In this document: in pieces, positions 1 to 64,000 of the stretch
Layout: every line of letters begins with the position of its first letter
Position numbering within the stretch: position 1 is the stretch's first letter
Assembly (NCBI RefSeq): GCF_003010915.2
Contig: NZ_CP028426.1
Location: forward strand, 868,001-932,000
Source: Gulosibacter molinativorax
GTDB lineage: Bacteria; Actinomycetota; Actinomycetes; Actinomycetales; Microbacteriaceae
Direction of reading: 5' to 3'
DNA: 64,000 nucleotides
Notes under the pieces: generated by a model
Told to the model about the DNA's origin: nothing
The model's database searches: none
The model's input: the letters and a program-made list of their open reading frames with translations, nothing else
Translations under genes and position numbers: made by a program

Positions 1-1
1 A

Positions 2-130
2 CGCGAGCAGGCCGGCAAGCTCTACAACGTCGCCGAGTTCGCCGCGGAGGTTGCGAAGGCCGCGGTTGAGCCCGTGCCCGCCGACAACGTGCGCCTCGTC
101 GGCGACGTGTCGAGCTTCAACGCCGAATAG
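2..130 (+). CDS. C-terminal fragment of an unidentified protein
   Basis: The frame open from the window edge ends at a TAG at 128-130 and gives 42 residues ending in VRLVGDVSSFNAE. Codon use is typical of the neighbouring genes (G or C at most third positions), so this is the 3' end of a real gene. The fragment is rich in Ala, Val and Glu, predicted helical, and too short to assign to a family. The gene runs off the left side of the window. Confidence 0.6.
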   Translation, partial: REQAGKLYNVAEFAAEVAKAAVEPVPADNVRLVGDVSSFNAE

Positions 131-138
131 TCTGGCGA

Positions 139-239
139 GTACCCCTGAGGTTCCCGCGTACCCCCGAGGTTGGCGAGTACCCCCGGGGTTCCCGGTTACC
201 CCGAGGATTGCGAGTACCACCGAAGTTCGCCCCTGATGA
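139..239. repeat. Imperfect 19-bp tandem repeat, about five to six copies
   Basis: A unit close to GTACCCCCGAGGTTNGCGA recurs with the TAC core at about 140, 159, 178, 197 and 215, a period of 19,19,19,18 bp, followed by a diverged copy near 238. The last copy forms the left arm of the hairpin at 238-297. The array starts nine bases after the stop of the upstream gene fragment and contains no convincing ORF. Function unknown; it could be a transcript end, a protein-binding array or a decayed REP-like element. Confidence 0.75.
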
Positions 240-297
240 CCCCCGAGATTGCGCATTGCCACGCTCAGAAGAGCAGTAGACCGCAATTTCGGGGGTC
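238..297. repeat. Inverted repeat, 16-bp arms with one mismatch
   Basis: The arms are GACCCCCGAGATTGCG (238-253) and CGCAATTTCGGGGGTC (282-297), with a 28-base loop. Just beyond the right arm a 12-base direct repeat GTCAACTGGTTG occurs at about 295 and again near 327. The structure could act as a transcription terminator for the gene fragment at the window start, but there is no T-run. Resemblance of its arm to the tandem repeat unit suggests a common origin. Confidence 0.6.
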
Positions 298-368
298 AAC
301 TGGTTGATGGAGGCTGAAGACCCGGCGTCAACTGGTTGTGGGGAGGTGCGGGGAGGCGTGGAGAACGG

Positions 369-800
369 CTAGTCGTCGAGGTAGTCGCTCAGGGCGCTGA
401 GCACGTCGCGCCAGCCGTCGCGGCACTCGGCGACGATGCGATGCCCGGCACCATTACTGGGCAGCCCGGACTCGAGGACGCGAACGCGCGTCTTGTTCTT
501 GAGCTCGGTGATGTAGATGCGCAGCTCGGAATCGAAGTCGCCTGGTTCGCTGTGCAGGCTGAGGCGGATTTCTTCGCGCTTGTCGACCTTCGTTATCTTG
601 AGCTTGACCTGCCTGCGGGCTTTTCCATCGAAGCGCTTGCCGGCGGGCACGGCGATCTTGTCGCCGTCTTGAGTCTTCAGGCGCAGGTCGAAACCCGGCC
701 ACCAGCGTTTGAGGTCGCGCTCACTGGTAATCGCGTCCCAAACATCGTGGGACGACACCTTAAAACGGATAGAGATATCCAAAGACGGGTCGTATGGCAT
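369..800 (-). CDS. SRPBCC (START/AHSA1-like) family protein
   Basis: 143 residues with the usual length and pattern of the SRPBCC superfamily: an N-terminal strand (DISIRFKV), a helix with VWDAITSERDLKRWWPGF, alternating strands in the middle, and a long C-terminal helix ending GWRDVLSALSDYLDD. These small helix-grip proteins bind hydrophobic ligands or act as co-chaperone-like proteins; the specific ligand cannot be read from the sequence. The ATG start fits the domain boundary. It is transcribed alone, toward the repeat array. Confidence 0.75.
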   Translation of the reverse strand: MPYDPSLDISIRFKVSSHDVWDAITSERDLKRWWPGFDLRLKTQDGDKIAVPAGKRFDGKARRQVKLKITKVDKREEIRLSLHSEPGDFDSELRIYITELKNKTRVRVLESGLPSNGAGHRIVAECRDGWRDVLSALSDYLDD

Positions 801-942
801 TCATGCGGGGTGGAGCGGTCGGAGGTGGAGAGTGCGGCGATGGTGCCGGGAACTCGGTAGCGCAGGGAGGGGTGTTTCGGGGTAAAAAGTAATGCGCCAC
901 AGGCTGGAGCAAGTGACGCATTTGAGAAGTGAGCTGGCGAAC

Positions 943-1152
943 CTATTTGCGGCTTCGCCCAACCAACTGCCACGGGATGAAGAACGCGAGGCTGTTGAGC
1001 AGCACACCGGAGATGAAGACCAGCAGCGACAGCGTGTCGTTATCCATCTGGAATGCGAGCGGGTAGCAAGCAATACCAGCGGCGAAGACGATCATGCAGC
1101 CAATGGCGATGAGGACGCTCACAGAGATTCTCCCAACGTGACGAAAAAACAC
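943..1152 (-). CDS. Small membrane protein with two predicted transmembrane helices
   Basis: 69 residues beginning at a GTG: two hydrophobic stretches (about residues 9-32 and 41-61) separated by a short polar loop (QMDNDT), ending in basic residues GRSRK. No family is recognised. Orientation with a basic C-terminus suggests both ends inside the cell. It is divergent from the acyltransferase gene, and the shared intergenic region has repeated CGATAATG elements. Coding support is moderate; the start could be an internal GTG at residue 12. Confidence 0.5.
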   Translation of the reverse strand: MFFRHVGRISVSVLIAIGCMIVFAAGIACYPLAFQMDNDTLSLLVFISGVLLNSLAFFIPWQLVGRSRK

Positions 1153-1170
1153 TTGTCCGCCAGCAACTGG

Positions 1171-1272
1171 CGATAATGGACATACTACGCGATTTCACAG
1201 GAACGACGCGCACGTAGGGGTCGCGAGCCGCGTGTCTCAAACCGATATCCAACATCCGATAATGCACATTAT
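1171..1272. promoter_or_regulatory. Paired CGATAATGnACAT sites, the second a palindrome
   Basis: The sequence CGATAATGGACAT (1171-1183) recurs as CGATAATGCACAT (1257-1269). The second copy lies in a palindrome ATAATG-CA-CATTAT (1259-1272). Both lie between the divergent small membrane protein gene and the acyltransferase gene, where an operator would be expected. No regulator is encoded next to it. The role as a binding site is inference. Confidence 0.4.
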
Positions 1273-1329
1273 GACAATCCAATATTCCGTCCAGGATCGA
1301 CTGGAACACTGGCCGCTTCCCCGTTCCCT

Positions 1330-3462
1330 GTGAACGACATGACCTTCGTGCGAATTGAGATGTCAGTAGCTACAACCGAGAAAACCCAAGTCGTCACCCC
1401 GACGAAGCCGTTCGCGCCAGCCAATCACGCGAACTCGTCGTTCCGTCCCGATATTCAGGGACTGCGGGCCATCGCCGTGGGCGTTGTGTTGCTGTATCAC
1501 GCTGGCGTGCCGGTATTTGGCGGCGGCTTCATTGGCGTGGACGTGTTCTTCGTGATCTCCGGCTTTCTCATTACCGGCGGTCTCCTGCGCTCGAGCTTGC
1601 GCGACGGTCGCATCGACCTGGCGGACTTCTACGCCAAGCGGGTGCGCCGCATCCTGCCCGCCGCGACCGTGGTGTTGCTGTTCACGGCTGTCGTTACTCT
1701 GACGATCCTGCCCATGACGCGCTGGCGGGACATCGGCCAGGACATCTTCTCGAGCGCCTTCTACGTTGCGAACTGGAACTTCGCCGCGGCAACCAATTAC
1801 CTCAATGCTGACAAACCGGCCAGTCCCCTGCAACATTTTTGGACTCTGTCCGTTGAGGAACAGTTCTACGTCCTGTGGCCGCTGATCATGATTCTCGCGC
1901 TGTGGCTCGCGACCCGCAGCGCGGCCGGTGAGGATGCGACCCGTGAGCCGCGCATCCGCCGCAACCTCGAGATCGGCGTCTGGTTCGTCATCGCGTCCTC
2001 GCTGGCGGCGTCGATCTCTCTCACCGCGACCGATCCATCCCCCGCATACTTCGTAACGACCACGCGCCTGTGGGAGCTTGGCATCGGCGCCGCGATCGCA
2101 ATTTACGCAAATCGGCTCGAGCGAATTGGCGACCGCCTCGGGTATCTCCTCGGGATGCTCGGCATCGGGGCGATCCTGCTCGCCGCCGTGTGGTTCACGG
2201 CCGACACGCCGCCGTTTCCTGGCACGGCGGCACTCCTCCCCACGCTTGGCGCCGCCGCCGTGATCGTTGGCGGCATGTCGGGCCGAGCGACGCGCGGCGT
2301 CGGCGCGTTCCTCAGCGTTCGGCCAATGCGCTGGGTCGGCGACCTCTCGTACTCCCTTTACTTGTGGCACTGGCCGCTCATCGTGCTCGGCACGTACCTA
2401 GCCGGAGGCACGTTGAACCCGTGCCTCGGCATCGGAATCGTGCTCGCCTCGTTCGTGCCGGCGTGGCTCAGCTATCGTGTCGTCGAGTCGCCGTTCCGCG
2501 AGTGGTCGCTGCTCAAGCGACACGTGTCCGCCGCGCTGCAAATTGGCCTCGCGCTGATGCTGACCGCGGCGCTCGTCGGGGCGATGTTGGTGTCGCTCCC
2601 CCGCCAATTCAGCGCTGGCGTCGAGGAACCGGAGGGCGCGCAGGCGCTCATGGAGGATCCGGCCGCCGGCGCACCGACCGAAAAGGCATCCCCGTTCGTG
2701 CCCTCGCTGAGCGAGGTGGACGAGGATCTCCCCCAGATCTACGCGGACGGCTGCACCGACAGCTCTCAGACCGATCCCACGGACCCGTGCGTCTACGGTG
2801 ACGTCACGTCCGACACGACCGTCGCGCTCGTCGGCGACTCGCACGCGGCCCAGTGGTTCCCGGCGCTCGAGAAAATCGCCACCGAGCACGGCTGGCGGCT
2901 CGAGATCTATACGAAGTCCTCGTGCCCGTTCGTGACCACTCCCCTGCTCGATAAGCACGACCGCCCCAACACGGACTGCTCCGAGTGGAATGCGCAGCTG
3001 CGCGAAGAGCTCACGGGTGAGAACAAGCCGGACTACGCCATTGTGAGCTCCTACGGCTATGACGATGCCGCGGAGAAATCGGTCGCGGACGGCCTCGCCG
3101 AGACGTGGCAGGCCGTGATAGATGCCGGAGTCGATCTGACGGTGCTCGTTGACCCTCCCGCGGCCCGGCTGGATGTGCCGGAGTGCGTCGCGACCAACCT
3201 CGATTCCCTGAGCGAGTGCACCCTGCCGGGTGACAGCGGGAATCCGGGCGGCGCGCCGGCGCAGCTGGAGGCCGCGGCCAAGGTGGATGCGACGACGGTC
3301 GACATGAGCGAACTCGTCTGCCCGGATGAGGAGTGTTCGCCCATCATCGGCGATGTCTTGACGTTCCGCGATCGGCAGCACCTCACCGCCACCTACGTCG
3401 AGACTCTTACGGAACCGCTCGAGGATGCGCTGCGGCAAGAGTCCTCGCTGCCGCTCGACTAA
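1330..3462 (+). CDS. Acyltransferase 3 (OafA/YrhL type) with C-terminal SGNH domain
   Basis: 710 residues. The N-terminal half is an integral membrane acyltransferase: FRPDIQGLRAIAVGVVLLYH near residue 38 is the family hallmark, followed by about ten hydrophobic helices and SVEEQFYVLWPL. The C-terminal part (from about residue 490) begins with VALVGDSHAAQW, the GDSH block of SGNH hydrolase-like domains. Known relatives O-acetylate cell-surface polysaccharide or peptidoglycan, moving acyl groups across the membrane. The start is uncertain: GTG 1330, ATG 1339 and ATG 1360 are in frame and none has a strong ribosome site. Confidence 0.9.
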   Translation: MNDMTFVRIEMSVATTEKTQVVTPTKPFAPANHANSSFRPDIQGLRAIAVGVVLLYHAGVPVFGGGFIGVDVFFVISGFLITGGLLRSSLRDGRIDLADFYAKRVRRILPAATVVLLFTAVVTLTILPMTRWRDIGQDIFSSAFYVANWNFAAATNYLNADKPASPLQHFWTLSVEEQFYVLWPLIMILALWLATRSAAGEDATREPRIRRNLEIGVWFVIASSLAASISLTATDPSPAYFVTTTRLWELGIGAAIAIYANRLERIGDRLGYLLGMLGIGAILLAAVWFTADTPPFPGTAALLPTLGAAAVIVGGMSGRATRGVGAFLSVRPMRWVGDLSYSLYLWHWPLIVLGTYLAGGTLNPCLGIGIVLASFVPAWLSYRVVESPFREWSLLKRHVSAALQIGLALMLTAALVGAMLVSLPRQFSAGVEEPEGAQALMEDPAAGAPTEKASPFVPSLSEVDEDLPQIYADGCTDSSQTDPTDPCVYGDVTSDTTVALVGDSHAAQWFPALEKIATEHGWRLEIYTKSSCPFVTTPLLDKHDRPNTDCSEWNAQLREELTGENKPDYAIVSSYGYDDAAEKSVADGLAETWQAVIDAGVDLTVLVDPPAARLDVPECVATNLDSLSECTLPGDSGNPGGAPAQLEAAAKVDATTVDMSELVCPDEECSPIIGDVLTFRDRQHLTATYVETLTEPLEDALRQESSLPLD

Positions 3463-3485
3463 CCGTCGCTTGCGGGCACGCCGGA

Positions 3486-4232
3486 CTAGCCGGCGCTTGG
3501 CAGCAGAGCCACGAACTGGGCACCCACCACCCAGGTCCCAAGCGCGCAGACGACGACGAAGCTCAGGTTCCAGAGGAACTTGGGCACGCCGGTCAGTTCG
3601 GCCAGCACACCCGGGTCGCTTGCGCGCCCGCCGCGCAGCATCACGGCGCCGAGATGACGCCACGCCCCCACCACGAGCACCGCGCCGATGCCGAGCAGCA
3701 CCGCGGTCTGCAGCGCATCCGCCCGAAACCACCACAGCGTGCCAGCGGCGATGAGCGTGACCACCATCACGAAGCCTGTGAGGAACGACCGCACGCGGAA
3801 AAGGGCGATGAGCAGGATGACGAGCACCGCGGTGATCACCGGCGCGCCCCAGCCCGCGCCGCCGAGCCATGCGAACGCGGCGCCGATGATCGCGGGCGCC
3901 GGATACCCGGCCCACGTGGTGATCACCCGACCGAAGCCTTTCGCCGGCCCGGCCGTCACTGCCGCGCCCGACATATCGCCGCGCAGCACAAATCCGGTGA
4001 ACTTGCGCCCGACCAACATCCCAACGACGGCGTGACCAAGCTCGTGTACGAGCGTGATCAGCAGCCGCACGCGAACCCACACGAACGGCACGCCGACCGC
4101 GATCGCGGCGAGGCCCAGGACGAGCCACAGCGTCTCGGTGGAGAGCTCCATTCCGGCGGCGGCGGGCTGGATGCGCGACCACAGGGCCTGGAGCCAGTCG
4201 GCCTGCAGCGCGGGAGTTGAAAAGACATTCAC
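3486..4232 (-). CDS. M50-family membrane metallopeptidase-like protein
   Basis: 248 residues from a GTG at 4232. HELGH near residue 39 is the zinc-binding HExxH motif, set in a hydrophobic helix, and the body is a series of membrane helices including GYPAPAIIGAAFAWLG. Members of this group are site-2-protease relatives often annotated as M50 peptidases. The frame extends upstream to 4382 but that extension is Arg-rich, overlaps the neighbouring gene on the opposite strand and is unlikely to be translated. Convergent with the acyltransferase gene. Substrate unknown. Confidence 0.8.
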   Translation of the reverse strand: MNVFSTPALQADWLQALWSRIQPAAAGMELSTETLWLVLGLAAIAVGVPFVWVRVRLLITLVHELGHAVVGMLVGRKFTGFVLRGDMSGAAVTAGPAKGFGRVITTWAGYPAPAIIGAAFAWLGGAGWGAPVITAVLVILLIALFRVRSFLTGFVMVVTLIAAGTLWWFRADALQTAVLLGIGAVLVVGAWRHLGAVMLRGGRASDPGVLAELTGVPKFLWNLSFVVVCALGTWVVGAQFVALLPSAG

Positions 4233-4338
4233 GATGTCACGACGGTAGCGAACCCGCCTGCGCGATGTTCGCAGCCGTTCGGAACGCCGCACGGTAGCAC
4301 CACGCACGCTACGCAGCCGGGGCGAATAAGCTTGGTTG

Positions 4339-5265
4339 ATGGCGATACTGATAGACCCGCCCCGGTGGCCTGCCCACGGCATACTTTGGAGCCACCTGAT
4401 TTCGGACTCGAGCCTCGATGAGCTGCACGAGTTCGCGCGGCTGCTCGGACTCCCCCGGCGCAGCTTCGATCTCGACCACTACGACATCGCCGACTTCAAT
4501 CACGCCGCGGCCGTCGCCGCCGGGGCGCGTCCCGTCTCAGGACACGAACTCGTGCACGCCCTGCACGCCTCGGGCCTTCGCATTCGCAAGGCCGACCGCG
4601 CCCTCGCGAAGGCGGCGCTTCGGCGCGACTTCCTCCACGAGGAGTGGCGCAGCCTCGGCGCACGACTGCAACCGGCTGTGCCTGCGCAGTGGGATGCGCT
4701 GGGTCTCGACCTCGTCCGCCGGTGGGATGAGCCGCAACGCGTCTATCACGACCTGCGGCACCTCGAAGACGTCCTGCTAGCGCTTGACCATCTCGAGAAA
4801 ACCGGTGAGCAAATCCCCGAATCAACGCTGCTCGCGGCGTGGTTCCACGACGCCGTCTACGCGGGGCAAACGGGCGAGGATGAGCGGGACTCCGCCGCCC
4901 TCGCTCGGGATGCGCTTTCCCGGCTCGGATTCGCGGAATCGCTCGCCCGAGACGTGAGCGAGCTTGTGCTGGCGACCGCGCCGGGAGCCGACGTCGCGAA
5001 CGCGGCGCGCCCCCTCGCCCAACTCCTCGATGCCGATCTCGCGATTTTTGGCTCGACGAGTAAGCGCTATGCGGAGTACGCTACTGCGGTTCGTGCCGAA
5101 TACGCGCACGTCCCCGAGGCAGACTTTCGCCGTGGCCGCGCGCTGATTCTCCGCGGCTACCTCGACCGGCCGCGAATCTACCGGCTCGAGAGCGCGGTTT
5201 CGCTGTGGGAGGCGCGGGCTCGCGAGAATCTCCGGGCGGAAATCGCGAGCCTCACGGCCGCGTAA
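4339..5265 (+). CDS. DUF4031 / HD-domain fusion protein
   Basis: 308 residues. The N-terminal 85 residues begin MAILIDPPRWPAHG and match the DUF4031 pattern (LWSHLISDSSLDELHEFA). From about residue 115 follows an HD-superfamily metal phosphohydrolase-like domain with YHDLRHLEDVL and AAWFHDAVY, the His-Asp motifs, and a later LLDADLAIFG. Actinobacterial proteins with this pairing are known but have no assigned substrate. The ATG at 4339 is preferred over the adjacent TTG because the DUF4031 family begins at MAILID. Divergent from the M50-like gene, with overlapping upstream regions. Confidence 0.85.
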   Translation: MAILIDPPRWPAHGILWSHLISDSSLDELHEFARLLGLPRRSFDLDHYDIADFNHAAAVAAGARPVSGHELVHALHASGLRIRKADRALAKAALRRDFLHEEWRSLGARLQPAVPAQWDALGLDLVRRWDEPQRVYHDLRHLEDVLLALDHLEKTGEQIPESTLLAAWFHDAVYAGQTGEDERDSAALARDALSRLGFAESLARDVSELVLATAPGADVANAARPLAQLLDADLAIFGSTSKRYAEYATAVRAEYAHVPEADFRRGRALILRGYLDRPRIYRLESAVSLWEARARENLRAEIASLTAA

Positions 5266-5401
5266 CGAGTAGCCGCGTTACCGAGTAGCCGCACCCGCGG
5301 CGAGCCGGGACAATCGCGCCGAAGTCGGCCGGGCATCCGGGAACCGCATCCAGGAAAAGCACTCGACAAGACGCACCCGGAAAAGGAAACCGGAAAAAGC
5401 A

Positions 5402-5437
5402 GCGGCCGGCACCGATTTCGAGATCGGTGCCGGCCGC
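5402..5437 (-). terminator. Intrinsic terminator of the basic-protein gene
   Basis: Perfect 15-bp stem (5402-5416 with 5423-5437) closing a six-base loop. On the minus strand the stem is followed by a T-run, seen on the plus strand as AAAAA just below 5400. It sits 17 bases past the stop of the Lys/Ala-rich gene and so terminates that transcript. Confidence 0.85.
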
Positions 5438-5454
5438 GGCGGTTGTGCGAAGTG

Positions 5455-5706
5455 CTACTTCTTGTTCTTCTTTTTCGACTTCGCCTTCTTCGAAGCCTTG
5501 GCCTTGGCGCCCTTCTTAGCGGCCTTGACCTTCTTCGAGACGGCCTTGTCGGCCTTCTTCGCCGACTTCTGAGCGGCCTTCTTGGCAGCCTTGGCCTTCT
5601 TCTCGGCCTTCTTCTCTGCCTTTGCCGCGAGCTTCTCGGCCTTCGCAGCCTGCTTCTTGCTGAGCTTTGCGGCCTTGTCGTCCTTCTTGGACTTCTTGTT
5701 TGCCAT
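5455..5706 (-). CDS. Lys/Ala-rich basic protein (histone H1-like composition)
   Basis: 83 residues, nearly all Lys, Ala, Ser, Glu and Gly, with repeated KKA and AEK units and no aromatic residue; strongly basic and predicted helical. The ATG is preceded by a good ribosome site (AAAGGCGTGAAGA on the coding strand) and the gene ends in a strong terminator, which supports real expression. Proteins like this occur in actinobacteria and are often compared with the histone H1-like tail of HupB, but low-complexity sequence does not prove DNA binding. It is a single-gene transcript, divergent from the next gene. Confidence 0.75.
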   Translation of the reverse strand: MANKKSKKDDKAAKLSKKQAAKAEKLAAKAEKKAEKKAKAAKKAAQKSAKKADKAVSKKVKAAKKGAKAKASKKAKSKKKNKK

Positions 5707-5805
5707 TCTTCACGCCTTTCGGTGAGTGGTGATGAACGAGATGAGTCAACCAACTATTGACGAAAGTGTCAACTCTTCGTTGCCGCCTGTTGCTAGGCTG
5801 GCCTC

Positions 5806-6090
5806 GTGGCTGACACCGAAACCCCCTCCCCAGATGAACTGCGGCGGCGCCTGATCGAGGCGCTCATTGCCTACGAGCGTGCCGAGACCGAACTTGAACA
5901 GCTGACCGCTGCGCGTGACGCACGCGAACTCGCCGACGCGCTCGAAGAAGGCGTTATCAGCGAGGCCCGCGCAGCCCGGGTCTCCTGGGCCAAGATTGGC
6001 GCCGTGTACGGCCTGACGAAACAGGGCGCGCAGCAGCGTTTTAGCGCCAAGACCGGACCCTCGGCCGAACCGGACATAGCCGATTCATAA
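5806..6090 (+). CDS. Small protein with coiled-coil and C-terminal helix-turn-helix-like segment
   Basis: 94 residues from a GTG start. Residues 10-45 form a charged helix (heptad-like, ELEQLTAARDARELADALEEG), and WAKIGAVYGLTKQGAQQRF near residues 62-80 has the pattern of a helix-turn-helix recognition element (small helix, Gly turn, TKQGAQQRF). Similar short proteins are widespread in actinobacteria without known function. It may bind DNA; no target can be named. The gene lies 26 bases ahead of the HtrA protease frame and may share its transcript. Confidence 0.65.
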   Translation: MADTETPSPDELRRRLIEALIAYERAETELEQLTAARDARELADALEEGVISEARAARVSWAKIGAVYGLTKQGAQQRFSAKTGPSAEPDIADS

Positions 6091-6137
6091 GCGCGCCCCA
6101 GCCTTTCCCTAATCTGGTGGGAGTAGTTTTGCGTCCT

Positions 6138-7553
6138 ATGACCGCTGACGAATCTCGCTCGGGCGACCGGAATCCGGATATGCCACCACTCCCCCCGCTC
6201 CCGTCGCAGTACGGGATCCCCGCCCGCCCGTCCGAGGGCGGGAACCAGTCGGAGGATGCGCTGCCGACGCAGTCGTTCGCGCAGCAGCCAGCGGATGCGA
6301 GCCAGCACCAGGGCGCTTACCAGTCGCCGTCGACAGGCCATTACTACGGGGCGCCGCAAGGTGGTTACCAGGGTTCGCAGGGTCCAGGTCAGGGTCCAGG
6401 TCACGGGTCAGATCAGCAGTATGGCTACGGCCAGGGCGGCGGCCAGGCCGGCGGGTCGACTCGCGCCCGTAAGCCCCGCGGGGCCGTGGCCTGGGCCCCG
6501 GTGATCATCACCGCTGCGGTCGTCGGGCTCATTGCCGGCGGGGCGGGCGCGTATGCGACCAATCTTGCCCAGCCGATGATCGAGGGCTCTTCGCCCTCGG
6601 TCGTGCAGGCGGAGGCGGCGGAGATCGACTGGACCGCGGTGTCGGATGCGGTGTCCAACTCGGTCGTTTCGATTCAGGTTGCGAGCCAGGACGGTGCCGG
6701 GCAGGGCTCGGGTGTCGTGTGGGATGACCAGGGGCACGTCGTCACGAACCACCACGTCGTTGAGTCGGCGGCGAACGGCGGCCAGATCGCCGTCACGATC
6801 GGCAACCGGGCTTACCCGGCGACGCTCGTGGGCTCGGATGCGGCGACCGACCTCGCGGTCGTCAAGCTCGACGAGATACCCGAGGGCCTCGCCGCGATCA
6901 CTCGGGGCGATTCCACGGCGCTCGAGGTTGGACAGGATGTGATGGCTGTCGGTAACCCGCTCGGCCTTTCCGGCTCGGTCACAACCGGCATCGTCTCGGC
7001 GCTTGACCGGCCGGTCTCGACGGGGCAGATCAAGAACAGCCTGGTCGTGACGAACGCGATTCAGACGTCGGCGCCGCTGAACCCCGGAAACTCGGGCGGT
7101 GCGCTCGTCGATTCGACCGGTGCCCTCGTTGGCATCAACTCTTCGATCGCGACGATCGGCGGCGCCGAGGGTGCCTCGGGCAGCATCGGCATCGGCTTTG
7201 CCATTCCGGTGAACCTCGTCGACAACATCGCCGGCCAGATCATCGAGAACGGTGCGGTGCAGCACGCGTATCTCGGCACATCCACCACCACGGGGCAGGC
7301 CGCACTTTCCGACGGCTCGGCGGTCCTCGGTGCCGAGGTGCAGGAAGTGGTTGGGGACGGCCCGGCCGAAGCCGCCGGCATCAAGAAGGGCGATCTGATC
7401 GTCGCAATCAACGACGTGTCAATCACGAGCTCCGAGCACCTGGTCGGCACAGTCCGAGCGCTCAAGGTGGACGAGACCGCGAGCTTCACCGTGATTCGCG
7501 ACGGTAAGGAACAGACGTTTGAGGTCACGATGGGCGTCTCCCCCGATCTCTGA
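6138..7553 (+). CDS. HtrA/DegP-like trypsin-family serine protease with PDZ domain
   Basis: 471 residues from ATG 6138. A Pro/Gly/Gln-rich cytoplasmic segment (about 1-110) leads to one transmembrane helix (about 119-143), then a protease domain with the triad His206 (TNHHVV), Asp238 (ATDLAVVK) and Ser319 (NPGNSGGAL), and a C-terminal PDZ domain from about residue 375. This is the layout of actinobacterial PepD/HtrA envelope quality-control proteases acting outside the membrane. A GTG 21 bases upstream is also in frame. It may be co-transcribed with the preceding small gene. Confidence 0.92.
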   Translation: MTADESRSGDRNPDMPPLPPLPSQYGIPARPSEGGNQSEDALPTQSFAQQPADASQHQGAYQSPSTGHYYGAPQGGYQGSQGPGQGPGHGSDQQYGYGQGGGQAGGSTRARKPRGAVAWAPVIITAAVVGLIAGGAGAYATNLAQPMIEGSSPSVVQAEAAEIDWTAVSDAVSNSVVSIQVASQDGAGQGSGVVWDDQGHVVTNHHVVESAANGGQIAVTIGNRAYPATLVGSDAATDLAVVKLDEIPEGLAAITRGDSTALEVGQDVMAVGNPLGLSGSVTTGIVSALDRPVSTGQIKNSLVVTNAIQTSAPLNPGNSGGALVDSTGALVGINSSIATIGGAEGASGSIGIGFAIPVNLVDNIAGQIIENGAVQHAYLGTSTTTGQAALSDGSAVLGAEVQEVVGDGPAEAAGIKKGDLIVAINDVSITSSEHLVGTVRALKVDETASFTVIRDGKEQTFEVTMGVSPDL

Positions 7554-7594
7554 GCCCCACTCACCGGTTCCCGACCTGCTAAGGTGGCTTAGCG

Positions 7595-8518
7595 ATGAGC
7601 CACGATCACTCCCACCATTCCGCGAATAGGACTCGCCTCGCGATCGCGTTCGCGATTACGGCGACGATTCTTGTCGCCGAGGTGATCGGCGCAGTTATAA
7701 CCGGCTCGCTCGCCCTCCTCGTTGATGCCGGTCACATGGTCGTCGACGCCGGCGGGCTCCTCACCGCGCTCGTCGCGGCGTCGCTCATGCTGCGCCCCGC
7801 GACCGAGCGGCGTACCTGGGGGTTCCGCCGAGCCGAGGTGATCGCGGCGGCAGCGCAGGCAGCGGTCCTGCTAGTCGTCGGGCTGTACGCGGTCTACGAG
7901 GGCATCCGCCGCCTCTTTGAGCCGGTCGAAGTGCAGTCAACGGGGCTGCTCATTTTCGGCATCGTCGGTCTCGTCGGAAACGTTGTCGCGATGCTCGTCC
8001 TGTCCGGCGGCCGAGGCTCGTCGCTCAACATGCGCGCGGCGTTCCTCGAAGTGGTCACGGATGCGCTCGGCTCCGTCGCGGTGATCATCTCGGCGATCGT
8101 GATCGCCACCACCGGGTGGGTCGGGATCGACGCCGTCGTCGGTCTCCTCATCGCGGCCCTCATCATCCCCCGCGCGCTGAAGCTGCTGCGCGAATCCGGC
8201 GGGGTGCTGCTGGAGGAGACGCCACCGAATCTCGACCTCGCCGACGTGAGGACGCACATCCTCGAGGTGCCGCACGTGGTCGACGTGCACGACCTGCACG
8301 CATCCCGCATCTCGACCGACCTGCCGGTGCTCACGGCGCACGTCGTCCTCGAGGACCAGTGCTTCCACGATGGGCACGCGACCGAGATCCTGCACGACCT
8401 CCAGCAGTGCGTGGCGACCCACTTCCCCGTGTCGGTCAAGCACTCGACGTTCCAGCTCGAGCCGGTTGGCATGGTCGATGTTGAGGATGCGTGCGCTCCG
8501 TCCCACGATCACCACTAA
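7595..8518 (+). CDS. Cation diffusion facilitator (CDF) metal exporter
   Basis: 307 residues with six hydrophobic helices and a His-rich start (MSHDHSHH). LVDAGHMVVDAGG in helix 2 carries the metal site pattern HxxxD. In helix 5 the equivalent site reads EVVTD (ExxxD), where many zinc transporters have HxxxD, so the metal preference should not be assumed to be zinc. The cytoplasmic C-terminal domain (from about 205) contains VPHVVDVHDLHASRIS and ends in HDHH. The ATG is preceded by AAGGTGG. Proton-coupled efflux of a divalent cation is the expected role. Confidence 0.92.
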   Translation: MSHDHSHHSANRTRLAIAFAITATILVAEVIGAVITGSLALLVDAGHMVVDAGGLLTALVAASLMLRPATERRTWGFRRAEVIAAAAQAAVLLVVGLYAVYEGIRRLFEPVEVQSTGLLIFGIVGLVGNVVAMLVLSGGRGSSLNMRAAFLEVVTDALGSVAVIISAIVIATTGWVGIDAVVGLLIAALIIPRALKLLRESGGVLLEETPPNLDLADVRTHILEVPHVVDVHDLHASRISTDLPVLTAHVVLEDQCFHDGHATEILHDLQQCVATHFPVSVKHSTFQLEPVGMVDVEDACAPSHDHH

Positions 8519-8624
8519 ACGGGTGTTTTGATCGGTCGTCACTGGTCACGTACGGCCAGCGGGTCTATGGGGATCGCCCGAAAGCGTGACCCGTCGCGGT
8601 GGATTATCGGTCAGAATTGAGGAC

Positions 8625-9248
8625 ATGACAGTCCGACACGTGTTCTGGGACCTCGGCGGGACGCTCGTCGATTCTTATCCGTCGATCCGCAAGGCATTCC
8701 TTTCGGTACTGGATGGTACGGGGACCCGCATCTCCGAGTCGGAACTGCAGCGGATGCTCAACGTCTCGATCCAGAGCACCATCGACACGCTGTCGACCCG
8801 ATTCGGCATCGAGGCGCACCGCTTCGACGACGCCTACTCCGCGCTCAAGGAGCGCTGGGCGCTCGGGGCTGCGCCGCTCATGCCCGGTGCCATTAGCGTC
8901 ATGACCGAGGTCACCAGGATGCGGGGGCTGAATCTCATCGTGACGAATCGGGATCAGCGCAGCGCCGACCTGCTCGTGCGGGTGACGAAACTGCGCGTCG
9001 ATGACATGATCTGCGCATCCGACGAGATGCCGCGAAAGCCCGACCCGACGATGCACCGCACGCTGCTCGAGCGGCACAATCTCGACCCGCAGGACTGTCT
9101 CGGTGTTGGGGACCGCGATATCGACACGCTCGCGGCGCAGGCCGCCGGGATGCAGGCCGTGCAGCTTGCGACACCGGGCGCGCGCGTGCCGGTGGGCGTC
9201 GACACGATCGGCTCGCTCGTCGACCTCCACGACTACCTCCGCCCCTAA
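8625..9248 (+). CDS. HAD-superfamily hydrolase-like protein with altered motif I
   Basis: 207 residues from ATG 8625, preceded by GAGGAC. The Rossmann-like HAD fold is visible: FWDLGGTLVDS as motif I, IVTNRD as motif II, a Lys in MPRKPDPTMH as motif III and VGDRDIDTLAA as motif IV. In motif I the second Asp, which serves as acid/base in most HAD phosphatases (DxDxT), is replaced by Gly. The nucleophile Asp is retained. It could be a phosphatase with weak activity, a phosphotransferase or a binding protein. It stands alone between the CDF gene and the convergent topoisomerase gene. Confidence 0.85.
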   Translation: MTVRHVFWDLGGTLVDSYPSIRKAFLSVLDGTGTRISESELQRMLNVSIQSTIDTLSTRFGIEAHRFDDAYSALKERWALGAAPLMPGAISVMTEVTRMRGLNLIVTNRDQRSADLLVRVTKLRVDDMICASDEMPRKPDPTMHRTLLERHNLDPQDCLGVGDRDIDTLAAQAAGMQAVQLATPGARVPVGVDTIGSLVDLHDYLRP

Positions 9249-9256
9249 CGCTCCCC

Positions 9257-9308
9257 GAGTAGCAGAGCGTATCGAGGGGCGCTTCGATATGCCGCTGCGC
9301 GGCTACTC
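9257..9308. repeat. REP-like intergenic palindrome
   Basis: Outer arms GAGTAGC (9257-9263) and GCTACTC (9302-9308) enclose inner arms CGTATCGA (9268-9275) and TCGATATG (9284-9291). The sequence lies between two converging genes. The motif GAGTAGC...GTATCGA resembles palindromes I recall as common between genes in Microbacteriaceae. Direct copies of CCGAGTAGC without the full palindrome occur near 5268 and 5281. Confidence 0.6.
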
Positions 9309-9322
9309 ACCGTCGGCAGGGA

Positions 9323-11422
9323 CTACGTGTCGATGAGCTGCGAGTCGATGTGGTCGGCGCCCTCGACGATGAACTCGCGGCGCGGCGCGACCTCACTGCC
9401 CATGAGCATCTCGAAGACCGACTCGGCCTCGGCCGCATCCGTCATCGTCATCCGGCGCAGGATGCGGTGCTCGGGGTTCATGGTCGTGTCCCACAGCTGG
9501 TCCTCGTCCATTTCGCCGAGACCCTTGTAACGCTGGATCGGCTCGACGTACTTCTTGCCCGACCGCTCGAGCTTTGACAGCAGCTGCTGCAGCTCGTTCT
9601 CGGAGTACGTGTAGATCGTGTCGTTGGGCTTCTTCCCGGGGTTCTGCACGACGACGCGGTGCAGCGGGGGCACGGCCGCGAACACGCGCCCATCCTCGAG
9701 CATTGGCCGCATGTACCGGAAGAACAGCGTCAGCAGCAGCGTGCGGATGTGCGCGCCGTCGACGTCCGCATCCGACATGATGATGACCTTGCCGTAGCGA
9801 ATCTGCGAGAGATCGAACGTGCGCCCCGAGCCCGCGCCGAGCACCTGGATGATGTTCGCGCATTCGGCGTTCTTCAGCATGTCGGCGAGCGACGCCTTCT
9901 GCACATTGAGAATCTTTCCTCGAATCGGGAAGAGCGCCTGGAATTCGGAGTTGCGGGCGGGCTTGGCCGTACCGAGCGCCGAGTCACCCTCGACGATAAA
10001 CAGCTCCGAGCGCTCGACCTCGTTCGACCGGCAGTCGACGAGCTTCGCCGGCAGCGAGGAGTTCTCGAGCGCCGTCTTTCGGCGCTGCGTCTCCTTGTGC
10101 GCACGAGCCGCGATGCGGCTCTTCATCTCGGTGACGACCTTCTCGAGGAGCATCGACGCCTCGGTCTTGTCCTGCCGCTTCGTCGAGTTGAAGCGCTCCT
10201 TCAGCCCGTCCGTGATCGTCTTCTGCACGATGTTGCGGGCCTGGGGCGTGCCGAGGACTTCCTTCGTCTGCCCCTCGAACTGCGGCTCGGGGATGCGCAC
10301 CGTCACGACCGCGGTCAGGCCCGCGAGCACGTCATCCTTCTCGATCTTGTCGTTGCCGACCTTGAGTCGGCGCGCGTTCTTCTGCACCTCGTCGCGAATC
10401 GTGCGGAGCATCCCCGCCTCGAAACCGGCGACGTGTGTGCCGCCCTTCGGCGTCGAGATGATGTTGACGTAGCTCTTCTGCACGGTGTCGTAGCCGATCC
10501 CCCAGCGCAGCGCGAGATCGACCTGCATCGTGCGCTCGACCTCGGTGGAAACCATGTGGCCGCTCTTGGGGTCGAGCACCGGCACCGTCTCGGAGTAGTT
10601 CCCCTCCCCCTCGATGCGCCACACGTCGGTGAGCGGACCATCCGGGGCGAGGTACTCGACGTACTCGGAGATGCCGCCGTCGTACTTGAAGGTCTCGGTG
10701 GTCGGCGCCTCGGGATCGCGCAGGTCTTGCAACTCGATCTCGAGCCCTGGCACCAGGAACGCGGTTTGGCGCGCCCGATCGCGCAGCTGCTCGACCTGGA
10801 AGTCGGCATCGCGCACGAAGATCTGCGGGTCGGCCCAGTAACGCACCCGCGTCCCGGTCACACCGCGCTTCGTCTTGCCGAGGATGTGCAGCTCGGCCTT
10901 GCCTGGCTCCTCGGTGAACGGGGAGTCGGGTGATGGCTGCGCTTCGCCGCCGACGACCGGATCCTTGAAGATTCCGGCGTGGCCCCGCTGGAAGCTCATC
11001 TTGTGCGTCTTGCCGCCACGGTCGACCTCGACGTCGAGTCGCGAAGAAAGCGCGTTCACGACGGATGCGCCGACGCCGTGAAGACCACCTGCCGCGCCGT
11101 AGTTGGCCGAGCCGAACTTACCGCCGGCGTGCAGCTTGGTGTAGACGACCTGCACGCCGCTCCAGCCGGTGCGGGGCTCGACGTCGGTGGGAATACCGCG
11201 GCCCTGGTCGCGAACCTCGACGGAGGAATCCGCGTGCAGGATCACGTCGATGCGGCTGCCGTACCCGGCGAGCGCCTCATCCACCGAGTTATCGATGATT
11301 TCCCACAGGCAGTGCATGATGCCCCGGGAATCGGTCGAGCCGATGTACATGCCGGGACGCTTGCGGACCGCCTCGAGCCCTTCAAGGACCTGCAGCTGTG
11401 TCGCCGAATACGATTCCGTCAA
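9323..11422 (-). CDS. parE: DNA topoisomerase IIA subunit B (topoisomerase IV ParE-like)
   Basis: 699 residues, the ATP-binding subunit of a type IIA topoisomerase. The GHKL ATPase region has EIIDNSVDEALAG, DQGRGIPTD and GGLHGVGASVVNALS; the TOPRIM region has FIVEGDSALGTAKPARN and IIMSDADVDGAHIRTL. TTG at 11422 is the start, supported by GAGGGGG upstream and a family-typical N-terminus (LQVLEGLEAVRKRPGMYIG). The chromosomal position near sigA, away from dnaA-gyrB, favours the ParE rather than the GyrB assignment, but the two are hard to separate by eye. Confidence 0.9.
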   Translation of the reverse strand: MTESYSATQLQVLEGLEAVRKRPGMYIGSTDSRGIMHCLWEIIDNSVDEALAGYGSRIDVILHADSSVEVRDQGRGIPTDVEPRTGWSGVQVVYTKLHAGGKFGSANYGAAGGLHGVGASVVNALSSRLDVEVDRGGKTHKMSFQRGHAGIFKDPVVGGEAQPSPDSPFTEEPGKAELHILGKTKRGVTGTRVRYWADPQIFVRDADFQVEQLRDRARQTAFLVPGLEIELQDLRDPEAPTTETFKYDGGISEYVEYLAPDGPLTDVWRIEGEGNYSETVPVLDPKSGHMVSTEVERTMQVDLALRWGIGYDTVQKSYVNIISTPKGGTHVAGFEAGMLRTIRDEVQKNARRLKVGNDKIEKDDVLAGLTAVVTVRIPEPQFEGQTKEVLGTPQARNIVQKTITDGLKERFNSTKRQDKTEASMLLEKVVTEMKSRIAARAHKETQRRKTALENSSLPAKLVDCRSNEVERSELFIVEGDSALGTAKPARNSEFQALFPIRGKILNVQKASLADMLKNAECANIIQVLGAGSGRTFDLSQIRYGKVIIMSDADVDGAHIRTLLLTLFFRYMRPMLEDGRVFAAVPPLHRVVVQNPGKKPNDTIYTYSENELQQLLSKLERSGKKYVEPIQRYKGLGEMDEDQLWDTTMNPEHRILRRMTMTDAAEAESVFEMLMGSEVAPRREFIVEGADHIDSQLIDT

Positions 11423-11577
11423 GGTTCCCCCTCATGTCAAGCTATAAGGCTATTGCATCCGCCGTGCGCGGTCGCGCACCACACCGGATGCGTTCGCGGT
11501 CGGCACCAGAGGCGAGGTCGAGTCGGATCGAGATGCGCTGAATCGAGATACGCCTGATGCGGGCCCTACGGATCCCT

Positions 11578-13281
11578 CTACGGCAGCGAGACCCGCGGGA
11601 GGGCCGGGTCGATTCGGCACGTGATCTCCTCGCCGATCGTGTCCATCGCATCCTGGAGCTCCTGCAGCACCGGGGCATTCGGGGTGTCGGCGCGTCCCGG
11701 ATTGCCGACCAGGACGGCGCGCTGGCCGAGCGCATCCCCATCGCCTGCCTCGACGAAAGTGCGGTTCGCCTCCACGCGCAGGATCGCGCGCCGCTCACCG
11801 CCGAGCATCAGTGAGGTGCGGCCCGCGGCCCACTCGAGCACTCCGTGGCTGCTGCCGATCCCGATCGCGGTTGCCGAGGCGCCGTCGAGGTTGAGGTTGG
11901 TGGTGACGACCGGCGCGGTCACCGTCATGACCGGCCGCAGCCCGAGCTCCTGCGGCCCGATCCCGTCGCCCGGGGCGACACCGTAGAGGAACGCGCCGAT
12001 GCGCACGAGGTCGAGCCGACCATCCTCGCGCGTGTATGACGCGGCCGATGCCTGGGCATGGCGCAGGAAGCCCTCCCCCACGAGCCCCGCAGCGTCGAGG
12101 CTTGCGATGACATCGGCAAACCGTGCGAGTTGCTCGCTATCCGACTCGTAGGTCGTCTCGGCGAGGTGCGTAAATGAGCCCATCACGCGGATGCGCCGCG
12201 CCTCGGTATCGGACGCGAACTGCGGGATGTGTTCGGCGAACGAGCTGTACAGGAAGCCGTCGCGGTGGAGTCCTGTGTCGATCGACAGATGAATCTGCGT
12301 TGGCTGACCGAGTTCGGCGGCCGCGTCGACGACGCGCCGGTACACGTCCAAGTCGGTGACGCCGAGCTCCACACCCGCGGCGATTGCGGCGCGGAAATCG
12401 GCGCCGCTACCCAGCATCCAGGCAAGGATGCGGGCATCCGGCGCGAGTTTCCGAACGCGGGCGGCCGTGGCGAGATCGGCGACGGCGAAGCCCTCGATAC
12501 CGCCGGCAAGCATCACGGGGATGACGATGTCGAGGTCGTGCCCGTAGGCATCGGCCTTGACCACTGCCCACAGCTGCGAGGGCGCGACGCGTTCGCGCAT
12601 CAGCGCGATGTTCGCGGCGAGCGCGTCGGTGTCGACCTCGACAATCGGGCCGGCCGAACCGGCGGCAGGCTCCCCGGCGGCAGATGCCCCAGCCTCAGGC
12701 AACCCAGCCTCGGGTGCCCGGGCCCCGAGCCTCTCGATATCGAGGATGCGCGTCTCGACGAGATTCGCGAGCCCGGCGATCAGGGCCTCGGCGCTCATGT
12801 CGGTCCAGCGGGTCCACTCAGTAAGCGAAGTCGCCGGGCCAATAACCTCGACGAGGCTCCCCGTCTCAGGTCGAATCGAACCGAGGTCAAGCACCGCCGC
12901 GTTCATTGCAACGCGCCCCACGATGGGAACGAGCACGCGCTCCTCGCCCACCGTCACAGCAACCGACGCGGCTCCCCCGGCGCAGCGAGGTAAACCGAAG
13001 CCGTAGCCGATGCCGATCAGTCCGAGGCTCGTCGGCTCAGCCGTGCGATACCGGTGCCCGTACGACACGCCCGCGCCCGCGGCAACGGCCTTGGTCGTCA
13101 GCAGCTCGGCGCTGAGCCTGACCCGCCCATCCCACCATTCCGTGGGTACAGCCGGGAGTTCCCCGGAGCGCCAGGCCGTCAACTGCACTGCTGCTTCGCG
13201 GGTGAGTTCGAGAAGTCGGAAGCCGCCAGAGTCTTGCACGCCCGTCGACGCGGTACTGAAATTGGCAAGGGATTCGCTCAT
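11578..13281 (-). CDS. Alanine racemase with an extra, displaced C-terminal domain at its N-terminus
   Basis: 567 residues from ATG 13281. Residues about 50-180 match the C-terminal beta domain of alanine racemases, including GIGYGFGLPR with the catalytic Tyr (residue 93) and GRVAMN. An Ala/Pro/Glu/Gly linker (about 188-210) leads to the PLP barrel, EVDTDALAANI, with the Schiff-base Lys242 in VVKADAYGH, IDTGLHRDGF, and Arg427 in RIGAFLYG. A second beta domain follows, but its Tyr position reads GIGSSHG and its GRVSMD motif is missing. The active site therefore must use the N-terminal copy. The normal family length is about 370. It should supply D-alanine for peptidoglycan. Confidence 0.85.
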   Translation of the reverse strand: MSESLANFSTASTGVQDSGGFRLLELTREAAVQLTAWRSGELPAVPTEWWDGRVRLSAELLTTKAVAAGAGVSYGHRYRTAEPTSLGLIGIGYGFGLPRCAGGAASVAVTVGEERVLVPIVGRVAMNAAVLDLGSIRPETGSLVEVIGPATSLTEWTRWTDMSAEALIAGLANLVETRILDIERLGARAPEAGLPEAGASAAGEPAAGSAGPIVEVDTDALAANIALMRERVAPSQLWAVVKADAYGHDLDIVIPVMLAGGIEGFAVADLATAARVRKLAPDARILAWMLGSGADFRAAIAAGVELGVTDLDVYRRVVDAAAELGQPTQIHLSIDTGLHRDGFLYSSFAEHIPQFASDTEARRIRVMGSFTHLAETTYESDSEQLARFADVIASLDAAGLVGEGFLRHAQASAASYTREDGRLDLVRIGAFLYGVAPGDGIGPQELGLRPVMTVTAPVVTTNLNLDGASATAIGIGSSHGVLEWAAGRTSLMLGGERRAILRVEANRTFVEAGDGDALGQRAVLVGNPGRADTPNAPVLQELQDAMDTIGEEITCRIDPALPRVSLP

Positions 13282-13404
13282 TTGGTGAGCGACTGTAGCA
13301 CGGATGCTTGCCCCGACGGCGCGGCCCACGGTGCGGCTTAAGAGGCCGCACACTAAACTGGCGCTTTAGCGTAATTGCCAATCACGATGGATGGAGCACA
13401 CCTA

Positions 13405-14424
13405 GTGTCAACTACGAACTGGATTGGAGCACGGCTCGAGTTCCTTACGCGCCGACTCCGCGGGTTCAAGCCGGACAACTTCATTGAGCGCGTTAACGCG
13501 GTCAGCGAGCAGCACAACAAGCCTAAGCCCGTGATTGCCTTCGACATGCTGTGGTCCGCCGCGTTCAAGGACACCGCGTTCCAGGACTACGTTGACTGGG
13601 ACTACGCGATGCTCACGAAGAACGAGCGCAAGACGTTCATGACGCATCCCCTGTCGAACCACCTCGCGGTTCAGTTCAACCAGGAAGGTCACCGCGAGAT
13701 CTTCCAAGACAAGATCGACTTCAACCGCAAGTTCGACAAGTACCTGCGCCGTGCCTGGGCCGATATCCGCGAGCTCGATGACGACCAGCTGCGCGCTTTC
13801 CTCGAGCCCTTCGACGCGATCATCGGGAAGGTGCCGTTCAGCAACTCGGGCCACGGCGTTTCGCGCTATGAAAAATCGGAGTGGCAGGACATCGCCGCCT
13901 TCCGCAAGCGGCTCGAAGAGGCCGGCGAGCTCCTCCTCGAAGAGCAGATTCAGCAGCACGTGGATCTCGCGGCAGTCTGCCCCGGTACGGCCAACACCAC
14001 CCGCGTCACGGCGTTCTTCGATGGCAAGGACGTGCACATCATTACGATGGCGCAGAAGTTCGGTCGCGGTCAGGTCAGCGACCAGCAGACCTTCGGTGGC
14101 TTCTACACGATGCTCGATCTCGACGGCCACGCGCTCAGCCGCGGCTACGACTCGCACGACAACGTGTACGAGACGCACCCCGAGTCCGGCGCGTCGATCG
14201 TCGATTTCCAGCTACCCGACGTGGACAAGCTCAAGGAAATGGTCGACGAGGTAGCCCGCGTCGTTCCCGAGGTCCCCTACGTTGGCTGGGACTACGTCAT
14301 GGGCCCGGATGGTCCGATCCTCGTCGAGGGGAACTGGGGCGTTGGCGTCTACGAGAACAAGCCCTCCGTTACGGGCGTGCGCCACGGCAACCGCGCACGA
14401 TTCCGCCGTTTCATGAACTTCTAG
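13405..14424 (+). CDS. ATP-grasp family protein (sugar-transfer-associated type)
   Basis: 339 residues from GTG 13405, chosen because GGAG lies ten bases upstream; an ATG at 13387 is an alternative. The fold shows an N-terminal helical part (LWSAAFKDTAFQDYVDWDYAML), a central ATP-grasp region (FDAIIGKVPFSNSGHGVSRY) and a C-terminal metal/ATP site, YVGWDYVMGPDGPILVEGNWG, the final Glu-Gly-Asn being typical. It resembles the ATP-grasp proteins found beside surface-sugar genes, which are thought to form amide or peptide bonds. No sugar transfer genes adjoin it here, so its substrate is unknown. Confidence 0.75.
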   Translation: MSTTNWIGARLEFLTRRLRGFKPDNFIERVNAVSEQHNKPKPVIAFDMLWSAAFKDTAFQDYVDWDYAMLTKNERKTFMTHPLSNHLAVQFNQEGHREIFQDKIDFNRKFDKYLRRAWADIRELDDDQLRAFLEPFDAIIGKVPFSNSGHGVSRYEKSEWQDIAAFRKRLEEAGELLLEEQIQQHVDLAAVCPGTANTTRVTAFFDGKDVHIITMAQKFGRGQVSDQQTFGGFYTMLDLDGHALSRGYDSHDNVYETHPESGASIVDFQLPDVDKLKEMVDEVARVVPEVPYVGWDYVMGPDGPILVEGNWGVGVYENKPSVTGVRHGNRARFRRFMNF

Positions 14425-14448
14425 AAGCGCGAGTTTTCGTAGCAACGG

Positions 14449-14486
14449 GAATGGCCCGGTAGAACCGAAGTTCTACCGGGCCATTC
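14449..14486. terminator. Bidirectional hairpin between converging genes
   Basis: A perfect 17-bp stem (14449-14465 with 14470-14486) closed by a CGAA tetraloop lies between the ends of the ATP-grasp gene and the CofE-like gene. There is no long T-run on either side. Placement and stability suggest it ends transcription from both directions. Confidence 0.75.
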
Positions 14487-14522
14487 GCCTGTCAGTGTCA
14501 TTTACCCGTTTGGGCGGCGAAC

Positions 14523-15215
14523 CTACACCTGGCGCAGGATGCCCATCGGCGTCGACTGGTGCCCCTGGCCGAGCGGGTTGTCCTTGAGGACGCGCACCCA
14601 GTGGTCGTTCTGTCCCTCATCGAGCGTGGTGCCGAGGATATTGCCCCCGATGTCGTTGATGTCGACGATGAGCACATCCACCTTGTTGCCGAGGAGGATC
14701 TTGAGATCGCGGGCGACGAGCATCGGCTTGTCCGGCCCGAGCACGACCGACTTGTTGTACGGCGGGATCGTGCCATCGGTCGGACCGTCGATCGCACGGG
14801 CCTTCTCGCCCGCGATGCGGTAGAAGTCGCCCTTGCGACCCATGGGCTTCGTCACTGCTGCGGCTGCGGCGGCGAAGAGGATGCGCGGCGTACCGCATTC
14901 CTGCAGGGCCATCTCCATGGTCTCCGGCATACCGAGACCAATGCCGTGCGGCGTCTTCGTGACGTACTTCGCGAGGAAGTTCGCGAGCGGGCGCGGCTCG
15001 ATCTCTTCGAGCAGCATCGAGCGGCCCTGGGTGATCGCGACAATCTTCTCGGTGACGAACAGGACGTCGCCGTCTTGTACTACGGGCTCGGCGTACTGGC
15101 GGACGACCTTGCGCAGGTCGTCATCCGCCATCACAACGTGAGTCTTGATGGGGATGCGCTGGTACGTCTTCCCGTCCACGGTCGATTCGAGCGTCTTGCC
15201 GTCGTTCGGCTGCAT
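14523..15215 (-). CDS. CofE-like coenzyme F420 gamma-glutamyl ligase family protein
   Basis: 230 residues. HVVMADDDLRKVVRQYAEPVVQDGDVLFVTEKIVAITQGR resembles the N-terminal block of F420-0:gamma-glutamyl ligases, and the Asp-rich metal/GTP segment VDVLIVDINDIGGNILG is conserved in them. True CofE adds glutamates to F420-0 with GTP. This version, lying right after the sigA gene, belongs to a stand-alone actinobacterial lineage; no other F420 gene lies in the window, so the substrate may differ. The start ATG follows AGTAGGACT. It follows sigA by 47 bases and may be read through from it. Confidence 0.7.
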   Translation of the reverse strand: MQPNDGKTLESTVDGKTYQRIPIKTHVVMADDDLRKVVRQYAEPVVQDGDVLFVTEKIVAITQGRSMLLEEIEPRPLANFLAKYVTKTPHGIGLGMPETMEMALQECGTPRILFAAAAAAVTKPMGRKGDFYRIAGEKARAIDGPTDGTIPPYNKSVVLGPDKPMLVARDLKILLGNKVDVLIVDINDIGGNILGTTLDEGQNDHWVRVLKDNPLGQGHQSTPMGILRQV

Positions 15216-15262
15216 AGTCCTACTTTTCTTTCGAGCTTGTCGGATGAGAGCTGAGCGAGAGA

Positions 15263-16702
15263 CTACTCGAGGTAGTCGCGCAGCGATTGCGAACGCGACG
15301 GGTGTCGCAACTTCGCCATCGTCTTCGACTCGATCTGGCGGATGCGCTCGCGCGTAACGCCAAAGGTCTCACCAATCTGGTCGAGGGTCTTCGGCATGCC
15401 GTCACCGAGGCCGAAGCGCATCCGGATGACGCCGGCCTCGCGCTCCGAGAGCGAATCGAGGAGCGACTCGAGCTGGCGCTGCAGCATCGTGAAGCTGACC
15501 GCGTCGGCGGGAACGACCGCCTCGGTGTCCTCAATGAGGTCACCGAATTCCGAGTCCCCGTCTTCACCGAGCGGGGTGTGCAGCGAAATCGGCTCGCGGC
15601 CGTACTTCTGCACCTCGACGACCTTCTCCGGGGTCATGTCGAGCTCGTGGGCGAGCTCTTCCGGAGTCGGTTCGCGGCCGAGATCCTGGAGCATCTGGCG
15701 CTGCACGCGGGCGAGCTTGTTGATGACCTCAACCATGTGCACGGGGATGCGGATGGTGCGGGCCTGGTCCGCCATTGCGCGGGTGATCGCCTGGCGGATC
15801 CACCAGGTCGCGTAGGTCGAGAACTTGAAGCCCTTGGTGTAGTCAAACTTCTCGACCGCACGGATGAGACCGAGGTTTCCCTCCTGAATCAGGTCGAGGA
15901 ACTGCATCCCGCGGCCGGTGTAGCGCTTCGCGAGCGACACGACGAGACGGAGGTTTGCGCCCAGCAGGTGGCTCTTCGCGCGGCGACCGTCGCGCATGAT
16001 CCACTTGTACTCGCGCTTGAGCTTCGGCTCCATCTCCGGGTTACGCAGCAGCTTGTCTTCGGCGTAGAGGCCCGCCTCGATGCGCATCGCGAGGTCGACC
16101 TCCTCGGCTGCGTTAAGGAGCGGCACCTTACCGATCTGCTTGAGATAGTCCTTCACCGGGTCCGCGGTGGCGCCCGTAATCTGCGCGGAGTACACCGGGG
16201 TGTCGTCGTCGTCCGTGTTCTTCAGGACGAGCGCACCAGCGGCCTTCACCGCTGACTCGGCCTTGACGACATCCTCTTCGGGGTCTTCCGACTTCGCGTC
16301 ACGCTTGCCGAGGTCGTCGTCCTCGTCTGCTTCGGCCAGCTTCTCGTCGGCCTCAGAGGCCTCGATGTCATCTTCGTCGACCTCGTGGTCCTCGTCGAGG
16401 TCGATGACGATGTTCTCGTCGTCCTCGTCCGCTGCGTCGACGTCATCCTCGCCCTTGGCGGCACTCTGCTTGGCAGGCGTCTTTGCCGCCGAAGCCTTCG
16501 TGGCCGCGGCGGGTGCTCCGCCATCCTGGTTCGCGATGATCGCGGCAATGAGATCGGGCTTCCGCACACCGGAGGTGCTGAGGCCGGCTTCAGTCGCGAT
16601 TTCGCGAAGGTCTGCAACCTTCATCGCGTTCAGCTGGGACTTCGTGTAGGTCATTGATTCTGCTGCCGGCGAGCCGGCAGCACCCTTCTTCATCGTTGCC
16701 AT
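15263..16702 (-). CDS. sigA: Principal RNA polymerase sigma factor (SigA/RpoD)
   Basis: 479 residues. The N-terminal 45 residues look like a SAP/Rho-N helical domain ([17 protein letters not shown]). Then comes an Ala/Lys patch and a long acidic stretch ([16 protein letters not shown]). Region 1.2 is at [16 protein letters not shown], region 2.4 at [19 protein letters not shown], region 3 at [13 protein letters not shown], and region 4.2 at [15 protein letters not shown], ending DYLE. This is the housekeeping sigma-70 factor that directs core promoter recognition. ATG 16702 follows AAGGGG at a good distance. The Lys/Asp-rich N-terminus is typical of actinobacterial SigA. Confidence 0.97.
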
Positions 16703-16833
16703 AGTGAACCCCTTCGCGTGGTCTGGGCAAAAGGAATGCCCAAGTCAAGTCCTGCACTGCGCGGGACCTGTTGGGACAGACACCAAGTATTACACGTGGC
16801 GGCCTTGTTTTATTCCCGACGCGGTGCGACGAT

Positions 16834-18177
16834 CTAGTTTTTCCGTCGCATCTGGCGGCGAATCGCGTGCGGCAGCGAGTCGACGCGGACTCCCTCTTCA
16901 TTCTCCATCCGTGAGCGCGACTTGTGCCGTTCCACGAGAAGCCCGATCACGCCGACCGCAATCACGATCGGCACGGCCCAGTAGGCGAGCTGGAATGCCG
17001 ACCAATCGCGGGTGCCGCCAGCGAGGTGGGTGCCCCAGTCGACGCCGATGCCGACGAGGAGGAACGAGATCGCACTCGCGCTGAAGCCGCCGACGTTCAC
17101 GATTCCGGAGGCGGAACCGTAACTCGAGGCAGGGTTGAAGGTGCGCGCCAAGTCAAAGGCAATGGTCGACGCAGTTGAGCCAAGGCCCATGAGTACCAGC
17201 ACGATGATGAAGTACCACAGCGGCGGTTCGCCGGGCCACAGGATCGTGATGATCCACGCGATGGCGATCAGCACCGACACGGTGATCACGATGTCCGAGC
17301 GGCGCATCGGATAGCGACCCGTGACTACCCCCATGATGGGACCGGTCACCATCCCGGCGATGACGGGTACGAGCAGCAGCGAGGACGCGAGCGTGGGGCT
17401 GTACCCGAGGCCCTCGACCATGAGCGGGTATCCCCACAGGAGCGCGAAGATCGTCGCCGCGAACTGCGTCGTGAAGTGCGTCCAGAACGCGAGTCTCGTG
17501 CCCGGGCGCGCGAACGCCTCTCCCAGCTTCACGAACGCGCCGCGCAGCGACACCGGGCGCGACTCAAAGCGTCGCCGCGGCGAGTCCTTCACGAATATCG
17601 CGATCGCAATCGCGACGATCAGCGACAGCCCCGAGAGTGAGAGGAAGGACGAAGTCCAACCGGCCCAGCCCAGCAGGACCGCGAACGGAATCGACGAGAG
17701 AAACTGACCAAGCTGACCCGCGGATGCGAACATCTGCTGCATGACCGGCACCTTGCGCGGGCGGAACCACGCGCCGATGACGCGCAATCCGGAGACGAAC
17801 GTCGTGGCATCACCGATGCCAACGAGGACGCGAGCAAGCACCGCCCACTCGAGCGTCGGGGCGAAGGCGAGCAACGCCTGGGCTGCCGCCATGAGCGCCG
17901 CACCGATGAGGATGAGTCTGGTCGCGCCGAAGCGGTCGAGGAGCATCCCCACCGGAATCTGCATGAGGGCATAGACGCCGACCTGGACTACCGCGAGGGT
18001 CGACAGCGCCGTTGCGCTCGAGTCAAATCGCTCGGCCGCGGCAACCCCCGCGACGCCGAGCGAGGAGCGCTGCGTGACCGAAATGATGTACGCAATGAGG
18101 ACGACCGTGAAGATGATTCCCGGCAGGCGCTTCGGGACGAGGCTGAGCGACTCAGTAGTCGGAATGGCGTTGGTCAC
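16834..18177 (-). CDS. Major facilitator superfamily transporter
   Basis: 447 residues from GTG 18177, preceded by GGGAG. Twelve hydrophobic helices are visible in two blocks of six separated by a basic loop (SPRRRFESRPVSLRG). The loop between helices 2 and 3 reads GMLLDRFGATRLILIG, the MFS signature. It resembles the anion/nitrate-like or hexuronate-like MFS branches but the substrate cannot be assigned. The basic tail (RHKSRSRMENEEG) is cytoplasmic. It lies upstream of sigA in the same direction, with 131 bases between. Confidence 0.85.
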   Translation of the reverse strand: MTNAIPTTESLSLVPKRLPGIIFTVVLIAYIISVTQRSSLGVAGVAAAERFDSSATALSTLAVVQVGVYALMQIPVGMLLDRFGATRLILIGAALMAAAQALLAFAPTLEWAVLARVLVGIGDATTFVSGLRVIGAWFRPRKVPVMQQMFASAGQLGQFLSSIPFAVLLGWAGWTSSFLSLSGLSLIVAIAIAIFVKDSPRRRFESRPVSLRGAFVKLGEAFARPGTRLAFWTHFTTQFAATIFALLWGYPLMVEGLGYSPTLASSLLLVPVIAGMVTGPIMGVVTGRYPMRRSDIVITVSVLIAIAWIITILWPGEPPLWYFIIVLVLMGLGSTASTIAFDLARTFNPASSYGSASGIVNVGGFSASAISFLLVGIGVDWGTHLAGGTRDWSAFQLAYWAVPIVIAVGVIGLLVERHKSRSRMENEEGVRVDSLPHAIRRQMRRKN

Positions 18178-18215
18178 CCCAACAGTCTCCCACCGAAATC
18201 AATTGTGGCGACGCG

Positions 18216-19142
18216 TCATTCGTCGTGATCGCGGTCGCGGCGAGCCGAGAGGTATCGCTCGAGTTCGGCCGCGATTTCATCGGCGGTCGGCATTTCTCCG
18301 TCCGCATCCGCGAAGGGGTTCTCCTGGGGCGTGCCCTTCAGGAAGCCGTCGTGCTGATTCTCGAGCACGGCGATGAGTCGCTGTACTTCCTCGTTCGACG
18401 CGATCTGTTCGTCCACCTCCGCGCGGAAGGCGCGATCCTTCTCGCGCAGATCCTCGGTGGGTATGAGCAGACCGGTCGTGGTGCCGAGGGCCTCGAGCAG
18501 CTTGAGCGGGCCGGCTGGTACGACGCCCTCAGCGAGGTAATGCGGCACGAGCACCACGAGGCTCGCGACCGGTTCGTCCTCGACCATCAGCTCGTGCTCG
18601 AGGAGGTGCAACGCGTGCGCTGGCGCCTCGACCTTGGCTTTCCACACCGAGAGCTGGTCGACGATGTCCGAGCGATTGCCGGTCGCCGTCAGCCGAAGTG
18701 GTCGCGTGTGCGGCACGGGCATCGGAATCGCGTGTGCCCACGTCGTGGTGCCAACGCGGAAGTGATGCACGAGGGACACGACGATCCGCGTGAACTCTTC
18801 CCAGCGGAAGTCGGGTTCGTAGCCGCTCAGCAGGAGGTACTGCTGCCCGATCGAGTCCTTGAGTAGGCGCAGGTCGAGGCGCGGGATGCGGTACTCGCGC
18901 ACCTCGGAGCCATCAATCGTCACGATCGGTCGGCGCGCGCGATAGTCGAGCAGCGCATCCGGACTGAACTGCGCGACGATCTCGCCGCCGCCGTGTTCGA
19001 TCATGGTCTCCATCGTCTGGCGAACCGTCGCCCCAGAGTCGCGATAGCCGGTGAGCAACACGACGAGTGGCAACCCCGTGGGCACGTCCCCCCACGCGTC
19101 GCCCGGTCGAAACAGTGCACCCTGACCACCCATGTCGTCCAT
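18216..19142 (-). CDS. PAC2 family protein
   Basis: 308 residues from ATG 19142. The PAC2 (proteasome assembly chaperone 2-like) fold is indicated by LPLVVLLTGYRDSGATVRQTMETMIEH near the start, then DALLDYRARRPIVTIDG and LVHHFRVGTTTWAHAIPMPVPHTRP, all typical of the actinobacterial family. The C-terminal 70 residues are charged helix with an acidic patch. The biological role in bacteria is unknown; some relatives co-occur with the Pup-proteasome system. The frame extends upstream to 19217 but this would overlap the promoter of the divergent pepA, so the shorter start is preferred. Confidence 0.85.
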   Translation of the reverse strand: MDDMGGQGALFRPGDAWGDVPTGLPLVVLLTGYRDSGATVRQTMETMIEHGGGEIVAQFSPDALLDYRARRPIVTIDGSEVREYRIPRLDLRLLKDSIGQQYLLLSGYEPDFRWEEFTRIVVSLVHHFRVGTTTWAHAIPMPVPHTRPLRLTATGNRSDIVDQLSVWKAKVEAPAHALHLLEHELMVEDEPVASLVVLVPHYLAEGVVPAGPLKLLEALGTTTGLLIPTEDLREKDRAFRAEVDEQIASNEEVQRLIAVLENQHDGFLKGTPQENPFADADGEMPTADEIAAELERYLSARRDRDHDE

Positions 19143-19237
19143 CCTACGGGGGACGCCGGATGAATCCCGTGACTGTTTCGCTTTGGGCGTGGTAGTCGGT
19201 GGCGGATTGGCAGACAAGTCTCGATAGGCTCCAACTC

Positions 19238-20716
19238 ATGACCAACGCTGACTTTGAACTCGACGCGAAACCGTATTCCTCGGACACGCTGACCGTCGTC
19301 CCGGTGCTTGCCGGCGACGAACCGACGCTCCTTGGCTCCTCTGATCTTGGCCTCGATGCCGCACGCCTGGATGCGCTCGGCGTGACGGGTAAAGCTGGCG
19401 CGACCCAGCGCATCCTCGTTGCCGCAGAACACGGCGAGGGCGAGGCGCCGGTGCTACTCATCGGTATCGGCGAAGAGCGCGACCTCGAGGCGCTTCGGCG
19501 CGCGGCAGGCGTCGCGGCTCGCGCCCTCGCGAAACTTTCCGATGTGACCTATGACCTCGCGGAGGCGAGCGCCGAGGAAGTCGCCGCCCTCGCGACGGGC
19601 CACGCGCTCGGCGGCTACGTGTTCGATCGCTTCAAGTCTGCCGCTGAGGAGGATGCGGACGAGCCGAGCGTTCAGAAGGTCGGGATTGTCTCGAGCGATG
19701 AAGGCGCCGAAGCCGCGGTCGCGAAGACGCGCGTGATCATCGACGCCGTGCGGTTCACGCGTGACCTCGTCAACACGCCACCGAACGCGCTCGTGCCCGA
19801 GGAATTTGCCGAGATCGTCACGGCCGTGCTCGAGGACAGCGCAATCGCGGTCGAGGTCTGGGATGAGCCCCGACTCATCGACGAGGGCTGTGGCGGCATC
19901 ACCGGTGTCGGTCAGGGCTCGGCCAACCCGCCGCGTCTCGTTCACCTCGAATACGCGCCCGAGGATGCGAAGGCCCACGTCGCGCTCGTCGGCAAGGGCA
20001 TCACCTTCGACTCGGGCGGCCTGTCACTCAAGCCGCCGGCGTCGATGGTCGGCATGAAGTTCGACATGTCGGGCGCGGCATCCGTCGTCGGCGTGATTCG
20101 GGCAGTCGCCGCTCTCGAGCTTCCCGTGCGGCTGAGCGGCTGGTGCGCGCTCGCCGAAAACATGCCGTCGGCAACCGCGCTCAAGCCCGATGACGTCATC
20201 ACGATGCGCTCGAAGACGACGGTCGAGGTGACCAACACGGATGCGGAGGGTCGCCTCGTGCTCGCGGACGGCCTCGCGCTCGCTTCGGAACAACAGCCCG
20301 ATGTCGTGATCGACATTGCGACGCTCACCGGGGCGCAGGTGGTTGCCCTCGGTGACCGCACGACCGGACTCATGGGGAACAACGAGGAATGGCGGGAGCG
20401 CATCTTGACCGCAGCGGAGCGTGTCGGCGAGCCGACGTGGGCGATGCCGATCCCGGAGGAGATTCGCGAGAAGCTCGACTCGAACGTCGCGGATATCGTC
20501 AACGCCAAGCCCGGCGACCGCTCGGGTGGGATGCTCTTTGCCGCGGCCTTCCTCGAGAAGTTCGTGGGCGACGGCGAGGATGAGAATGCGATCCCCTGGG
20601 TCCACCTCGACATCGCTGGTCCCGCCGACACGAAGTCGGCCTACGGGTATGTGCCGAAGGGCGCGACCGGTGTCCCCGTCCGGACGCTAGTTGAGGCGAT
20701 CTCGTCCCTGGCCTAA
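19238..20716 (+). CDS. pepA: Leucyl aminopeptidase (M17 family)
   Basis: 492 residues from ATG 19238. The C-terminal catalytic domain shows all family marks: VGKGITFDSGGLSLKP (metal-binding Lys and Asp), MKFDMSGAASV, and VTNTDAEGRLVLADGL with the Asp and Glu that hold two metals and the catalytic Arg. The N-terminal domain (about 1-170) is the usual variable part. It cleaves N-terminal residues from peptides in the cytoplasm as a hexamer. The upstream in-frame start at 19199 is not favoured because the family begins near this ATG. Divergent from the PAC2 gene. Confidence 0.95.
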   Translation: MTNADFELDAKPYSSDTLTVVPVLAGDEPTLLGSSDLGLDAARLDALGVTGKAGATQRILVAAEHGEGEAPVLLIGIGEERDLEALRRAAGVAARALAKLSDVTYDLAEASAEEVAALATGHALGGYVFDRFKSAAEEDADEPSVQKVGIVSSDEGAEAAVAKTRVIIDAVRFTRDLVNTPPNALVPEEFAEIVTAVLEDSAIAVEVWDEPRLIDEGCGGITGVGQGSANPPRLVHLEYAPEDAKAHVALVGKGITFDSGGLSLKPPASMVGMKFDMSGAASVVGVIRAVAALELPVRLSGWCALAENMPSATALKPDDVITMRSKTTVEVTNTDAEGRLVLADGLALASEQQPDVVIDIATLTGAQVVALGDRTTGLMGNNEEWRERILTAAERVGEPTWAMPIPEEIREKLDSNVADIVNAKPGDRSGGMLFAAAFLEKFVGDGEDENAIPWVHLDIAGPADTKSAYGYVPKGATGVPVRTLVEAISSLA

Positions 20717-20775
20717 TCACCGCACTACAACCACCCGCAGTTTTTCGTGGTTAAGCAATAGACGGCGGGAGGGCG

Positions 20776-20812
20776 CGCGGTATTCGGGGTCAGGGCTATC
20801 TCGAATACTGCG
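20776..20812 (+). terminator. Possible weak terminator hairpin after pepA
   Basis: Arms CGCGGTATTCG (20776-20786) and CGAATACTGCG (20802-20812) pair over 11 bp with one G-T pair. It lies about 60 bases past the pepA stop and has no T-run. It could equally be an operator upstream of lpdA. The rest of the 188-base interval up to lpdA shows no other clear signal. Confidence 0.35.
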
Positions 20813-20904
20813 GTGTAGGCTTGCCTTTGGCTTATGCCGCGCCAATGCACCAGGTAATCCCTGATGCAAGCGAACTGTTCGACTCTTATAGGGGAGCTTT
20901 CCGG

Positions 20905-22278
20905 GTGTCAGATCACAATTTTGACCTTGTTGTCCTCGGCGGTGGTAGCGCAGGCTACGCCGCCGCCATTCGCGCGAAGCAGCTGGGCCTGACGGCCGCG
21001 GTTGTAGAAAAGGACAAGCTGGGTGGCACCTGCTTGCACCGCGGCTGCATCCCGACGAAGGCGATGCTGCACAGCGCAGAACTCGCCGAGACGGTGGAAG
21101 AAGGTGCACGCGTCGGCGTCAACCTCACCCTCGACGGCGTCGACGCCGAAAAGGTGGGTGCTTTCCGCGACGGGATCGTCTCGGGCAAGTTCAAGGGCCT
21201 CCAGGGTTTGCTCAAGGCGAACAAGATCGACATTTTCGAGGGCGAGGGCCGTCTGACCTCGCCGACCACCGTTCAGGTGGGCGGCGACACCCTCACCGCT
21301 AAGAACGTCGTTCTCGCTACCGGTTCGTACTCGCGCACCATCCCCGGTCTCGAGATCACCGGCAACGTGATCACGTCCGACCAGGCCCTCCAGATGAACT
21401 GGATCCCCAAGCGCGCGGTTGTGCTCGGTGGCGGCGTCATCGGCCTCGAGTTTGCGAGCCTCTGGCGCTCCTTCGGCGCCGAAGTGACCATCATCGAGGG
21501 TCTGCCGCACCTCGCCCCGGCTGAGGACGAGGCGATCTCGAAGCAGCTCGAGCGTGCGTACCGCAAACGCGGCATCAACTTCCAGACGAACACGAAGTTC
21601 GACTCGGTCACCCAGGACGAGTACGGCGTGCACGTCAAGACCGAAAAGGGCGAGGTCATCGACGGCGACGTCCTGCTCGTCGCAATCGGTCGTGGTCCGG
21701 TCACGAACGGCCTCGGCTACGAGGAAGCGGGCATTGAGCTCGACCGTGGTTTCGTCAAGGTTGACGACACCCTGCAGACGACCGTTCCGGGTGTTTACGC
21801 AATTGGTGACATCACCCCCGGTCTCCAGCTTGCGCACCGCTCCTACCAGCACGGCATTTTCGTCGCTGAGCAGATCGCTGGCCAGAACCCGGTGCTTATC
21901 TCGGACGCCAACATCCCGAAGGTGACCTACTGCGAGCCGCAGATCGGCTCGGTCGGTCTCTCGGAAGCCAAGGCGAAGGAAGCGCACGGCGCCGACGCTG
22001 TCGAGTCATACGAGTACAACCTCGCCGGCAACGGCAAGAGCTCGATCCTCGGTACCGCGGGCATCGTCAAGGTCGTTCGCGTCAAGGACGGCCCCGTCGT
22101 CGGCATCCACATGATCGGTGGCCGTATTGGTGAGCTCATCGGTGAGGCACAGCTCATCGTGAACTGGGACGCATACCCCGAGGACGTCGCGCAGCTCGTC
22201 CACGCGCACCCGACGCAGAACGAGTCCATCGGTGAGGCAATGCTCAAGCTTGCCGGCAAGCCCCTCCACGCGCTCTAA
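20905..22278 (+). CDS. lpdA: Dihydrolipoyl dehydrogenase (E3)
   Basis: 457 residues from GTG 20905, selected because AGGGGAG precedes it by nine bases and the family starts with the FAD motif VVLGGGSAGYAAA. The redox disulfide is in GGTCLHRGC. A second dinucleotide motif (VVLGGGVIGLEFASLW) binds NAD, and HAHPTQNESIGEA near the C-terminus carries the catalytic His-Glu pair. It reoxidises dihydrolipoyl groups of 2-oxoacid dehydrogenase complexes, and the E2 gene starts 39 bases downstream in the same operon. Confidence 0.95.
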   Translation: MSDHNFDLVVLGGGSAGYAAAIRAKQLGLTAAVVEKDKLGGTCLHRGCIPTKAMLHSAELAETVEEGARVGVNLTLDGVDAEKVGAFRDGIVSGKFKGLQGLLKANKIDIFEGEGRLTSPTTVQVGGDTLTAKNVVLATGSYSRTIPGLEITGNVITSDQALQMNWIPKRAVVLGGGVIGLEFASLWRSFGAEVTIIEGLPHLAPAEDEAISKQLERAYRKRGINFQTNTKFDSVTQDEYGVHVKTEKGEVIDGDVLLVAIGRGPVTNGLGYEEAGIELDRGFVKVDDTLQTTVPGVYAIGDITPGLQLAHRSYQHGIFVAEQIAGQNPVLISDANIPKVTYCEPQIGSVGLSEAKAKEAHGADAVESYEYNLAGNGKSSILGTAGIVKVVRVKDGPVVGIHMIGGRIGELIGEAQLIVNWDAYPEDVAQLVHAHPTQNESIGEAMLKLAGKPLHAL

Positions 22279-22317
22279 ACCGAGCCCACGAAGTTTCAGG
22301 ATTTAGGAGAAATACGT

Positions 22318-24126
22318 ATGAGTCAGGAAGTTACGCTCCCGGCCCTCGGTGAGAGCGTCACCGAAGGCACCGTCACCCGTTGGCTGAAGGGTGTCGGCGA
22401 CACCGTCGAGGTTGACGAAGCACTGCTCGAGGTCTCGACCGACAAGGTCGACACCGAGGTTCCTTCGCCGGTTTCCGGCGTCATCGAGGAAATCCTCGTG
22501 CAGGAAGACGAGACCGTCGAGGTTGGCGCCGTACTCGTTCGCATCGGTGACGGCAGCGGCGCTGCCGCGCCGGCGAAGGAGGCGCCCGCAGCCGAGGCCG
22601 CACCGGCACCGGCACCGGAGGCTACCGCTCCTGCACAGGAAGCCCCCGCACCCGCCGCGGCTCCCGCAGCAGCAGCAGCACCCGCAGCAGCAGCACCCGC
22701 AGCAGAGGCTCCAGCTGCTGGCGGCGACGCCGTCGACGTCACGCTTCCCGAGCTTGGCGAGAGCGTCACCGAAGGCACGGTCACCCGTTGGCTGAAGAGC
22801 GTCGGCGACTCGATCGAGGTTGACGAGGCACTGCTCGAAATCTCGACCGACAAGGTCGACACCGAGGTTCCCTCCCCCGTCGCTGGTATCGTCCAGGAAA
22901 TCCTCGTGCAGGAAGACGAGACCGTCGAGGTCGGCGCCGTACTCGCACGCGTTGGTTCCGGCGAAGCACCCGCTGCGGCTCCTGCCGCTGCTGCACCCGC
23001 TGCCGAGGCCGCTTCGGCTGCCCAGGCACCTGCAGCGCCCGCGGCCCCGGCTGCACCTGCAGCACCCGCGGCCCCGGCTGCCCCGGCTGCACCTGCTGCT
23101 CCATCGGCACCGGCCGCTCCCGCCGCCGCACCTGCTGCTCCGGCAGCCCCCGCTGCACCGGCTGCTCCGGCCGCACCTGCGGCGCAGTCCGGCACCAAGA
23201 GTGACCCGCGCTACGTCACCCCGATCGTTCGCAAGCTTGCCAACGAAAACGGCATTGACCTGACGCAGGTCTCGGGCACCGGCGTCGGTGGCCGTATCCG
23301 CAAGGAAGATGTCCAGGAGGCCATCAAGGCGAAGGCTTCGGCTGCCCCTGCCGTAGCCGCCGCACCGGCCGCTGCTGCTGCAAGCCCCGCTCCTGTCCAG
23401 GTGTCGGAGCTCCGTGGTACGACGCAGAAAATGTCGCGTCTGCGCAAGGTGATCTCCACTCGCGCAGTCGAGTCCATGACCACCACCGCGCAGCTCACGA
23501 CCGTGGTCGAGGTGGATGTGACCAAGGTCGCGAACCTGCGTCAGGCGAAGAAGGCAGAGTTCCAGCAGAAGACTGGGTCTAAGCTCTCCTTCCTGCCGTT
23601 CTTCACGCTCGCCGCGATCGAAGCGCTGCAGACCTACCCGATCATCAACTCGCGCGTCGAGGACGACTCGATCGTCTACCCGGCGACGGAGAACATCTCG
23701 ATGGCGGTCGACACCGAACGCGGACTGCTCACCCCGGTGATCAAGAACGCAGGCGGCAAGACCATCGCCGAGCTGGCAACCGAGATCGATGACCTCGCAA
23801 CCCGCAGCCGTGACAACAAGCTCAAGCCGGACGACCTCGCTGGCGGTACCTTCACCGTCACGAACACCGGTTCGCGCGGCGCACTGTTCGACACCCCGGT
23901 CGTCTTCCTCCCGCAGGAGGCCATCCTGGGTCTCGGCGTGGTGGCCAAGCGTCCGGTCGTCGTGAAGACTGCTGAAGGCGAAGACAGCATCGCGATCCGC
24001 TCGATGGTCTACCTCGCCCTGAGCTACGACCACCGCATCATCGACGGTGCGGATGCATCCCGTTACCTCGGCCAGGTGAAGCAGCGCCTCGAAGAGGGCG
24101 CGTTCGAGGGCAATCTCGGCATCTAG
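22318..24126 (+). CDS. sucB: Dihydrolipoamide acyltransferase E2 (succinyltransferase-type) with two lipoyl domains
   Basis: 602 residues. Two lipoyl domains (about 1-80 and 138-215), each with the lipoylated Lys in [12 protein letters not shown], are joined by Ala/Pro-rich linkers. The second linker is a long run of AAP units. An E3-binding domain follows ([17 protein letters not shown], about 300-335), then the catalytic core ending with [15 protein letters not shown]. In actinobacteria this type serves the pyruvate or 2-oxoglutarate dehydrogenase complex; sucB is the common annotation but the exact acyl group is not certain. RBS AGGAGAA precedes the ATG. Pairs with lpdA. Confidence 0.92.
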
Positions 24127-24140
24127 TCCGATTGGAACCG

Positions 24141-24184
24141 CGAAGGCGGGGTGTGACGCGCTTCAGCGCCACACCCCGCCTTCG
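24141..24184 (+). terminator. Intrinsic terminator of lpdA-sucB
   Basis: A 15-bp GC-rich stem (24141-24155 with 24170-24184), with a small inner GCGC stem and TTCA loop, starts 15 bases after the sucB stop and is followed by a T/C-rich run (TCTGTTCTTCTTCTTCTTCTT). Confidence 0.85.
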
Positions 24185-24267
24185 TCGTGTCTGTTCTTCT
24201 TCTTCTTCTTGGCGAATGTCCTCGGAGCAGGATGCGTGATTTCACCGCGCACCTTCGAGGGAAACGA

Positions 24268-24301
24268 ATCAGGCGAGCACCGCATCCGGTGCTCGCCTGA
24301 T
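24268..24301 (-). terminator. Terminator of the aromatic hydroxylase gene
   Basis: A perfect 15-bp stem (24268-24282 with 24287-24301) with a CATC loop lies 34 bases past the end of the minus-strand monooxygenase gene. The following minus-strand sequence is only mildly T-rich. With the terminator at 24141 it separates two converging transcripts. Confidence 0.75.
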
Positions 24302-24334
24302 CCGTTGGCTAGCGTGGCTGACCGGGGTTAGCGA

Positions 24335-26260
24335 CTAGCGCTGCTCCAGCATCGACTGAGCAAAGAACTCGGTGAGCTCTTCACGCGCTTCGAGGGGCAG
24401 GATGTTCGCGACGTACTGGTCGGGGCGAACGATCACGATCGCGCCGTCACGGCTGATCTCTCGCAGGTCGTAGATGTCCTGCTCATGCTGGGCCGCGGCC
24501 ATGTCGTTGACGTCCGTGATCGTGCCGATGGAGTGCACGCGGAAGTAGTCCTGCAGCTGGAACGGACCGTGATCCGGGCGGAACGCCTTGTGGATGTCCG
24601 AGAAGTCAAACTCGGTGTAGCGCTGCTGGTAGACCACGTTGACCTCGAACCGCGAGTTGCGGTCGTCGCCGATCGGGGTGAACTTGTTGATGGGCGACTC
24701 CGGGGACGTTTGCAGCCACTCGGCAAGGCGCTCGGTGGGCGAGTCCTCCCCCGCCTTCGCGGGGTCGGCGAACACGTAGATGCGGTAACGCCCGTCGGCG
24801 TAGGCCTGGTGACCCAGGTAGATCGGGTTCACGTCCGCCACACGAATCACCGGTGCCGCCTTGAAGCGCTTGCCAATCGGGAAGCCCTTGGCGAGATCCT
24901 GGTGCGTCGCTTCGCCGGTCAGGATCGTCGGGGTGTACTCGGTCATGAAGCCTGCGGGGAACTCAGCCGTCTTGACGTAGAACTCTTCAACTTCACCCGG
25001 GCTCTCGAACTCCTCCGGCTTCTTCGCCATCAGCGTTGACCACTGCTTGTCGAAGTTGATGAGGTCGACCGCGACGGACTGACGTTCGGCCGAGTAGGTG
25101 TCGAGCAGCGACTCGGGGGCGAGCCCGCTGAGCACCTGGCCGAGCTTCCAGGAAATGTTCCAACCGTCCTGCATCGACACGTTCATGCCCTGGCCTGCCT
25201 TCGCGCTGTGCGTGTGACAAGCGTCGCCGGTGATGAACACGCGCGGCGTGCGCGTGCCGACCTCGGACTCGTCGACGTTGTCGAACTTGTCGGTCACGCG
25301 GTGGCCAACCTCGTAGACGCTGTGCCACGGCACATCCTTCACGTCGAGGTTGTAGGGGTGCAGGATGTTGTTTGCCTTCTGGATGATCTCGTCCAGCGGA
25401 GTCTGGCGGATCGCGTGGTTGTCGTCTTCGGGAACCACACCGAGGTCGACATAGATTCGGGTCAGGTGACCACCCTCGCGCGGGATGTGCAGGATGCTAC
25501 CCGCGGTCGAGTGGATGACGGACTTGATGCGGATGTCGGGGAAAGTCGACTGGCTGAGCACATCCATGACGCCCCACGCGTGGTTCGAGACGTCGCCGAC
25601 GAGGCGGCGGCCGATCGACTTGCGAACCTTGCTCGCGGCACCGTCGGAACCGATGACGTACTTCGCACGGATTGTGCGCTCTTCGCCCGCGCGCTCGCCC
25701 GTGGTGTGGGCAACGGTGACGGTGACCGGATACTCGTCCTCGTCATTTATCTCGAGGCCGACGAACTCGTAGCCGTAGTTGGGGGTGATACGCCCGGGCG
25801 CGCGCTCGGCGAACTCGATGAAGTAGTCGAGCACGCGGGCCTGGTTCACCACGATGTGCTGGAACTCGCTGATGCCCCGGGCGTCGTCAGCAGTACGACC
25901 GGTGCGGATGATGTTGGCCGGGTTCTCTGGGTCGGGGTTCCAGAACGCGGTCTCGGTGATTCGGTAGGCCTCGGCGACGATGCGCTCCTCGAACCCGAAG
26001 CACTTAAAGGTCTCGACCGTGCGGGCCTGGACGCCATCGGCCTGGCCAAGCTTCAGGCGGCTATCACGACGTTCAATCACGTGGGTGCGGATATCCGGGT
26101 ACTGCGAGAGCTGCGCGGCAGCGATGACGCCAGCGGGACCCGAACCAACGATCAGAACATCAAGCTCGTCCGGCAGGTCGCTCGGACGGTTCAGTCCGTA
26201 GCCTGCGGCTTCGTGGACTCGCGGCTCCTGCGACACGTATCCGTGGTGGTGAAACTGCAT
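24335..26260 (-). CDS. FAD-dependent aromatic hydroxylase (phenol 2-monooxygenase / 3-hydroxybenzoate 4-hydroxylase type)
   Basis: 641 residues. The FAD site is LIVGSGPAGVIAAAQLS near residue 36, the second FAD motif is VFITGDACHTHSAKAGQGMN (about 345-365), and the C-terminal 170 residues form the thioredoxin-like domain seen in phenol hydroxylase and MobA. These flavoproteins use NADPH and oxygen to hydroxylate a phenolic ring in the cytoplasm. The ATG follows GAGGAGG. It is a single gene between core loci with no ring-cleavage genes nearby, so its substrate is unknown. In relatives the lipoate genes often lie in this region, suggesting insertion here. Confidence 0.88.
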   Translation of the reverse strand: MQFHHHGYVSQEPRVHEAAGYGLNRPSDLPDELDVLIVGSGPAGVIAAAQLSQYPDIRTHVIERRDSRLKLGQADGVQARTVETFKCFGFEERIVAEAYRITETAFWNPDPENPANIIRTGRTADDARGISEFQHIVVNQARVLDYFIEFAERAPGRITPNYGYEFVGLEINDEDEYPVTVTVAHTTGERAGEERTIRAKYVIGSDGAASKVRKSIGRRLVGDVSNHAWGVMDVLSQSTFPDIRIKSVIHSTAGSILHIPREGGHLTRIYVDLGVVPEDDNHAIRQTPLDEIIQKANNILHPYNLDVKDVPWHSVYEVGHRVTDKFDNVDESEVGTRTPRVFITGDACHTHSAKAGQGMNVSMQDGWNISWKLGQVLSGLAPESLLDTYSAERQSVAVDLINFDKQWSTLMAKKPEEFESPGEVEEFYVKTAEFPAGFMTEYTPTILTGEATHQDLAKGFPIGKRFKAAPVIRVADVNPIYLGHQAYADGRYRIYVFADPAKAGEDSPTERLAEWLQTSPESPINKFTPIGDDRNSRFEVNVVYQQRYTEFDFSDIHKAFRPDHGPFQLQDYFRVHSIGTITDVNDMAAAQHEQDIYDLREISRDGAIVIVRPDQYVANILPLEAREELTEFFAQSMLEQR

Positions 26261-26413
26261 GTGAAGTAATCCTCCTCGATTCGCCTCACGCAGCTGGGAT
26301 CGGACGCGCGTGGGCTCCCGGAAAGGCTATCCCTTCTACGGGATACGCGGTGAACTTTCACGGAACTTCCGTTATAGGAATCGTGCGAGCTCCGTTTCTC
26401 CGGATTATTGGCC

Positions 26414-27970
26414 TCATTCGGGCAACCAAATTTCCCTTAAGCGCCAGCCGTCGGGAGTGCGTTCGAGCGACACGGAGCCAGACACGCTGCCGGAGAACAA
26501 CTCGATGTCGCCAAGGTCGGCAGCGAGCACCCAATCCTGCTCGCCGCTTAGTGGAGCCCATGCGGCGTTACCGTCGCTCAGGAGTTCCCGATCGGTCTGC
26601 AGGCCCGGAGCATTCGGCGAGTAGAGAGGGGCCAGGCAGTCTGGCGCGGCCGCCGCCAGGCACTCTTCACGCGCGGCGAGGAGGTCAGGAAGTGCATCCA
26701 AGGATTGCGCGGACGACGCGGAGGTAGTGACGTCGGCGCCATCTTTCTCGGGTGGATGGTCGCCCGCGGGCACTGCCCCGGCTTCGAACCCCACGGGGGC
26801 GTCGGGCGCGGAGTCAATTTCGGAAGCGGTATCCGCATCCGCTCCCTCGCTCGCACCCTCGCTCTCACCTTCGCTATCCGCGGAGTTTCCAGTCACGACG
26901 AGCACTCCCCCGAAAACCGTTAAGGCTCCGACGAGCCCGAAGGCCGCCCAAATGCGGGGTCGAACGCGGGAAGCCCACGCGGTAGCGGGTGCTGCAGCGG
27001 CGCGGACTCGGGCAAGCGCGCCCTTGGCGGGACGGTCGTCCGGTATCGGCAGGAGTGTCTCGACCGGGTCCTTGCCGGACTCGCGTTGCTTCGGGCCGCC
27101 GTTCACCGACGCCCCCAGAATCGCACCGCCTGTCACCTTGCCGCCCTCGTGCGACGCTCCGCCCGGTTCAGTCGAGTGACGCGGCAGGACGGCTTCGGGC
27201 AGTGGTCCGGGTTCTGACCACTGGAACAGTGCATCGGTCAGTCGGTCGACCGCGTCAGTTGGCGTCACACCATCCCGCAGGGCGTCGATGAGCCTGCGAA
27301 GCTGCCCATCCGCATCCTGCGTTGACAACCCGAGGACGGTGTCGCCGAGCCGCCCGAGAGCGCGCAGATCATTGGACCTCGCGAGGTCGGCCTTGAGTGC
27401 GGTGAGGCCCTCCAGCCGGATCGCGCTCCCCCACGCATCCAGGCTCGGGCGGCCCTCTTCGTCGAAGCGACACGCGCCGACGCCGATCGCGCCATGCGCG
27501 ATCCCGTTGCGATGCGCCAGTCCCACGGTCTCGACGATCGGCACGAGGGCGGTGACGACTGCCCCGGGGTCGAGTTCGGTGCCCGCGGCGACAACGTCGC
27601 GCCAGCTCCGCACCCGCTGAATGGGAAAGATCGCGATCCGAGAATCACCGTCGGTGAGGATTTCCTCGGCGAGCTCGACGAACTCCGAACCAACCTCGTC
27701 ACGGAGGGCGCATTCGGTCGACAGTCGCATCCCGGCATCCGCACCGCTCGCGACCACGAGTCGACGGTGCTGCAGTTTTGGCAATGCCCGATCAGTAAAT
27801 CCACTCCAATGTTCGCTCCCGATCTCGACCACCGTGCTCGCGAATTCGGCCACCGCGATGAACTCGCGCCCGTCTGCGGTCAGGGGTCTCACGAGCCGCC
27901 AACCGGCGATCGTCTCGCCCACCGCTGGGCATGCCGACTGAGCCGTCTTCGAGCCTCGATCCGTGAACAT
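26414..27970 (-). CDS. Membrane-anchored protein kinase-like protein (pseudokinase)
   Basis: 518 residues from ATG 27970; the frame continues upstream to 28264 but that part overlaps the divergent gene and lacks coding character. Residues about 15-230 resemble a Ser/Thr kinase fold: GWRLVRPL at the start of the N-lobe, a C-lobe with GIAHGAIGVGACRF where HRDxKxxN is expected and LDAWGSA where DFG is expected. The key Asp and Asn are gone, so catalysis is unlikely. One transmembrane helix (AAFGLVGALTVFGGVLVV, about 345-370) is followed by an acidic, Ser-rich external linker and a small C-terminal domain ending LREIWLPE. Role unknown. Confidence 0.75.
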   Translation of the reverse strand: MFTDRGSKTAQSACPAVGETIAGWRLVRPLTADGREFIAVAEFASTVVEIGSEHWSGFTDRALPKLQHRRLVVASGADAGMRLSTECALRDEVGSEFVELAEEILTDGDSRIAIFPIQRVRSWRDVVAAGTELDPGAVVTALVPIVETVGLAHRNGIAHGAIGVGACRFDEEGRPSLDAWGSAIRLEGLTALKADLARSNDLRALGRLGDTVLGLSTQDADGQLRRLIDALRDGVTPTDAVDRLTDALFQWSEPGPLPEAVLPRHSTEPGGASHEGGKVTGGAILGASVNGGPKQRESGKDPVETLLPIPDDRPAKGALARVRAAAAPATAWASRVRPRIWAAFGLVGALTVFGGVLVVTGNSADSEGESEGASEGADADTASEIDSAPDAPVGFEAGAVPAGDHPPEKDGADVTTSASSAQSLDALPDLLAAREECLAAAAPDCLAPLYSPNAPGLQTDRELLSDGNAAWAPLSGEQDWVLAADLGDIELFSGSVSGSVSLERTPDGWRLREIWLPE

Positions 27971-28085
27971 GAGGGAATCCTGCAACACGGTGCGATCCGA
28001 GACCTGCAAAGGAGGCGTTACCTGTTGATAACTCTTGAATTGTCGACGACTGTGGACAGTTGGAGACGGGTATTGTAGAAGCACT

Positions 28086-28793
28086 ATGGCGAAAACTTCC
28101 GACGCATCTACAAAGGAGCCGGGCCGCATCCGGCAGCTCATTGACGTCTTCAAGATGACCGCGAAGTACGACAAGGCGGGTGTCGTCATGATCATCGCAG
28201 GATTCGTCCTGCCGATCATCCTCGCGGTCGTACTGTGCATCGTGACGAGCCCGAACTGGATCATGTGGATCCTCTACATCGTGCTGGGCATCGTATTCGG
28301 CCTGCTCATCGCAATGCTGCTGCTCAACTGGCGGGCCGAAAAGGTCGCGTTCGACCAGCTCGAGGGCCGACAAGGCGCATCCGGCGCGGTACTTTCCTCG
28401 GCGATGCGCGGCACCTGGCGCACGAGCGACGAGCCGGTCGCGTTCAACCCGAAGACTCAGGACTTCGTGTTCCGTGCCGTGGGCAAGCCCGGCATCGTGC
28501 TCGTGACCGAGTCGACGAGCGCCGCGACCAAGCGACTGTTGAACGATGAGCGCCGCAAGACAGAGCGCCTCGTCCCCACCGTCACCGTGCATCACGTGCT
28601 GGTCGGTAAGGAAGCCGGCGGTGTCCCACTCACCAACCTCAAGAAGACGCTCAATAAGCTTCCGAAGCAGCTCCGACGCGAAGAGATCCTCGCGGTTGAA
28701 TCGCGGCTGGCGTCCCTGCAGCAGCACCAGCTGCCGATCCCCAAGGGCGTGGACCCGAACAAGATCCGCCCCTCCCGTTCCAAGATGCGCTAG
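28086..28793 (+). CDS. DUF4191 family membrane protein
   Basis: 235 residues. Two adjacent transmembrane helices (about 35-57 and 60-82, VVMIIAGFVLPIILAVVLCIV and WILYIVLGIVFGLLIAMLLL), then a soluble domain with GTWRTSDEPVAFNPKTQDFVFR and ESTSAATKRLLNDERRKTERL, and a basic tail, all matching the actinobacterial DUF4191 family. It is normally found between lipA and an RDD gene next to glnA; the RDD and glnA genes are here but lipA is not. Function unknown. Confidence 0.88.
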   Translation: MAKTSDASTKEPGRIRQLIDVFKMTAKYDKAGVVMIIAGFVLPIILAVVLCIVTSPNWIMWILYIVLGIVFGLLIAMLLLNWRAEKVAFDQLEGRQGASGAVLSSAMRGTWRTSDEPVAFNPKTQDFVFRAVGKPGIVLVTESTSAATKRLLNDERRKTERLVPTVTVHHVLVGKEAGGVPLTNLKKTLNKLPKQLRREEILAVESRLASLQQHQLPIPKGVDPNKIRPSRSKMR

Positions 28794-28808
28794 TCGCGCA
28801 TCCCCGCT

Positions 28809-28856
28809 CTTTCGGGCCTCCTGCTAGCGAAACTTTCGCAGCACGAGGCCCGAAAG
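28809..28856. terminator. Hairpin between DUF4191 and RDD genes
   Basis: Arms CTTTCGGGCCTC (28809-28820) and GAGGCCCGAAAG (28845-28856) pair perfectly over 12 bp, with further pairing inside the loop. The right arm overlaps the last codons region of the RDD gene on the minus strand. It probably ends both converging transcripts. Confidence 0.7.
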
Positions 28857-29246
28857 TGCTTCATGGCCCCCGCGCCGGTCCTGATCCATGATCAGCGCAG
28901 GAATCACGAACACGAGCAGAATCTGGCGCACCCAGGGCCGCCACCATCCGGGGGCATCGCCCTGGACGGTCGTGTTGCGCATCCCGAATACCGTGTGCCC
29001 GATCGAGCCGCCGATGAGCGCAATGGACAGGCTCGTGATGACGACAAAAAGCGCCGACACAGCGATGGGATCGTAGTTGAACAGCCACCACGACAGTAGG
29101 CTGGCGATACCCCAGTCCACGATGAGTCCAAGGATGCGCGTACCGAAATTTCCGACCGAACCAGGCCCATCCTCGGGTAGCCCAAGTCGCTCCCCCGGAT
29201 AGCTGCTGTCAGGAACAGAGGAGCTTGAGTCCGAGGATTTCGTCAT
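28824..29246 (-). CDS. RDD family membrane protein
   Basis: 140 residues. A polar N-terminus precedes FGTRILGLIVDWGIASLLSWWLF, the R-x-x-x-x-x-x-D helix that names the RDD family; two further hydrophobic segments follow (AVSALFVVITSLSIALIGG and ILLVFVIPALIMD), and the protein ends DRRGGHEALSGLVLRKFR with the second Asp-Arg motif. Such proteins sit next to glnA in many actinobacteria; proposed roles are transport-related but unproven. It diverges from glnA with about 165 bases between. Confidence 0.88.
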   Translation of the reverse strand: MTKSSDSSSSVPDSSYPGERLGLPEDGPGSVGNFGTRILGLIVDWGIASLLSWWLFNYDPIAVSALFVVITSLSIALIGGSIGHTVFGMRNTTVQGDAPGWWRPWVRQILLVFVIPALIMDQDRRGGHEALSGLVLRKFR

Positions 29247-29317
29247 TGGGCAAGTCTAACTTGCGAATAAAGTCCACTGACAGGCGCGCAATGCCACCGC
29301 CATCAGACAAACGTGCG

Positions 29318-29323
29318 TATACT
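29318..29323 (+). promoter_or_regulatory. Possible -10 element of glnA
   Basis: TATACT lies 90 bases before the glnA ATG in the RDD-glnA intergenic region. No matching -35 hexamer is visible 16-18 bases upstream, so activator-dependent transcription is possible. GTGAAC (29346-29351) and GGGACG nearby loosely resemble parts of nitrogen-regulator sites, but this is weak. Confidence 0.35.
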
Positions 29324-29412
29324 TCACATGTATGCCGTGATTTAGTGAACGCTACTGGGACGCGGCACCGGGTGAAAGGCCCGGACCACCACACCGAGGA
29401 GGAACTCCCAAT

Positions 29413-30837
29413 ATGTTTACCGAGCCAGCCGAACTGCTCTCTTTCATCAAGGAAAAGGGGATCTCGTTCGTTGACATCCGCTTCACCGATCTTCCCGGTA
29501 CGCAGCAGCACTTCAACGTGCCAGCGTCCACGATCGACGACGATTTCTTCAGCTCAGGCCAGCTCTTCGACGGTTCCTCTATCCGTGGCTTCGCATCGAT
29601 CAACGAGTCGGACCTGCAGCTGATCCCGGATGTGACCACCGCGTACGTGGACCCGTTCCGCGCCGAGCCGACCATCATCATTTCGTGTGACATCTTCAAC
29701 CCGCGCACCGGTGAGATCTACCACCGCGACCCGCGCCAGGTTGCGAAGAAGGCCGAGAAGTTCCTCGCCTCGACCGGGATCGCCGACACGGCAATCTTCG
29801 CCCCCGAGGCCGAGTTCTACGTCTTCGAGGATGTTCGGTTCGAAAACAAGCCGAACCACTCCTACTACAAGGTCGACTCGGACGAGGGCTTCTGGAACAC
29901 CGGTCGCGAAGAGGTTGGCGGCAACCTCGGGAACAAGACTCCCCAGAAGGGTGGGTACTTCCCGGTGTCCCCGGTCGACAAGCAGGCAGACCTGCGTGAC
30001 GCGATGAGCATGACGCTGATCGAGAGCGGATTCCACCTCGAGCGCGCGCACCACGAGGTCGGTTCGGGCGGCCAGGCGGAGATCAACTATCGGTTCAACA
30101 CGCTCGTCCACTCGGCGGATGACGTGCTCAAATTCAAGTACCTCATCAAGGGTGTCGCGAACGACTGGGGCAAGACGGTTACCTTCATGCCGAAGCCGAT
30201 GTTCGGCGAGAACGGCTCGGGCATGCACACGCACATGTCGCTGTGGCTGGACGGCGAGCCCATCTTCTACGACGAGGCGGGCTATGCATCGCTCTCGGAC
30301 ACCGCTCGCTGGTACATCGGCGGCATCCTCGCGCACGGTAAGTCACTCGCGGCGTTCACCAACCCGAGCACGAACTCATACCACCGTCTGGTCAAGGGCT
30401 ACGAGGCGCCGATCAACCTCGCATACTCGGCGGGTAACCGATCGGCCGCGGTGCGCATCCCGATCACCGGTTCGAACCCCAAGGCCAAGCGCATCGAGTT
30501 CCGCACCCCGGACGCGACGGCGAACCCTTACCTCGCGTTCGCGGCTCTGCTGATGGCGGGCCTCGACGGCATCCAGAACCGTACCGAGCCGCTGGCCCCG
30601 ATCGACAAGGACATCTACGAGCTGCCTGCAGAAGAGGCAAAGGCGATCCCGCAGATGCCGCAGTCGCTCGCAGAGGCGCTCCGGGCCCTCGAAGAGGACC
30701 ACGACTACCTCCTCAAGGGTGGCGTCTTCGACGAGGAACTCATCCAGACCTGGATCGAGTACAAGACGAAGGCCGAGATCCAGCCGATGGCTGAGCGTCC
30801 GCACCCCTACGAGTACGAGCTGTATTACGGCGTCTGA
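29413..30837 (+). CDS. glnA: Glutamine synthetase type I
   Basis: 474 residues, the usual length of GSI-beta enzymes. [16 protein letters not shown], the metal-binding [13 protein letters not shown], the ATP-site [18 protein letters not shown] and NRSAAVRIP are all present. Tyr402 in DKDIYELP is the site adenylylated in this class, so control by GlnE-type adenylylation is expected. The enzyme makes glutamine from glutamate, ammonia and ATP as a dodecamer in the cytoplasm. A strong GAGGAGGAAC site precedes the ATG. RDD and DUF4191 genes alongside are the standard actinobacterial neighbours. Confidence 0.97.
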
Positions 30838-30888
30838 TTCCGAGGGGTCTGAGGCACCGCTCTCCCGGTCTCTGAGCCCAGTGATTTA

Positions 30889-30924
30889 CTGAGCCCCAGG
30901 CAGCTGATACTGCCTGGGGCTCAG
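30889..30924 (+). terminator. Intrinsic terminator of glnA
   Basis: A perfect 15-bp stem (30889-30903 with 30910-30924) with loop CTGATA lies 51 bases past the glnA stop. A second small palindrome GGACGT-TTACGG-ACGTCC follows at 30934-30951. Beyond this, to about 31295, no coding sequence with convincing codon use is seen; this is the left border zone of the mobile element. Confidence 0.8.
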
Positions 30925-31295
30925 TCTACCTCTGGACGTTTACGGACGTCCACGGGGAGTAAACGGACGGGTTTTCGGACGCCGCTTTTACCTTGCCGCG
31001 CCCGGCTCAGATGCGAGTTGTGTTTAGCGCGGGGAGATCGCTGATCTTCGCTCCTGGCAGATCCCCGACGCCAGGACTTAGGACAGCAGATCATGTTGGA
31101 ACACCCCCGGACACGTCATAGCGAGCCAGCCGAAGCAAGTCGAGGTGCCGCCGCGGAATCAAGAGGTAGGGAGCGTGAACTGGTACTGGTCAGTTCCTGC
31201 CTCGCGGGTGTTCAGTGCAGGTACGACGGCCGTGCCCGACCTGACCCGTCCTATTAGCGGCAGTCCAATAAGGCCGCGCACAGGTTCGCGACGCC

Positions 31296-31757
31296 TTGGA
31301 TGTCGAGCCGCCCCGCACCCCGAAGCGCACCCCGCCTGGGCGGCGCAGGCAGCAGCGCGCCGAGCCCAGGGCGCCCCCTCCTCAACACTGCCGACTGCGT
31401 CGTCGAGGCAGCACAGCCGAGCAGAAGGCGACCCGGCAACGACACCAGCATGACCGCACGGCGTTGCTGCTCGACAAGTTCGGGGCCGAGCACGCCCGCC
31501 GCGACTAGCTCGGCATGCGCACGATCAACCCGCACCGCACCACCGCCGATGCCCGCACACGAGCCGACCTTACCCACGCCGAGTCCGACGAACTCTGCAA
31601 CCTCCCGGTGGCCGATGCCGCCCGGCGCATCGAGGCCAAGCGCAACCAGCAGGAGAGAACCCGGCGGCAGGCTGCACGGCGGGCACGGCAACTCGACCCG
31701 TTCGACCGCGGATCCCGTCGCACCGGCCAGTACGCAGCTTTGGGATGCCCCTTTTGA
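31296..31757 (+). pseudogene. Decayed gene of mobile-element type, broken by an in-frame stop
   Basis: Two ORFs in the same frame (31296-31508 and 31515-31757) are split by a TAG at 31506-31508. Read through, the product would be about 150 residues, rich in Arg, Ala and Gln, with LLLDKFGAEHARRD before the stop and DELCNLPVADAARRIEAKRNQQ after it, helical and basic in style. No family is recognised. The upstream half is low-complexity and may be out of its original context. This sits where chromosomal core genes give way to the relaxase-bearing element. Alternatively it is never-coding high-GC DNA. Confidence 0.35.
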
Positions 31758-31895
31758 GTGGTAGCTATCAGGTCGTGTGTGGTGCTCTCCGCGTGAGCGG
31801 TTGTCGGCTACTCTCCGTCGTGGATGGCACCTCCAGGCGATTCGTCGCCGAGGGAAGGAATGTAGATCGATATTCCGTCGAGTACCTCACAGAAC

Positions 31896-32207
31896 CTAGC
31901 TCCGTGCGCGACGACGGTTGATCACTCTCCGCAGGATACTGACTGGGGTGAGCAGGAACACCCATCCGAACTTGCACGCGTTCCAGAACATCAAGAATCC
32001 GAGGAACGCGAGCCATAAAGGTCCGCCGCGATCAAGAAGCGTGAAGCAGATACCGAAAGCGAAGAAGTAGGTTGCGGCCAGAACGAGTGCGATAGCTGCC
32101 CGTGACAGGCTGTGCGCGCCGCGCAGGCGGCGGATGATTAGATTCGTGGGGGCGTGCTGCAGGAATGTATGAATGGAAACGCCGATGTTCCATGCGGCTC
32201 TGATCAT
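31896..32207 (-). CDS. Small membrane protein typical of actinobacterial conjugative elements
   Basis: 103 residues. A basic N-terminal part (TNLIIRRLRGAHSLSRAA) is followed by two hydrophobic helices (AIALVLAATYFFAFGICFTLL and LWLAFLGFLMFWNACKFGWVFLL) and a tail VINRRRARS. Short proteins of this form are found near MobF relaxase genes in actinobacterial integrated elements; some databases label them sulfate permease without evidence. The function is unknown. About 140 bases between the decayed gene and this one contain nothing recognised. Confidence 0.65.
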   Translation of the reverse strand: MIRAAWNIGVSIHTFLQHAPTNLIIRRLRGAHSLSRAAIALVLAATYFFAFGICFTLLDRGGPLWLAFLGFLMFWNACKFGWVFLLTPVSILRRVINRRRARS

Positions 32208-32477
32208 GGGACACGCAACCTCTCGCTGACCAGGTTTGATGGTCGGTAGCGGCTAGGAGAGTGTTGTCCTCGGCTGAGGCCGGGGGACGTTGGCTGTCTG
32301 TACACAGCCAACCTGAAGTGTGGTTGCTACCACTCTCATTTTACTCTTCGTTCCATTTTCGACAAGGGCTCAGGGTGCCGCTCCCTGCTGAGGTCGTGCC
32401 TGGCTTATCTTGACCGTTGGGCATGACTGCTGATCGTCTTGCTTGCCTGTCCGGTGAAGTCGCTTCATGCTGGAGGT

Positions 32478-32918
32478 ATGAACGAAGCGCGGGGAGATGG
32501 TGCCATCGAGTCAGGTGTGTTCCATGTCACGGTGTCGTTCGAGGGCGAGTGGTGGATGGCGAGGGTCGCCGAGCTGCCGGGCGTAGTCGTGCCAGCAACA
32601 TCGTTGCCGGAGCTTGATGAGATGGTGCGCGGTGCGATCATGATGAGCATTGATCCTGGCGGGGTACGTCCTCTGGATTCGATGGTCGTCGCGTATGACT
32701 ATGGCGGGTTGTCGCGTCTGCTGCAGTTAGCGGCGAATGCAGGAGCTCAGCGCGCGCGCATCGTCGAGGCGGGTGTCGGGCTGAAAGTGCTGTTGCGGGC
32801 GGCGAAGACTGCGCTGGTAGATGAGGGGTACTCGTTCGCAGATATCAGTCGCCTCCTGGGATTATCAACGGCCGAGGTAGCACGACTGCGCGAGCTGCGG
32901 GACTCAGACGGCGACTGA
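32478..32918 (+). CDS. HicB-like domain protein with C-terminal helix-turn-helix segment
   Basis: 146 residues. Residues about 12-60 (FHVTVSFEGEWWMARVAELPGVVVPATSLPELDEMV) have the HicB antitoxin fold pattern: a strand-strand-helix block with the substrate-like PGVVV turn. The C-terminal 45 residues (LLRAAKTALVDEGYSFADISRLLGLSTAEVARLREL) read as a helix-turn-helix. ATG 32478 follows GGAGG with only one base between, which is unusually tight, so the real start may lie elsewhere. No HicA-type toxin is encoded within 270 bases on either side. It ends 14 bases before the convergent relaxase gene. It could be an orphan antitoxin or a regulator. Confidence 0.6.
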   Translation: MNEARGDGAIESGVFHVTVSFEGEWWMARVAELPGVVVPATSLPELDEMVRGAIMMSIDPGGVRPLDSMVVAYDYGGLSRLLQLAANAGAQRARIVEAGVGLKVLLRAAKTALVDEGYSFADISRLLGLSTAEVARLRELRDSDGD

Positions 32919-32932
32919 CCGCAGCCGCCTGT

Positions 32933-35900
32933 TTAGAGCCGCGGGCCGCTCTGCTGTTGAGCAGGTGCAGTGCGGGCTCCAGGTGCCGTGGCGAGTCGGG
33001 CAGCGTTCGCGACAGCTTGCTGAGCGCGGATGGCGTCCAAGCTCTGGTTGCGGTTCTGCGGAGGGTCACCGACAGGTCGATACGGATCGGTGACGCCATG
33101 TCGGTCTCGATAGGCAGTGACGGTGCGCAGATTCCGCATCCACTGGTCTTGTACCGCGGGCTGCACGGGTGGCGTGCCGAGGGATTCGAGCCAGCGTGGC
33201 CGGTCGCGCACCGCGTGCTCGGCGAGGGCCTGGGCTCGTTGTTCGATAAGCACGCGCCGCTCCTCGAGCGCCTGCTGGGTGAGCGGGTCTGTGCCGCCAG
33301 TGAACTCGTAGATGAGTCCTGCGATCATCTTCGCGGGTTGGCGAGCTTGGGTGCTGCCGGTCTGGCTGGTGGTCGCAGCCCTGAGACGGTGGAGAATCAC
33401 GGCGGCGAGGTCGTCGGCACCGGCCAGAGGGCGAGACGCGATGAGTGCGGGTACCAGGCGTGCGATGTCATAGTTCTCCGCCTCCGCACGGCGCAGCTCC
33501 GCGGCAAGCGCCCCGTAAACGTCGGATTCGGTGATCGCCTCGACCTGGTCCGTGGTGAGGGGGGATGCTTCGAGGATCTCGAGCCAGTGGTCGTGCTGTG
33601 CGTGGGTGACGATGGTGTCGTATTCTCCGGCGAGCTGCGCGATGGAGGACCAGTGTTCGTGTTCGGCGCGGAGAAGCTCGTGGGCGGAGCGTTCGGCGGT
33701 CTCGTGTGCGAGGACGCCGGCGAGGACGCTGCGGGCGGTGACGTCGAGTTCGGGGTTCTTCTGGTGTTCTTCGAGGGGGAACTGGTCGATCGCGACGTAG
33801 GCGTGGTTGGCGTCGCGGCCGCGGGTCATGGCGACGTAGAGGCTTTCGCGGGTCATCTGGGGTGAGTGGACGATCGAGTGTGCGGTGTCGACGGTGGCTC
33901 CTTGTGCGCGGTGCACGGTGATTGCGTAGCCGAGGTCGAGGTTGTGGGTCGCGTAGTCGGCGGGAAGGCGTATGGCGCTACCGAATCGGGTTCCCGCACG
34001 GCGGACGGTGACAGATCCGTCGCCGTGGATGTTGGTGATGCGCCAGCGGTCGCCATTTCTGACCCAGCGAGGTCCTCCTGTGCTGAGTCGGCGATCGTTC
34101 TTCCGGGTGATGACGAGGTCACCTTCGCTGGCTTCAGTGCCCGAGGAGAGAGTGATGCTGGCTCCTGCGCTGGTGTGGCCGGTGAGGATGCGGTCGGTGC
34201 GTGCCCGGATGTTCAAGGTGGTGACCGTTTCGAGGGTCTCGGCGACGAGGATGCTCTGTTTACCGCTTCGCATGTCGCTCTGCCAAGCGAGGTAGGCGCG
34301 TTCGGTGACCTCCTCGTAGGTGCCTGCCGTGATGCGGTCGTGGGCGTCGTATTCGTCGATGACGGATGCTTCACCGAGGCGCAGACAGAGGGAGGCGTGC
34401 TTCTCCCACGGGTTTCGGAATCGTCGTACGTCGTGGAGTTCAGGGGTCTGATCGAGGTCACGGGCGAGCATGCCGAGCGCTCCCCCGGCCTCAACGGCAC
34501 CGAGTTGCGCCCAATCGCCGACGAGGACGAGTTTCGCACCCGCTTGCTCAGCATGGGCCGCGAGGCGTGACAGCGCGATCGTGCCAGAGAGCGAGGCTTC
34601 GTCGACGATCATGAGCTGCCCGCGGCGCAGCCGCCATCTGCCCGCGTGGTGTTCGTGGAGCCACTTGACGGTGTTCTCGGTACGAATACCGAGGTCAGCG
34701 GCGAGCACCTGCGCGGCATCGGCGGAGCTGGCGAGCCCGACGACACTGTTTTTACCGTGTGCGAGCTCCCACGCGCGGCGCAAGGATGCGAGCGTGGTGG
34801 TTTTCCCGGTGCCTGCGGGGCCGATGAGCACGTCGACGGTGCGCGCGAAAGTGGCGATGAGGGTTATCGCTGCAGCTTGGTCGGGGCCGAGCCTGCGGCC
34901 TTTGCGGTCGGTTCTGCGGGTGACGCGCTCGAGCAGGTCATGTGGCACGAGAGGGGCGGTGTGGGTGTGGGCGAGACGCAGGAGGAGGTCTTCGGCGTCG
35001 AGCATCTGCTGGGAGGTGTACAGGGTGCCGTGCTTGATGCGGAACGTGCTGCTGCCGTCAGAGCGCTGGAAGTGTGTGGGCGAGACGGCCAGTTCTGGCG
35101 GGGTGAGCCGTACGGATGCGGCTTCCGCCCGATCGGCGATCAGGCCAGTGACGGCTTCCCGATCGGTGATCGATGCGAAGCGGATCCCTTTGAGAAGCCT
35201 CGAGGCTTCGGAGTGAAGGTTCCATCGTTTCCAGGTCGATCTGGACTCCCCGACGGTTGCGACCACGCGCTGCGCGATGTCATCGATGGTATCCAGCGGG
35301 ATGTCGTCTGCTCGAAGGAGCGGCTGCGGCGCGGTACCGCTGAGGACGTCTTGCACCCAGTTGCTGGCGTCCTGCCCGAGCACACTGGTGGCGCGGGCCC
35401 GCCACCGTTCGGTGAGTTCGGCGAGCGCGTAGACCTGCTTGTCGGGGCGGGTAGCGAGGGTGGCTTGTGCGCGGAGCCGGATGATGGTCTTGCGTGAGGG
35501 GCGGCGGCCGTGCTGCTGCTCGTAGTCGGCGATGAGTTCGTCCGTGCGGGCATCGATCGCTTGGGAACGGGAGGAGAACTCCTCGATGAGGGTGTCGGGG
35601 ATCCCGGTGATCTCCCATGCCGGTGCGCGCCTGGGGCCACGGTCTCTGGCTTCCCACCCGATACCGAAGTCACGGGTGAGCTGATCGGCGAGGGCATTGT
35701 TGTAGTGCTCGCTGAGGGCGACCACAGCGGCGTGCATGGGTCTGCCGTCGATCGCACGCCATTTCCCGTCGTGGACGCCCTGGACTCGGTTCGCGATGAC
35801 GAGATGGGTGTGCAGCTGGGGTTCGTTGGAGCGGGAATCGTAGTGGTCGAACGCGGTCGCGATCACGCCGGTGACTTCGACCTGGGCGAGACCGTTGTGC

Positions 35901-36472
35901 CCGACTCTGGTCATCACCACTTCTCGTTCGAGGAGATCCAGAACCTGTGCCATCGCGTGGTGGTGGGCTCGGGCGATGAGCGCTTGGGTGCCGCCGTCGG
36001 CGACCGCCCACCACACACTCACCGACTTCGGAACGGAGAAGGTGTAGTCGTAGCCGGCGACCGGATGCCGTGTCGACCGTTGCCGCTCTTCCGTCTCGAT
36101 GAGTTCGAGTTGCTGTTCACGTTCCTCTCCCTCGAGGGTGTCGGGGAGGGCCTGAACGCGGCGATCGATGCGCTCCTGCCGGGTCAGGAACGATCGGTAG
36201 GGCGATCCGAGCGGTTCCCCGGTGACCGGGTGCCTGCCTTGCCCAATGAGGAACCGCAACTGCTCCTCGGTGACTTCCGCATCGGCCGTGATCGCGGATG
36301 CTTCCAGGCCGGTCAATGCTGACCCAGCCCAGAACCCGGGCGGGCTGCCTTTCTCCTGGTAGTAGCGAGTCAACGCGTCAGTGAGATCACGATTGCCGTC
36401 GCCGGTGACGACGGACTTGAGGAGATAGCGGTACCCCTCCCCCGCGGACATCACACGCATCGACACCGTCAC
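32933..36472 (-). CDS. MobF-family conjugative relaxase-helicase (TraA/TrwC-like)
   Basis: 1179 residues. The N-terminal TrwC relaxase domain has MSAGEGYRYLLKSV with candidate catalytic tyrosines Y14 and Y16, SVPKSVSVWWAVAD, and the metal-binding histidines in QLHTHLVIANR (H221, H223). From about residue 530 a superfamily I helicase domain contains DVLIGPAGTGKTTTLASL (Walker A) and MIVDEASLSG (Walker B). These enzymes nick the origin of transfer and unwind DNA for conjugation. The start is probably GTG 36472 or the nearby in-frame ATG. The gene for a helical protein lies upstream. No secretion genes are in the window. Confidence 0.92.
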   Translation of the reverse strand: MTVSMRVMSAGEGYRYLLKSVVTGDGNRDLTDALTRYYQEKGSPPGFWAGSALTGLEASAITADAEVTEEQLRFLIGQGRHPVTGEPLGSPYRSFLTRQERIDRRVQALPDTLEGEEREQQLELIETEERQRSTRHPVAGYDYTFSVPKSVSVWWAVADGGTQALIARAHHHAMAQVLDLLEREVVMTRVGHNGLAQVEVTGVIATAFDHYDSRSNEPQLHTHLVIANRVQGVHDGKWRAIDGRPMHAAVVALSEHYNNALADQLTRDFGIGWEARDRGPRRAPAWEITGIPDTLIEEFSSRSQAIDARTDELIADYEQQHGRRPSRKTIIRLRAQATLATRPDKQVYALAELTERWRARATSVLGQDASNWVQDVLSGTAPQPLLRADDIPLDTIDDIAQRVVATVGESRSTWKRWNLHSEASRLLKGIRFASITDREAVTGLIADRAEAASVRLTPPELAVSPTHFQRSDGSSTFRIKHGTLYTSQQMLDAEDLLLRLAHTHTAPLVPHDLLERVTRRTDRKGRRLGPDQAAAITLIATFARTVDVLIGPAGTGKTTTLASLRRAWELAHGKNSVVGLASSADAAQVLAADLGIRTENTVKWLHEHHAGRWRLRRGQLMIVDEASLSGTIALSRLAAHAEQAGAKLVLVGDWAQLGAVEAGGALGMLARDLDQTPELHDVRRFRNPWEKHASLCLRLGEASVIDEYDAHDRITAGTYEEVTERAYLAWQSDMRSGKQSILVAETLETVTTLNIRARTDRILTGHTSAGASITLSSGTEASEGDLVITRKNDRRLSTGGPRWVRNGDRWRITNIHGDGSVTVRRAGTRFGSAIRLPADYATHNLDLGYAITVHRAQGATVDTAHSIVHSPQMTRESLYVAMTRGRDANHAYVAIDQFPLEEHQKNPELDVTARSVLAGVLAHETAERSAHELLRAEHEHWSSIAQLAGEYDTIVTHAQHDHWLEILEASPLTTDQVEAITESDVYGALAAELRRAEAENYDIARLVPALIASRPLAGADDLAAVILHRLRAATTSQTGSTQARQPAKMIAGLIYEFTGGTDPLTQQALEERRVLIEQRAQALAEHAVRDRPRWLESLGTPPVQPAVQDQWMRNLRTVTAYRDRHGVTDPYRPVGDPPQNRNQSLDAIRAQQAVANAARLATAPGARTAPAQQQSGPRL

Positions 36473-36560
36473 ACCTAGAGGTGTCCCGCGCCTTCCCCAT
36501 TGCGTTCCTCATCGGATGCTGAGGGCGTGACTCGGGGCGACGACCTATCGTTCGTGCGAT

Positions 36561-37295
36561 TCAGAGCCCAAGACCAGTGCCCGTGGACGAAGCATAGCCG
36601 GTTCGCGTGATCCCCGTGCGGGTCACGGTCACATGAGAGCGAAGCTGAGGGGCGGAACCCCCGGCACCGGCCTGCCTCGCCTCTCCGCCGGGCGCTGCTG
36701 CGGAGTCTTCAGGGGCGTGTTGCGGGAGGAGCCATTGGCGGATCAGGTCACGGTCGTCTCCGTAGGCATCACCGATCGTGTCGGCGTAATCGCGCCGCCT
36801 CTGCCAGTACGCGAACTGTTCGGGTGCTTCGGTTCTCGCCCGGGTCTTCGCTCGTTCGAGACGTTCCTCACGGACGGCGAGGAGTGTTGCGAAGTATCGT
36901 TCGGTGTGGTCAGGTACGACGTCAAGGTCGCGCCCCTGACGCCAATGGGTGAGCAGGGTTTCCTGGTCTTGGGCGATCTCCTCGCTGGTGACGGCCAGGC
37001 TGTGCGCCTCTCGTGCCGTTTTCTCGGTTCCAGGTTCCAGCCACGCCATCGCCTGCGTGATCTCCGAGAGACGCTGGACGTGCGCGGGGAGTGGAATGTC
37101 GCGCTCGTCGAGCCAGCGTTCAACGACAGCTTGGTCGATTTGTTGTTCCGCAAGGATGTTCCGCTCCTGCCAAAGGATTTCTGCTCGCATCTCCTGGCGT
37201 AGTGCGTCTGCCGGGTGTGCGGCCTTGAGCCATGCCCGTGCTTGGCGCCGCCATGCTGCTCGCAGTTCTCCAGGCCCGGATGCATCAGATGTCAT
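36561..37295 (-). CDS. Helical protein encoded upstream of the relaxase, function unknown
   Basis: 244 residues from ATG 37295. It is highly charged and predicted almost all helical: AAWRRQARAWLKAAHPADALRQEM, then QQIDQAVVERWLDERDIPLP, then long Arg/Glu-rich helices, with a disordered Gly/Ser/Thr tail. The frame extends upstream to 37556 but this part is Cys/Pro/Arg-rich and overlaps the divergent adhesin gene, so it is left out. It precedes the relaxase gene by about 90 bases in the same direction and may be an accessory factor for DNA processing. No family is recognised. Confidence 0.6.
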   Translation of the reverse strand: MTSDASGPGELRAAWRRQARAWLKAAHPADALRQEMRAEILWQERNILAEQQIDQAVVERWLDERDIPLPAHVQRLSEITQAMAWLEPGTEKTAREAHSLAVTSEEIAQDQETLLTHWRQGRDLDVVPDHTERYFATLLAVREERLERAKTRARTEAPEQFAYWQRRRDYADTIGDAYGDDRDLIRQWLLPQHAPEDSAAAPGGEARQAGAGGSAPQLRSHVTVTRTGITRTGYASSTGTGLGL

Positions 37296-37520
37296 GCCGC
37301 TGAGGTGCCTGACGCCATCCACCAGGCACCCAAGTAGACAGATAGTGCCTGGCACGCACGGTCTCCTGCGGCTTCGGCCCGGCGTCGTTCTCGACGGGAA
37401 GCACGGTGACGCCCCTGAATCAGTCCGGTGGGAGGTGCGGGGCACCTGCTCCTGATGGTGCTCTGCCATCACCCCAAGGAGACGGGCTGCCTGTCTCGTA
37501 CAGCACGCAGGAGGAAACGG

Positions 37521-40500
37521 ATGAGCGTCGAAGTGCTCCATACGGATGCCGCACACGAACCAGGGGCGGGGTATCCGCCGGGGAGGGCGCTGGCCCGGTG
37601 GGTGGCGATGCTGCTCACTGGGCTGCTCATGATCACCGGCCTCGCCCTCGGCTCAGCCTCCCCCGCGCAGGCGGCGACCCCCGGGCCTGGTTTCGGCGAC
37701 CCGTACGGGCCGAACGGGTCGATCGGGGCGTTCATCGCGAACGACGGCACCCAGGTGTACTGCATGGACCTCAGCGCGGTGCCCCCCTGGGGGAACACCA
37801 CCGGCCCGGTCACGGTCGAGGAACTGAACTCGCACAGCGGCTTCAACCTCACCGCGACGGAGCTGGCAAAGCTGAACTATGTCATGGCGATGTGGGGGCA
37901 GTCCGGCGATCCGCATGTCACCGCTGCGGTGCAGCTGTATGTGTGGTCGGTCGCAGATCCTGTCCCCTACAACTCGCACGGCATGTCCGGTGACGACTAC
38001 TACGTCGCTCGCGCTCCTGCGGCGAACCGTCCGCAGATCCTCGCGAACCTCGCCCAGATGCGGGCGCAGGCCGACGCGAACCATGCGGTGAACCCGCAGG
38101 TGTCGGTGGCGATCGACATGGCCGACCAGTACCAGGGAACGCTCACCGTGTCGGCGTCGCCGTCGAGCCTGTCCGGGACGGTAACGCTTACGAATGCGGT
38201 GTTTGCGAACGGTGAGTCCACCAGGGCTCTCGGTGCTGGCAGCTTCCCGATCACGGGCACCCCCGCCGATGGGGTTCCCTCGTACCGGATCGAAGCATCC
38301 GCAACCGTGCCGGCTGCGGGGCTCGGCGCGCGGGTGAACCTCTACGACACTCCCGGACAGCAGCGGTTGCTCGGCGGCGCTTCCCCGATGGGGCTCGATG
38401 CGCACACCCGCACCCCGGTGATCGAGCTGGACTTCCAGCCCACGATCACCACTCAGGTGTCCTCCCGCTACGTTGCGGAGGGCGACACGTTCGCCGACCA
38501 GGTCACCGTCGGTCTGTCCAAGGGCACCTGGATCCACCTTGATGGCACCCCGGTTCCGGTGAACGCGGTCGGCACGTTGTATGGGCCGTTCGATGAGCAG
38601 CCTGCCGAAGCTGACACCGCCCCTGCGGGTGCGCCGGTGGCGGGACAGGTGGAGCTGACGCTCACCGGGACGGGGGTGTACGACGCCCCAGCGACGATCA
38701 CTGCCCCCCAGTCCGGGTTTTACACCTGGGTGTGGGAGATCGACAAGGACACGCAGGGACAGTACGCGAAGTACCTCACCGACTCGGTGCGTGACCGCTT
38801 CGGTTTGGTGCCGGAGACCAGTGTCGTGCCGTTCCAGCCGGTCGCGGTGTCCGAGGCCGATCAGCGGCTCGTCATTCCCGGCGACGCGGTGACCGACACG
38901 ATCACCGTGTCCTCGAGCAACGGCGCCTGGCTGAAGATCGGTGGAGAGCACATCCCGGTGGTCTTCGAGGGCACCCTGTACCAGGTGCCGGGCACGCTGC
39001 CTCCCGCCCAGTCCCCTACCGTCGACCCGGCCGCCGTGCCGGTCGGTGAGGTGACGATCACCGCGGACGGGCCCGGCGTGTACACCTCCCCGGAGGTGAC
39101 CGTCCCGAATGCAGGATTCGTGACCTGGGTGTGGCAGGTGCGTCTCGCCGCGCAGCCGGAAGAGCTGCGGGACTACCTGGCGGGTGACTGGATCGACGAG
39201 TACGGCATCCCCGTGGAGTCGACCAGCGTCCGGCATCCGATCGAGACGACGAGCCAGTTGCGCGAGTACAACGTCCACGAGGGTGGGCGCGCGTTCGACA
39301 CGATCGTCGTCTCCGGGTTCCCCGACAACCACCCCGACTTCGCTGGTGACGGCTACTGGGGGGCAGACACCAAGACCATCACGCACACCGTGTACGGGCC
39401 GTTCGCTTCCGATACCGTCCTCACCGACGACCTCGATCTCACGGACGCCCCGGTGCTGACGCGCGTGGACACCCCGGCAAGAAACGGGGTGTACCAGATC
39501 GGGTACACCGACGAGGACCGGATCACACCGACCGAGCTGGGCTACTACGTGATCGTGAGCTCCTTTGACGGTGACGACCGGGTGCAGCCGTACCAGTCGT
39601 CGCCGGCGGACATTCGGGAACGGTTTTTCGTCCCGGAAGAGCCCGAGTATGAGGCTCCGGTATCGGTGATCACGCAGGCGACGCCGTCGGCGCTCGTCGG
39701 GGAACCGTTCGAGGACACCGCCCTCGTGCAGGGCACGATCCCCGAGGGCGCGTACCTCATGTTCCGCGCCTACGGGCCCGTGCCCGCCGATGAGGCACCG
39801 CTGTGCGAGGCGGACCCGTTCTACGTCAGCGACGAGATCCCGGTCACCCAGCCAGCCGTCTACTCCTCCGGCACCACATCGGTGGAGTCGGCGGGGAACG
39901 TGTACTGGATCGAGACGCTCTACGACGCCGACGGTGAAGTGCTCTCCGAAGGCAACTGCGGGGCGCCCGGTGAAACCACCGTCATCACCGAAGGCGAGAA
40001 GCTCGAGGTGACCACGAAGGCGGTCGCGAACGTGGTGCTCGGTGAGCCCGCGCACGATGTCGCGATCATCACCGGCCCGGTGCCCGAGGGCACCACCCTC
40101 GTGTTCGAGGCGTACCGGCAGGACGGCAACGAGACGGTGTGCGAGGCGGACAACCGCGTGTTCGACACCTGGGAGTCTCCGATCACGGTGACTGGGCCAG
40201 GCGAGTACGCCTCTGCCGAGGTCGTGTTCGACAAGGTCGGCACCTACTTCTGGATCGAGACGTTGCTCGACGCTAACGGGGAGAGCATCCACCGTGGGCA
40301 CTGCGGTGCTCCGGGCGAGACGACCGTCGTCAGTGAAGTGCCGGTCACTCCCGAGCCTCCTGTTGAGGACACTCCGAAAAGGGAGCTCGCGCAGACCGGG
40401 GCCGACGGGTGGCTGATCGGAGTCGGTGCCGCTGCGGCGCTGAGCCTCCTCGCCTCCGGCGCGGTACTGCTGTTCGGGCGCCGCCTCGCGCAGCGCCGCG

Positions 40501-40571
40501 AAGCAGCCGAGAACGCGGAAGGGGGTGAAGAGCCCGAGTTCGTAACAGTCGACGAACTACTCAATGAATAG
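37521..40571 (+). CDS. Cell-wall-anchored thioester-domain (TQXA) adhesin with VaFE-like repeats
   Basis: 1016 residues, preceded by AGGAGGAAACGG. A signal peptide (hydrophobic core about 28-45, cut after AQA near 51) leads to a thioester domain with Cys81 in VYCMDL and Gln138 in VQLYVW, fitting the [YFL]C and hydrophobic-Q-x-x-hydrophobic-W pair that forms the internal Cys-Gln bond. At least three Ig-like repeats share SGFYTWVWE-type ends, and two copies share VGEPFEDTA-type starts and NCGAPGETTV ends (about 745-940). LAQTG (956-960) is a class E-like sorting motif, followed by a transmembrane helix and RR. The 24-residue acidic tail after the helix is unusual. Confidence 0.88.
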   Translation: MSVEVLHTDAAHEPGAGYPPGRALARWVAMLLTGLLMITGLALGSASPAQAATPGPGFGDPYGPNGSIGAFIANDGTQVYCMDLSAVPPWGNTTGPVTVEELNSHSGFNLTATELAKLNYVMAMWGQSGDPHVTAAVQLYVWSVADPVPYNSHGMSGDDYYVARAPAANRPQILANLAQMRAQADANHAVNPQVSVAIDMADQYQGTLTVSASPSSLSGTVTLTNAVFANGESTRALGAGSFPITGTPADGVPSYRIEASATVPAAGLGARVNLYDTPGQQRLLGGASPMGLDAHTRTPVIELDFQPTITTQVSSRYVAEGDTFADQVTVGLSKGTWIHLDGTPVPVNAVGTLYGPFDEQPAEADTAPAGAPVAGQVELTLTGTGVYDAPATITAPQSGFYTWVWEIDKDTQGQYAKYLTDSVRDRFGLVPETSVVPFQPVAVSEADQRLVIPGDAVTDTITVSSSNGAWLKIGGEHIPVVFEGTLYQVPGTLPPAQSPTVDPAAVPVGEVTITADGPGVYTSPEVTVPNAGFVTWVWQVRLAAQPEELRDYLAGDWIDEYGIPVESTSVRHPIETTSQLREYNVHEGGRAFDTIVVSGFPDNHPDFAGDGYWGADTKTITHTVYGPFASDTVLTDDLDLTDAPVLTRVDTPARNGVYQIGYTDEDRITPTELGYYVIVSSFDGDDRVQPYQSSPADIRERFFVPEEPEYEAPVSVITQATPSALVGEPFEDTALVQGTIPEGAYLMFRAYGPVPADEAPLCEADPFYVSDEIPVTQPAVYSSGTTSVESAGNVYWIETLYDADGEVLSEGNCGAPGETTVITEGEKLEVTTKAVANVVLGEPAHDVAIITGPVPEGTTLVFEAYRQDGNETVCEADNRVFDTWESPITVTGPGEYASAEVVFDKVGTYFWIETLLDANGESIHRGHCGAPGETTVVSEVPVTPEPPVEDTPKRELAQTGADGWLIGVGAAAALSLLASGAVLLFGRRLAQRREAAENAEGGEEPEFVTVDELLNE

Positions 40572-40580
40572 CTTCAGCTA

Positions 40581-40655
40581 GAGGTAGAAGAGTCTGCTGC
40601 GGCGGCCGGACACCAGAAAGGTGTATGGCCGCCGCAGCAGACCTCTCTCTACCTC
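40581..40655 (+). terminator. Large terminator hairpin after the adhesin gene
   Basis: A 16-bp perfect stem (40592-40607 with 40627-40642) has outer arms GAGGTAG (40581-40587) and CTACCTC (40649-40655) and an inner ACACC/GGTGT stem with loop AGAAA. It starts ten bases after the adhesin stop. The 200 bases from here to the first kdp ORF hold two copies of CTGTTTCGGG (40762-40771 and 40807-40816), 45 bp apart, and no other recognised signal. Confidence 0.8.
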
Positions 40656-40854
40656 GCGAAGGAAGGCGACCTCATCCGTGCCGGTAGAGCGCAATGGGCG
40701 CCTGTCGTGTTAGCGGCTCGTCAGAGTCCGCCCGATCCTCGTATGGGTTCTGTTAGGACGCCTGTTTCGGGGGTGTGGGCGGGTGTTTGATCGTGAGTTG
40801 CGCCCGCTGTTTCGGGTTGCGCGGCTAGTGGTACTGCTGTCGCTTGTTATCCGG

Positions 40855-40950
40855 ATGGAGCTTGTTGTGCTTGACATCGTCTACGTGCTGGGCGTGATCG
40901 CCTTGTTCGTCGTCGTCGGGCTGCTGGGGAAAGCGGTGGAGAAGCTGTGA
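40855..40950 (+). CDS. 31-residue single-helix peptide upstream of kdpF
   Basis: ATG 40855 opens a 31-codon frame: MELVVLDIVYVLGVIALF..., a single hydrophobic helix ending GKAVEKL. Its TGA overlaps the GTG of kdpF (40947) in GTGA, the coupling used within this operon. The length, helix and translational overlap argue that it is made. I recall similar tiny frames ahead of kdpF in other actinobacteria, but this was not checked. It may be a second small membrane subunit stabilising the KdpFABC complex. A GTG start at residue 5 is possible. Confidence 0.6.
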   Translation: MELVVLDIVYVLGVIALFVVVGLLGKAVEKL

Positions 40951-41036
40951 TCGTCTTTGAGCTTCTCGCCGCCGGTCTCGGGGTCGCGGCGATCGTGTAT
41001 CTCGTGTTCGCTCTCGTGAAACCGGAGCGCTTCTGA
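40947..41036 (+). CDS. kdpF: K+-transporting ATPase small subunit KdpF
   Basis: A 29-residue frame from GTG 40947: one hydrophobic helix followed by the typical KdpF ending LVKPERF. Its stop overlaps the kdpA start (TGATG). KdpF is a single-span peptide that stabilises the KdpFABC pump. Confidence 0.85.
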
Positions 41037-42709
41037 TGACCTGGGTGTACGCGCTTTTCGCCCTTGCCCCCGTCGCCATCATCCTGGGCGTGCTGTACCG
41101 CCCGTTCGGTGACTACATGGCCTGGGTCTATACGTCCCGCAAGGACTGGAAAGTCGAACGCGGGATCTACATGATCATCGGCGTCGACGCGAAGGCCGAG
41201 CAGACCTGGCAGGCCTACCTGCGCAGCGTGCTCGCGTTCTCCGCGATCGGCCTGCTGATCGTCTACGGTCTGCAACGCTTCCAGCAGTGGCTGCCGTACT
41301 CGCTGGGCTTGGAGGCCCCGTCGGAGCATCTGTCGTTCAACACCGCGGCATCGTTCGTCGGCAACACGAACTGGCAGTCCTACTCGCCGGAGCTCACCGT
41401 CGGCTACACGGTCCAGTTCGCGGGTCTCGCGGTGCAGAACTTCGTGTCCGCCGCAGTCGGCATCGCGGTCGCCATCGCCCTGGTGCGCGGGTTCGCCTAC
41501 CGGCGCTCGGGCACGATCGGGAACTTCTGGGTCGACCTGATCCGCGGCACGCTGCGCATCCTGTTGCCCATCGCAGTGGTCGGCGCGATCGTGCTGATGA
41601 TCGGCGGGGTAATCCAGAACTTTAACGGCTTCACCACCGTCACCACGCTCACCGGCGCCACCCAGACGATCCCCGGCGGACCTGTCGCGTCCCAGGAGGT
41701 CATCAAGCTGCTGGGTACCAATGGTGGTGGATTCTTCAACGCGAACTCCTCCCACCCCTTCGAGAACCCCACAGCGTGGACGAACCTGTTCCAGGTGCTG
41801 CTGATGCTCGTTATCCCGTTCGCCCTGCCGCGCACCTTTGGGCGGATCGTGGGTGACAACCGCCAGGGCTACGCGATCCTCTCCGTGATGGCGATCCTGT
41901 ACGTGGCGTCGTTCAGCATCCTCACCGCACTGGAATCCGCAGGCATGGGCACCGCCCCCGAGCTCGCGAGCGGTGCGATGGAAGGCAAAGAGCAGCGGTT
42001 CGGGATTCTCGGATCGACCCTGTTCGCCACCACCAGCACGGGCACGTCCACTGGCGCGGTAAACTCGATGCACGACTCGTACACGGCGCTGGGCGGGATG
42101 ATGCCGATGCTGAACATGATGCTCGGCGAGGTCTCTCCCGGCGGTGTCGGTTCCGGGATTTACGCGATCCTGGTCCTCGCGGTGATCGCGGTGTTTATCT
42201 CTGGTCTGCTGATCGGACGTACCCCGGAGTACCTGGGCAAAAAGATCGGCCCGCGCGAGATCAAGCTCGCCGCGCTCTACATCCTCGTCATGCCAACCCT
42301 GGTGCTGGCCGGGACGGCGCTGAGCTTCGCGATCCCCGGTGTCCGGGAAGAGGTGGAGAGCACGTCGATCTGGAACCCCGGCATCCATGGCATGTCCGAG
42401 GTGCTGTATGCGTTCACGTCCGCGGCGAACAACAACGGTTCCGCGTTCGCGGGTCTCACCGCGAACACCCCGTGGCTGAACACCGTGCTGGGGCTTGCGA
42501 TCCTGCTGGGCCGGTTCGTGCCGATCGTGTTCGTCCTCGCCCTGGCCGGTTCCCTTGCCGCTCAGGACAAGGTTCCGACCACTTCCGGAACCCTCCCCAC
42601 GCACCGCCCGATGTTCATCGGGCTGCTGACCGTGGTCACGATCCTGGTGACCGCACTGACCTTCTTCCCCGTTCTCGCGCTAGGTCCGCTAGCGGAAGGG
42701 CTGATGTAA
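41036..42709 (+). CDS. kdpA: K+-transporting ATPase subunit KdpA
   Basis: 557 residues with about ten membrane helices. Selectivity-filter style segments are visible: [51 protein letters not shown] and [14 protein letters not shown], corresponding to the four pore loops of the SKT family. It is the K+-binding, channel-like subunit of the KdpFABC pump in the cytoplasmic membrane. Start ATG overlaps the kdpF stop; KdpB begins four bases after its stop. Length and motifs are normal. Confidence 0.97.
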
Positions 42710-42712
42710 ACC

Positions 42713-44860
42713 ATGTCCACTATCACCCAACCCCGCCCGAAAACGGCGGGCACCCCTGCCCGGAAGGGCGGGTTCACCTGGGAACAGGTCCGCGCAGCCC
42801 TGCCCGGCGCGTTCCGCAAACTCAACCCGAAAGAGCAGTGGCGCAACCCCGTCATGTTCCTCGTCTGGCTCGGTGCCGCGCTCACGACGATCCTCGCAGT
42901 CACGGAGCCGTTCGTCGGCGGACCTGCCGATTCCGGCGGGACGGTCGTGCCGTGGTCGTTCACCTGGGCGATCGCGGTGTGGCTGTGGCTGACCGTGCTG
43001 TTCGCGAACCTCGCCGAGTCTGTCGCCGAAGGCCGTGGCAAAGCACAGGCGGAAACGCTCCGCAAGACCCGCACCAGCACCATGGCCAACCGCGTCAGCA
43101 GCTACGACCCGAAGGCCGACCCCGCTGCGGAGCGGGCCGCAACGACGCAGGTGTCATCCTCCGACCTCACGCTCGGTGATGTGGCAGTTGTGACCGCGGG
43201 CGAGCTGATCCCCGGCGACGGGGACATCGTGTGGGGTATTGCGTCGGTGGACGAGTCAGCCATCACGGGCGAATCCGCCCCGGTGGTCCGCGAGTCCGGC
43301 GGCGACCGTTCCGCGGTCACCGGCGGCACCCGGGTGCTGTCGGACCGGATCGTGGTGCGCATCACCTCCAAGCCGGGTGAGACATTCGTGGACCGGATGA
43401 TCTCCCTCGTCGAGGGCGCGGCACGGCAGAAGACGCCGAACGAGATCGCGCTGAACATCCTGCTCGCGTCCCTGTCGATCATCTTCGTCGTTGTCGCGCT
43501 CACCCTGAACCCGATCGCGTCTTATGCGGCCGCCCCCGTGAGCGTCACGGTACTGGTGGCGCTGCTGGTGTGCCTGATCCCGACCACCATCGGGGCGCTG
43601 CTCAGTGCGATCGGTATCGCCGGGATGGACCGGCTCGTGCAGCGCAACGTGCTGGCAATGTCCGGGCGCGCGGTCGAGGCTGCGGGCGATGTGACTACGC
43701 TGCTGCTGGACAAGACCGGCACCATCACCTACGGCAACCGGCGCGCCAGCGCGTTCGTCCGCCTCGGCGGTGTACGGGAGCAGGAGCTGGTCCGGGCCGC
43801 CGCGCTGTCATCGCTGGCTGACCCAACTCCGGAGGGCGTATCGATCGTCGAGCTCGCCGAGCAGGAGCACGGAGAGTTCGACCGGAACACGACTGGGGAA
43901 ATCGTCCCGTTCACGGCACAGACGCGCATGTCGGGCCTGGACCTGCCCGACGGCACTCAGATCCGTAAGGGCGCCGGCTCGGCCGTCACGGCCTGGCTGG
44001 AAGAGGGCGGTGAACGTCTTCCGTCATCGCTGGCAGCGGAACTCGATGAGTATGTCGAGCGCATCTCCCAGTCCGGTGGCACTCCGCTCGTCGTCGCCAC
44101 CAAGGATGCCGCCGACCGGGGGCACCTGCTCGGTGTGGTGCACCTCAAGGACGTCGTCAAGGAAGGGCTGCCAGCGAAGTTCGCCGAGATGCGAGCCATG
44201 GGTATCCGCACGGTAATGATCACAGGCGACAACCCCCTCACCGCGGCCGCCATCGCGAAAGAGGCCGGCGTGGACGACTTCCTCGCTGAGGCCACCCCGG
44301 AAGACAAGCTCGCCTACATCCGTAAGGAGCAGGAGGGCGGGAACCTGGTCGCGATGACCGGTGACGGCACCAACGACGCCCCCGCACTCGCACAGGCCGA
44401 TGTCGGGGTCGCGATGAACTCCGGCACGTCGGCGGCGAAAGAGGCCGGGAACATGGTCGACCTCGACAGCGACCCGTCCAAGCTCATCGACGTGGTACGG
44501 ATCGGGAAGCAACTGCTGATCACCCGCGGGGCCTTGACGACGTTCTCCATCGCGAACGACATCGCAAAGTACTTCGCGATCATCCCGGCCATGTTCATGG
44601 GCGTGTTCCAGCAGCTCGCCGCGTTGAACATCATGGGGCTGCACTCGCCGGCCTCGGCGGTGCTGTCGGCGATCATCTTCAACGCGATCGTGATCGTATT
44701 CCTCATCCCGCTCGCCTTGCGTGGAGTGAAGTACCGGCCCGGGAACGCGTCCAGCATCCTCGGCCGTAACCTCGCCATATACGGGCTTGGCGGTGTGATC
44801 GCCCCCTTCATCGGGATCTGGCTGATCGACTTGGTCGTCCGCCTCATCCCCGGCTTCTGA
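42713..44860 (+). CDS. kdpB: K+-transporting P-type ATPase KdpB
   Basis: 715 residues. The phosphorylated Asp333 is in [12 protein letters not shown]; the actuator TGES is in [16 protein letters not shown], and the hinge [19 protein letters not shown] is intact. Membrane helices flank these domains, with an N-terminal cytoplasmic extension. It hydrolyses ATP to drive potassium uptake through KdpA. The DKTGT, TGES and GDGTNDAP motifs show an active pump. The order kdpF-A-B-C matches the standard operon. Confidence 0.97.
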
Positions 44861-44886
44861 CACACCTTCAGAAAGATGAGAACATC

Positions 44887-45501
44887 ATGAACACACAAGC
44901 TCGTGGAGTCGGGCGCACCATCTGGGTCGCCACCCGCGCGATGGCGCTACTCACCCTAGTCCTCGGCGTCGGATACACCCTAGTGATCACCGGGATCGGG
45001 CAAGTGGCCTTGCCCGCCCAGGCGAACGGGTCGATCCTCACCGACCAGGACGGCGACGAGGTCGGGTCGTCGCTGATTGGCCAGTCCTTCACCGATGCGG
45101 ATGGTAACTCGCTGCCGGAGTACTTCCAGCCGAGGCCTTCCGCCGCAGGCGACGGGTACGACGGTGGCGCTTCCTCCGGGTCGAACTACGGGCCGGAGAA
45201 CGAGGATCTGATCGCCGCGATCACCGAACGCAAAGCCCAGATTGCGGAGTTCAACGGCGTCACCGAGGCCAAAGTCCCCGTGGATGCGGTCACCGCGTCG
45301 TCGTCGGGACTGGACCCGCACATCAGCCTTGCCTACGCGCAGATCCAGATCGACCGGGTCGCCGACGCGCGCGGGATCTCCGTGGAGCAGGTGCGGGAAC
45401 TCGTCGCGGCACACACCCAGGGCCCGGACGCCGGGTATTTGGGAGAATCGAGGGTGAACGTGCTGGAACTGAACCTCGCCCTGGACGAGTTGGAGGACTG
45501 A
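44887..45501 (+). CDS. kdpC: K+-transporting ATPase subunit KdpC
   Basis: 204 residues: one N-terminal membrane helix (MALLTLVLGVGYTLVITGIG) and an external domain with GSSLIGQSFTDADG, YFQPRPSAAGDGYDGGASSGSNYGPEN and VTASSSGLDPHISLAYAQIQIDRVA, all KdpC signatures. It raises ATP affinity of the complex. It follows kdpB by 26 bases and precedes kdpD by two bases. Confidence 0.96.
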   Translation: MNTQARGVGRTIWVATRAMALLTLVLGVGYTLVITGIGQVALPAQANGSILTDQDGDEVGSSLIGQSFTDADGNSLPEYFQPRPSAAGDGYDGGASSGSNYGPENEDLIAAITERKAQIAEFNGVTEAKVPVDAVTASSSGLDPHISLAYAQIQIDRVADARGISVEQVRELVAAHTQGPDAGYLGESRVNVLELNLALDELED

Positions 45502-45503
45502 TT

Positions 45504-47999
45504 ATGCCGAAACGGGGGCAGCTTCGGGTATTGCTCGGCGCTGCCCCCGGCGTCGGCAAGACCTTCACCATGCTCGAAGAAGGACGCCGCCTCCTCGGAG
45601 ACGGGAAAGATGTCGTCGTCGGGATCGTGGAAACCCACGGCCGGGCCGCAACGGCGGCGATGACCGCGGGAATCCCGGCCGTCCCGCGCACGCGCATCGA
45701 GCATCGCGGGGTCACGCTCGAGGAGATGGACCTGCAGGCGGTGCTGGACCGTCGCCCCGAGATCGCCCTCGTCGACGAGCTCGCGCACACTAACGCGCCC
45801 GGCTCGAAGAACGACAAACGGTGGCAGGACGTCGAAGAGCTCCTCGCTGCGGGGATCGACGTGGTCTCCACCCTCAATATTCAGCACATCGAATCCCTCA
45901 ATGACGTCGTCGAGCAGATCACCGGCGTCCCCCAACGAGAGACCGTCCCCGACAGCTTCCTGCGCGGTGCGGAACAGATCGAGGTCGTCGACCTCGCCCC
46001 GCAAGCGCTCCGCGACCGGCTCAGCAGAGGATTCGTGTACCCGGCCGAACGCATCGACGCGGCCCTGTCGAACTACTTCCGCCTCGGGAACCTCACCGCG
46101 CTGCGCGAACTCGCCCTCATTTGGCTCGCGGATGAGGTCGACCAGGCGCTGAAGGGATACCGCAAGGATCACGGCATCGACAGCACCTGGGAAGCCCGCG
46201 AACGCGTTGTCGTCGCCCTCACCGGCGGTCCCGAAGGCGAGACGCTGTTGCGGCGTGGAGCGAGGATCGCGGCCCGCTCCGCTGGCGGGGAACTTGTCGC
46301 CGTGCACATCACAAGCCAGGATGGGCTCCGCTCCGCGAACCCCGCCACGCTCGCCGAACAGCGCGCGCTCGTCGAAAAACTCAACGGCACCTACCATCAG
46401 GTCATCGGGGAAGACATCCCCACCGCGCTGGTGGAGTTCGCTCGCTCCGTCAACGCCACCCAACTCGTCTTGGGTGCCAGCCGTCGCGGACGCGTTACCG
46501 CCGCGTTCACCGGGCCCGGGATCGGCGCGACCGTCGTCCGCGAATCCGGCGACATCGACGTGCACATGGTCAACCATGCCGCCGCCGGCCGGAGCTTCAC
46601 GCTGCCGCCGCTGACCGGAGCACTCACCCGCAAACGCCGCGTCCTCGGCTTCATCGTCGCACTCCTGGGCGGCCCCGCACTCACCGGCTTGCTGAGCCTG
46701 TTCCACAGCGAAGACTCCATCACCACCGACGTCCTCAGCTATCAGCTCCTCGTCGTCATCGTCGCACTCGTCGGCGGTATTTGGCCTGCCCTGTTCGCCG
46801 CAGTGCTCTCGGGGATCACGCTTGATTTTCTGTTCATCGAACCGCTGTATACAATCCACATCCACCAGCCGCACCATCTGCTGTCCCTAATCTTGTACGT
46901 CCTCATCGCGAGCCTGGTGAGCTTCGTCGTCGACCGCGCCGCCCGCTACACCCGCGCCGCCCGCCGATCTGCCGCCGAATCCGAACTGATCCAAACCATC
47001 GCTGGCAGTGTGCTGCGCGGGGATAACGCGATCCAAGCGCTCGTGGATCGCACCCGTGAGGCCTTTCAACTCCCCGGGATACGGCTCATGCGCGGCGAAG
47101 ACGTCCTCGCCCGCTCCGGAGAGCCGACCCCTGACAACCATTACGCCAGTATCCGGATCACCGACGACACCACCCTGGAACTGCACGGCCCCGACCTCGC
47201 CGCCTCCGAACAACGCCTCCTCGCCGTAGTTACCGCGCAACTTACAGCCGCCCTCGAACACGAACACCTCACCGAAACAGCGAAACAGATCGAACCGATC
47301 GCGGCATCAGACCGGGTTCGCGGCGCACTCTTGTCCGCGCTCAGCCATGATCTGCGTCGCCCGCTCGCAGCCGCCTCCGCTGCCGTCGGGGGGCTGAAAG
47401 CAGCAGGACCCGACCTGGCGTCCGCAGACAAGAAGGAACTGCTCGACACCGCCGAAGAAAGTCTGGGCGCTCTCGCAGCCCTGGTCACCGACCTCCTCGA
47501 CGTCAGCCGTCTGCAAGCCGGAGTCCTCACCATCGCAGAGATCCCTACCGATCCTGCCGAGACCATCGCGCCCGCCCTCGACGAACTACATCTCGGTCCC
47601 ACCGATGTCACCCTCGCGCTTGATCACGGTGACGCTCTCGCGTATGCGGACCCGGTTCTACTCCAACGCGTCCTCGTAAACCTCCTCATGAACGCACACC
47701 GTTATAGCCCCACCGGCACGCCGATCCACGTTGGCACCAGCACATTCGAGAATCGGCTTGAGATCCGCATCGTCGACCGGGGACCCGGTATCCCACCAGA
47801 GAAGATGGACGATATCTTCCTGCCCTTCCAACGCCTCGGTGACACCGACAACACTACCGGCCTCGGCCTAGGGCTTGCCCTTTCGCGCGGCTTCATCGAA
47901 GCCATGCACGGCACCCTCACCCCCGAAGACACTCCCGGCGGTGGACTCACCATGGTCATCTCCCTCCCCACGATCCACACGAGCCAGGAGCCGTCATGA
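45504..47999 (+). CDS. kdpD: Sensor histidine kinase KdpD
   Basis: 831 residues. The N-terminal KdpD domain has the Walker A LLGAAPGVGKTFTML (about 10-24) and VDELAHTN; a universal-stress-protein-like domain follows (about 230-365). Four membrane helices lie about 380-480, then a GAF-like region, then the kinase core with His615 in SALSHDLRRPLAAAS and the ATP site GPGIPPEKMDDIF and GLGLGLALSRG. It senses potassium limitation and turgor or ionic conditions and phosphorylates KdpE. It is complete. Its stop overlaps kdpE by four bases (ATGA). Confidence 0.96.
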   Translation: MPKRGQLRVLLGAAPGVGKTFTMLEEGRRLLGDGKDVVVGIVETHGRAATAAMTAGIPAVPRTRIEHRGVTLEEMDLQAVLDRRPEIALVDELAHTNAPGSKNDKRWQDVEELLAAGIDVVSTLNIQHIESLNDVVEQITGVPQRETVPDSFLRGAEQIEVVDLAPQALRDRLSRGFVYPAERIDAALSNYFRLGNLTALRELALIWLADEVDQALKGYRKDHGIDSTWEARERVVVALTGGPEGETLLRRGARIAARSAGGELVAVHITSQDGLRSANPATLAEQRALVEKLNGTYHQVIGEDIPTALVEFARSVNATQLVLGASRRGRVTAAFTGPGIGATVVRESGDIDVHMVNHAAAGRSFTLPPLTGALTRKRRVLGFIVALLGGPALTGLLSLFHSEDSITTDVLSYQLLVVIVALVGGIWPALFAAVLSGITLDFLFIEPLYTIHIHQPHHLLSLILYVLIASLVSFVVDRAARYTRAARRSAAESELIQTIAGSVLRGDNAIQALVDRTREAFQLPGIRLMRGEDVLARSGEPTPDNHYASIRITDDTTLELHGPDLAASEQRLLAVVTAQLTAALEHEHLTETAKQIEPIAASDRVRGALLSALSHDLRRPLAAASAAVGGLKAAGPDLASADKKELLDTAEESLGALAALVTDLLDVSRLQAGVLTIAEIPTDPAETIAPALDELHLGPTDVTLALDHGDALAYADPVLLQRVLVNLLMNAHRYSPTGTPIHVGTSTFENRLEIRIVDRGPGIPPEKMDDIFLPFQRLGDTDNTTGLGLGLALSRGFIEAMHGTLTPEDTPGGGLTMVISLPTIHTSQEPS

Positions 48000-48688
48000 A
48001 AATCCTCATCGCCGACGATGACCCACAGATCCTCCGCGCCCTGCGCATCACCCTCGCCGCCAAAGGGTATGAGATATTCACCGCAGCCGACGGCGCGCAG
48101 GCCATCGCCGCTGCCATTGACCACCATCCGGACATCTTCCTCATCGACCTCGGCATGCCGAAGCTTGACGGCATCGAAGTCATCCACGGCATCCGCGGCT
48201 GGTCTGGGGCCCCCATCCTCGTCGTGTCCGGCCGTACCGGTGCGGCCGACAAGGTCGAAGCCCTGGACGCTGGCGCCGATGACTACATCACCAAACCCTT
48301 CGCCGTTGAAGAGCTCCTCGCCCGCATCCGCGCCCTCACCCGCCGCGTCCCGCAAGAAGAGACCACCCCTGTCGTACACCTCGGCAAGGTCACCATTGAC
48401 CTCGCCGCCCACAGTGTCACCCGCGACACTCCCGACGGGCAGAAACAGATCCGGCTCACCCCCACTGAATGGCAAGTCATCGACATCCTGATCCGCAACG
48501 CCGGGAAACTCGTCACCCGTCAGACCATCCTCACCACCATCTGGGGCACTGAACACGCTGAAGACACAGGATACCTTCGCCTCTACGTCTCACAACTCCG
48601 CCGCAAACTCGAAGACCACCCCAGCAACCCGACACATTTGCTCACCGAACCCGGCATGGGCTACCGGCTCGATGGCATGACCACATGA
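47996..48688 (+). CDS. kdpE: Response regulator KdpE
   Basis: 230 residues. The receiver domain carries the acidic pair in ILIADDDPQIL, the phosphorylated Asp51 in LIDLGMPKLDG and the conserved Lys in DYITKPF. The winged-helix OmpR/PhoB output domain ends with GYLRLYVSQLRRKLEDHPSNP. It activates kdpFABC when potassium is low. It completes the operon, with translation coupled to kdpD. Confidence 0.96.
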   Translation: MKILIADDDPQILRALRITLAAKGYEIFTAADGAQAIAAAIDHHPDIFLIDLGMPKLDGIEVIHGIRGWSGAPILVVSGRTGAADKVEALDAGADDYITKPFAVEELLARIRALTRRVPQEETTPVVHLGKVTIDLAAHSVTRDTPDGQKQIRLTPTEWQVIDILIRNAGKLVTRQTILTTIWGTEHAEDTGYLRLYVSQLRRKLEDHPSNPTHLLTEPGMGYRLDGMTT

Positions 48689-48707
48689 TGCTCAGTACTC
48701 CGCAGCG

Positions 48708-49103
48708 ATGAGCATCATCGATACGATCGGCATCATCGGAGAGATGCTGTCCTGGATCGGAGCCATCATTGGCATCCCCTTTCTGATCACAGCCGTCATC
48801 ATCAACGCCATCGACGGTCCCCGCAGTGTCACGAAAGTCACAATCGTTGAGGATCTCGATCAGCAGCGGATCGCAATATGGAGCGTGAAGGAACGCACCT
48901 ATACGCGTCACCTCACCTCCCACGATGATCTTCGCGACCACGATTCGACCACCGTCACCGGATACGTTCCCGAACGCCGGCCCGACAGGCTTCACCTGCA
49001 TAAACGCTCTCATGCAGAACGTCTCTGCCGCACCCTTGCGATCACCATGCTCAGCACCGCAGCAATCGGGTTCGTCGCATCTCTCCTCCCGATATTCTGG
49101 TGA
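48708..49103 (+). CDS. Unknown two-helix membrane protein downstream of kdpE
   Basis: 131 residues starting 19 bases after kdpE in the same direction. A hydrophobic N-terminal helix (about 7-33, LSWIGAIIGIPFLITAVIINAI) and a C-terminal helix (about 108-129, LAITMLSTAAIGFVASLLPIF) bracket a polar, His/Arg-rich middle with KVTIVEDLDQQRIAIWSVKERTYTRHL. No family is recognised. Close spacing suggests co-transcription with kdp, but the codon use is less biased than kdp. The 250 bases after it up to the amidohydrolase gene hold no clear gene; an inverted repeat GTACC-GTTAGG-GGTAC occurs near 49177. Confidence 0.6.
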   Translation: MSIIDTIGIIGEMLSWIGAIIGIPFLITAVIINAIDGPRSVTKVTIVEDLDQQRIAIWSVKERTYTRHLTSHDDLRDHDSTTVTGYVPERRPDRLHLHKRSHAERLCRTLAITMLSTAAIGFVASLLPIFW

Positions 49104-49353
49104 CCTTCCATCAGCGCAACCTGCACTCATGCAGTGCCGCGTGCGGTAGCCGTTAGGGTTCTGGCAAGCGTCATATGGGTACCGTTAGGGGTACGAGATT
49201 CTCGCTGGGAAGGGCGTGCGAAGTCCGGCGAGGGAAGTCAGATACAGTGGCCACTTTTTCAATCCTGCTCACCAAAACACGGGTTACGCACACTCTCGGT
49301 GAAGCGATCGACTTTGATTGTTTTGAGCTCTGAAGCAGAGCAATTTGGCCAAT

Positions 49354-50973
49354 TCAGCCAGAGACTCTCTTACCCGAGAGCCAGGTGCCTTGAATCGCGA
49401 GTGTCGGTATTTGACTGGCCTCAGTTTGCAGGGGATCTTCCGAGAGCCACATCGCGTCTGCGACGTTCCCAAGGCGTAACGAACCTCGCGTAGCGGCAAA
49501 TGCTTGAAACGATGTGCCCTCGGTGAAGGCCGCGAACGCAGTTGCAGCATCGACTCGCTCTTCAGGGATGAGCCTCTCAGCACCCTCATCAAATGGATCG
49601 CGCCTGGTCACCGCCGTAGCGAATGCGAGTCGCCAGTCCATTGATGAGACGGGCCAGTCGCTGCCGAACGACACTTGCGCTCCCGCAGATCGGACGGAAT
49701 GGATGAGGTACTGCCACTTACCTCTGATCTCACCGATATAGGGAATCGTCTGTGACACCGTGACGTGATCGCATTGCGCCCAACATGGTTCGAAGTTCGC
49801 AATGACACCGAGTTCAAAGAATCGGTTCACGTCAGCGGGACGAACGAGAATCGCATGTGCGATGACCGGCCGTCGATCCCAGGCATCGTTGGCTTGCTGT
49901 GCATACTCGATGGCGTCGAGAGCGCTCGTCACGGCCGCATCGCCAATGGCATGAAGGTGGATTTGGAACCCCAGTGCGTCGATCTCACGCACCGCGCGGG
50001 CCAATTCGTCCGGAGCCCAGTTGGGTGTTCCTCGCTCGTCTGGTCGCACAGCGTAAGGCTCGGTGAGGAAAGCGGAGAAATTTTCGATGATGCCGTCCAC
50101 AAAAAACTTCACCGTTCGCGCGGTGAGCATTTCCGTGTCGAGTTCCTCAATTCGGCGCCGTGCAGCACCGAATTCGACTAGTTGCGATCGCCAGTCGCCT
50201 GGGTCCGCTTTGAATGCCAGATTGACCCGGGCGTGAAGATGGCCTGCTTGTGCTGCCACGCAGTAGACATCTACATCAGCTGGTTCCACCCATGCGTCTT
50301 GAACCCAGGTGATGCCGTGTGCAATGTATTGCTGAGTAGCGGCATCGAGTGCGCGAAGTTGTGCATCCTCAGGGTGGCGAGGCACCACACGTTCGATGAA
50401 GTCGTTGGCTGCTGCCTCGCGCAGGGTGCCGAGTGGTGTGCCGTCAGGGCGACGGACGATTTCTCCGCAGGTGGGGTCGGGTGTCTCGCTGGTAATGCCG
50501 GCCGCCCGGAGGGCGGCAGTATTTACCCACGCAGTGTGGTAGTTCCAACCGCGCAGAATCGTGGGCGTATCTCCTGTGACCTCGTCGAGCCATTTGGCAT
50601 CGAATAGGCCGTCGTCCGTCAGCGACCCGTCATAGCTCCCACCCACGATCCAATCATCATCGGGGTGTGAGGCTTTCCACTCTTTCACGATCCGGAGGAG
50701 AGCATTCAGGCTGGAGGCCCCGCGGACCTGCGGGCCCTCCGCTTCAAGCCCAGCGAGCAAAGGGTGCGCGTGACCGTCTCCGAATGCTGGAACCAGTGTT
50801 CCGCCCTCAAGATCCACAACCTCACCGTTAGGGTCTTCCGACAAAACGTGCGCGTCTTGACCGAGTGCAGCAACCACACCGTCCCGGAATGCAATGGCAT
50901 CCGAGTAGAGAGGACGATTATCAGAATCTAGCCCGATCAGCACCGAGCCACCTCGAAACACGGTATCGCGCAT
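49354..50973 (-). CDS. YtcJ-type amidohydrolase
   Basis: 539 residues. The metal-dependent amidohydrolase fold is marked by GGTLVPAFGDGHAHPLL (HxH), the later His residues in FQIHLHAIGDAAV, HAILVRPAD and the Asp in FGSDWPVSSMDW. This branch includes N-substituted formamide deformylase and related enzymes that hydrolyse C-N bonds; the substrate here is unknown. It is the last gene of a minus-strand run with the thiolase, acyl-CoA dehydrogenase and CoA-transferase genes. A second paralogue lies at 60146. The ATG follows AGGAGGGG (reverse strand). Confidence 0.85.
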   Translation of the reverse strand: MRDTVFRGGSVLIGLDSDNRPLYSDAIAFRDGVVAALGQDAHVLSEDPNGEVVDLEGGTLVPAFGDGHAHPLLAGLEAEGPQVRGASSLNALLRIVKEWKASHPDDDWIVGGSYDGSLTDDGLFDAKWLDEVTGDTPTILRGWNYHTAWVNTAALRAAGITSETPDPTCGEIVRRPDGTPLGTLREAAANDFIERVVPRHPEDAQLRALDAATQQYIAHGITWVQDAWVEPADVDVYCVAAQAGHLHARVNLAFKADPGDWRSQLVEFGAARRRIEELDTEMLTARTVKFFVDGIIENFSAFLTEPYAVRPDERGTPNWAPDELARAVREIDALGFQIHLHAIGDAAVTSALDAIEYAQQANDAWDRRPVIAHAILVRPADVNRFFELGVIANFEPCWAQCDHVTVSQTIPYIGEIRGKWQYLIHSVRSAGAQVSFGSDWPVSSMDWRLAFATAVTRRDPFDEGAERLIPEERVDAATAFAAFTEGTSFQAFAATRGSLRLGNVADAMWLSEDPLQTEASQIPTLAIQGTWLSGKRVSG

Positions 50974-51077
50974 TCGTGCCCCTCCTTTTCACTTGATTGC
51001 TTCGGACGCCTCTTGCGCATCTACTTCGCTAGAGTTTCGCCGCTTCTGGTAAGGCAGACCCGACCTGCGAGGTCGGC

Positions 51078-52253
51078 TTACCGCTCGAGAACGACCGCGA
51101 GCCCTTGCCCTACGCCAATGCAGATTGCGGCGACTGCGACGCCACCTCCCCGACGTTTGAGTTCGTGAGCTGCGTGCCCGATAATACGGCCGCCCGAAGC
51201 GCCAAGGGGATGACCGATCGCGATTGCACCACCGTGGATATTCAGCCTCTCCGGGTCGAGTTCCGGCCAGCCTGCAAGACACGCCAGACTTTGAGAGGCG
51301 AAGGCCTCGTTGAGTTCGACGAAGTCGACTTCTGCCCACGTCTTTCCTGCCCGTGCGAGCGCCTTGTTTGCGGCCTCGATCGGGGCAATGGGGAAGTCAT
51401 CAGGGTCGACGCCGTGTGCGCCTCGGCCAGTTATCCGTGCCAGAGGCTCAGCCTCAAGCGCCCCTTCGCGCCCGAGCAGCACTGCTGAGGCGCCATCATT
51501 GATGGATGAGGAGTTACCGGCGGTGACTGTTCCCTCTCCCTCGGGCGCGAACAATGGTTTGAGTCCAGCCAACTTATCCACAGTGCCGCCATCACGGATT
51601 CCCTCGTCCCGAGCGAGTTCCGCGCCGGGCACCTGCACGATCTCAGCGGCATAGAGTCCCGCAGCCCAGGCTTCAGCCGCGAGCCGGTGCGATCGAACCG
51701 CGAATTCGTCCTGCGCTTCACGAGTGATGCTCCACTCGCGCGCAATCTTTTCAGCCGATTCGCCGTTCGAGACAGTCCATTGCTTCGGCAGCGCGCGATT
51801 CGTCATCCGCCAGCCAATTGAGGTGTTCCAGAGTGTCTGGTTACCGACCGCAGGCCACGGCTTCGCTGCCTTCTCGACAACGAACGGCGCGCGCGACATC
51901 GACTCGACCCCGCCTGCAAGGATCAACTCGGCATCCCCCGACTCGATGGCGCGGGAGCCCTGGATCACCGCCTCGACCGACGAAGCACACAGACGGTTGA
52001 CCGTAACTCCCGTCACTGAGGTCGGGAACCCGGCAAGAAGTGCACCAAACCGGGCCACATTGCGGTTGTCCTCGCCGGCCTGGTTAGCGTCACCGAAGAT
52101 CACGTCCTCAATACGGGCTGGATCGATTTCTGTACGCTCCACTGCGGCGCGCATCACAACGGCCGCGAGATCATCGGGCCTGATCCCGGAGAGCGATCCT
52201 GCTGCTCGCCCGAATGGTGTGCGGACCGCGTCATAGATGAATGTTGTGGTCAT
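51078..52253 (-). CDS. Acetyl-CoA C-acyltransferase (thiolase; 3-oxoadipyl-CoA thiolase-like)
   Basis: 391 residues from ATG 52253; an upstream frame to 52334 lacks family similarity. Active-site Cys89 is in VNRLCASS, with the His in GGAIAIGHPLGASGGRI and the second Cys in AICIGVGQG. MSRAPFVVEKA and IGWRMTN resemble the PcaF/PaaJ group that cleaves 3-oxoadipyl-CoA, yet in this operon cleavage of acetoacetyl-CoA from glutaryl-CoA breakdown is also plausible. Downstream of the dehydrogenase gene by 116 bases. Confidence 0.88.
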   Translation of the reverse strand: MTTTFIYDAVRTPFGRAAGSLSGIRPDDLAAVVMRAAVERTEIDPARIEDVIFGDANQAGEDNRNVARFGALLAGFPTSVTGVTVNRLCASSVEAVIQGSRAIESGDAELILAGGVESMSRAPFVVEKAAKPWPAVGNQTLWNTSIGWRMTNRALPKQWTVSNGESAEKIAREWSITREAQDEFAVRSHRLAAEAWAAGLYAAEIVQVPGAELARDEGIRDGGTVDKLAGLKPLFAPEGEGTVTAGNSSSINDGASAVLLGREGALEAEPLARITGRGAHGVDPDDFPIAPIEAANKALARAGKTWAEVDFVELNEAFASQSLACLAGWPELDPERLNIHGGAIAIGHPLGASGGRIIGHAAHELKRRGGGVAVAAICIGVGQGLAVVLER

Positions 52254-52369
52254 GAGGTCGACCGTGACCTTTCTTTTAAGTGCTAGACATTCGAGTCCGG
52301 GCAGGCTGCGTGTTGTAGGGGCGGACCAGCCCAACCGGCAATGCGGTACTTACTTATTGTGAGTTCGTC

Positions 52370-53572
52370 CTAGCTTTTGAATGCCGAGACCCCGGTGATC
52401 TCTCGCCCGATGATCAGAGATTGGATGAAGTCCGTGCCTTCGTAGGTGTGAACGACTTCCATGTCGGTGAGGTGGCGGGCAACGTGGTTCTCAAGCAGCA
52501 GGCCGTTTCCTCCGAGCAGATCCCGTGCGTCTCGGCACAGTTGACGTCCTCTGTCGCCGGTGAGCATTTTCGCGAGTGATGCCTGTTCGTTGCTCAGTCG
52601 GCCTTCGTTCTGCAGCGCACCGGCACGGAAGCACACGAGCTGCATCGAGGTAAGGTCAGCGAGCATGTTCGCAAGCTTGTTCTGGACGAGCTGATAGTGC
52701 GAGATCGGGCTACCGAACTGTACCCGTTCAGACGTGTATTGCACGGCTGCTTCGTATGCCGCGGTGGCATGTCCGAGCGACTCCCAGGCCACGGTACTGC
52801 GCGTCCGGTTGAGCACCGCTCCCACGTCGCGGAAAGACTGTGACTTCTCGAGCTTGTTTTCGACCGGAATTCGTAGGTCTTCAAAGGTGATTTGTGCCTG
52901 CTGGATCGCTCGCTTCGCGATTTTGCCCTGGATCGCTTCTGCCTGGTAGCCCTGCGGGTAGCTGCCATCCTCATTCTTCTCCAGGATGAACGCTTTGACC
53001 TTGTTGTCCGCGATGTCCCGCGCCCAGATAATCACGAGATCCGCAACGTGGCCGAGGCCGATCCAACGCTTCGAACCGTTGAGGACGTAATGGTCACCGT
53101 CGAGCCGTGCAGAGGATTCGAGAGCAACAGAGTCCGAGCCATGATCCGGCTCGGTGAGCGCGAAAGCACCGAGCTTTTCAAGCTTCGCCATCTTCGGCAG
53201 CCACCGCTGCTTCTGCTCTTTACTACCGAGCAGATTGATCGTGCCCATCGCGAGACCGGAGTGCACCGCGTTGAAAGTGTTTACGCTGCCGTCTCCGCGG
53301 GAGAGTTCCATGGCGACGAGTCCAGCCTGCAGCCGTGTGAGACCTGGGCACCCGTATCCCTCAATGGCCGTTCCGATGATGCCGAGTTCCCCGAGCTTCG
53401 GAAGGAGATGATAGGGGAAGTCGGCCTGTTCCCAATAGTCATTGATGACAGGAGTGACCTCAGCATCGACGAAGGCACGCACCTTTGCAACGAGCGCACG
53501 ATCCTCGTCGTTGAGGTAGTCGGCCACCTCATAGAAATCGACATTCACGTTTGAGCTATTGAGTGCACTCAT
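52370..53572 (-). CDS. Glutaryl-CoA dehydrogenase-like acyl-CoA dehydrogenase
   Basis: 400 residues from ATG 53572, which overlaps the stop of the CoA-transferase gene by four bases (ATGA). FAD and substrate motifs are FALTEPDHGSDSVALES and VLNGSKRWIGLGHVADLVIIWARD; the catalytic base is Glu378 in HTYEGTDFIQSLIIGREITG, in the position used by glutaryl-CoA and related dehydrogenases. Such enzymes oxidise and decarboxylate glutaryl-CoA to crotonyl-CoA, passing electrons to ETF. Pairing with a CaiB-type CoA transferase and a divergent LysR gene is the known glutarate layout. Confidence 0.87.
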   Translation of the reverse strand: MSALNSSNVNVDFYEVADYLNDEDRALVAKVRAFVDAEVTPVINDYWEQADFPYHLLPKLGELGIIGTAIEGYGCPGLTRLQAGLVAMELSRGDGSVNTFNAVHSGLAMGTINLLGSKEQKQRWLPKMAKLEKLGAFALTEPDHGSDSVALESSARLDGDHYVLNGSKRWIGLGHVADLVIIWARDIADNKVKAFILEKNEDGSYPQGYQAEAIQGKIAKRAIQQAQITFEDLRIPVENKLEKSQSFRDVGAVLNRTRSTVAWESLGHATAAYEAAVQYTSERVQFGSPISHYQLVQNKLANMLADLTSMQLVCFRAGALQNEGRLSNEQASLAKMLTGDRGRQLCRDARDLLGGNGLLLENHVARHLTDMEVVHTYEGTDFIQSLIIGREITGVSAFKS

Positions 53573-54789
53573 GCTGTTGCTTCCTTTGCTGCGGTCAATG
53601 TGGGTGCCAGCGGGCCTGCAAGCCAACGACGGACTAGGTCTGTGTCAGCTCCTAGCCCCGGAGGCGCCTTGTCATAGGTAGCTGGGGTTCGCGAGAAGGC
53701 GATCGGATGGCGAATGCCGGGCAGCGACTCCGCCTCGTGTCCTGCGTGAATGATCGGGTCGAGACCGATGCGCTCTGCGAACTGCACGCCGGCGGCGATG
53801 TCTTGAATCGGGGCGCAGGGTATGCCTGCAGCAGTAAGACGTTCGAACCACTCTGATGCTGCGGCTTGTGCGAGCGCCAGTTCTAGCAATGGCCGTAACT
53901 CGAGCCGATTTCGGCTGCGGTCTGGAGCCGCAGCGAACCTGGGGTCTTCTGCGAGTTCGGGAATGCCTAGTTCTCGGCACAACCCTCGGAACTGCCTGTC
54001 GTTGCCGATTGCGAGGACGATTTCACCCTCCCCGGTAGCGATCGGCTCATAGGGGTAAATGCTCGGATGCTCATTGCCCATGCGAGTCGGAACGACACCA
54101 GCAATGGCGTACGCACCAGTTTGGTTCACGAGGCCAGAAAGGGCCGAGCTCAAGAGGTTTACCTCAACCCGCTGCCCTTCACCGGTCGCCTGTCGATGGT
54201 TGAGCGCCGCGAGAATACCGATGCAAGCGTGCATCCCCGTAAACACATCCACGACGGCGACCCCCGCACGGAATGGTTCCGTATCTGGAGCGCCGGTGAG
54301 GCTCATCAGTCCTGAGGCAGCCTGTACAAGCAAGTCGTACCCTGGCAGGCCTGCGCCTCCGGCCGTGCCGAATCCGGTGATCGACGCGAAGATCACCGTG
54401 GGGTTGATCGATGTCACGCTCTGATAGTCCAGACCGAACTTCTCCAACCCCCCCGGTTTGAAGTTCTCAATGACAACATCCGCCCGCCCAGCAAGGTCAC
54501 GGGCAACCGCGAGGTCATCAGGATCGCTGAAGTCGAGCTTGATCGAAAGCTTGTTCCGATTGATTGAGAGGTAGTAGGTGGACTGCCCCTCGTGTTCCGG
54601 GGGCATCCAAGCGCGAGTCTCGTCTCCGGCGGGGCTCTCGACTTTGATCACTGTCGCCCCCATGTCCGCTAGAAGCATGGTGCAGTATGGGCCTGCCAGC
54701 ACCCTCCCAAAATCTGCGATGACTATGCCGCTCAGCGGCCCCTTCGACGAACGCGCGAGGAGTTCTTCGAGTCTGCTGCGATCTTTCAC
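53569..54789 (-). CDS. Class III (CaiB/BaiF) CoA transferase
   Basis: 406 residues from GTG 54789, preceded by GAGG. FGRVLAGPYCTMLLADMGATVIKVE is the family N-terminal block and Asp152 in LPGYDLLVQAASG is the expected catalytic residue. It exchanges CoA between acyl-CoA and a free acid. Followed directly by the glutaryl-CoA dehydrogenase-like gene, it probably activates glutarate or a similar dicarboxylate. The gene opens the operon and faces the LysR regulator, whose site lies between them. Confidence 0.88.
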   Translation of the reverse strand: MKDRSRLEELLARSSKGPLSGIVIADFGRVLAGPYCTMLLADMGATVIKVESPAGDETRAWMPPEHEGQSTYYLSINRNKLSIKLDFSDPDDLAVARDLAGRADVVIENFKPGGLEKFGLDYQSVTSINPTVIFASITGFGTAGGAGLPGYDLLVQAASGLMSLTGAPDTEPFRAGVAVVDVFTGMHACIGILAALNHRQATGEGQRVEVNLLSSALSGLVNQTGAYAIAGVVPTRMGNEHPSIYPYEPIATGEGEIVLAIGNDRQFRGLCRELGIPELAEDPRFAAAPDRSRNRLELRPLLELALAQAAASEWFERLTAAGIPCAPIQDIAAGVQFAERIGLDPIIHAGHEAESLPGIRHPIAFSRTPATYDKAPPGLGADTDLVRRWLAGPLAPTLTAAKEATA

Positions 54790-54896
54790 CGTCTACCTCA
54801 GGACCGTTCTTCCTTCGAGCCGTACATGATGCCTTTACTCTCCCAGCAGTCATTAGTGACAGTCAAATACCTATTCTCTCCAAATAAATACCCCTG

Positions 54897-54970
54897 ACGC
54901 ATATATACGCCAGCAACTGCCGCTCCACACTTAGACCAGAGAGGGAGGAAATCAAGGGTTATATATGCGT
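54897..54970. promoter_or_regulatory. Putative LysR operator: 11-bp inverted repeat across the divergent promoter
   Basis: ACGCATATATA (54897-54907) and TATATATGCGT (54960-54970) are perfect inverted repeats 52 bases apart, with centres 63 bp apart (about six helical turns). They lie between the CoA-transferase gene and the LysR gene, close to the latter's start codon. A LysR dimer-of-dimers could bridge both arms. The A/T-rich arms stand out in this GC-rich DNA. Confidence 0.6.
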
Positions 54971-54989
54971 GTGGTGTTATCATTGCGGG

Positions 54990-55874
54990 ATGGAGATCCA
55001 AGACCTTCGTGCGTTCGTCGCGGTCGCTGAGGAACTGCATTTTGGGCGCGCCGCCGACCGCCTCCATCTTGCTCAGCCTCCGGTCAGTCGAACCATCAAG
55101 GCGCTTGAGAAGGAACTCGGCGCCGAGCTGTTCCGCCGCACGACTCGTTCCGTGGAGATCACGGCTGCGGGAGAGGCTCTGCTCGGACCTGCTCGTCGGA
55201 TCCTCAGCGATCTGCAGCATGCGGCACATGATGTTCACGCAGCCCAAAGCGGGGAGCTCGGACGCGTCAGCATCGCGTTTGCTGGCGCATCGACCCAGGT
55301 CCTCGTAGGTCAGCTCTCGCGCGCGTCGAGGCAACGTTACCCCAAGCTGACGATCGAGCTTTCGAGCCAGAACTTTGCCCAGCCTGCAATCAACCGGCTC
55401 CTGAACGACGAAGCCGACATCTCTATCGGAAGGTGGGATTTCGTTCCTGAAGGGATCATGTCACGGGTGCTGCTGAATGAGCAGTTGGTGGTTGCGGTCC
55501 CAGCGACACACCCACTTGCTGGCTCCGACTCGGTTCGTATGGATCAGCTCTCCACCAGCTACTTCGTGACGCTCCCTGCACACCCCGGTTCAGTACTCAC
55601 CGACCGGCTGCTACGGCTCAGCCACGCCGCCGGCTTTGACCCCCTGATCGCACAGGTCGCCCCAGACACTTGGACGGCGCTCTCGCTCGTCGCGGCAGAA
55701 GTCGGCATCCACCTCACCATCTCCTCTGTCGCGGAGAACACGCATACCTCAGGCTTCTCTTTCTTGCCCGTGGCAGATCCCTTCGAAAAGGTGCTTTTAA
55801 GGATGGCATGGCGATCCGATTCGCGTAATCCTGCTCTCTCAACGGTGCTTTCATTGGCAGCGGAGGTCCTGTAG
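54990..55874 (+). CDS. LysR-family transcriptional regulator
   Basis: 294 residues from ATG 54990. The N-terminal winged helix-turn-helix reads MEIQDLRAFVAVAEELHFGRAADRLHLAQPPVSRTIK, followed by the linker helix and a periplasmic-binding-like effector domain (about 90-290). It is divergent from the CoA-transferase operon, which it presumably controls in response to a CoA-pathway intermediate or the free acid. The pair looks like gcdR/gcdG-gcdH of glutarate users, but effector specificity is not readable. The frame upstream of the ATG to 54969 is not conserved. Confidence 0.9.
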   Translation: MEIQDLRAFVAVAEELHFGRAADRLHLAQPPVSRTIKALEKELGAELFRRTTRSVEITAAGEALLGPARRILSDLQHAAHDVHAAQSGELGRVSIAFAGASTQVLVGQLSRASRQRYPKLTIELSSQNFAQPAINRLLNDEADISIGRWDFVPEGIMSRVLLNEQLVVAVPATHPLAGSDSVRMDQLSTSYFVTLPAHPGSVLTDRLLRLSHAAGFDPLIAQVAPDTWTALSLVAAEVGIHLTISSVAENTHTSGFSFLPVADPFEKVLLRMAWRSDSRNPALSTVLSLAAEVL

Positions 55875-55907
55875 CCCGATCCGCCGAGAGTACCTCGGCG
55901 GATCGGG
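55875..55907. terminator. Hairpin between convergent LysR and permease genes
   Basis: A perfect 14-bp stem (55875-55888 with 55894-55907), loop AGTAC, starts immediately after the LysR stop and lies just before the end of the permease gene. No T-run; most likely terminates both. Confidence 0.75.
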
Positions 55908-55913
55908 TCCGGT

Positions 55914-57317
55914 TCAACGGGGTGCAGAAGTTTCCCCGAGTTGATCGATCTGCGTAGTCGTCGGGCTTTCTCCGGAGAAGTCCAACTTTGGTACAGGTCG
56001 CCGAAAGCCGCGCGTGACAATCCCGATAATCACGACACCCAAGAGGCTCCAGATGCCCCCGACGATCCATGTGAAGGGGTCGAGGGAAGTCCACAGCCAA
56101 ACGGTCAGCCCGAAGGCGATGAGTGGGCATACGAGATGCACCAGCACCGTCCGAAGAGTGCGTCGTTCCCTACCTTGTCTGCTGAAGAAGAGATCTTTCA
56201 TCACGGAGAGGTTGACCATCGCGAACGCTGCGAGCGCTCCAAAGCTGATCATGAACGCCGCCGTATTGAGGTCCAGCACCAAACTGGACATTGCAAGAAG
56301 TGAGACCACGATGACCGCAATGAATGGAGTCCCGAAGCGCGGATGCAGCTTGGCTAGGGGCCTTGGGAGAACCCCGTCTCTTCCCATTGCGAACAAGAGC
56401 CGAGAAACTGAGGCTTGGCCCGTCATTGCGCTGCCGAAGCTACTGACCACGTAGACGGCGATGAAGAATGCGGTGAACGGTGCGCCACCAAGTTCACCCA
56501 CCAGCGTGACTCCGGCAGCATCCACGTCTTCAGTTGAAAGCGTTGCCCAATCGGGCGAGTACGCAAGTCCCCCGGTCCAGGCCACAAGGACGAATAGGAG
56601 CCCGCCGACCAGGGTGGAAGCGAAAATCGCACGGGGTATGTCTCGCCGAGCATTCTTCGCTTCTTCAGAGAGCGTGGAGACTGCGTCGAACCCGAGGAAT
56701 GAGAGCGAAAGGATGGCGGCCCCTGAGGCGATCGCGCCGATACCTCCCTCACCGAAACTGAAGGGCTCGAGAAGTCCGACAGAGGTATCTCCTCCAAGGA
56801 CTTGCTTGAATACCAGCAGCATGAAGACGAGTACAAGTAGTACGGATAGTGCGATGATCGCGAAGTTCGCGCGGTTCACAAAGGAAATGCCGAGCAGATT
56901 AAACACGAGCACGAGCAGGAGTGCGGCAATGGTGAATACCCATTCCGGCACGCTTGGATACTGTGTGTGCAGGTAGATGCCGATCACCATGAAGTTGATC
57001 ATCGGAATGAAGAGATAGTCGAGAAGGATGACCCAGCCGGTGATGAACCCGGCGAAACCTCCGAACGCCTGCTGGGTATACGTGTAAGCGGATCCGGCAA
57101 CGGGGTACTTCCGTGCGAGGGTGGCGTAACTGCTTGCGGTAAAGAGCATCGCGACAATGGCGAGCGTGTAGGCGGCGGCGAGGTGCCCATCGGTGACCTG
57201 GTTTACCACGCCGTATGTGGTGAATACGACCGCGATGGTCATGTAGGTCACTCCAAATAGGGTGAGTCCTACGGGGCCAAGGGTTCGTCGGAACTGCGGT
57301 TTGCTGGTATCGGACAT
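55914..57317 (-). CDS. APC-superfamily amino acid/amine permease
   Basis: 467 residues from ATG 57317, preceded by AGAGAGG; the in-frame upstream ATG at 57377 adds a charged, Pro-rich stretch and is not preferred. Twelve hydrophobic helices are visible. GLTLFGVTYMTIAVVFTTYGVV is helix 1, with the unwound GVTY region, and ATLARKYPVAGSAYTYTQQAFGGFAGFITGW is the family signature. The substrate could be an amino acid or amine for the catabolic genes on both sides. It follows the alcohol dehydrogenase gene in the same direction. Confidence 0.88.
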   Translation of the reverse strand: MSDTSKPQFRRTLGPVGLTLFGVTYMTIAVVFTTYGVVNQVTDGHLAAAYTLAIVAMLFTASSYATLARKYPVAGSAYTYTQQAFGGFAGFITGWVILLDYLFIPMINFMVIGIYLHTQYPSVPEWVFTIAALLLVLVFNLLGISFVNRANFAIIALSVLLVLVFMLLVFKQVLGGDTSVGLLEPFSFGEGGIGAIASGAAILSLSFLGFDAVSTLSEEAKNARRDIPRAIFASTLVGGLLFVLVAWTGGLAYSPDWATLSTEDVDAAGVTLVGELGGAPFTAFFIAVYVVSSFGSAMTGQASVSRLLFAMGRDGVLPRPLAKLHPRFGTPFIAVIVVSLLAMSSLVLDLNTAAFMISFGALAAFAMVNLSVMKDLFFSRQGRERRTLRTVLVHLVCPLIAFGLTVWLWTSLDPFTWIVGGIWSLLGVVIIGIVTRGFRRPVPKLDFSGESPTTTQIDQLGETSAPR

Positions 57318-57391
57318 TGCATTACCTCTCTGTAATGGCTGGTTCGCGGATGGAGGCGCCTCATCTGGGCGCCACATGTAAGGGGCTGTGA

Positions 57392-58501
57392 TCAGGCTGG
57401 CGGGATGAGGAGTGTGCGTAGCGCTTTGCCTCCGGCCAGGTCATCGAAAGCCTGGCTCACTTCCTCGAGCGGTCGTCGTCCAGAGATCAGCGGATCGAGT
57501 TTGAGTTGACCATCCATGTATCGATCGACAAGAGCTGGGATATCGATCGAAGGGCGTATGGAGCCATAGTTGGAGCCCAGAATGCGCTGCTCAGCGTCAG
57601 CAAGCAGCAACGGTTCGAACGACGCTCGGGAACCGTTCGGCGGTAGACCAACAAGGACAGCACTACCTCCGAGACCGAGCATCTGAATCGCTTGCTCAGT
57701 CGTCTTCGTGTGCCCGATCGCATCGAACGCATAGTCAACGCCATCGGGGAGAAGATCGAGGAGACTCTCGACGGCTCCGCCGTCGGGAGTCACGATCGTG
57801 TCCGTCGCACCGAATTGCCGCGCAACCTCCACCTTCTCAGCTATCACATCGATAGCGACGATGCGCTCCGCTCCAGCGAGCACGGCGCCTTGAATAACGT
57901 TCAACCCGACACCCCCGCAGCCGATGACCGCGACCAACGAGCCTGGCTCCACTCCGGCAGTGTTCAGCACAGACCCCACTCCGGTCGCCACCGCACAACC
58001 CACCAACGCGACCACATCGAGCGGCGCGTCATCGCGCACTTTAATCGCCCCGGATGCTGGGACAACCACCTCCTCAGCGAATGAGGAGACGCCGAGGAAA
58101 TGATGGAGTGAATCTCCATCAGCGGCCCGTTTCAGACGACTTGTCTCATCAAAGAGCACCCCCTTGGGGGTGATGATCTTTGCGACCTTTTGACAGCGCA
58201 CTTCGTGTCCTTGCCGGCAGTACCGGCAGCGTCCACAAGGTGGAACCCAGCTGAGTACAACATGATCCCCCACCGCCAAAGACGTCACACCCTCACCAAG
58301 CTCGACTACGATACCGGCCCCCTCATGACCCATCACGAGCGGAGCAGGAGACTCCCACTCTCCACGCTTGACGTGCAAGTCGGAGTGGCACACCCCCGCG
58401 GCAGCGATTCGAACCCTGACCTCACCAGCCTTGGGCGGATCGAGCGTGACATCTTCATAGCTGAGTTCCTCATCTGGGTTGCGAAAGATGACTGCCTTCA
58501 T
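57392..58501 (-). CDS. Zinc-dependent alcohol dehydrogenase (MDR superfamily)
   Basis: 369 residues. Catalytic zinc ligands Cys38 (GVCHSDLH) and His59 with Glu60 (GHEGAG), plus Cys in LVGCAVATG; structural zinc Cys89, 92, 95 and 103 in PCGRCRYCRQGHEVRC. The Rossmann motif is VIGCGGVGLNVIQGA. It oxidises an alcohol to an aldehyde with NAD. It is the first gene of a minus-strand pair with the permease, opposite the PucR regulator gene. The specific alcohol is unknown. Confidence 0.92.
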   Translation of the reverse strand: MKAVIFRNPDEELSYEDVTLDPPKAGEVRVRIAAAGVCHSDLHVKRGEWESPAPLVMGHEGAGIVVELGEGVTSLAVGDHVVLSWVPPCGRCRYCRQGHEVRCQKVAKIITPKGVLFDETSRLKRAADGDSLHHFLGVSSFAEEVVVPASGAIKVRDDAPLDVVALVGCAVATGVGSVLNTAGVEPGSLVAVIGCGGVGLNVIQGAVLAGAERIVAIDVIAEKVEVARQFGATDTIVTPDGGAVESLLDLLPDGVDYAFDAIGHTKTTEQAIQMLGLGGSAVLVGLPPNGSRASFEPLLLADAEQRILGSNYGSIRPSIDIPALVDRYMDGQLKLDPLISGRRPLEEVSQAFDDLAGGKALRTLLIPPA

Positions 58502-58619
58502 GAATGTTCCTACTTCCGCCCGTTCAGCAACGGGATTTTATGAATCCCTTGGTGACGCCAAAGTAGTAGCATTCTGGATCGATTGTCATTGACATCTTTG
58601 GCATGTCTAGCCAGTCATC

Positions 58620-58635
58620 TGTACCGTGTGGTACA
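58620..58635. promoter_or_regulatory. Palindrome TGTACC-GTGT-GGTACA at the PucR gene start
   Basis: Perfect 6-bp arms flank four bases just six bases before the GTG of the PucR-type gene and 120 bases from the divergent dehydrogenase gene. A shorter palindrome TGTCA-T-TGACA lies about 35 bases upstream. Position overlapping the translation start suggests autorepression. Confidence 0.5.
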
Positions 58636-58640
58636 CATGA

Positions 58641-60089
58641 GTGGTGACAGTTGATCTGGACGCAGTCGCACGGGCCGCGCAAGGAACCTTGCATTTACTT
58701 AATGTCGACCGATTGACAAGGGTCGAAGGGCTCCTCACCACGCAAGACGACTATGTGCCTCCGAATCGGGAGAACGGCGTCATTCTGGTACTCGATATGG
58801 GCAATCTCCCAGATTGGCTAAAACGAGAGCGAAAACGAGACGAACCACGCGAAGGAGCGGTAATCGTAACGCCTCGATCGCTCGTTTCTCTAGGAGAGCT
58901 TCTCGAGGAGGAGGAACAACAGCCAGCGATCGTTAGGGCGTCCCTCACCGGTGATTCACTGCGGTGGAGGATCCAGTCCCTCCTTGCGGAGGACGCCGCG
59001 GCACACGATCGCATCATCGTGCATGGCCTTCGTGCAATGACACGAACGGCCCGGATCGGAGGGGTGCCAGCCGTAGTCAGCGAACTCGCGAACAGGATCG
59101 AAGGGTGGGCCGTTCTGCTGGATGCGCAAGGTCACCTCATGGCGAGCGCGAGAGCAGGAAGGCTTCACATTGATGATGCGCTCGCCGTGGCCTTCGGTCG
59201 CCAAGTTCGCGTCAGGCACAAGAGCATACAGACGCACCAGGTCGGCACAGATGGTGATCTCGCCGGTTATCTCGTCGTAGCGTCTCGAGAGCATCATGAA
59301 AGCAGTCATAAGCGAGATCTAGCAGCGCATGCGGCGGGACTGCTTGATCTCATCGTCAGGAAACAGCGACCTAAACAATCTGAAATGATCGGCAGGGAAC
59401 TGTTACTCGAGTCGCTCCTGAATGGCAGAACCACTGCAGAGCCGATACTCCAGAGATGGGGCATCCCGACTACTCCCCTGGCAGCGTTCGCACTGAGCTC
59501 TCGTGCCCGCATCAGTGACCTCAACCGGCTCTTGCATGAGTGGATTGAAGAGACCAACGGCGAGGATATTTTTGCGCTCACTCAGGGCGTGATGCTCGGT
59601 TTCGTCCGTGAAGATCTCATTCCTTCGTTATCAGCGTTTGTCACCGCACAAGCCCGCGAGAGGTTTGAGGACGTACATCTCGGGGTGGGAGAGCCCGTCC
59701 CAGTCGAGCATCTCCGCCGGAGCGCCGGACAAGCAATGCACGCTTTACAGGTTGCCAGAAATGAACGAGTTCCGGTCCGGTCATATTCGGCGTTGCCGTC
59801 GATCACCTACGTGGTCAACTCGCTAAACCAGTTGCAACTCACTCAGTTGTCCGGCGTACTTGGCCGCCTGGTCGATTCCACCGCTGAGAATCAAGAGCTC
59901 CTGAGAACGCTGGAGTTCTATCTCTTACATCATGGCGTGCATCGTGTGACCGCTGCCGCGTTAGGAATCCACCGTCAGACACTGGTCGGCCGACTCAGCG
60001 TGATCGAAGAGGCCACCGAAGTGAATCTTGATACCGCTGATGGCAGAGCCACATTGTGGTTGGCATTGCGCGCGCTTCCGGTTAAATGA
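58641..60089 (+). CDS. PucR-family transcriptional regulator
   Basis: 482 residues from GTG 58641; a nearby ATG at 58637 is out of frame and opens only MSGDS. The N-terminal 160 residues match the PucR domain (DAVARAAQGTLHLLNV), the middle is a GGDEF-like CdaR region (ALSSRARISDLNRLLHEW), and the C-terminal 60 residues are the helix-turn-helix with LLHHGVHRVTAAALGIHRQTLVGRLSVIEE. These regulators sense small catabolites. It probably controls the dehydrogenase/permease pair, the amidohydrolase and itself. Confidence 0.88.
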   Translation: MVTVDLDAVARAAQGTLHLLNVDRLTRVEGLLTTQDDYVPPNRENGVILVLDMGNLPDWLKRERKRDEPREGAVIVTPRSLVSLGELLEEEEQQPAIVRASLTGDSLRWRIQSLLAEDAAAHDRIIVHGLRAMTRTARIGGVPAVVSELANRIEGWAVLLDAQGHLMASARAGRLHIDDALAVAFGRQVRVRHKSIQTHQVGTDGDLAGYLVVASREHHESSHKRDLAAHAAGLLDLIVRKQRPKQSEMIGRELLLESLLNGRTTAEPILQRWGIPTTPLAAFALSSRARISDLNRLLHEWIEETNGEDIFALTQGVMLGFVREDLIPSLSAFVTAQARERFEDVHLGVGEPVPVEHLRRSAGQAMHALQVARNERVPVRSYSALPSITYVVNSLNQLQLTQLSGVLGRLVDSTAENQELLRTLEFYLLHHGVHRVTAAALGIHRQTLVGRLSVIEEATEVNLDTADGRATLWLALRALPVK

Positions 60090-60145
60090 ACTTTGGCCGA
60101 GGCACCCACCACTCCACGGTCCGCTCCTTTCGCAGGCGATGGCGT

Positions 60146-61789
60146 CTACTTTGCGTATGTCTCTTTGCCGCCCACGAAGGTGGCGAGAATCTCTAGCTCT
60201 TGCATGGTCGATGAAGTCAAGGGGTTTCCTGAGAACACGGTAAAGTCCGCCAGCTTGCCCCGTTCAAGGGTGCCTCGATCATCGGATAGCCCCATAGCGT
60301 GTGCCGCCCACACAGTATGCATTCGGAGAGCCTCAGATCGATCGATACGCTCTGCACTATTCAACACACGCCCTGATGATGTCGTCCGCTGCACAGCTGC
60401 GTCCATGGCCATCCGGATGTTGTTGCCAATGACCGGAAGGTCAGATGACCCGATGAGGCCGGCTCCTGCGTCGATTACTGATCGGCCCCGGTACAGCCAC
60501 GATTCTCGTTCCGGATCGACGCTGGCGATGAGTTGATCACCCAGGTCACGGATGAAACCCATCTGGGGCACGACGGAGATACCCAACGCTCCTGCGCGCT
60601 CCACCTGTTCAGGACGCGATAGCCCGAAATGCTCGATACGGTTGGGAACCGACAGGAGCCCATACTTCTCCTGCGCCTCGGCAATGAGATCCAGGGCAAG
60701 ATCTATCGCGATGTCCCCGATCGCATGGAGCGCGAGCGGCCAACCTGCCCGATACGCCGCGAGCGTTCGCCTTCGATACTCAGCTGGCTCTCCCAGGAGG
60801 TACCCGTGTCCGGAACCGTGCGAGCACATCACATCGCTCACTGCAGCCGTCTTTGACACCAGTGCCCCGTCCAGGAACACCTTGACATGCCCCAGACGCA
60901 GCGAGGCGTTTCCGAAACCTGACCCGATTCCGAGCGACAGACCGATGCTCTCCTCAGCCCCGAAGAAGTCGCTTTGATGAGCTGATAACGGCTGCAAGGC
61001 GTCAAGCACTGGCATGAGTTGTGCGCGCGCATGTAGTCGCCCCTCGCTTACCGCCTGCTGGTACGCGGCGAACTCGACGGGGCTATGGCTAATCCAACCT
61101 GCACCGATCCCCGCTTCACCGAAACTGGTGATGCCCTGTGCTGCGAACCTATTGGTCGCTTCGTCTAACGCATCGACGAGTTCGCTCAAGGGGAATGGCA
61201 GGATGTGCGCTTGCGCGAGCGCTTGCGCAGCCTCTTCGAGGAGTCCGGTGGGGCGGCCAGACTCATCCCTGCAAACAACACCTCCGGTCGGATCTGAGAA
61301 TCCGGGCTCGAGTGCGCCGATCATTCTCAACGCGGCAGAGTTGACTATCGCGGCGTGACCGGAGGCATGCCGGATGTACAGGGGCACATTGCCTGTGATT
61401 CGGTCGATCTCTTCCAACCGCGGATACTCGGAACCGCTGCTGTACTGGTTGAAACTGTGCCCGAGCAGCCAGCGTCCAGGGTCAGGCTGAGCTGGGATCC
61501 GTGACACCTGCTCGGACAGAACCTCGAAGAAGTCTTCCAGTTTTCGGATATGCGAGTAGTCCGCCTGAGCAAGGTTGAGGCCCCACCAAATTGCATGACA
61601 ATGTGCATCGATCAGTCCCGGTGTGATCGTTCCAGATCCGAAATCGACCGTACGCGCAGCCTCCAGGCCATCAATTTCTTCATCGAACCCGACAATCCGA
61701 CCGCCGAGGACACCAACCCTCTCGGCAGTGGGACGGTCAGTGTCGAGTGTCAGAATAGTGCCCGCGCTGAGCAGCAGATCCAGTTTCAT
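60146..61789 (-). CDS. YtcJ-type amidohydrolase (second copy)
   Basis: 547 residues. Metal-site motifs are GTITPGLIDAHCHAIWWG, WPLALHAIGDIAIDLALD, NRIEHFGLSRPEQ and the Asp in GSSDLPVIGNN. It is a diverged paralogue of the amidohydrolase at 49354 (same overall layout, little detailed identity). The reaction, hydrolysis of an amide or formamide, is inferred from the family. It lies downstream of the MHS-type transporter gene by 40 bases and probably shares its transcript. Confidence 0.87.
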   Translation of the reverse strand: MKLDLLLSAGTILTLDTDRPTAERVGVLGGRIVGFDEEIDGLEAARTVDFGSGTITPGLIDAHCHAIWWGLNLAQADYSHIRKLEDFFEVLSEQVSRIPAQPDPGRWLLGHSFNQYSSGSEYPRLEEIDRITGNVPLYIRHASGHAAIVNSAALRMIGALEPGFSDPTGGVVCRDESGRPTGLLEEAAQALAQAHILPFPLSELVDALDEATNRFAAQGITSFGEAGIGAGWISHSPVEFAAYQQAVSEGRLHARAQLMPVLDALQPLSAHQSDFFGAEESIGLSLGIGSGFGNASLRLGHVKVFLDGALVSKTAAVSDVMCSHGSGHGYLLGEPAEYRRRTLAAYRAGWPLALHAIGDIAIDLALDLIAEAQEKYGLLSVPNRIEHFGLSRPEQVERAGALGISVVPQMGFIRDLGDQLIASVDPERESWLYRGRSVIDAGAGLIGSSDLPVIGNNIRMAMDAAVQRTTSSGRVLNSAERIDRSEALRMHTVWAAHAMGLSDDRGTLERGKLADFTVFSGNPLTSSTMQELEILATFVGGKETYAK

Positions 61790-61829
61790 GCCGGGTTCTT
61801 CATCTCCAGTTGTAAGGCGGGATCAGGGT

Positions 61830-63158
61830 TCAGTGTTTGAAGCCCGGAATGGCAACGCTCATACGGGGCGCCAGGAGTCCAGAAATTCCGGTGAGCACCG
61901 CCAGCAAGACGAGCATGGCCACTGCGGGCCACCAGTGTCCCCCGACGGCGGCGACCCAGCTGGTCGTGAGCACAGGAATGAAACCTGAGATCATTCCTGC
62001 GAAGTTGTTCGCCAAGCTAGTGCCGCTGTTTCGAGTTTTCGCTGAGAAAAGTCCGGTGATGACGGCACCGGAGGCTCCGAACGGAAGCGCAAGTACGCTG
62101 ACCGCTACGACCATTGACGTGACCACGAGGGCAGGAACCCCCGAACTGAACATGAGGAACACAGGGAGGGAAAGGAGTATCGCAGCTGATGAGCCCCAGA
62201 TCACCACGCGGCTGGCACCGTGCTTCGAGCCGAAGCGTCCTGCCAGGATAAGCACCGGGATTTCGACCGCGGCCGCGATGAGACTTGCGAGCAGCATCAA
62301 TCCAGCTGAGTATCCGAGCATATTGACGCCGTACCAAACACAGAAGGTTGTCACAAGGTAGAAGCCCGCTAAGCCCAGCGTCCCCGTCATCGTTGCGACA
62401 AGGATCTGCCTCCACTGCTCTTTGAAGGCGGTTTTGATCGGAGAAGTCAGAATCTCATTGCGTTCCTCCAGCTCTCGGAAGACGGGAGACTCGGAGAGCT
62501 TAGTGCGCACATAGAGGGCGACCAGAAGCAATGGAATTGCAGCCAGGAACGGGATCCGCCAACCCCAGGAGTCGAAGCTCTCTTGCGAAAGCGTCAACGT
62601 GAGCAGGAAGAATCCCCCCGATGACAGGATTGTGGCGATGGGAGAACCGAGCTGGGGAATGGCAGCGTAGAAGGCTCGTCGTTCCAAGGGTGCGTTCTCG
62701 ACCACCAGAGTGATGGCGCCTGACCATTCGCCCGCCATGAAAAGCCCCTGCACCACGCGGAGCAGCACCAGGAGCACTGGTGCTGCGATACCGATGGCTG
62801 CATAGGTCGGCAATACGCCGATGAGTCCTGTCGCGATCCCGATGCCGACGATTGTGATCAGAAGCACCTTTCGGCGTCCGACACGGTCGCCCATCCTTCC
62901 GAAGATGAGCGCACCGATGGGACGGGCAGCGAGGCCGACACCGAAGGTTGCAAAGGATGCGAGTGCCGCGGAAGTGGCATCGCCCACCGCAAAGTACTGG
63001 ATGTTGAACACGAGTGCCGAGGCTGCGCTGAAGAGGAAAAAGTCATACCATTCCATCGCGGTGCCCAGAAGCGCTCCGAATGTGACTTTGCGCGCTTCGG
63101 CATCAGTCATATGCCGAACAGCGTCCGTTTCTATTGCCGTGGTCCCGGGGTGGCTCAT
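61830..63158 (-). CDS. MHS-family (metabolite:H+ symporter) MFS transporter
   Basis: 442 residues with twelve helices. KVTFGALLGTAMEWYDFFLFSAASALVF is the MHS start, FGRMGDRVGRRKVLLITI the loop motif, and LFMAGEWSGAITLVVENAPLERR is typical of the family that imports carboxylates and related acids (shikimate, 2-oxoglutarate, proline/betaine types). ATG follows GGAG. The transporter leads an operon with the amidohydrolase, so uptake of its substrate is the likely role; the substrate is unknown. Confidence 0.9.
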   Translation of the reverse strand: MSHPGTTAIETDAVRHMTDAEARKVTFGALLGTAMEWYDFFLFSAASALVFNIQYFAVGDATSAALASFATFGVGLAARPIGALIFGRMGDRVGRRKVLLITIVGIGIATGLIGVLPTYAAIGIAAPVLLVLLRVVQGLFMAGEWSGAITLVVENAPLERRAFYAAIPQLGSPIATILSSGGFFLLTLTLSQESFDSWGWRIPFLAAIPLLLVALYVRTKLSESPVFRELEERNEILTSPIKTAFKEQWRQILVATMTGTLGLAGFYLVTTFCVWYGVNMLGYSAGLMLLASLIAAAVEIPVLILAGRFGSKHGASRVVIWGSSAAILLSLPVFLMFSSGVPALVVTSMVVAVSVLALPFGASGAVITGLFSAKTRNSGTSLANNFAGMISGFIPVLTTSWVAAVGGHWWPAVAMLVLLAVLTGISGLLAPRMSVAIPGFKH

Positions 63159-63254
63159 GGTCTACTCCTCATCATTGAGTACCTGTGCTGATCATCACGC
63201 CGCAGTTAGCGACACAGTCATGCAATCATGTAGACAAGACAAAATAAGCGGGCA

Positions 63255-63276
63255 TTCCACGCGGTCTTTCGTGGAA
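63255..63276. promoter_or_regulatory. Inverted repeat TTCCACG-N8-CGTGGAA in divergent promoter
   Basis: Perfect 7-bp arms (63255-63261 and 63270-63276) lie between the divergent MHS transporter gene and the regulator at 63327, the latter starting 50 bases downstream. Likely operator for that regulator; this is inference from position. Confidence 0.4.
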
Positions 63277-63326
63277 AATTGTGCTCCATGCCTGGTTTGG
63301 TGTTTGATTCCTATCGGAGGTTCGGT

Positions 63327-64000
63327 GTGGACAGCTCAGCAGAGGATAGATGGACCGTACTACTCGGGTCGTTGGATCCGAGCGCATTGGCTGACGCCTT
63401 CATGGCGAATCTTGCAGAAGTTCCTGGATACGATCCCCCGCCGCTCCCTCGGGAGGAAATGGCCTTGCACGCCCGTGCAGCCTTTTCAGCACTCATCGCA
63501 GCGGTCCGTTCTGAAGACCCACAGCGTACGCGTGCTGTGGCACGTGAGATAGGGGTCACACGGGCCAGGATCGGTATTCCGCTCGCTTCGTTGATGGCGG
63601 CAATGCGTATTGACTTTATGCTGATCTGGGAGTCAATCGAGTCTGCGTCGTGTCCGGAAGACGCTCGGCTTATCCTGATAAAGACGCGGCTCATTATGCG
63701 CGTAGTGGATTCCTTCTCTGCGGAGCTCGAACAGGCGTATCTCTCGGAGCGGCATCGAATAGAAACCGATCAGGCCTCAGAAAGACACCGTCTCGTGGCG
63801 AGGGTGATCGGAGGAAACGAACTGCAACCCATGGAGGCGGCGGATATCTCCCACCAACTCGGACTTCCCCCTTCGAAACCAATACGCGTCTATGCAGCTT
63901 CACCTGATCATTCGTTGGCCATACAACGTATCCTGGGTAATATGAGCCGCCTCGGCTACCCGTTCCATACTCAACACCGAGGTGCCGGCATCGTTGCGTT
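63327..64000 (+). CDS. PucR/RsbRD-like transcriptional regulator, N-terminal part (cut by window end)
   Basis: At least 224 residues from GTG 63327, with CGGAGG six bases upstream, open to the window edge. The N-terminal region (about 15-150) is a helical domain of the RsbRD_N type found at the front of PucR-like regulators: VTRARIGIPLASLMAAMRIDFMLIWESI. From about 160 a second domain starts (ERHRLVARVIGGNEL, then LGLPPSKPIRVYAAS), like the CdaR region. The helix-turn-helix must be beyond the window. Divergent from the transporter-amidohydrolase pair, which it probably regulates. Confidence 0.75.
   Translation, partial: MDSSAEDRWTVLLGSLDPSALADAFMANLAEVPGYDPPPLPREEMALHARAAFSALIAAVRSEDPQRTRAVAREIGVTRARIGIPLASLMAAMRIDFMLIWESIESASCPEDARLILIKTRLIMRVVDSFSAELEQAYLSERHRIETDQASERHRLVARVIGGNELQPMEAADISHQLGLPPSKPIRVYAASPDHSLAIQRILGNMSRLGYPFHTQHRGAGIVA

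Follow-up and report, generated by a model that had tools for sequence, protein, structure and literature searches.

Alanine racemase, which makes mirror-image amino acids for the cell wall, normally works as a homodimer in which each active site takes its PLP lysine from the barrel of one chain and its catalytic tyrosine from the C-terminal (C) domain of the other chain. Enzymes with active sites shared by identical subunits are common, and in principle they can become obligate heteromers by duplication and complementary loss. Residue numbers are those of the Geobacillus enzyme, and the residue roles partly follow PMC3485190, PMC4517790 and PMC4089486. According to these papers, Lys39 is provided by one subunit and Tyr265 by the other, and Tyr354 contacts the PLP phosphate and helps to restrict the substrate to alanine. 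In known enzymes, the helix that carries position 354 adjoins the PLP of its own chain. Tyr354 is replaced in the lysine and broad-specificity racemases Lyr and Bar (Lyr/Bar), which are homodimers of standard layout with Thr or Ala at this position and a pocket enlarged by the replacement (PMC3485190).

The window (the whole 64,000-nucleotide stretch of Gulosibacter molinativorax DNA analysed here) contains a gene whose product shares with the canonical Alr/DadX enzymes (TIGR00492, fold type III PLP) the barrel PLP lysine, Arg136, His166 and Arg219, and whose first C domain holds the catalytic tyrosine, Met312 and the GRVAM motif, as the canonical C domain does. Unlike in the canonical enzymes, the domain order is C-barrel-C, the C domain belonging to the barrel has no catalytic tyrosine, and position 354 is Glu, where Lyr/Bar have Thr or Ala and the two-gene relatives described below Asp or Glu. 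Against the two sites of a canonical homodimer, one site per two half-enzymes would be expected here. We propose, at a probability of about 0.8, that this protein is a single-chain pseudo-dimer produced by tandem duplication, complementary loss and fusion, an estimate that excludes the question of substrate.

Domain order and catalytic residues of the window gene

The gene is a single unbroken open reading frame (Table 1), its length there being counted from the ATG at 13281; a GTG further upstream, if taken as the start, would give 591 aa. Pfam found Ala_racemase_C (92.2 bits), matching best over residues 54-175, and Ala_racemase_N at residues 216-437 (157.5 bits), both well above cut-off. 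The third domain gave a weak Pfam match (22.2 bits against a cut-off of 25) and aligned with the degenerate C domains of relatives. The first-pass annotation of this DNA had described a beta domain with the catalytic tyrosine fused ahead of the barrel, and the profile search identified it as a true Ala_racemase_C. That this domain might prove unrelated to alanine racemase, which would have overturned that reading, is ruled out by its Pfam score.

Table 1. Features of the racemase gene and its neighbours in the window. Neighbour counts were taken within the flanks fetched for the 65 pair or fused loci.
Feature	Position	Strand	Basis or remark
gyrB-type topoisomerase subunit	9323..11422	-	homologue near 59/65 loci
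Fused racemase gene	11578..13281	-	567 aa; C(Tyr)-barrel(Lys)-C(degenerate); ORF and Pfam
Degenerate C domain, residues 456-567	11581..11916	-	without Tyr265 and Met312; weak Pfam, alignment, profile
Glu551 codon at the Tyr354 position (alanine racemase specificity residue)	11629..11631	-	alignment
Alanine racemase barrel, residues 210-455	11917..12654	-	Lys39, Tyr43, Arg136, His166 and Arg219 equivalents; Pfam, alignment, profile
Lys242 codon, equivalent to PLP Lys39	12556..12558	-	alignment
Ala/Gly/Pro/Glu-rich linker, 27 residues	12655..12735	-	profile limits; no ATG/GTG; one in-frame TTG
N-terminal Ala_racemase_C, residues 54-182, source of the catalytic Tyr	12736..13122	-	Pfam PF00842 54-175; limits 54-182 from a custom profile seeded with the window sequence among others
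Met126 codon, equivalent to Met312 (GRVAMN motif)	12904..12906	-	alignment, DNA
Tyr74 codon, equivalent to catalytic Tyr265	13060..13062	-	alignment, DNA
ATP-grasp protein (PF14397)	13375..14424	+	homologue near 40/65 loci
F420-0:glutamyl-ligase-like protein (PF01996)	14523..15215	-	homologue near 30/65 loci

Residues were aligned to L001, the canonical copy of the window's own genome. In the first C domain, Tyr265 corresponds to Tyr74 (GVSYGH) and Tyr284 to Tyr93, Met312 is kept and Asp313 is replaced by Asn. Tyr93, which had been taken for the catalytic residue in the first-pass annotation, is by this alignment the entryway tyrosine, and the assignment of Lys242 as the PLP lysine agreed with the canonical copy. 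The barrel also keeps Tyr43, Arg136, His166 and Arg219, all expected of an alanine racemase, and has Ser in place of the carbamylated Lys129, a substitution seen in the window alone among the 65 pair or fused loci.

The last domain has neither the SYG tyrosine (Tyr265) nor Met312 with its GRVAMD-type motif, matching the loss of the tyrosine and of the GRVSMD motif noted earlier for the C-terminal copy, and Glu551 stands where Tyr354 would be expected. In the window protein the catalytic tyrosine is absent from the C domain after the barrel and sits in the domain before it, the catalytic residues being split between two domain sets as the first idea of a division of labour had it. The accompanying suggestion that the C-terminal copy had been repurposed held in part: the copy was not simply repurposed, since the helix with position 354 is kept, and the tyrosine at that position is now Glu. 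The whole protein scored 188.7 bits against TIGR00492 (alr, cut-off 168), matching as two stretches because the domain order is altered. It fell below the cut-offs of PRK13340 (broad-specificity/lysine racemase, 73.6 against 434) and NF033131 (VanT serine racemase, 138.2 against 460).

Two-gene relatives and the fused state

In the Gulosibacter genomes G009 and G002, two genes replace the one in the gyrB/ATP-grasp neighbourhood, with a flanking gene order unlike that of the window. Gene 1 (227-228 aa) holds a barrel remnant and a C domain with the tyrosine, gene 2 (about 360-372 aa) holds a barrel and a C domain without it, and the start of gene 2 overlaps the stop of gene 1 by 4 bases. We have scanned a contig collection, in which at least 582 relatives were reduced to the 80 best loci; these were classed according to domain order, some of the profile seeds being genes under study, and 62 of these loci were pairs or fusions, 13 were canonical single genes and five were intact tandem pairs. 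Two adjacent genes were found at 59 of the 62, L032 and L033 were fused, and L097 had lost gene 1 at a contig end. The pairs have a common layout, with the barrel decayed and the tyrosine kept in gene 1, and the barrel kept and the tyrosine lost in gene 2. The genes of these Microbacteriaceae pairs are adjacent, mostly overlapping and mostly near gyrB, and have the same domains and residues as the window gene; they differ in being unfused and in that gene 1 usually still has a piece of the barrel, which is gone from the window gene.

The 62 loci, the window and the two Gulosibacter pairs make up 65 pair or fused loci, with the 13 canonical and five tandem loci set aside. Every one of the 65 loci had a single Lys39 barrel, and 64 had two C domains, of which just one carried Tyr265; the exception was L097, with its gene 1 cut off. 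The tyrosine-bearing C domain had Met312 in 64/64 cases and Tyr354 in 0/64. The other C domain had no Tyr265 in 65/65, and position 354 was Glu (53) or Asp (11) in all 64 readable cases, one being cut off. In the barrel, Tyr43, Arg136, His166, Ser204 and Arg219 were each present at all 65 loci. Since the tyrosine and the lysine themselves served to pick the domains, the informative part of these counts lies in the remaining residues and in the occurrence of exactly one of each. A pattern search located a DAYGHG-like motif of the lost barrel ahead of the tyrosine domain in 48/64 cases, with its lysine replaced by Arg (33), Ala (9) or another residue and kept in none of the 48; the same search did not find the motif in the other 16, window included.

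A possible start codon overlaps the upstream stop by 4 bases at 59 of the 66 two-gene loci (five tandems included), suggestive of coupled translation. We have estimated selection by simple Nei-Gojobori counts over 19 close pairs of loci, obtaining dN/dS values of 0.08-0.40 for the tyrosine domain and 0.09-0.29 for the barrel. The remnant region gave 0.06-0.53 (17 alignable pairs) and the degenerate C domain 0.12-0.42 in 17 values, two more values involving L100 (1.02 and 1.13) being left out for unlike domain limits. Both genes, the remnant too, look constrained. It had been pointed out at the outset that two separate genes in relatives would speak against the fusion; such genes are what most relatives have (59/62), but the two-gene state is under selection and looks ancestral, not like an error.

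These data also bear on whether the protein is still a racemase at all. Its barrel and C domains could have been retained for binding or regulation, to which the missing Tyr265 and Met312 of the third domain and the Ser at the carbamylated-lysine position would lend themselves. We consider this very unlikely, given that the barrel's Tyr43, Arg136, His166 and Arg219 and the tyrosine domain's Met312 are invariant in 64-65 loci, that dN/dS is well below 1, and that eight genomes with a D-Ala-D-Ala ligase (Ddl) have no PF00842 match outside the opposite-order form described below.

Fusion of the pair recurs in relatives. A look for the architecture elsewhere, as proposed in the first-pass annotation, found the tyrosine domain ahead of the barrel in fourteen further proteins among the matches listed (one of them, P0042, with most of the last domain missing) and at the two named loci with fused genes, L032 and L033. 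Fused proteins are scattered among two-gene ones in the tree, and parsimony gave eight fused/split changes, although some fusions on metagenome contigs could stem from indel errors and some of the changes could be reversions. Whether an artefact of assembly or sequencing joined two neighbouring genes has to be weighed here, since the two-gene relatives mostly overlap by 4 bases and a single indel could fuse them, and the entry for the closest relative, P0002 (71% identity), is a stand-alone protein of 363 aa on a contig of 1478 bases. For the window, however, such an artefact is highly improbable: the linker DNA contains neither ATG nor GTG and lacks the kind of ATGA/GTGA junction found in two-gene relatives, its sole in-frame TTG lying at 12702, and fused forms are present in the other records just named. 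Because of this linker, the window ORF does not look like a frameshift join of two genes.

The route that we propose starts with two tandem gene copies that came to be co-made. The barrel of copy 1 and the tyrosine of copy 2 would then have been lost, so that a single site remained, built from the copy-2 barrel and the copy-1 tyrosine, and in a final step both genes would have fused. The resulting protein, a member of the alanine racemase family, would mimic a dimer within a single chain and have one active site composed from both halves. The sequences show directly how the domains are ordered, how the catalytic residues complement each other, that two-gene relatives and intact tandems exist, and that the pattern recurs; we infer from this the order of events, an active protein, and a Tyr74 that reaches the PLP on Lys242 within one chain, where two chains could also swap. 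Both the contact between Tyr74 and Lys242 and a cis in preference to a swapped assembly are predicted by homology.

In a swapped homodimer, the N-terminal C(Tyr) domain would serve the barrel of the other chain, giving two sites per dimer and not one per chain. In 15 fused proteins, the tyrosine domain and the barrel, as delimited by profile, are separated by -1 to 54 residues, so that cis reach is not guaranteed, and canonical enzymes are described as head-to-tail dimers in the available part of PMC4089486. The two-gene relatives nonetheless require merely a one-to-one heterodimer, and nothing in the fusion demands swapping; we regard the swapped form as unlikely.

Intact tandems, repeated loss and the opposite-order gene

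The five intact named tandems, three from Clavibacter and two from Curtobacterium, have both copies complete, with Tyr354 in copy 1 and Asp or Glu at 354 in copy 2. The Curtobacterium tandem is flanked by genes that we take to be glmS-like and tsaE-like. The barrel tree united the window with the second genes and with copy 2 of both tandem genera (98; 100/99), and both main branches of this group contain intact as well as decayed forms. Holding the 37 decayed rows together against the 11 intact ones was rejected by the AU test (p-AU 0.011), a result to be read with caution for its long branches and for groups named from a first tree. Three first copies or remnants (L127_g2, L132_c2 and L120_c2) were left out of the label sets of this test. 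The trees were built without the true second copy of L132, L032 was absent from the later barrel tree and the fusion tree (motif filter), and the window row lies on a long branch in the barrel trees.

Based on the mixture of intact and decayed forms in both branches and on the rejection of a single loss, complementary loss is indicated to have occurred at least two times; counting the 620-aa type described next, it probably occurred three times or more. Where the first-pass annotation had seen a domain duplication, the relatives point to whole-gene tandem duplication followed by complementary loss and fusion. A simple domain duplication is rejected because relatives (P0010, P0049, P0077, P0114, L033, L050 and L051) hold a remnant of the entire first copy, barrel included.

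The window's genome (G000) has three alr-type genes among six PF01168 matches, namely the window gene, a canonical 379-aa gene and a 620-aa gene. The canonical gene adjoins what is presumably a relative of FAD-dependent D-amino-acid dehydrogenase, and the 620-aa gene sits between genes that we assume to be glmS-like and tsaB-like. In order, the 620-aa gene encodes a barrel, a C domain that lacks Tyr265, a barrel remnant with Lys39 changed to Ser, and a C domain with Tyr265; this layout is the reverse of that of the window gene, again with one complete set of lysine and tyrosine on different halves. Across all 11 Gulosibacter genomes, Tyr354 is retained in the degenerate C domain of such genes and lost from the Tyr265-bearing one. 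Tyr354 works with the lysine of the same chain, hence this pattern is as expected if one of the two dimer sites was kept.

This opposite-order Alr of Gulosibacter, to which Pseudoclavibacter P0121 and relatives belong by length and coverage, thus resembles the window protein in being one chain with one Lys/Tyr set and complementary loss. It differs in its order, barrel-C(degenerate)-remnant-C(Tyr) against C(Tyr)-barrel-C, and forms its own clade in the barrel tree (99; 100/99). Since it keeps Tyr354, it is probably alanine-specific.

In eight of the 11 Gulosibacter genomes (G001, G003-G008 and G010; 91-100% complete), the opposite-order gene accounts for the only PF00842 matches, its frame being broken in G006, and the remaining PF01168 matches are below 71 bits. 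Ddl was above cut-off in 13/13 genomes examined, and a D-amino-acid transaminase in 0/11 Gulosibacter genomes. Weak TIGR01121 matches were present in exactly those eight genomes (43-63 bits for the top match of each, cut-off 277) and in none of G000, G002 and G009. Two of the eight weak matches were scanned, and both had the aminodeoxychorismate lyase NF005887 as best match (254 and 257 bits, cut-off 278), reaching 77 and 63 bits against the D-amino-acid transaminase PRK06680 (cut-off 320). On the low TIGR01121 scores and these two scanned matches, a D-amino-acid transaminase was rejected as the source of D-Ala in the eight genomes. Because the opposite-order gene alone has a PF00842 match while Ddl is present, the split sites very probably work, and in all likelihood the opposite-order protein serves these eight genomes as alanine racemase, with the weak transaminase-model matches as a reservation.

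We have also classified 45 genomes, chosen to cover 44 genera of the family evenly, from match rows and loci; some of them may share a species with the named loci. A pair or fusion was present in at least 11/45 (G000, G011, G016, G018, G023, G034, G036, G039, G042, G043 and G046), intact tandem copies in at least 8/45 (G014, G017, G020, G032, G037, G040, G041 and G045) and the opposite-order fusion in at least 3/45 (G000, G005 and G054). The other 24 genomes were canonical by match order among the matches listed, and both tyrosines were present in the 12 of them that were checked. At 11/11 pair or fused loci, the tyrosine domain had Tyr265 and no Tyr354, and the other domain had no Tyr265 and Asp or Glu at 354. 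In 8/8 tandems, with the barrels of the G017 tandem aligned in part, Tyr265 was present in both copies, Tyr354 in copy 1 and Asp or Glu in copy 2. G054 has an additional fused form, barrel-C-C(Tyr)-TsaE, of whose position in the tree we are unsure.

Position 354, substrate and neighbouring genes

In the available text of PMC4517790, position 354 helps restrict substrates in alanine racemases. For lysine racemase, the portion available of PMC3485190 reports that the side-chain nitrogen of docked D-Lys lies close to Thr391 of Lyr, that Tyr put at this position leaves 53% activity on L-Lys, and that the authors rate a neighbouring serine above it for specificity. The acidic residue at 354 in all readable pairs and in the second copies (five named and eight sampled tandems) suggests a basic substrate, and the Tyr354-to-Glu change has probably altered the substrate. 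The substrate may be ornithine, diaminobutyrate (DAB) or lysine, with the D form going into the group-B peptidoglycan bridge, a reading that we hold tentatively and at somewhat less than an even chance. We know of no racemase assigned to the D-ornithine, D-diaminobutyrate or D-lysine of that bridge.

Published wall compositions, as given in the available parts of the sources, list DAB or D-Orn for Gulosibacter (PMC6113628), D-Lys for Frigoribacterium, D-Orn for Homoserinimonas and DAB, with no isomer stated there, for Cryobacterium (PMC7033078). D-Orn is given for Paramicrobacterium and M. sufflavum and L-Lys for Microbacterium enclense (PMC10757982). Many of the genera concerned thus have D-ornithine, D-lysine or DAB in the wall. 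A co-occurrence with wall D-diamino acids fits Gulosibacter, Frigoribacterium, Homoserinimonas and M. sufflavum; M. enclense, which holds a pair (L081), counts against a D-diamino-acid role.

The change at position 354 could also be neutral or just widen the pocket, leaving ordinary alanine racemase specificity. G023 (927,303 bases) is informative in this respect: a two-gene pair, in which Asn replaces Tyr43 and position 354 is Asp, provides its sole PF01168 protein, and Ddl is present, hence D-Ala may have to come from this pair. The finding supports an active pair form and speaks against strict diamino-acid specificity. Ordinary specificity would agree as well with the TIGR00492 match of the window protein and with the limited effect of this residue described for lysine racemase (PMC3485190, in its available text). 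The window's genome, however, already has a canonical alr and the opposite-order Alr, the latter keeps Tyr354 where every readable pair has Asp or Glu, and the same position limits substrates in other alanine racemases (PMC4517790, in its available text). We see ordinary specificity as a real possibility, although a doubtful one.

Returning to a basic substrate, the ATP-grasp and CofE-like neighbours (Table 1) may be candidate bridge ligases; they were placed by Pfam family only, as no curated NCBIfam model passed and no close solved structure was found for them. In one open-access library, searched by titles and abstract openings, we have found no earlier description of a complementary-loss racemase or of this D-diamino-acid role, and no paper on active-site complementation between paralogues.

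Cases that preserve every stage of the change from shared-site homomer to obligate heteromer are, to our knowledge, rare. Here, one bacterial family shows all stages, from intact tandems through partly decayed and minimal pairs to fused chains. It does so for a textbook drug-target enzyme and along two separate lines at least, probably three or more. As a whole, the picture would be that Microbacteriaceae repeatedly converted the two-site homodimeric racemase into a one-site enzyme built of paralogues with complementary losses, initially an obligate heterodimer and later a fused chain, that its Asp/Glu354 branch makes the D-Orn, D-DAB or D-Lys of group-B peptidoglycan, and that the neighbouring genes are candidate ligases; taken together, we offer this as a conjecture to which we give clearly less than even odds. 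If it is true that the Asp/Glu354 branch makes D-diamino acids, group-B peptidoglycan biosynthesis would become directly testable.

Reversed domain order at the housekeeping locus

The genome carrying the fused racemase gene of the window encodes a second one-chain complementary pair, the alanine racemase (Alr) of the housekeeping locus, in which the domain order is reversed relative to the window gene. This opposite-order type was present in all 11 Gulosibacter genomes examined and, as judged by length and coverage, also occurs in Pseudoclavibacter. The gene is the sole alr of G006, where it is split into two frames (L021, L148); the frame break is attributable either to mutation or to sequencing error. 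A class-IV aminotransferase-like protein gave a weak match in precisely those eight Gulosibacter genomes without any further Alr, and the two of these eight proteins that were scanned are aminodeoxychorismate lyase-like.

Features located in the analysis
Feature	Coordinates or loci	Genome
Window racemase gene	11578-13281 (-)	G000
Opposite-order Alr, housekeeping locus	C1:3297812-3299674 = L002:1483-3345	G000
Fused frame, 789 aa	L143:2186-4552	G054
Two-gene racemase form	L142:3226-5146	G023
Class-IV aminotransferase-like protein	L150-L153	G001, G003-G008, G010

Other fused, minimal and two-gene forms

The single frame of G054 appears to join a barrel, a C domain without Tyr, a C domain with Tyr and TsaE. 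In another fused relative, P0042 (426 aa), the second C domain is almost wholly gone and the last helix remains, with Glu at position 354; this protein would be close to a minimal one-site enzyme. The two-gene form is the sole PF01168 protein of the 0.9-Mb genome G023, where Tyr43 is replaced by Asn, position 354 is Asp, and the Ddl ligase accompanies the racemase in the genome. In the barrel remnants of gene 1 (e.g., in the Gulosibacter pairs L013 and L014), the DAYGHG-like loop of the lost barrel is still constrained despite the loss of its lysine.

Two branches beside gyrB

The gyrB-side racemases of Gulosibacter belong to two branches: L013 of G009 and L014 of G002, both in two-gene form, cluster with Leifsonia-like forms, and the window gene clusters with the Microbacterium/Cryobacterium branch. 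The neighbor order around the window gene also differs from that at L013 and L014. Within Gulosibacter, the gyrB-side racemase may have been replaced through transfer.
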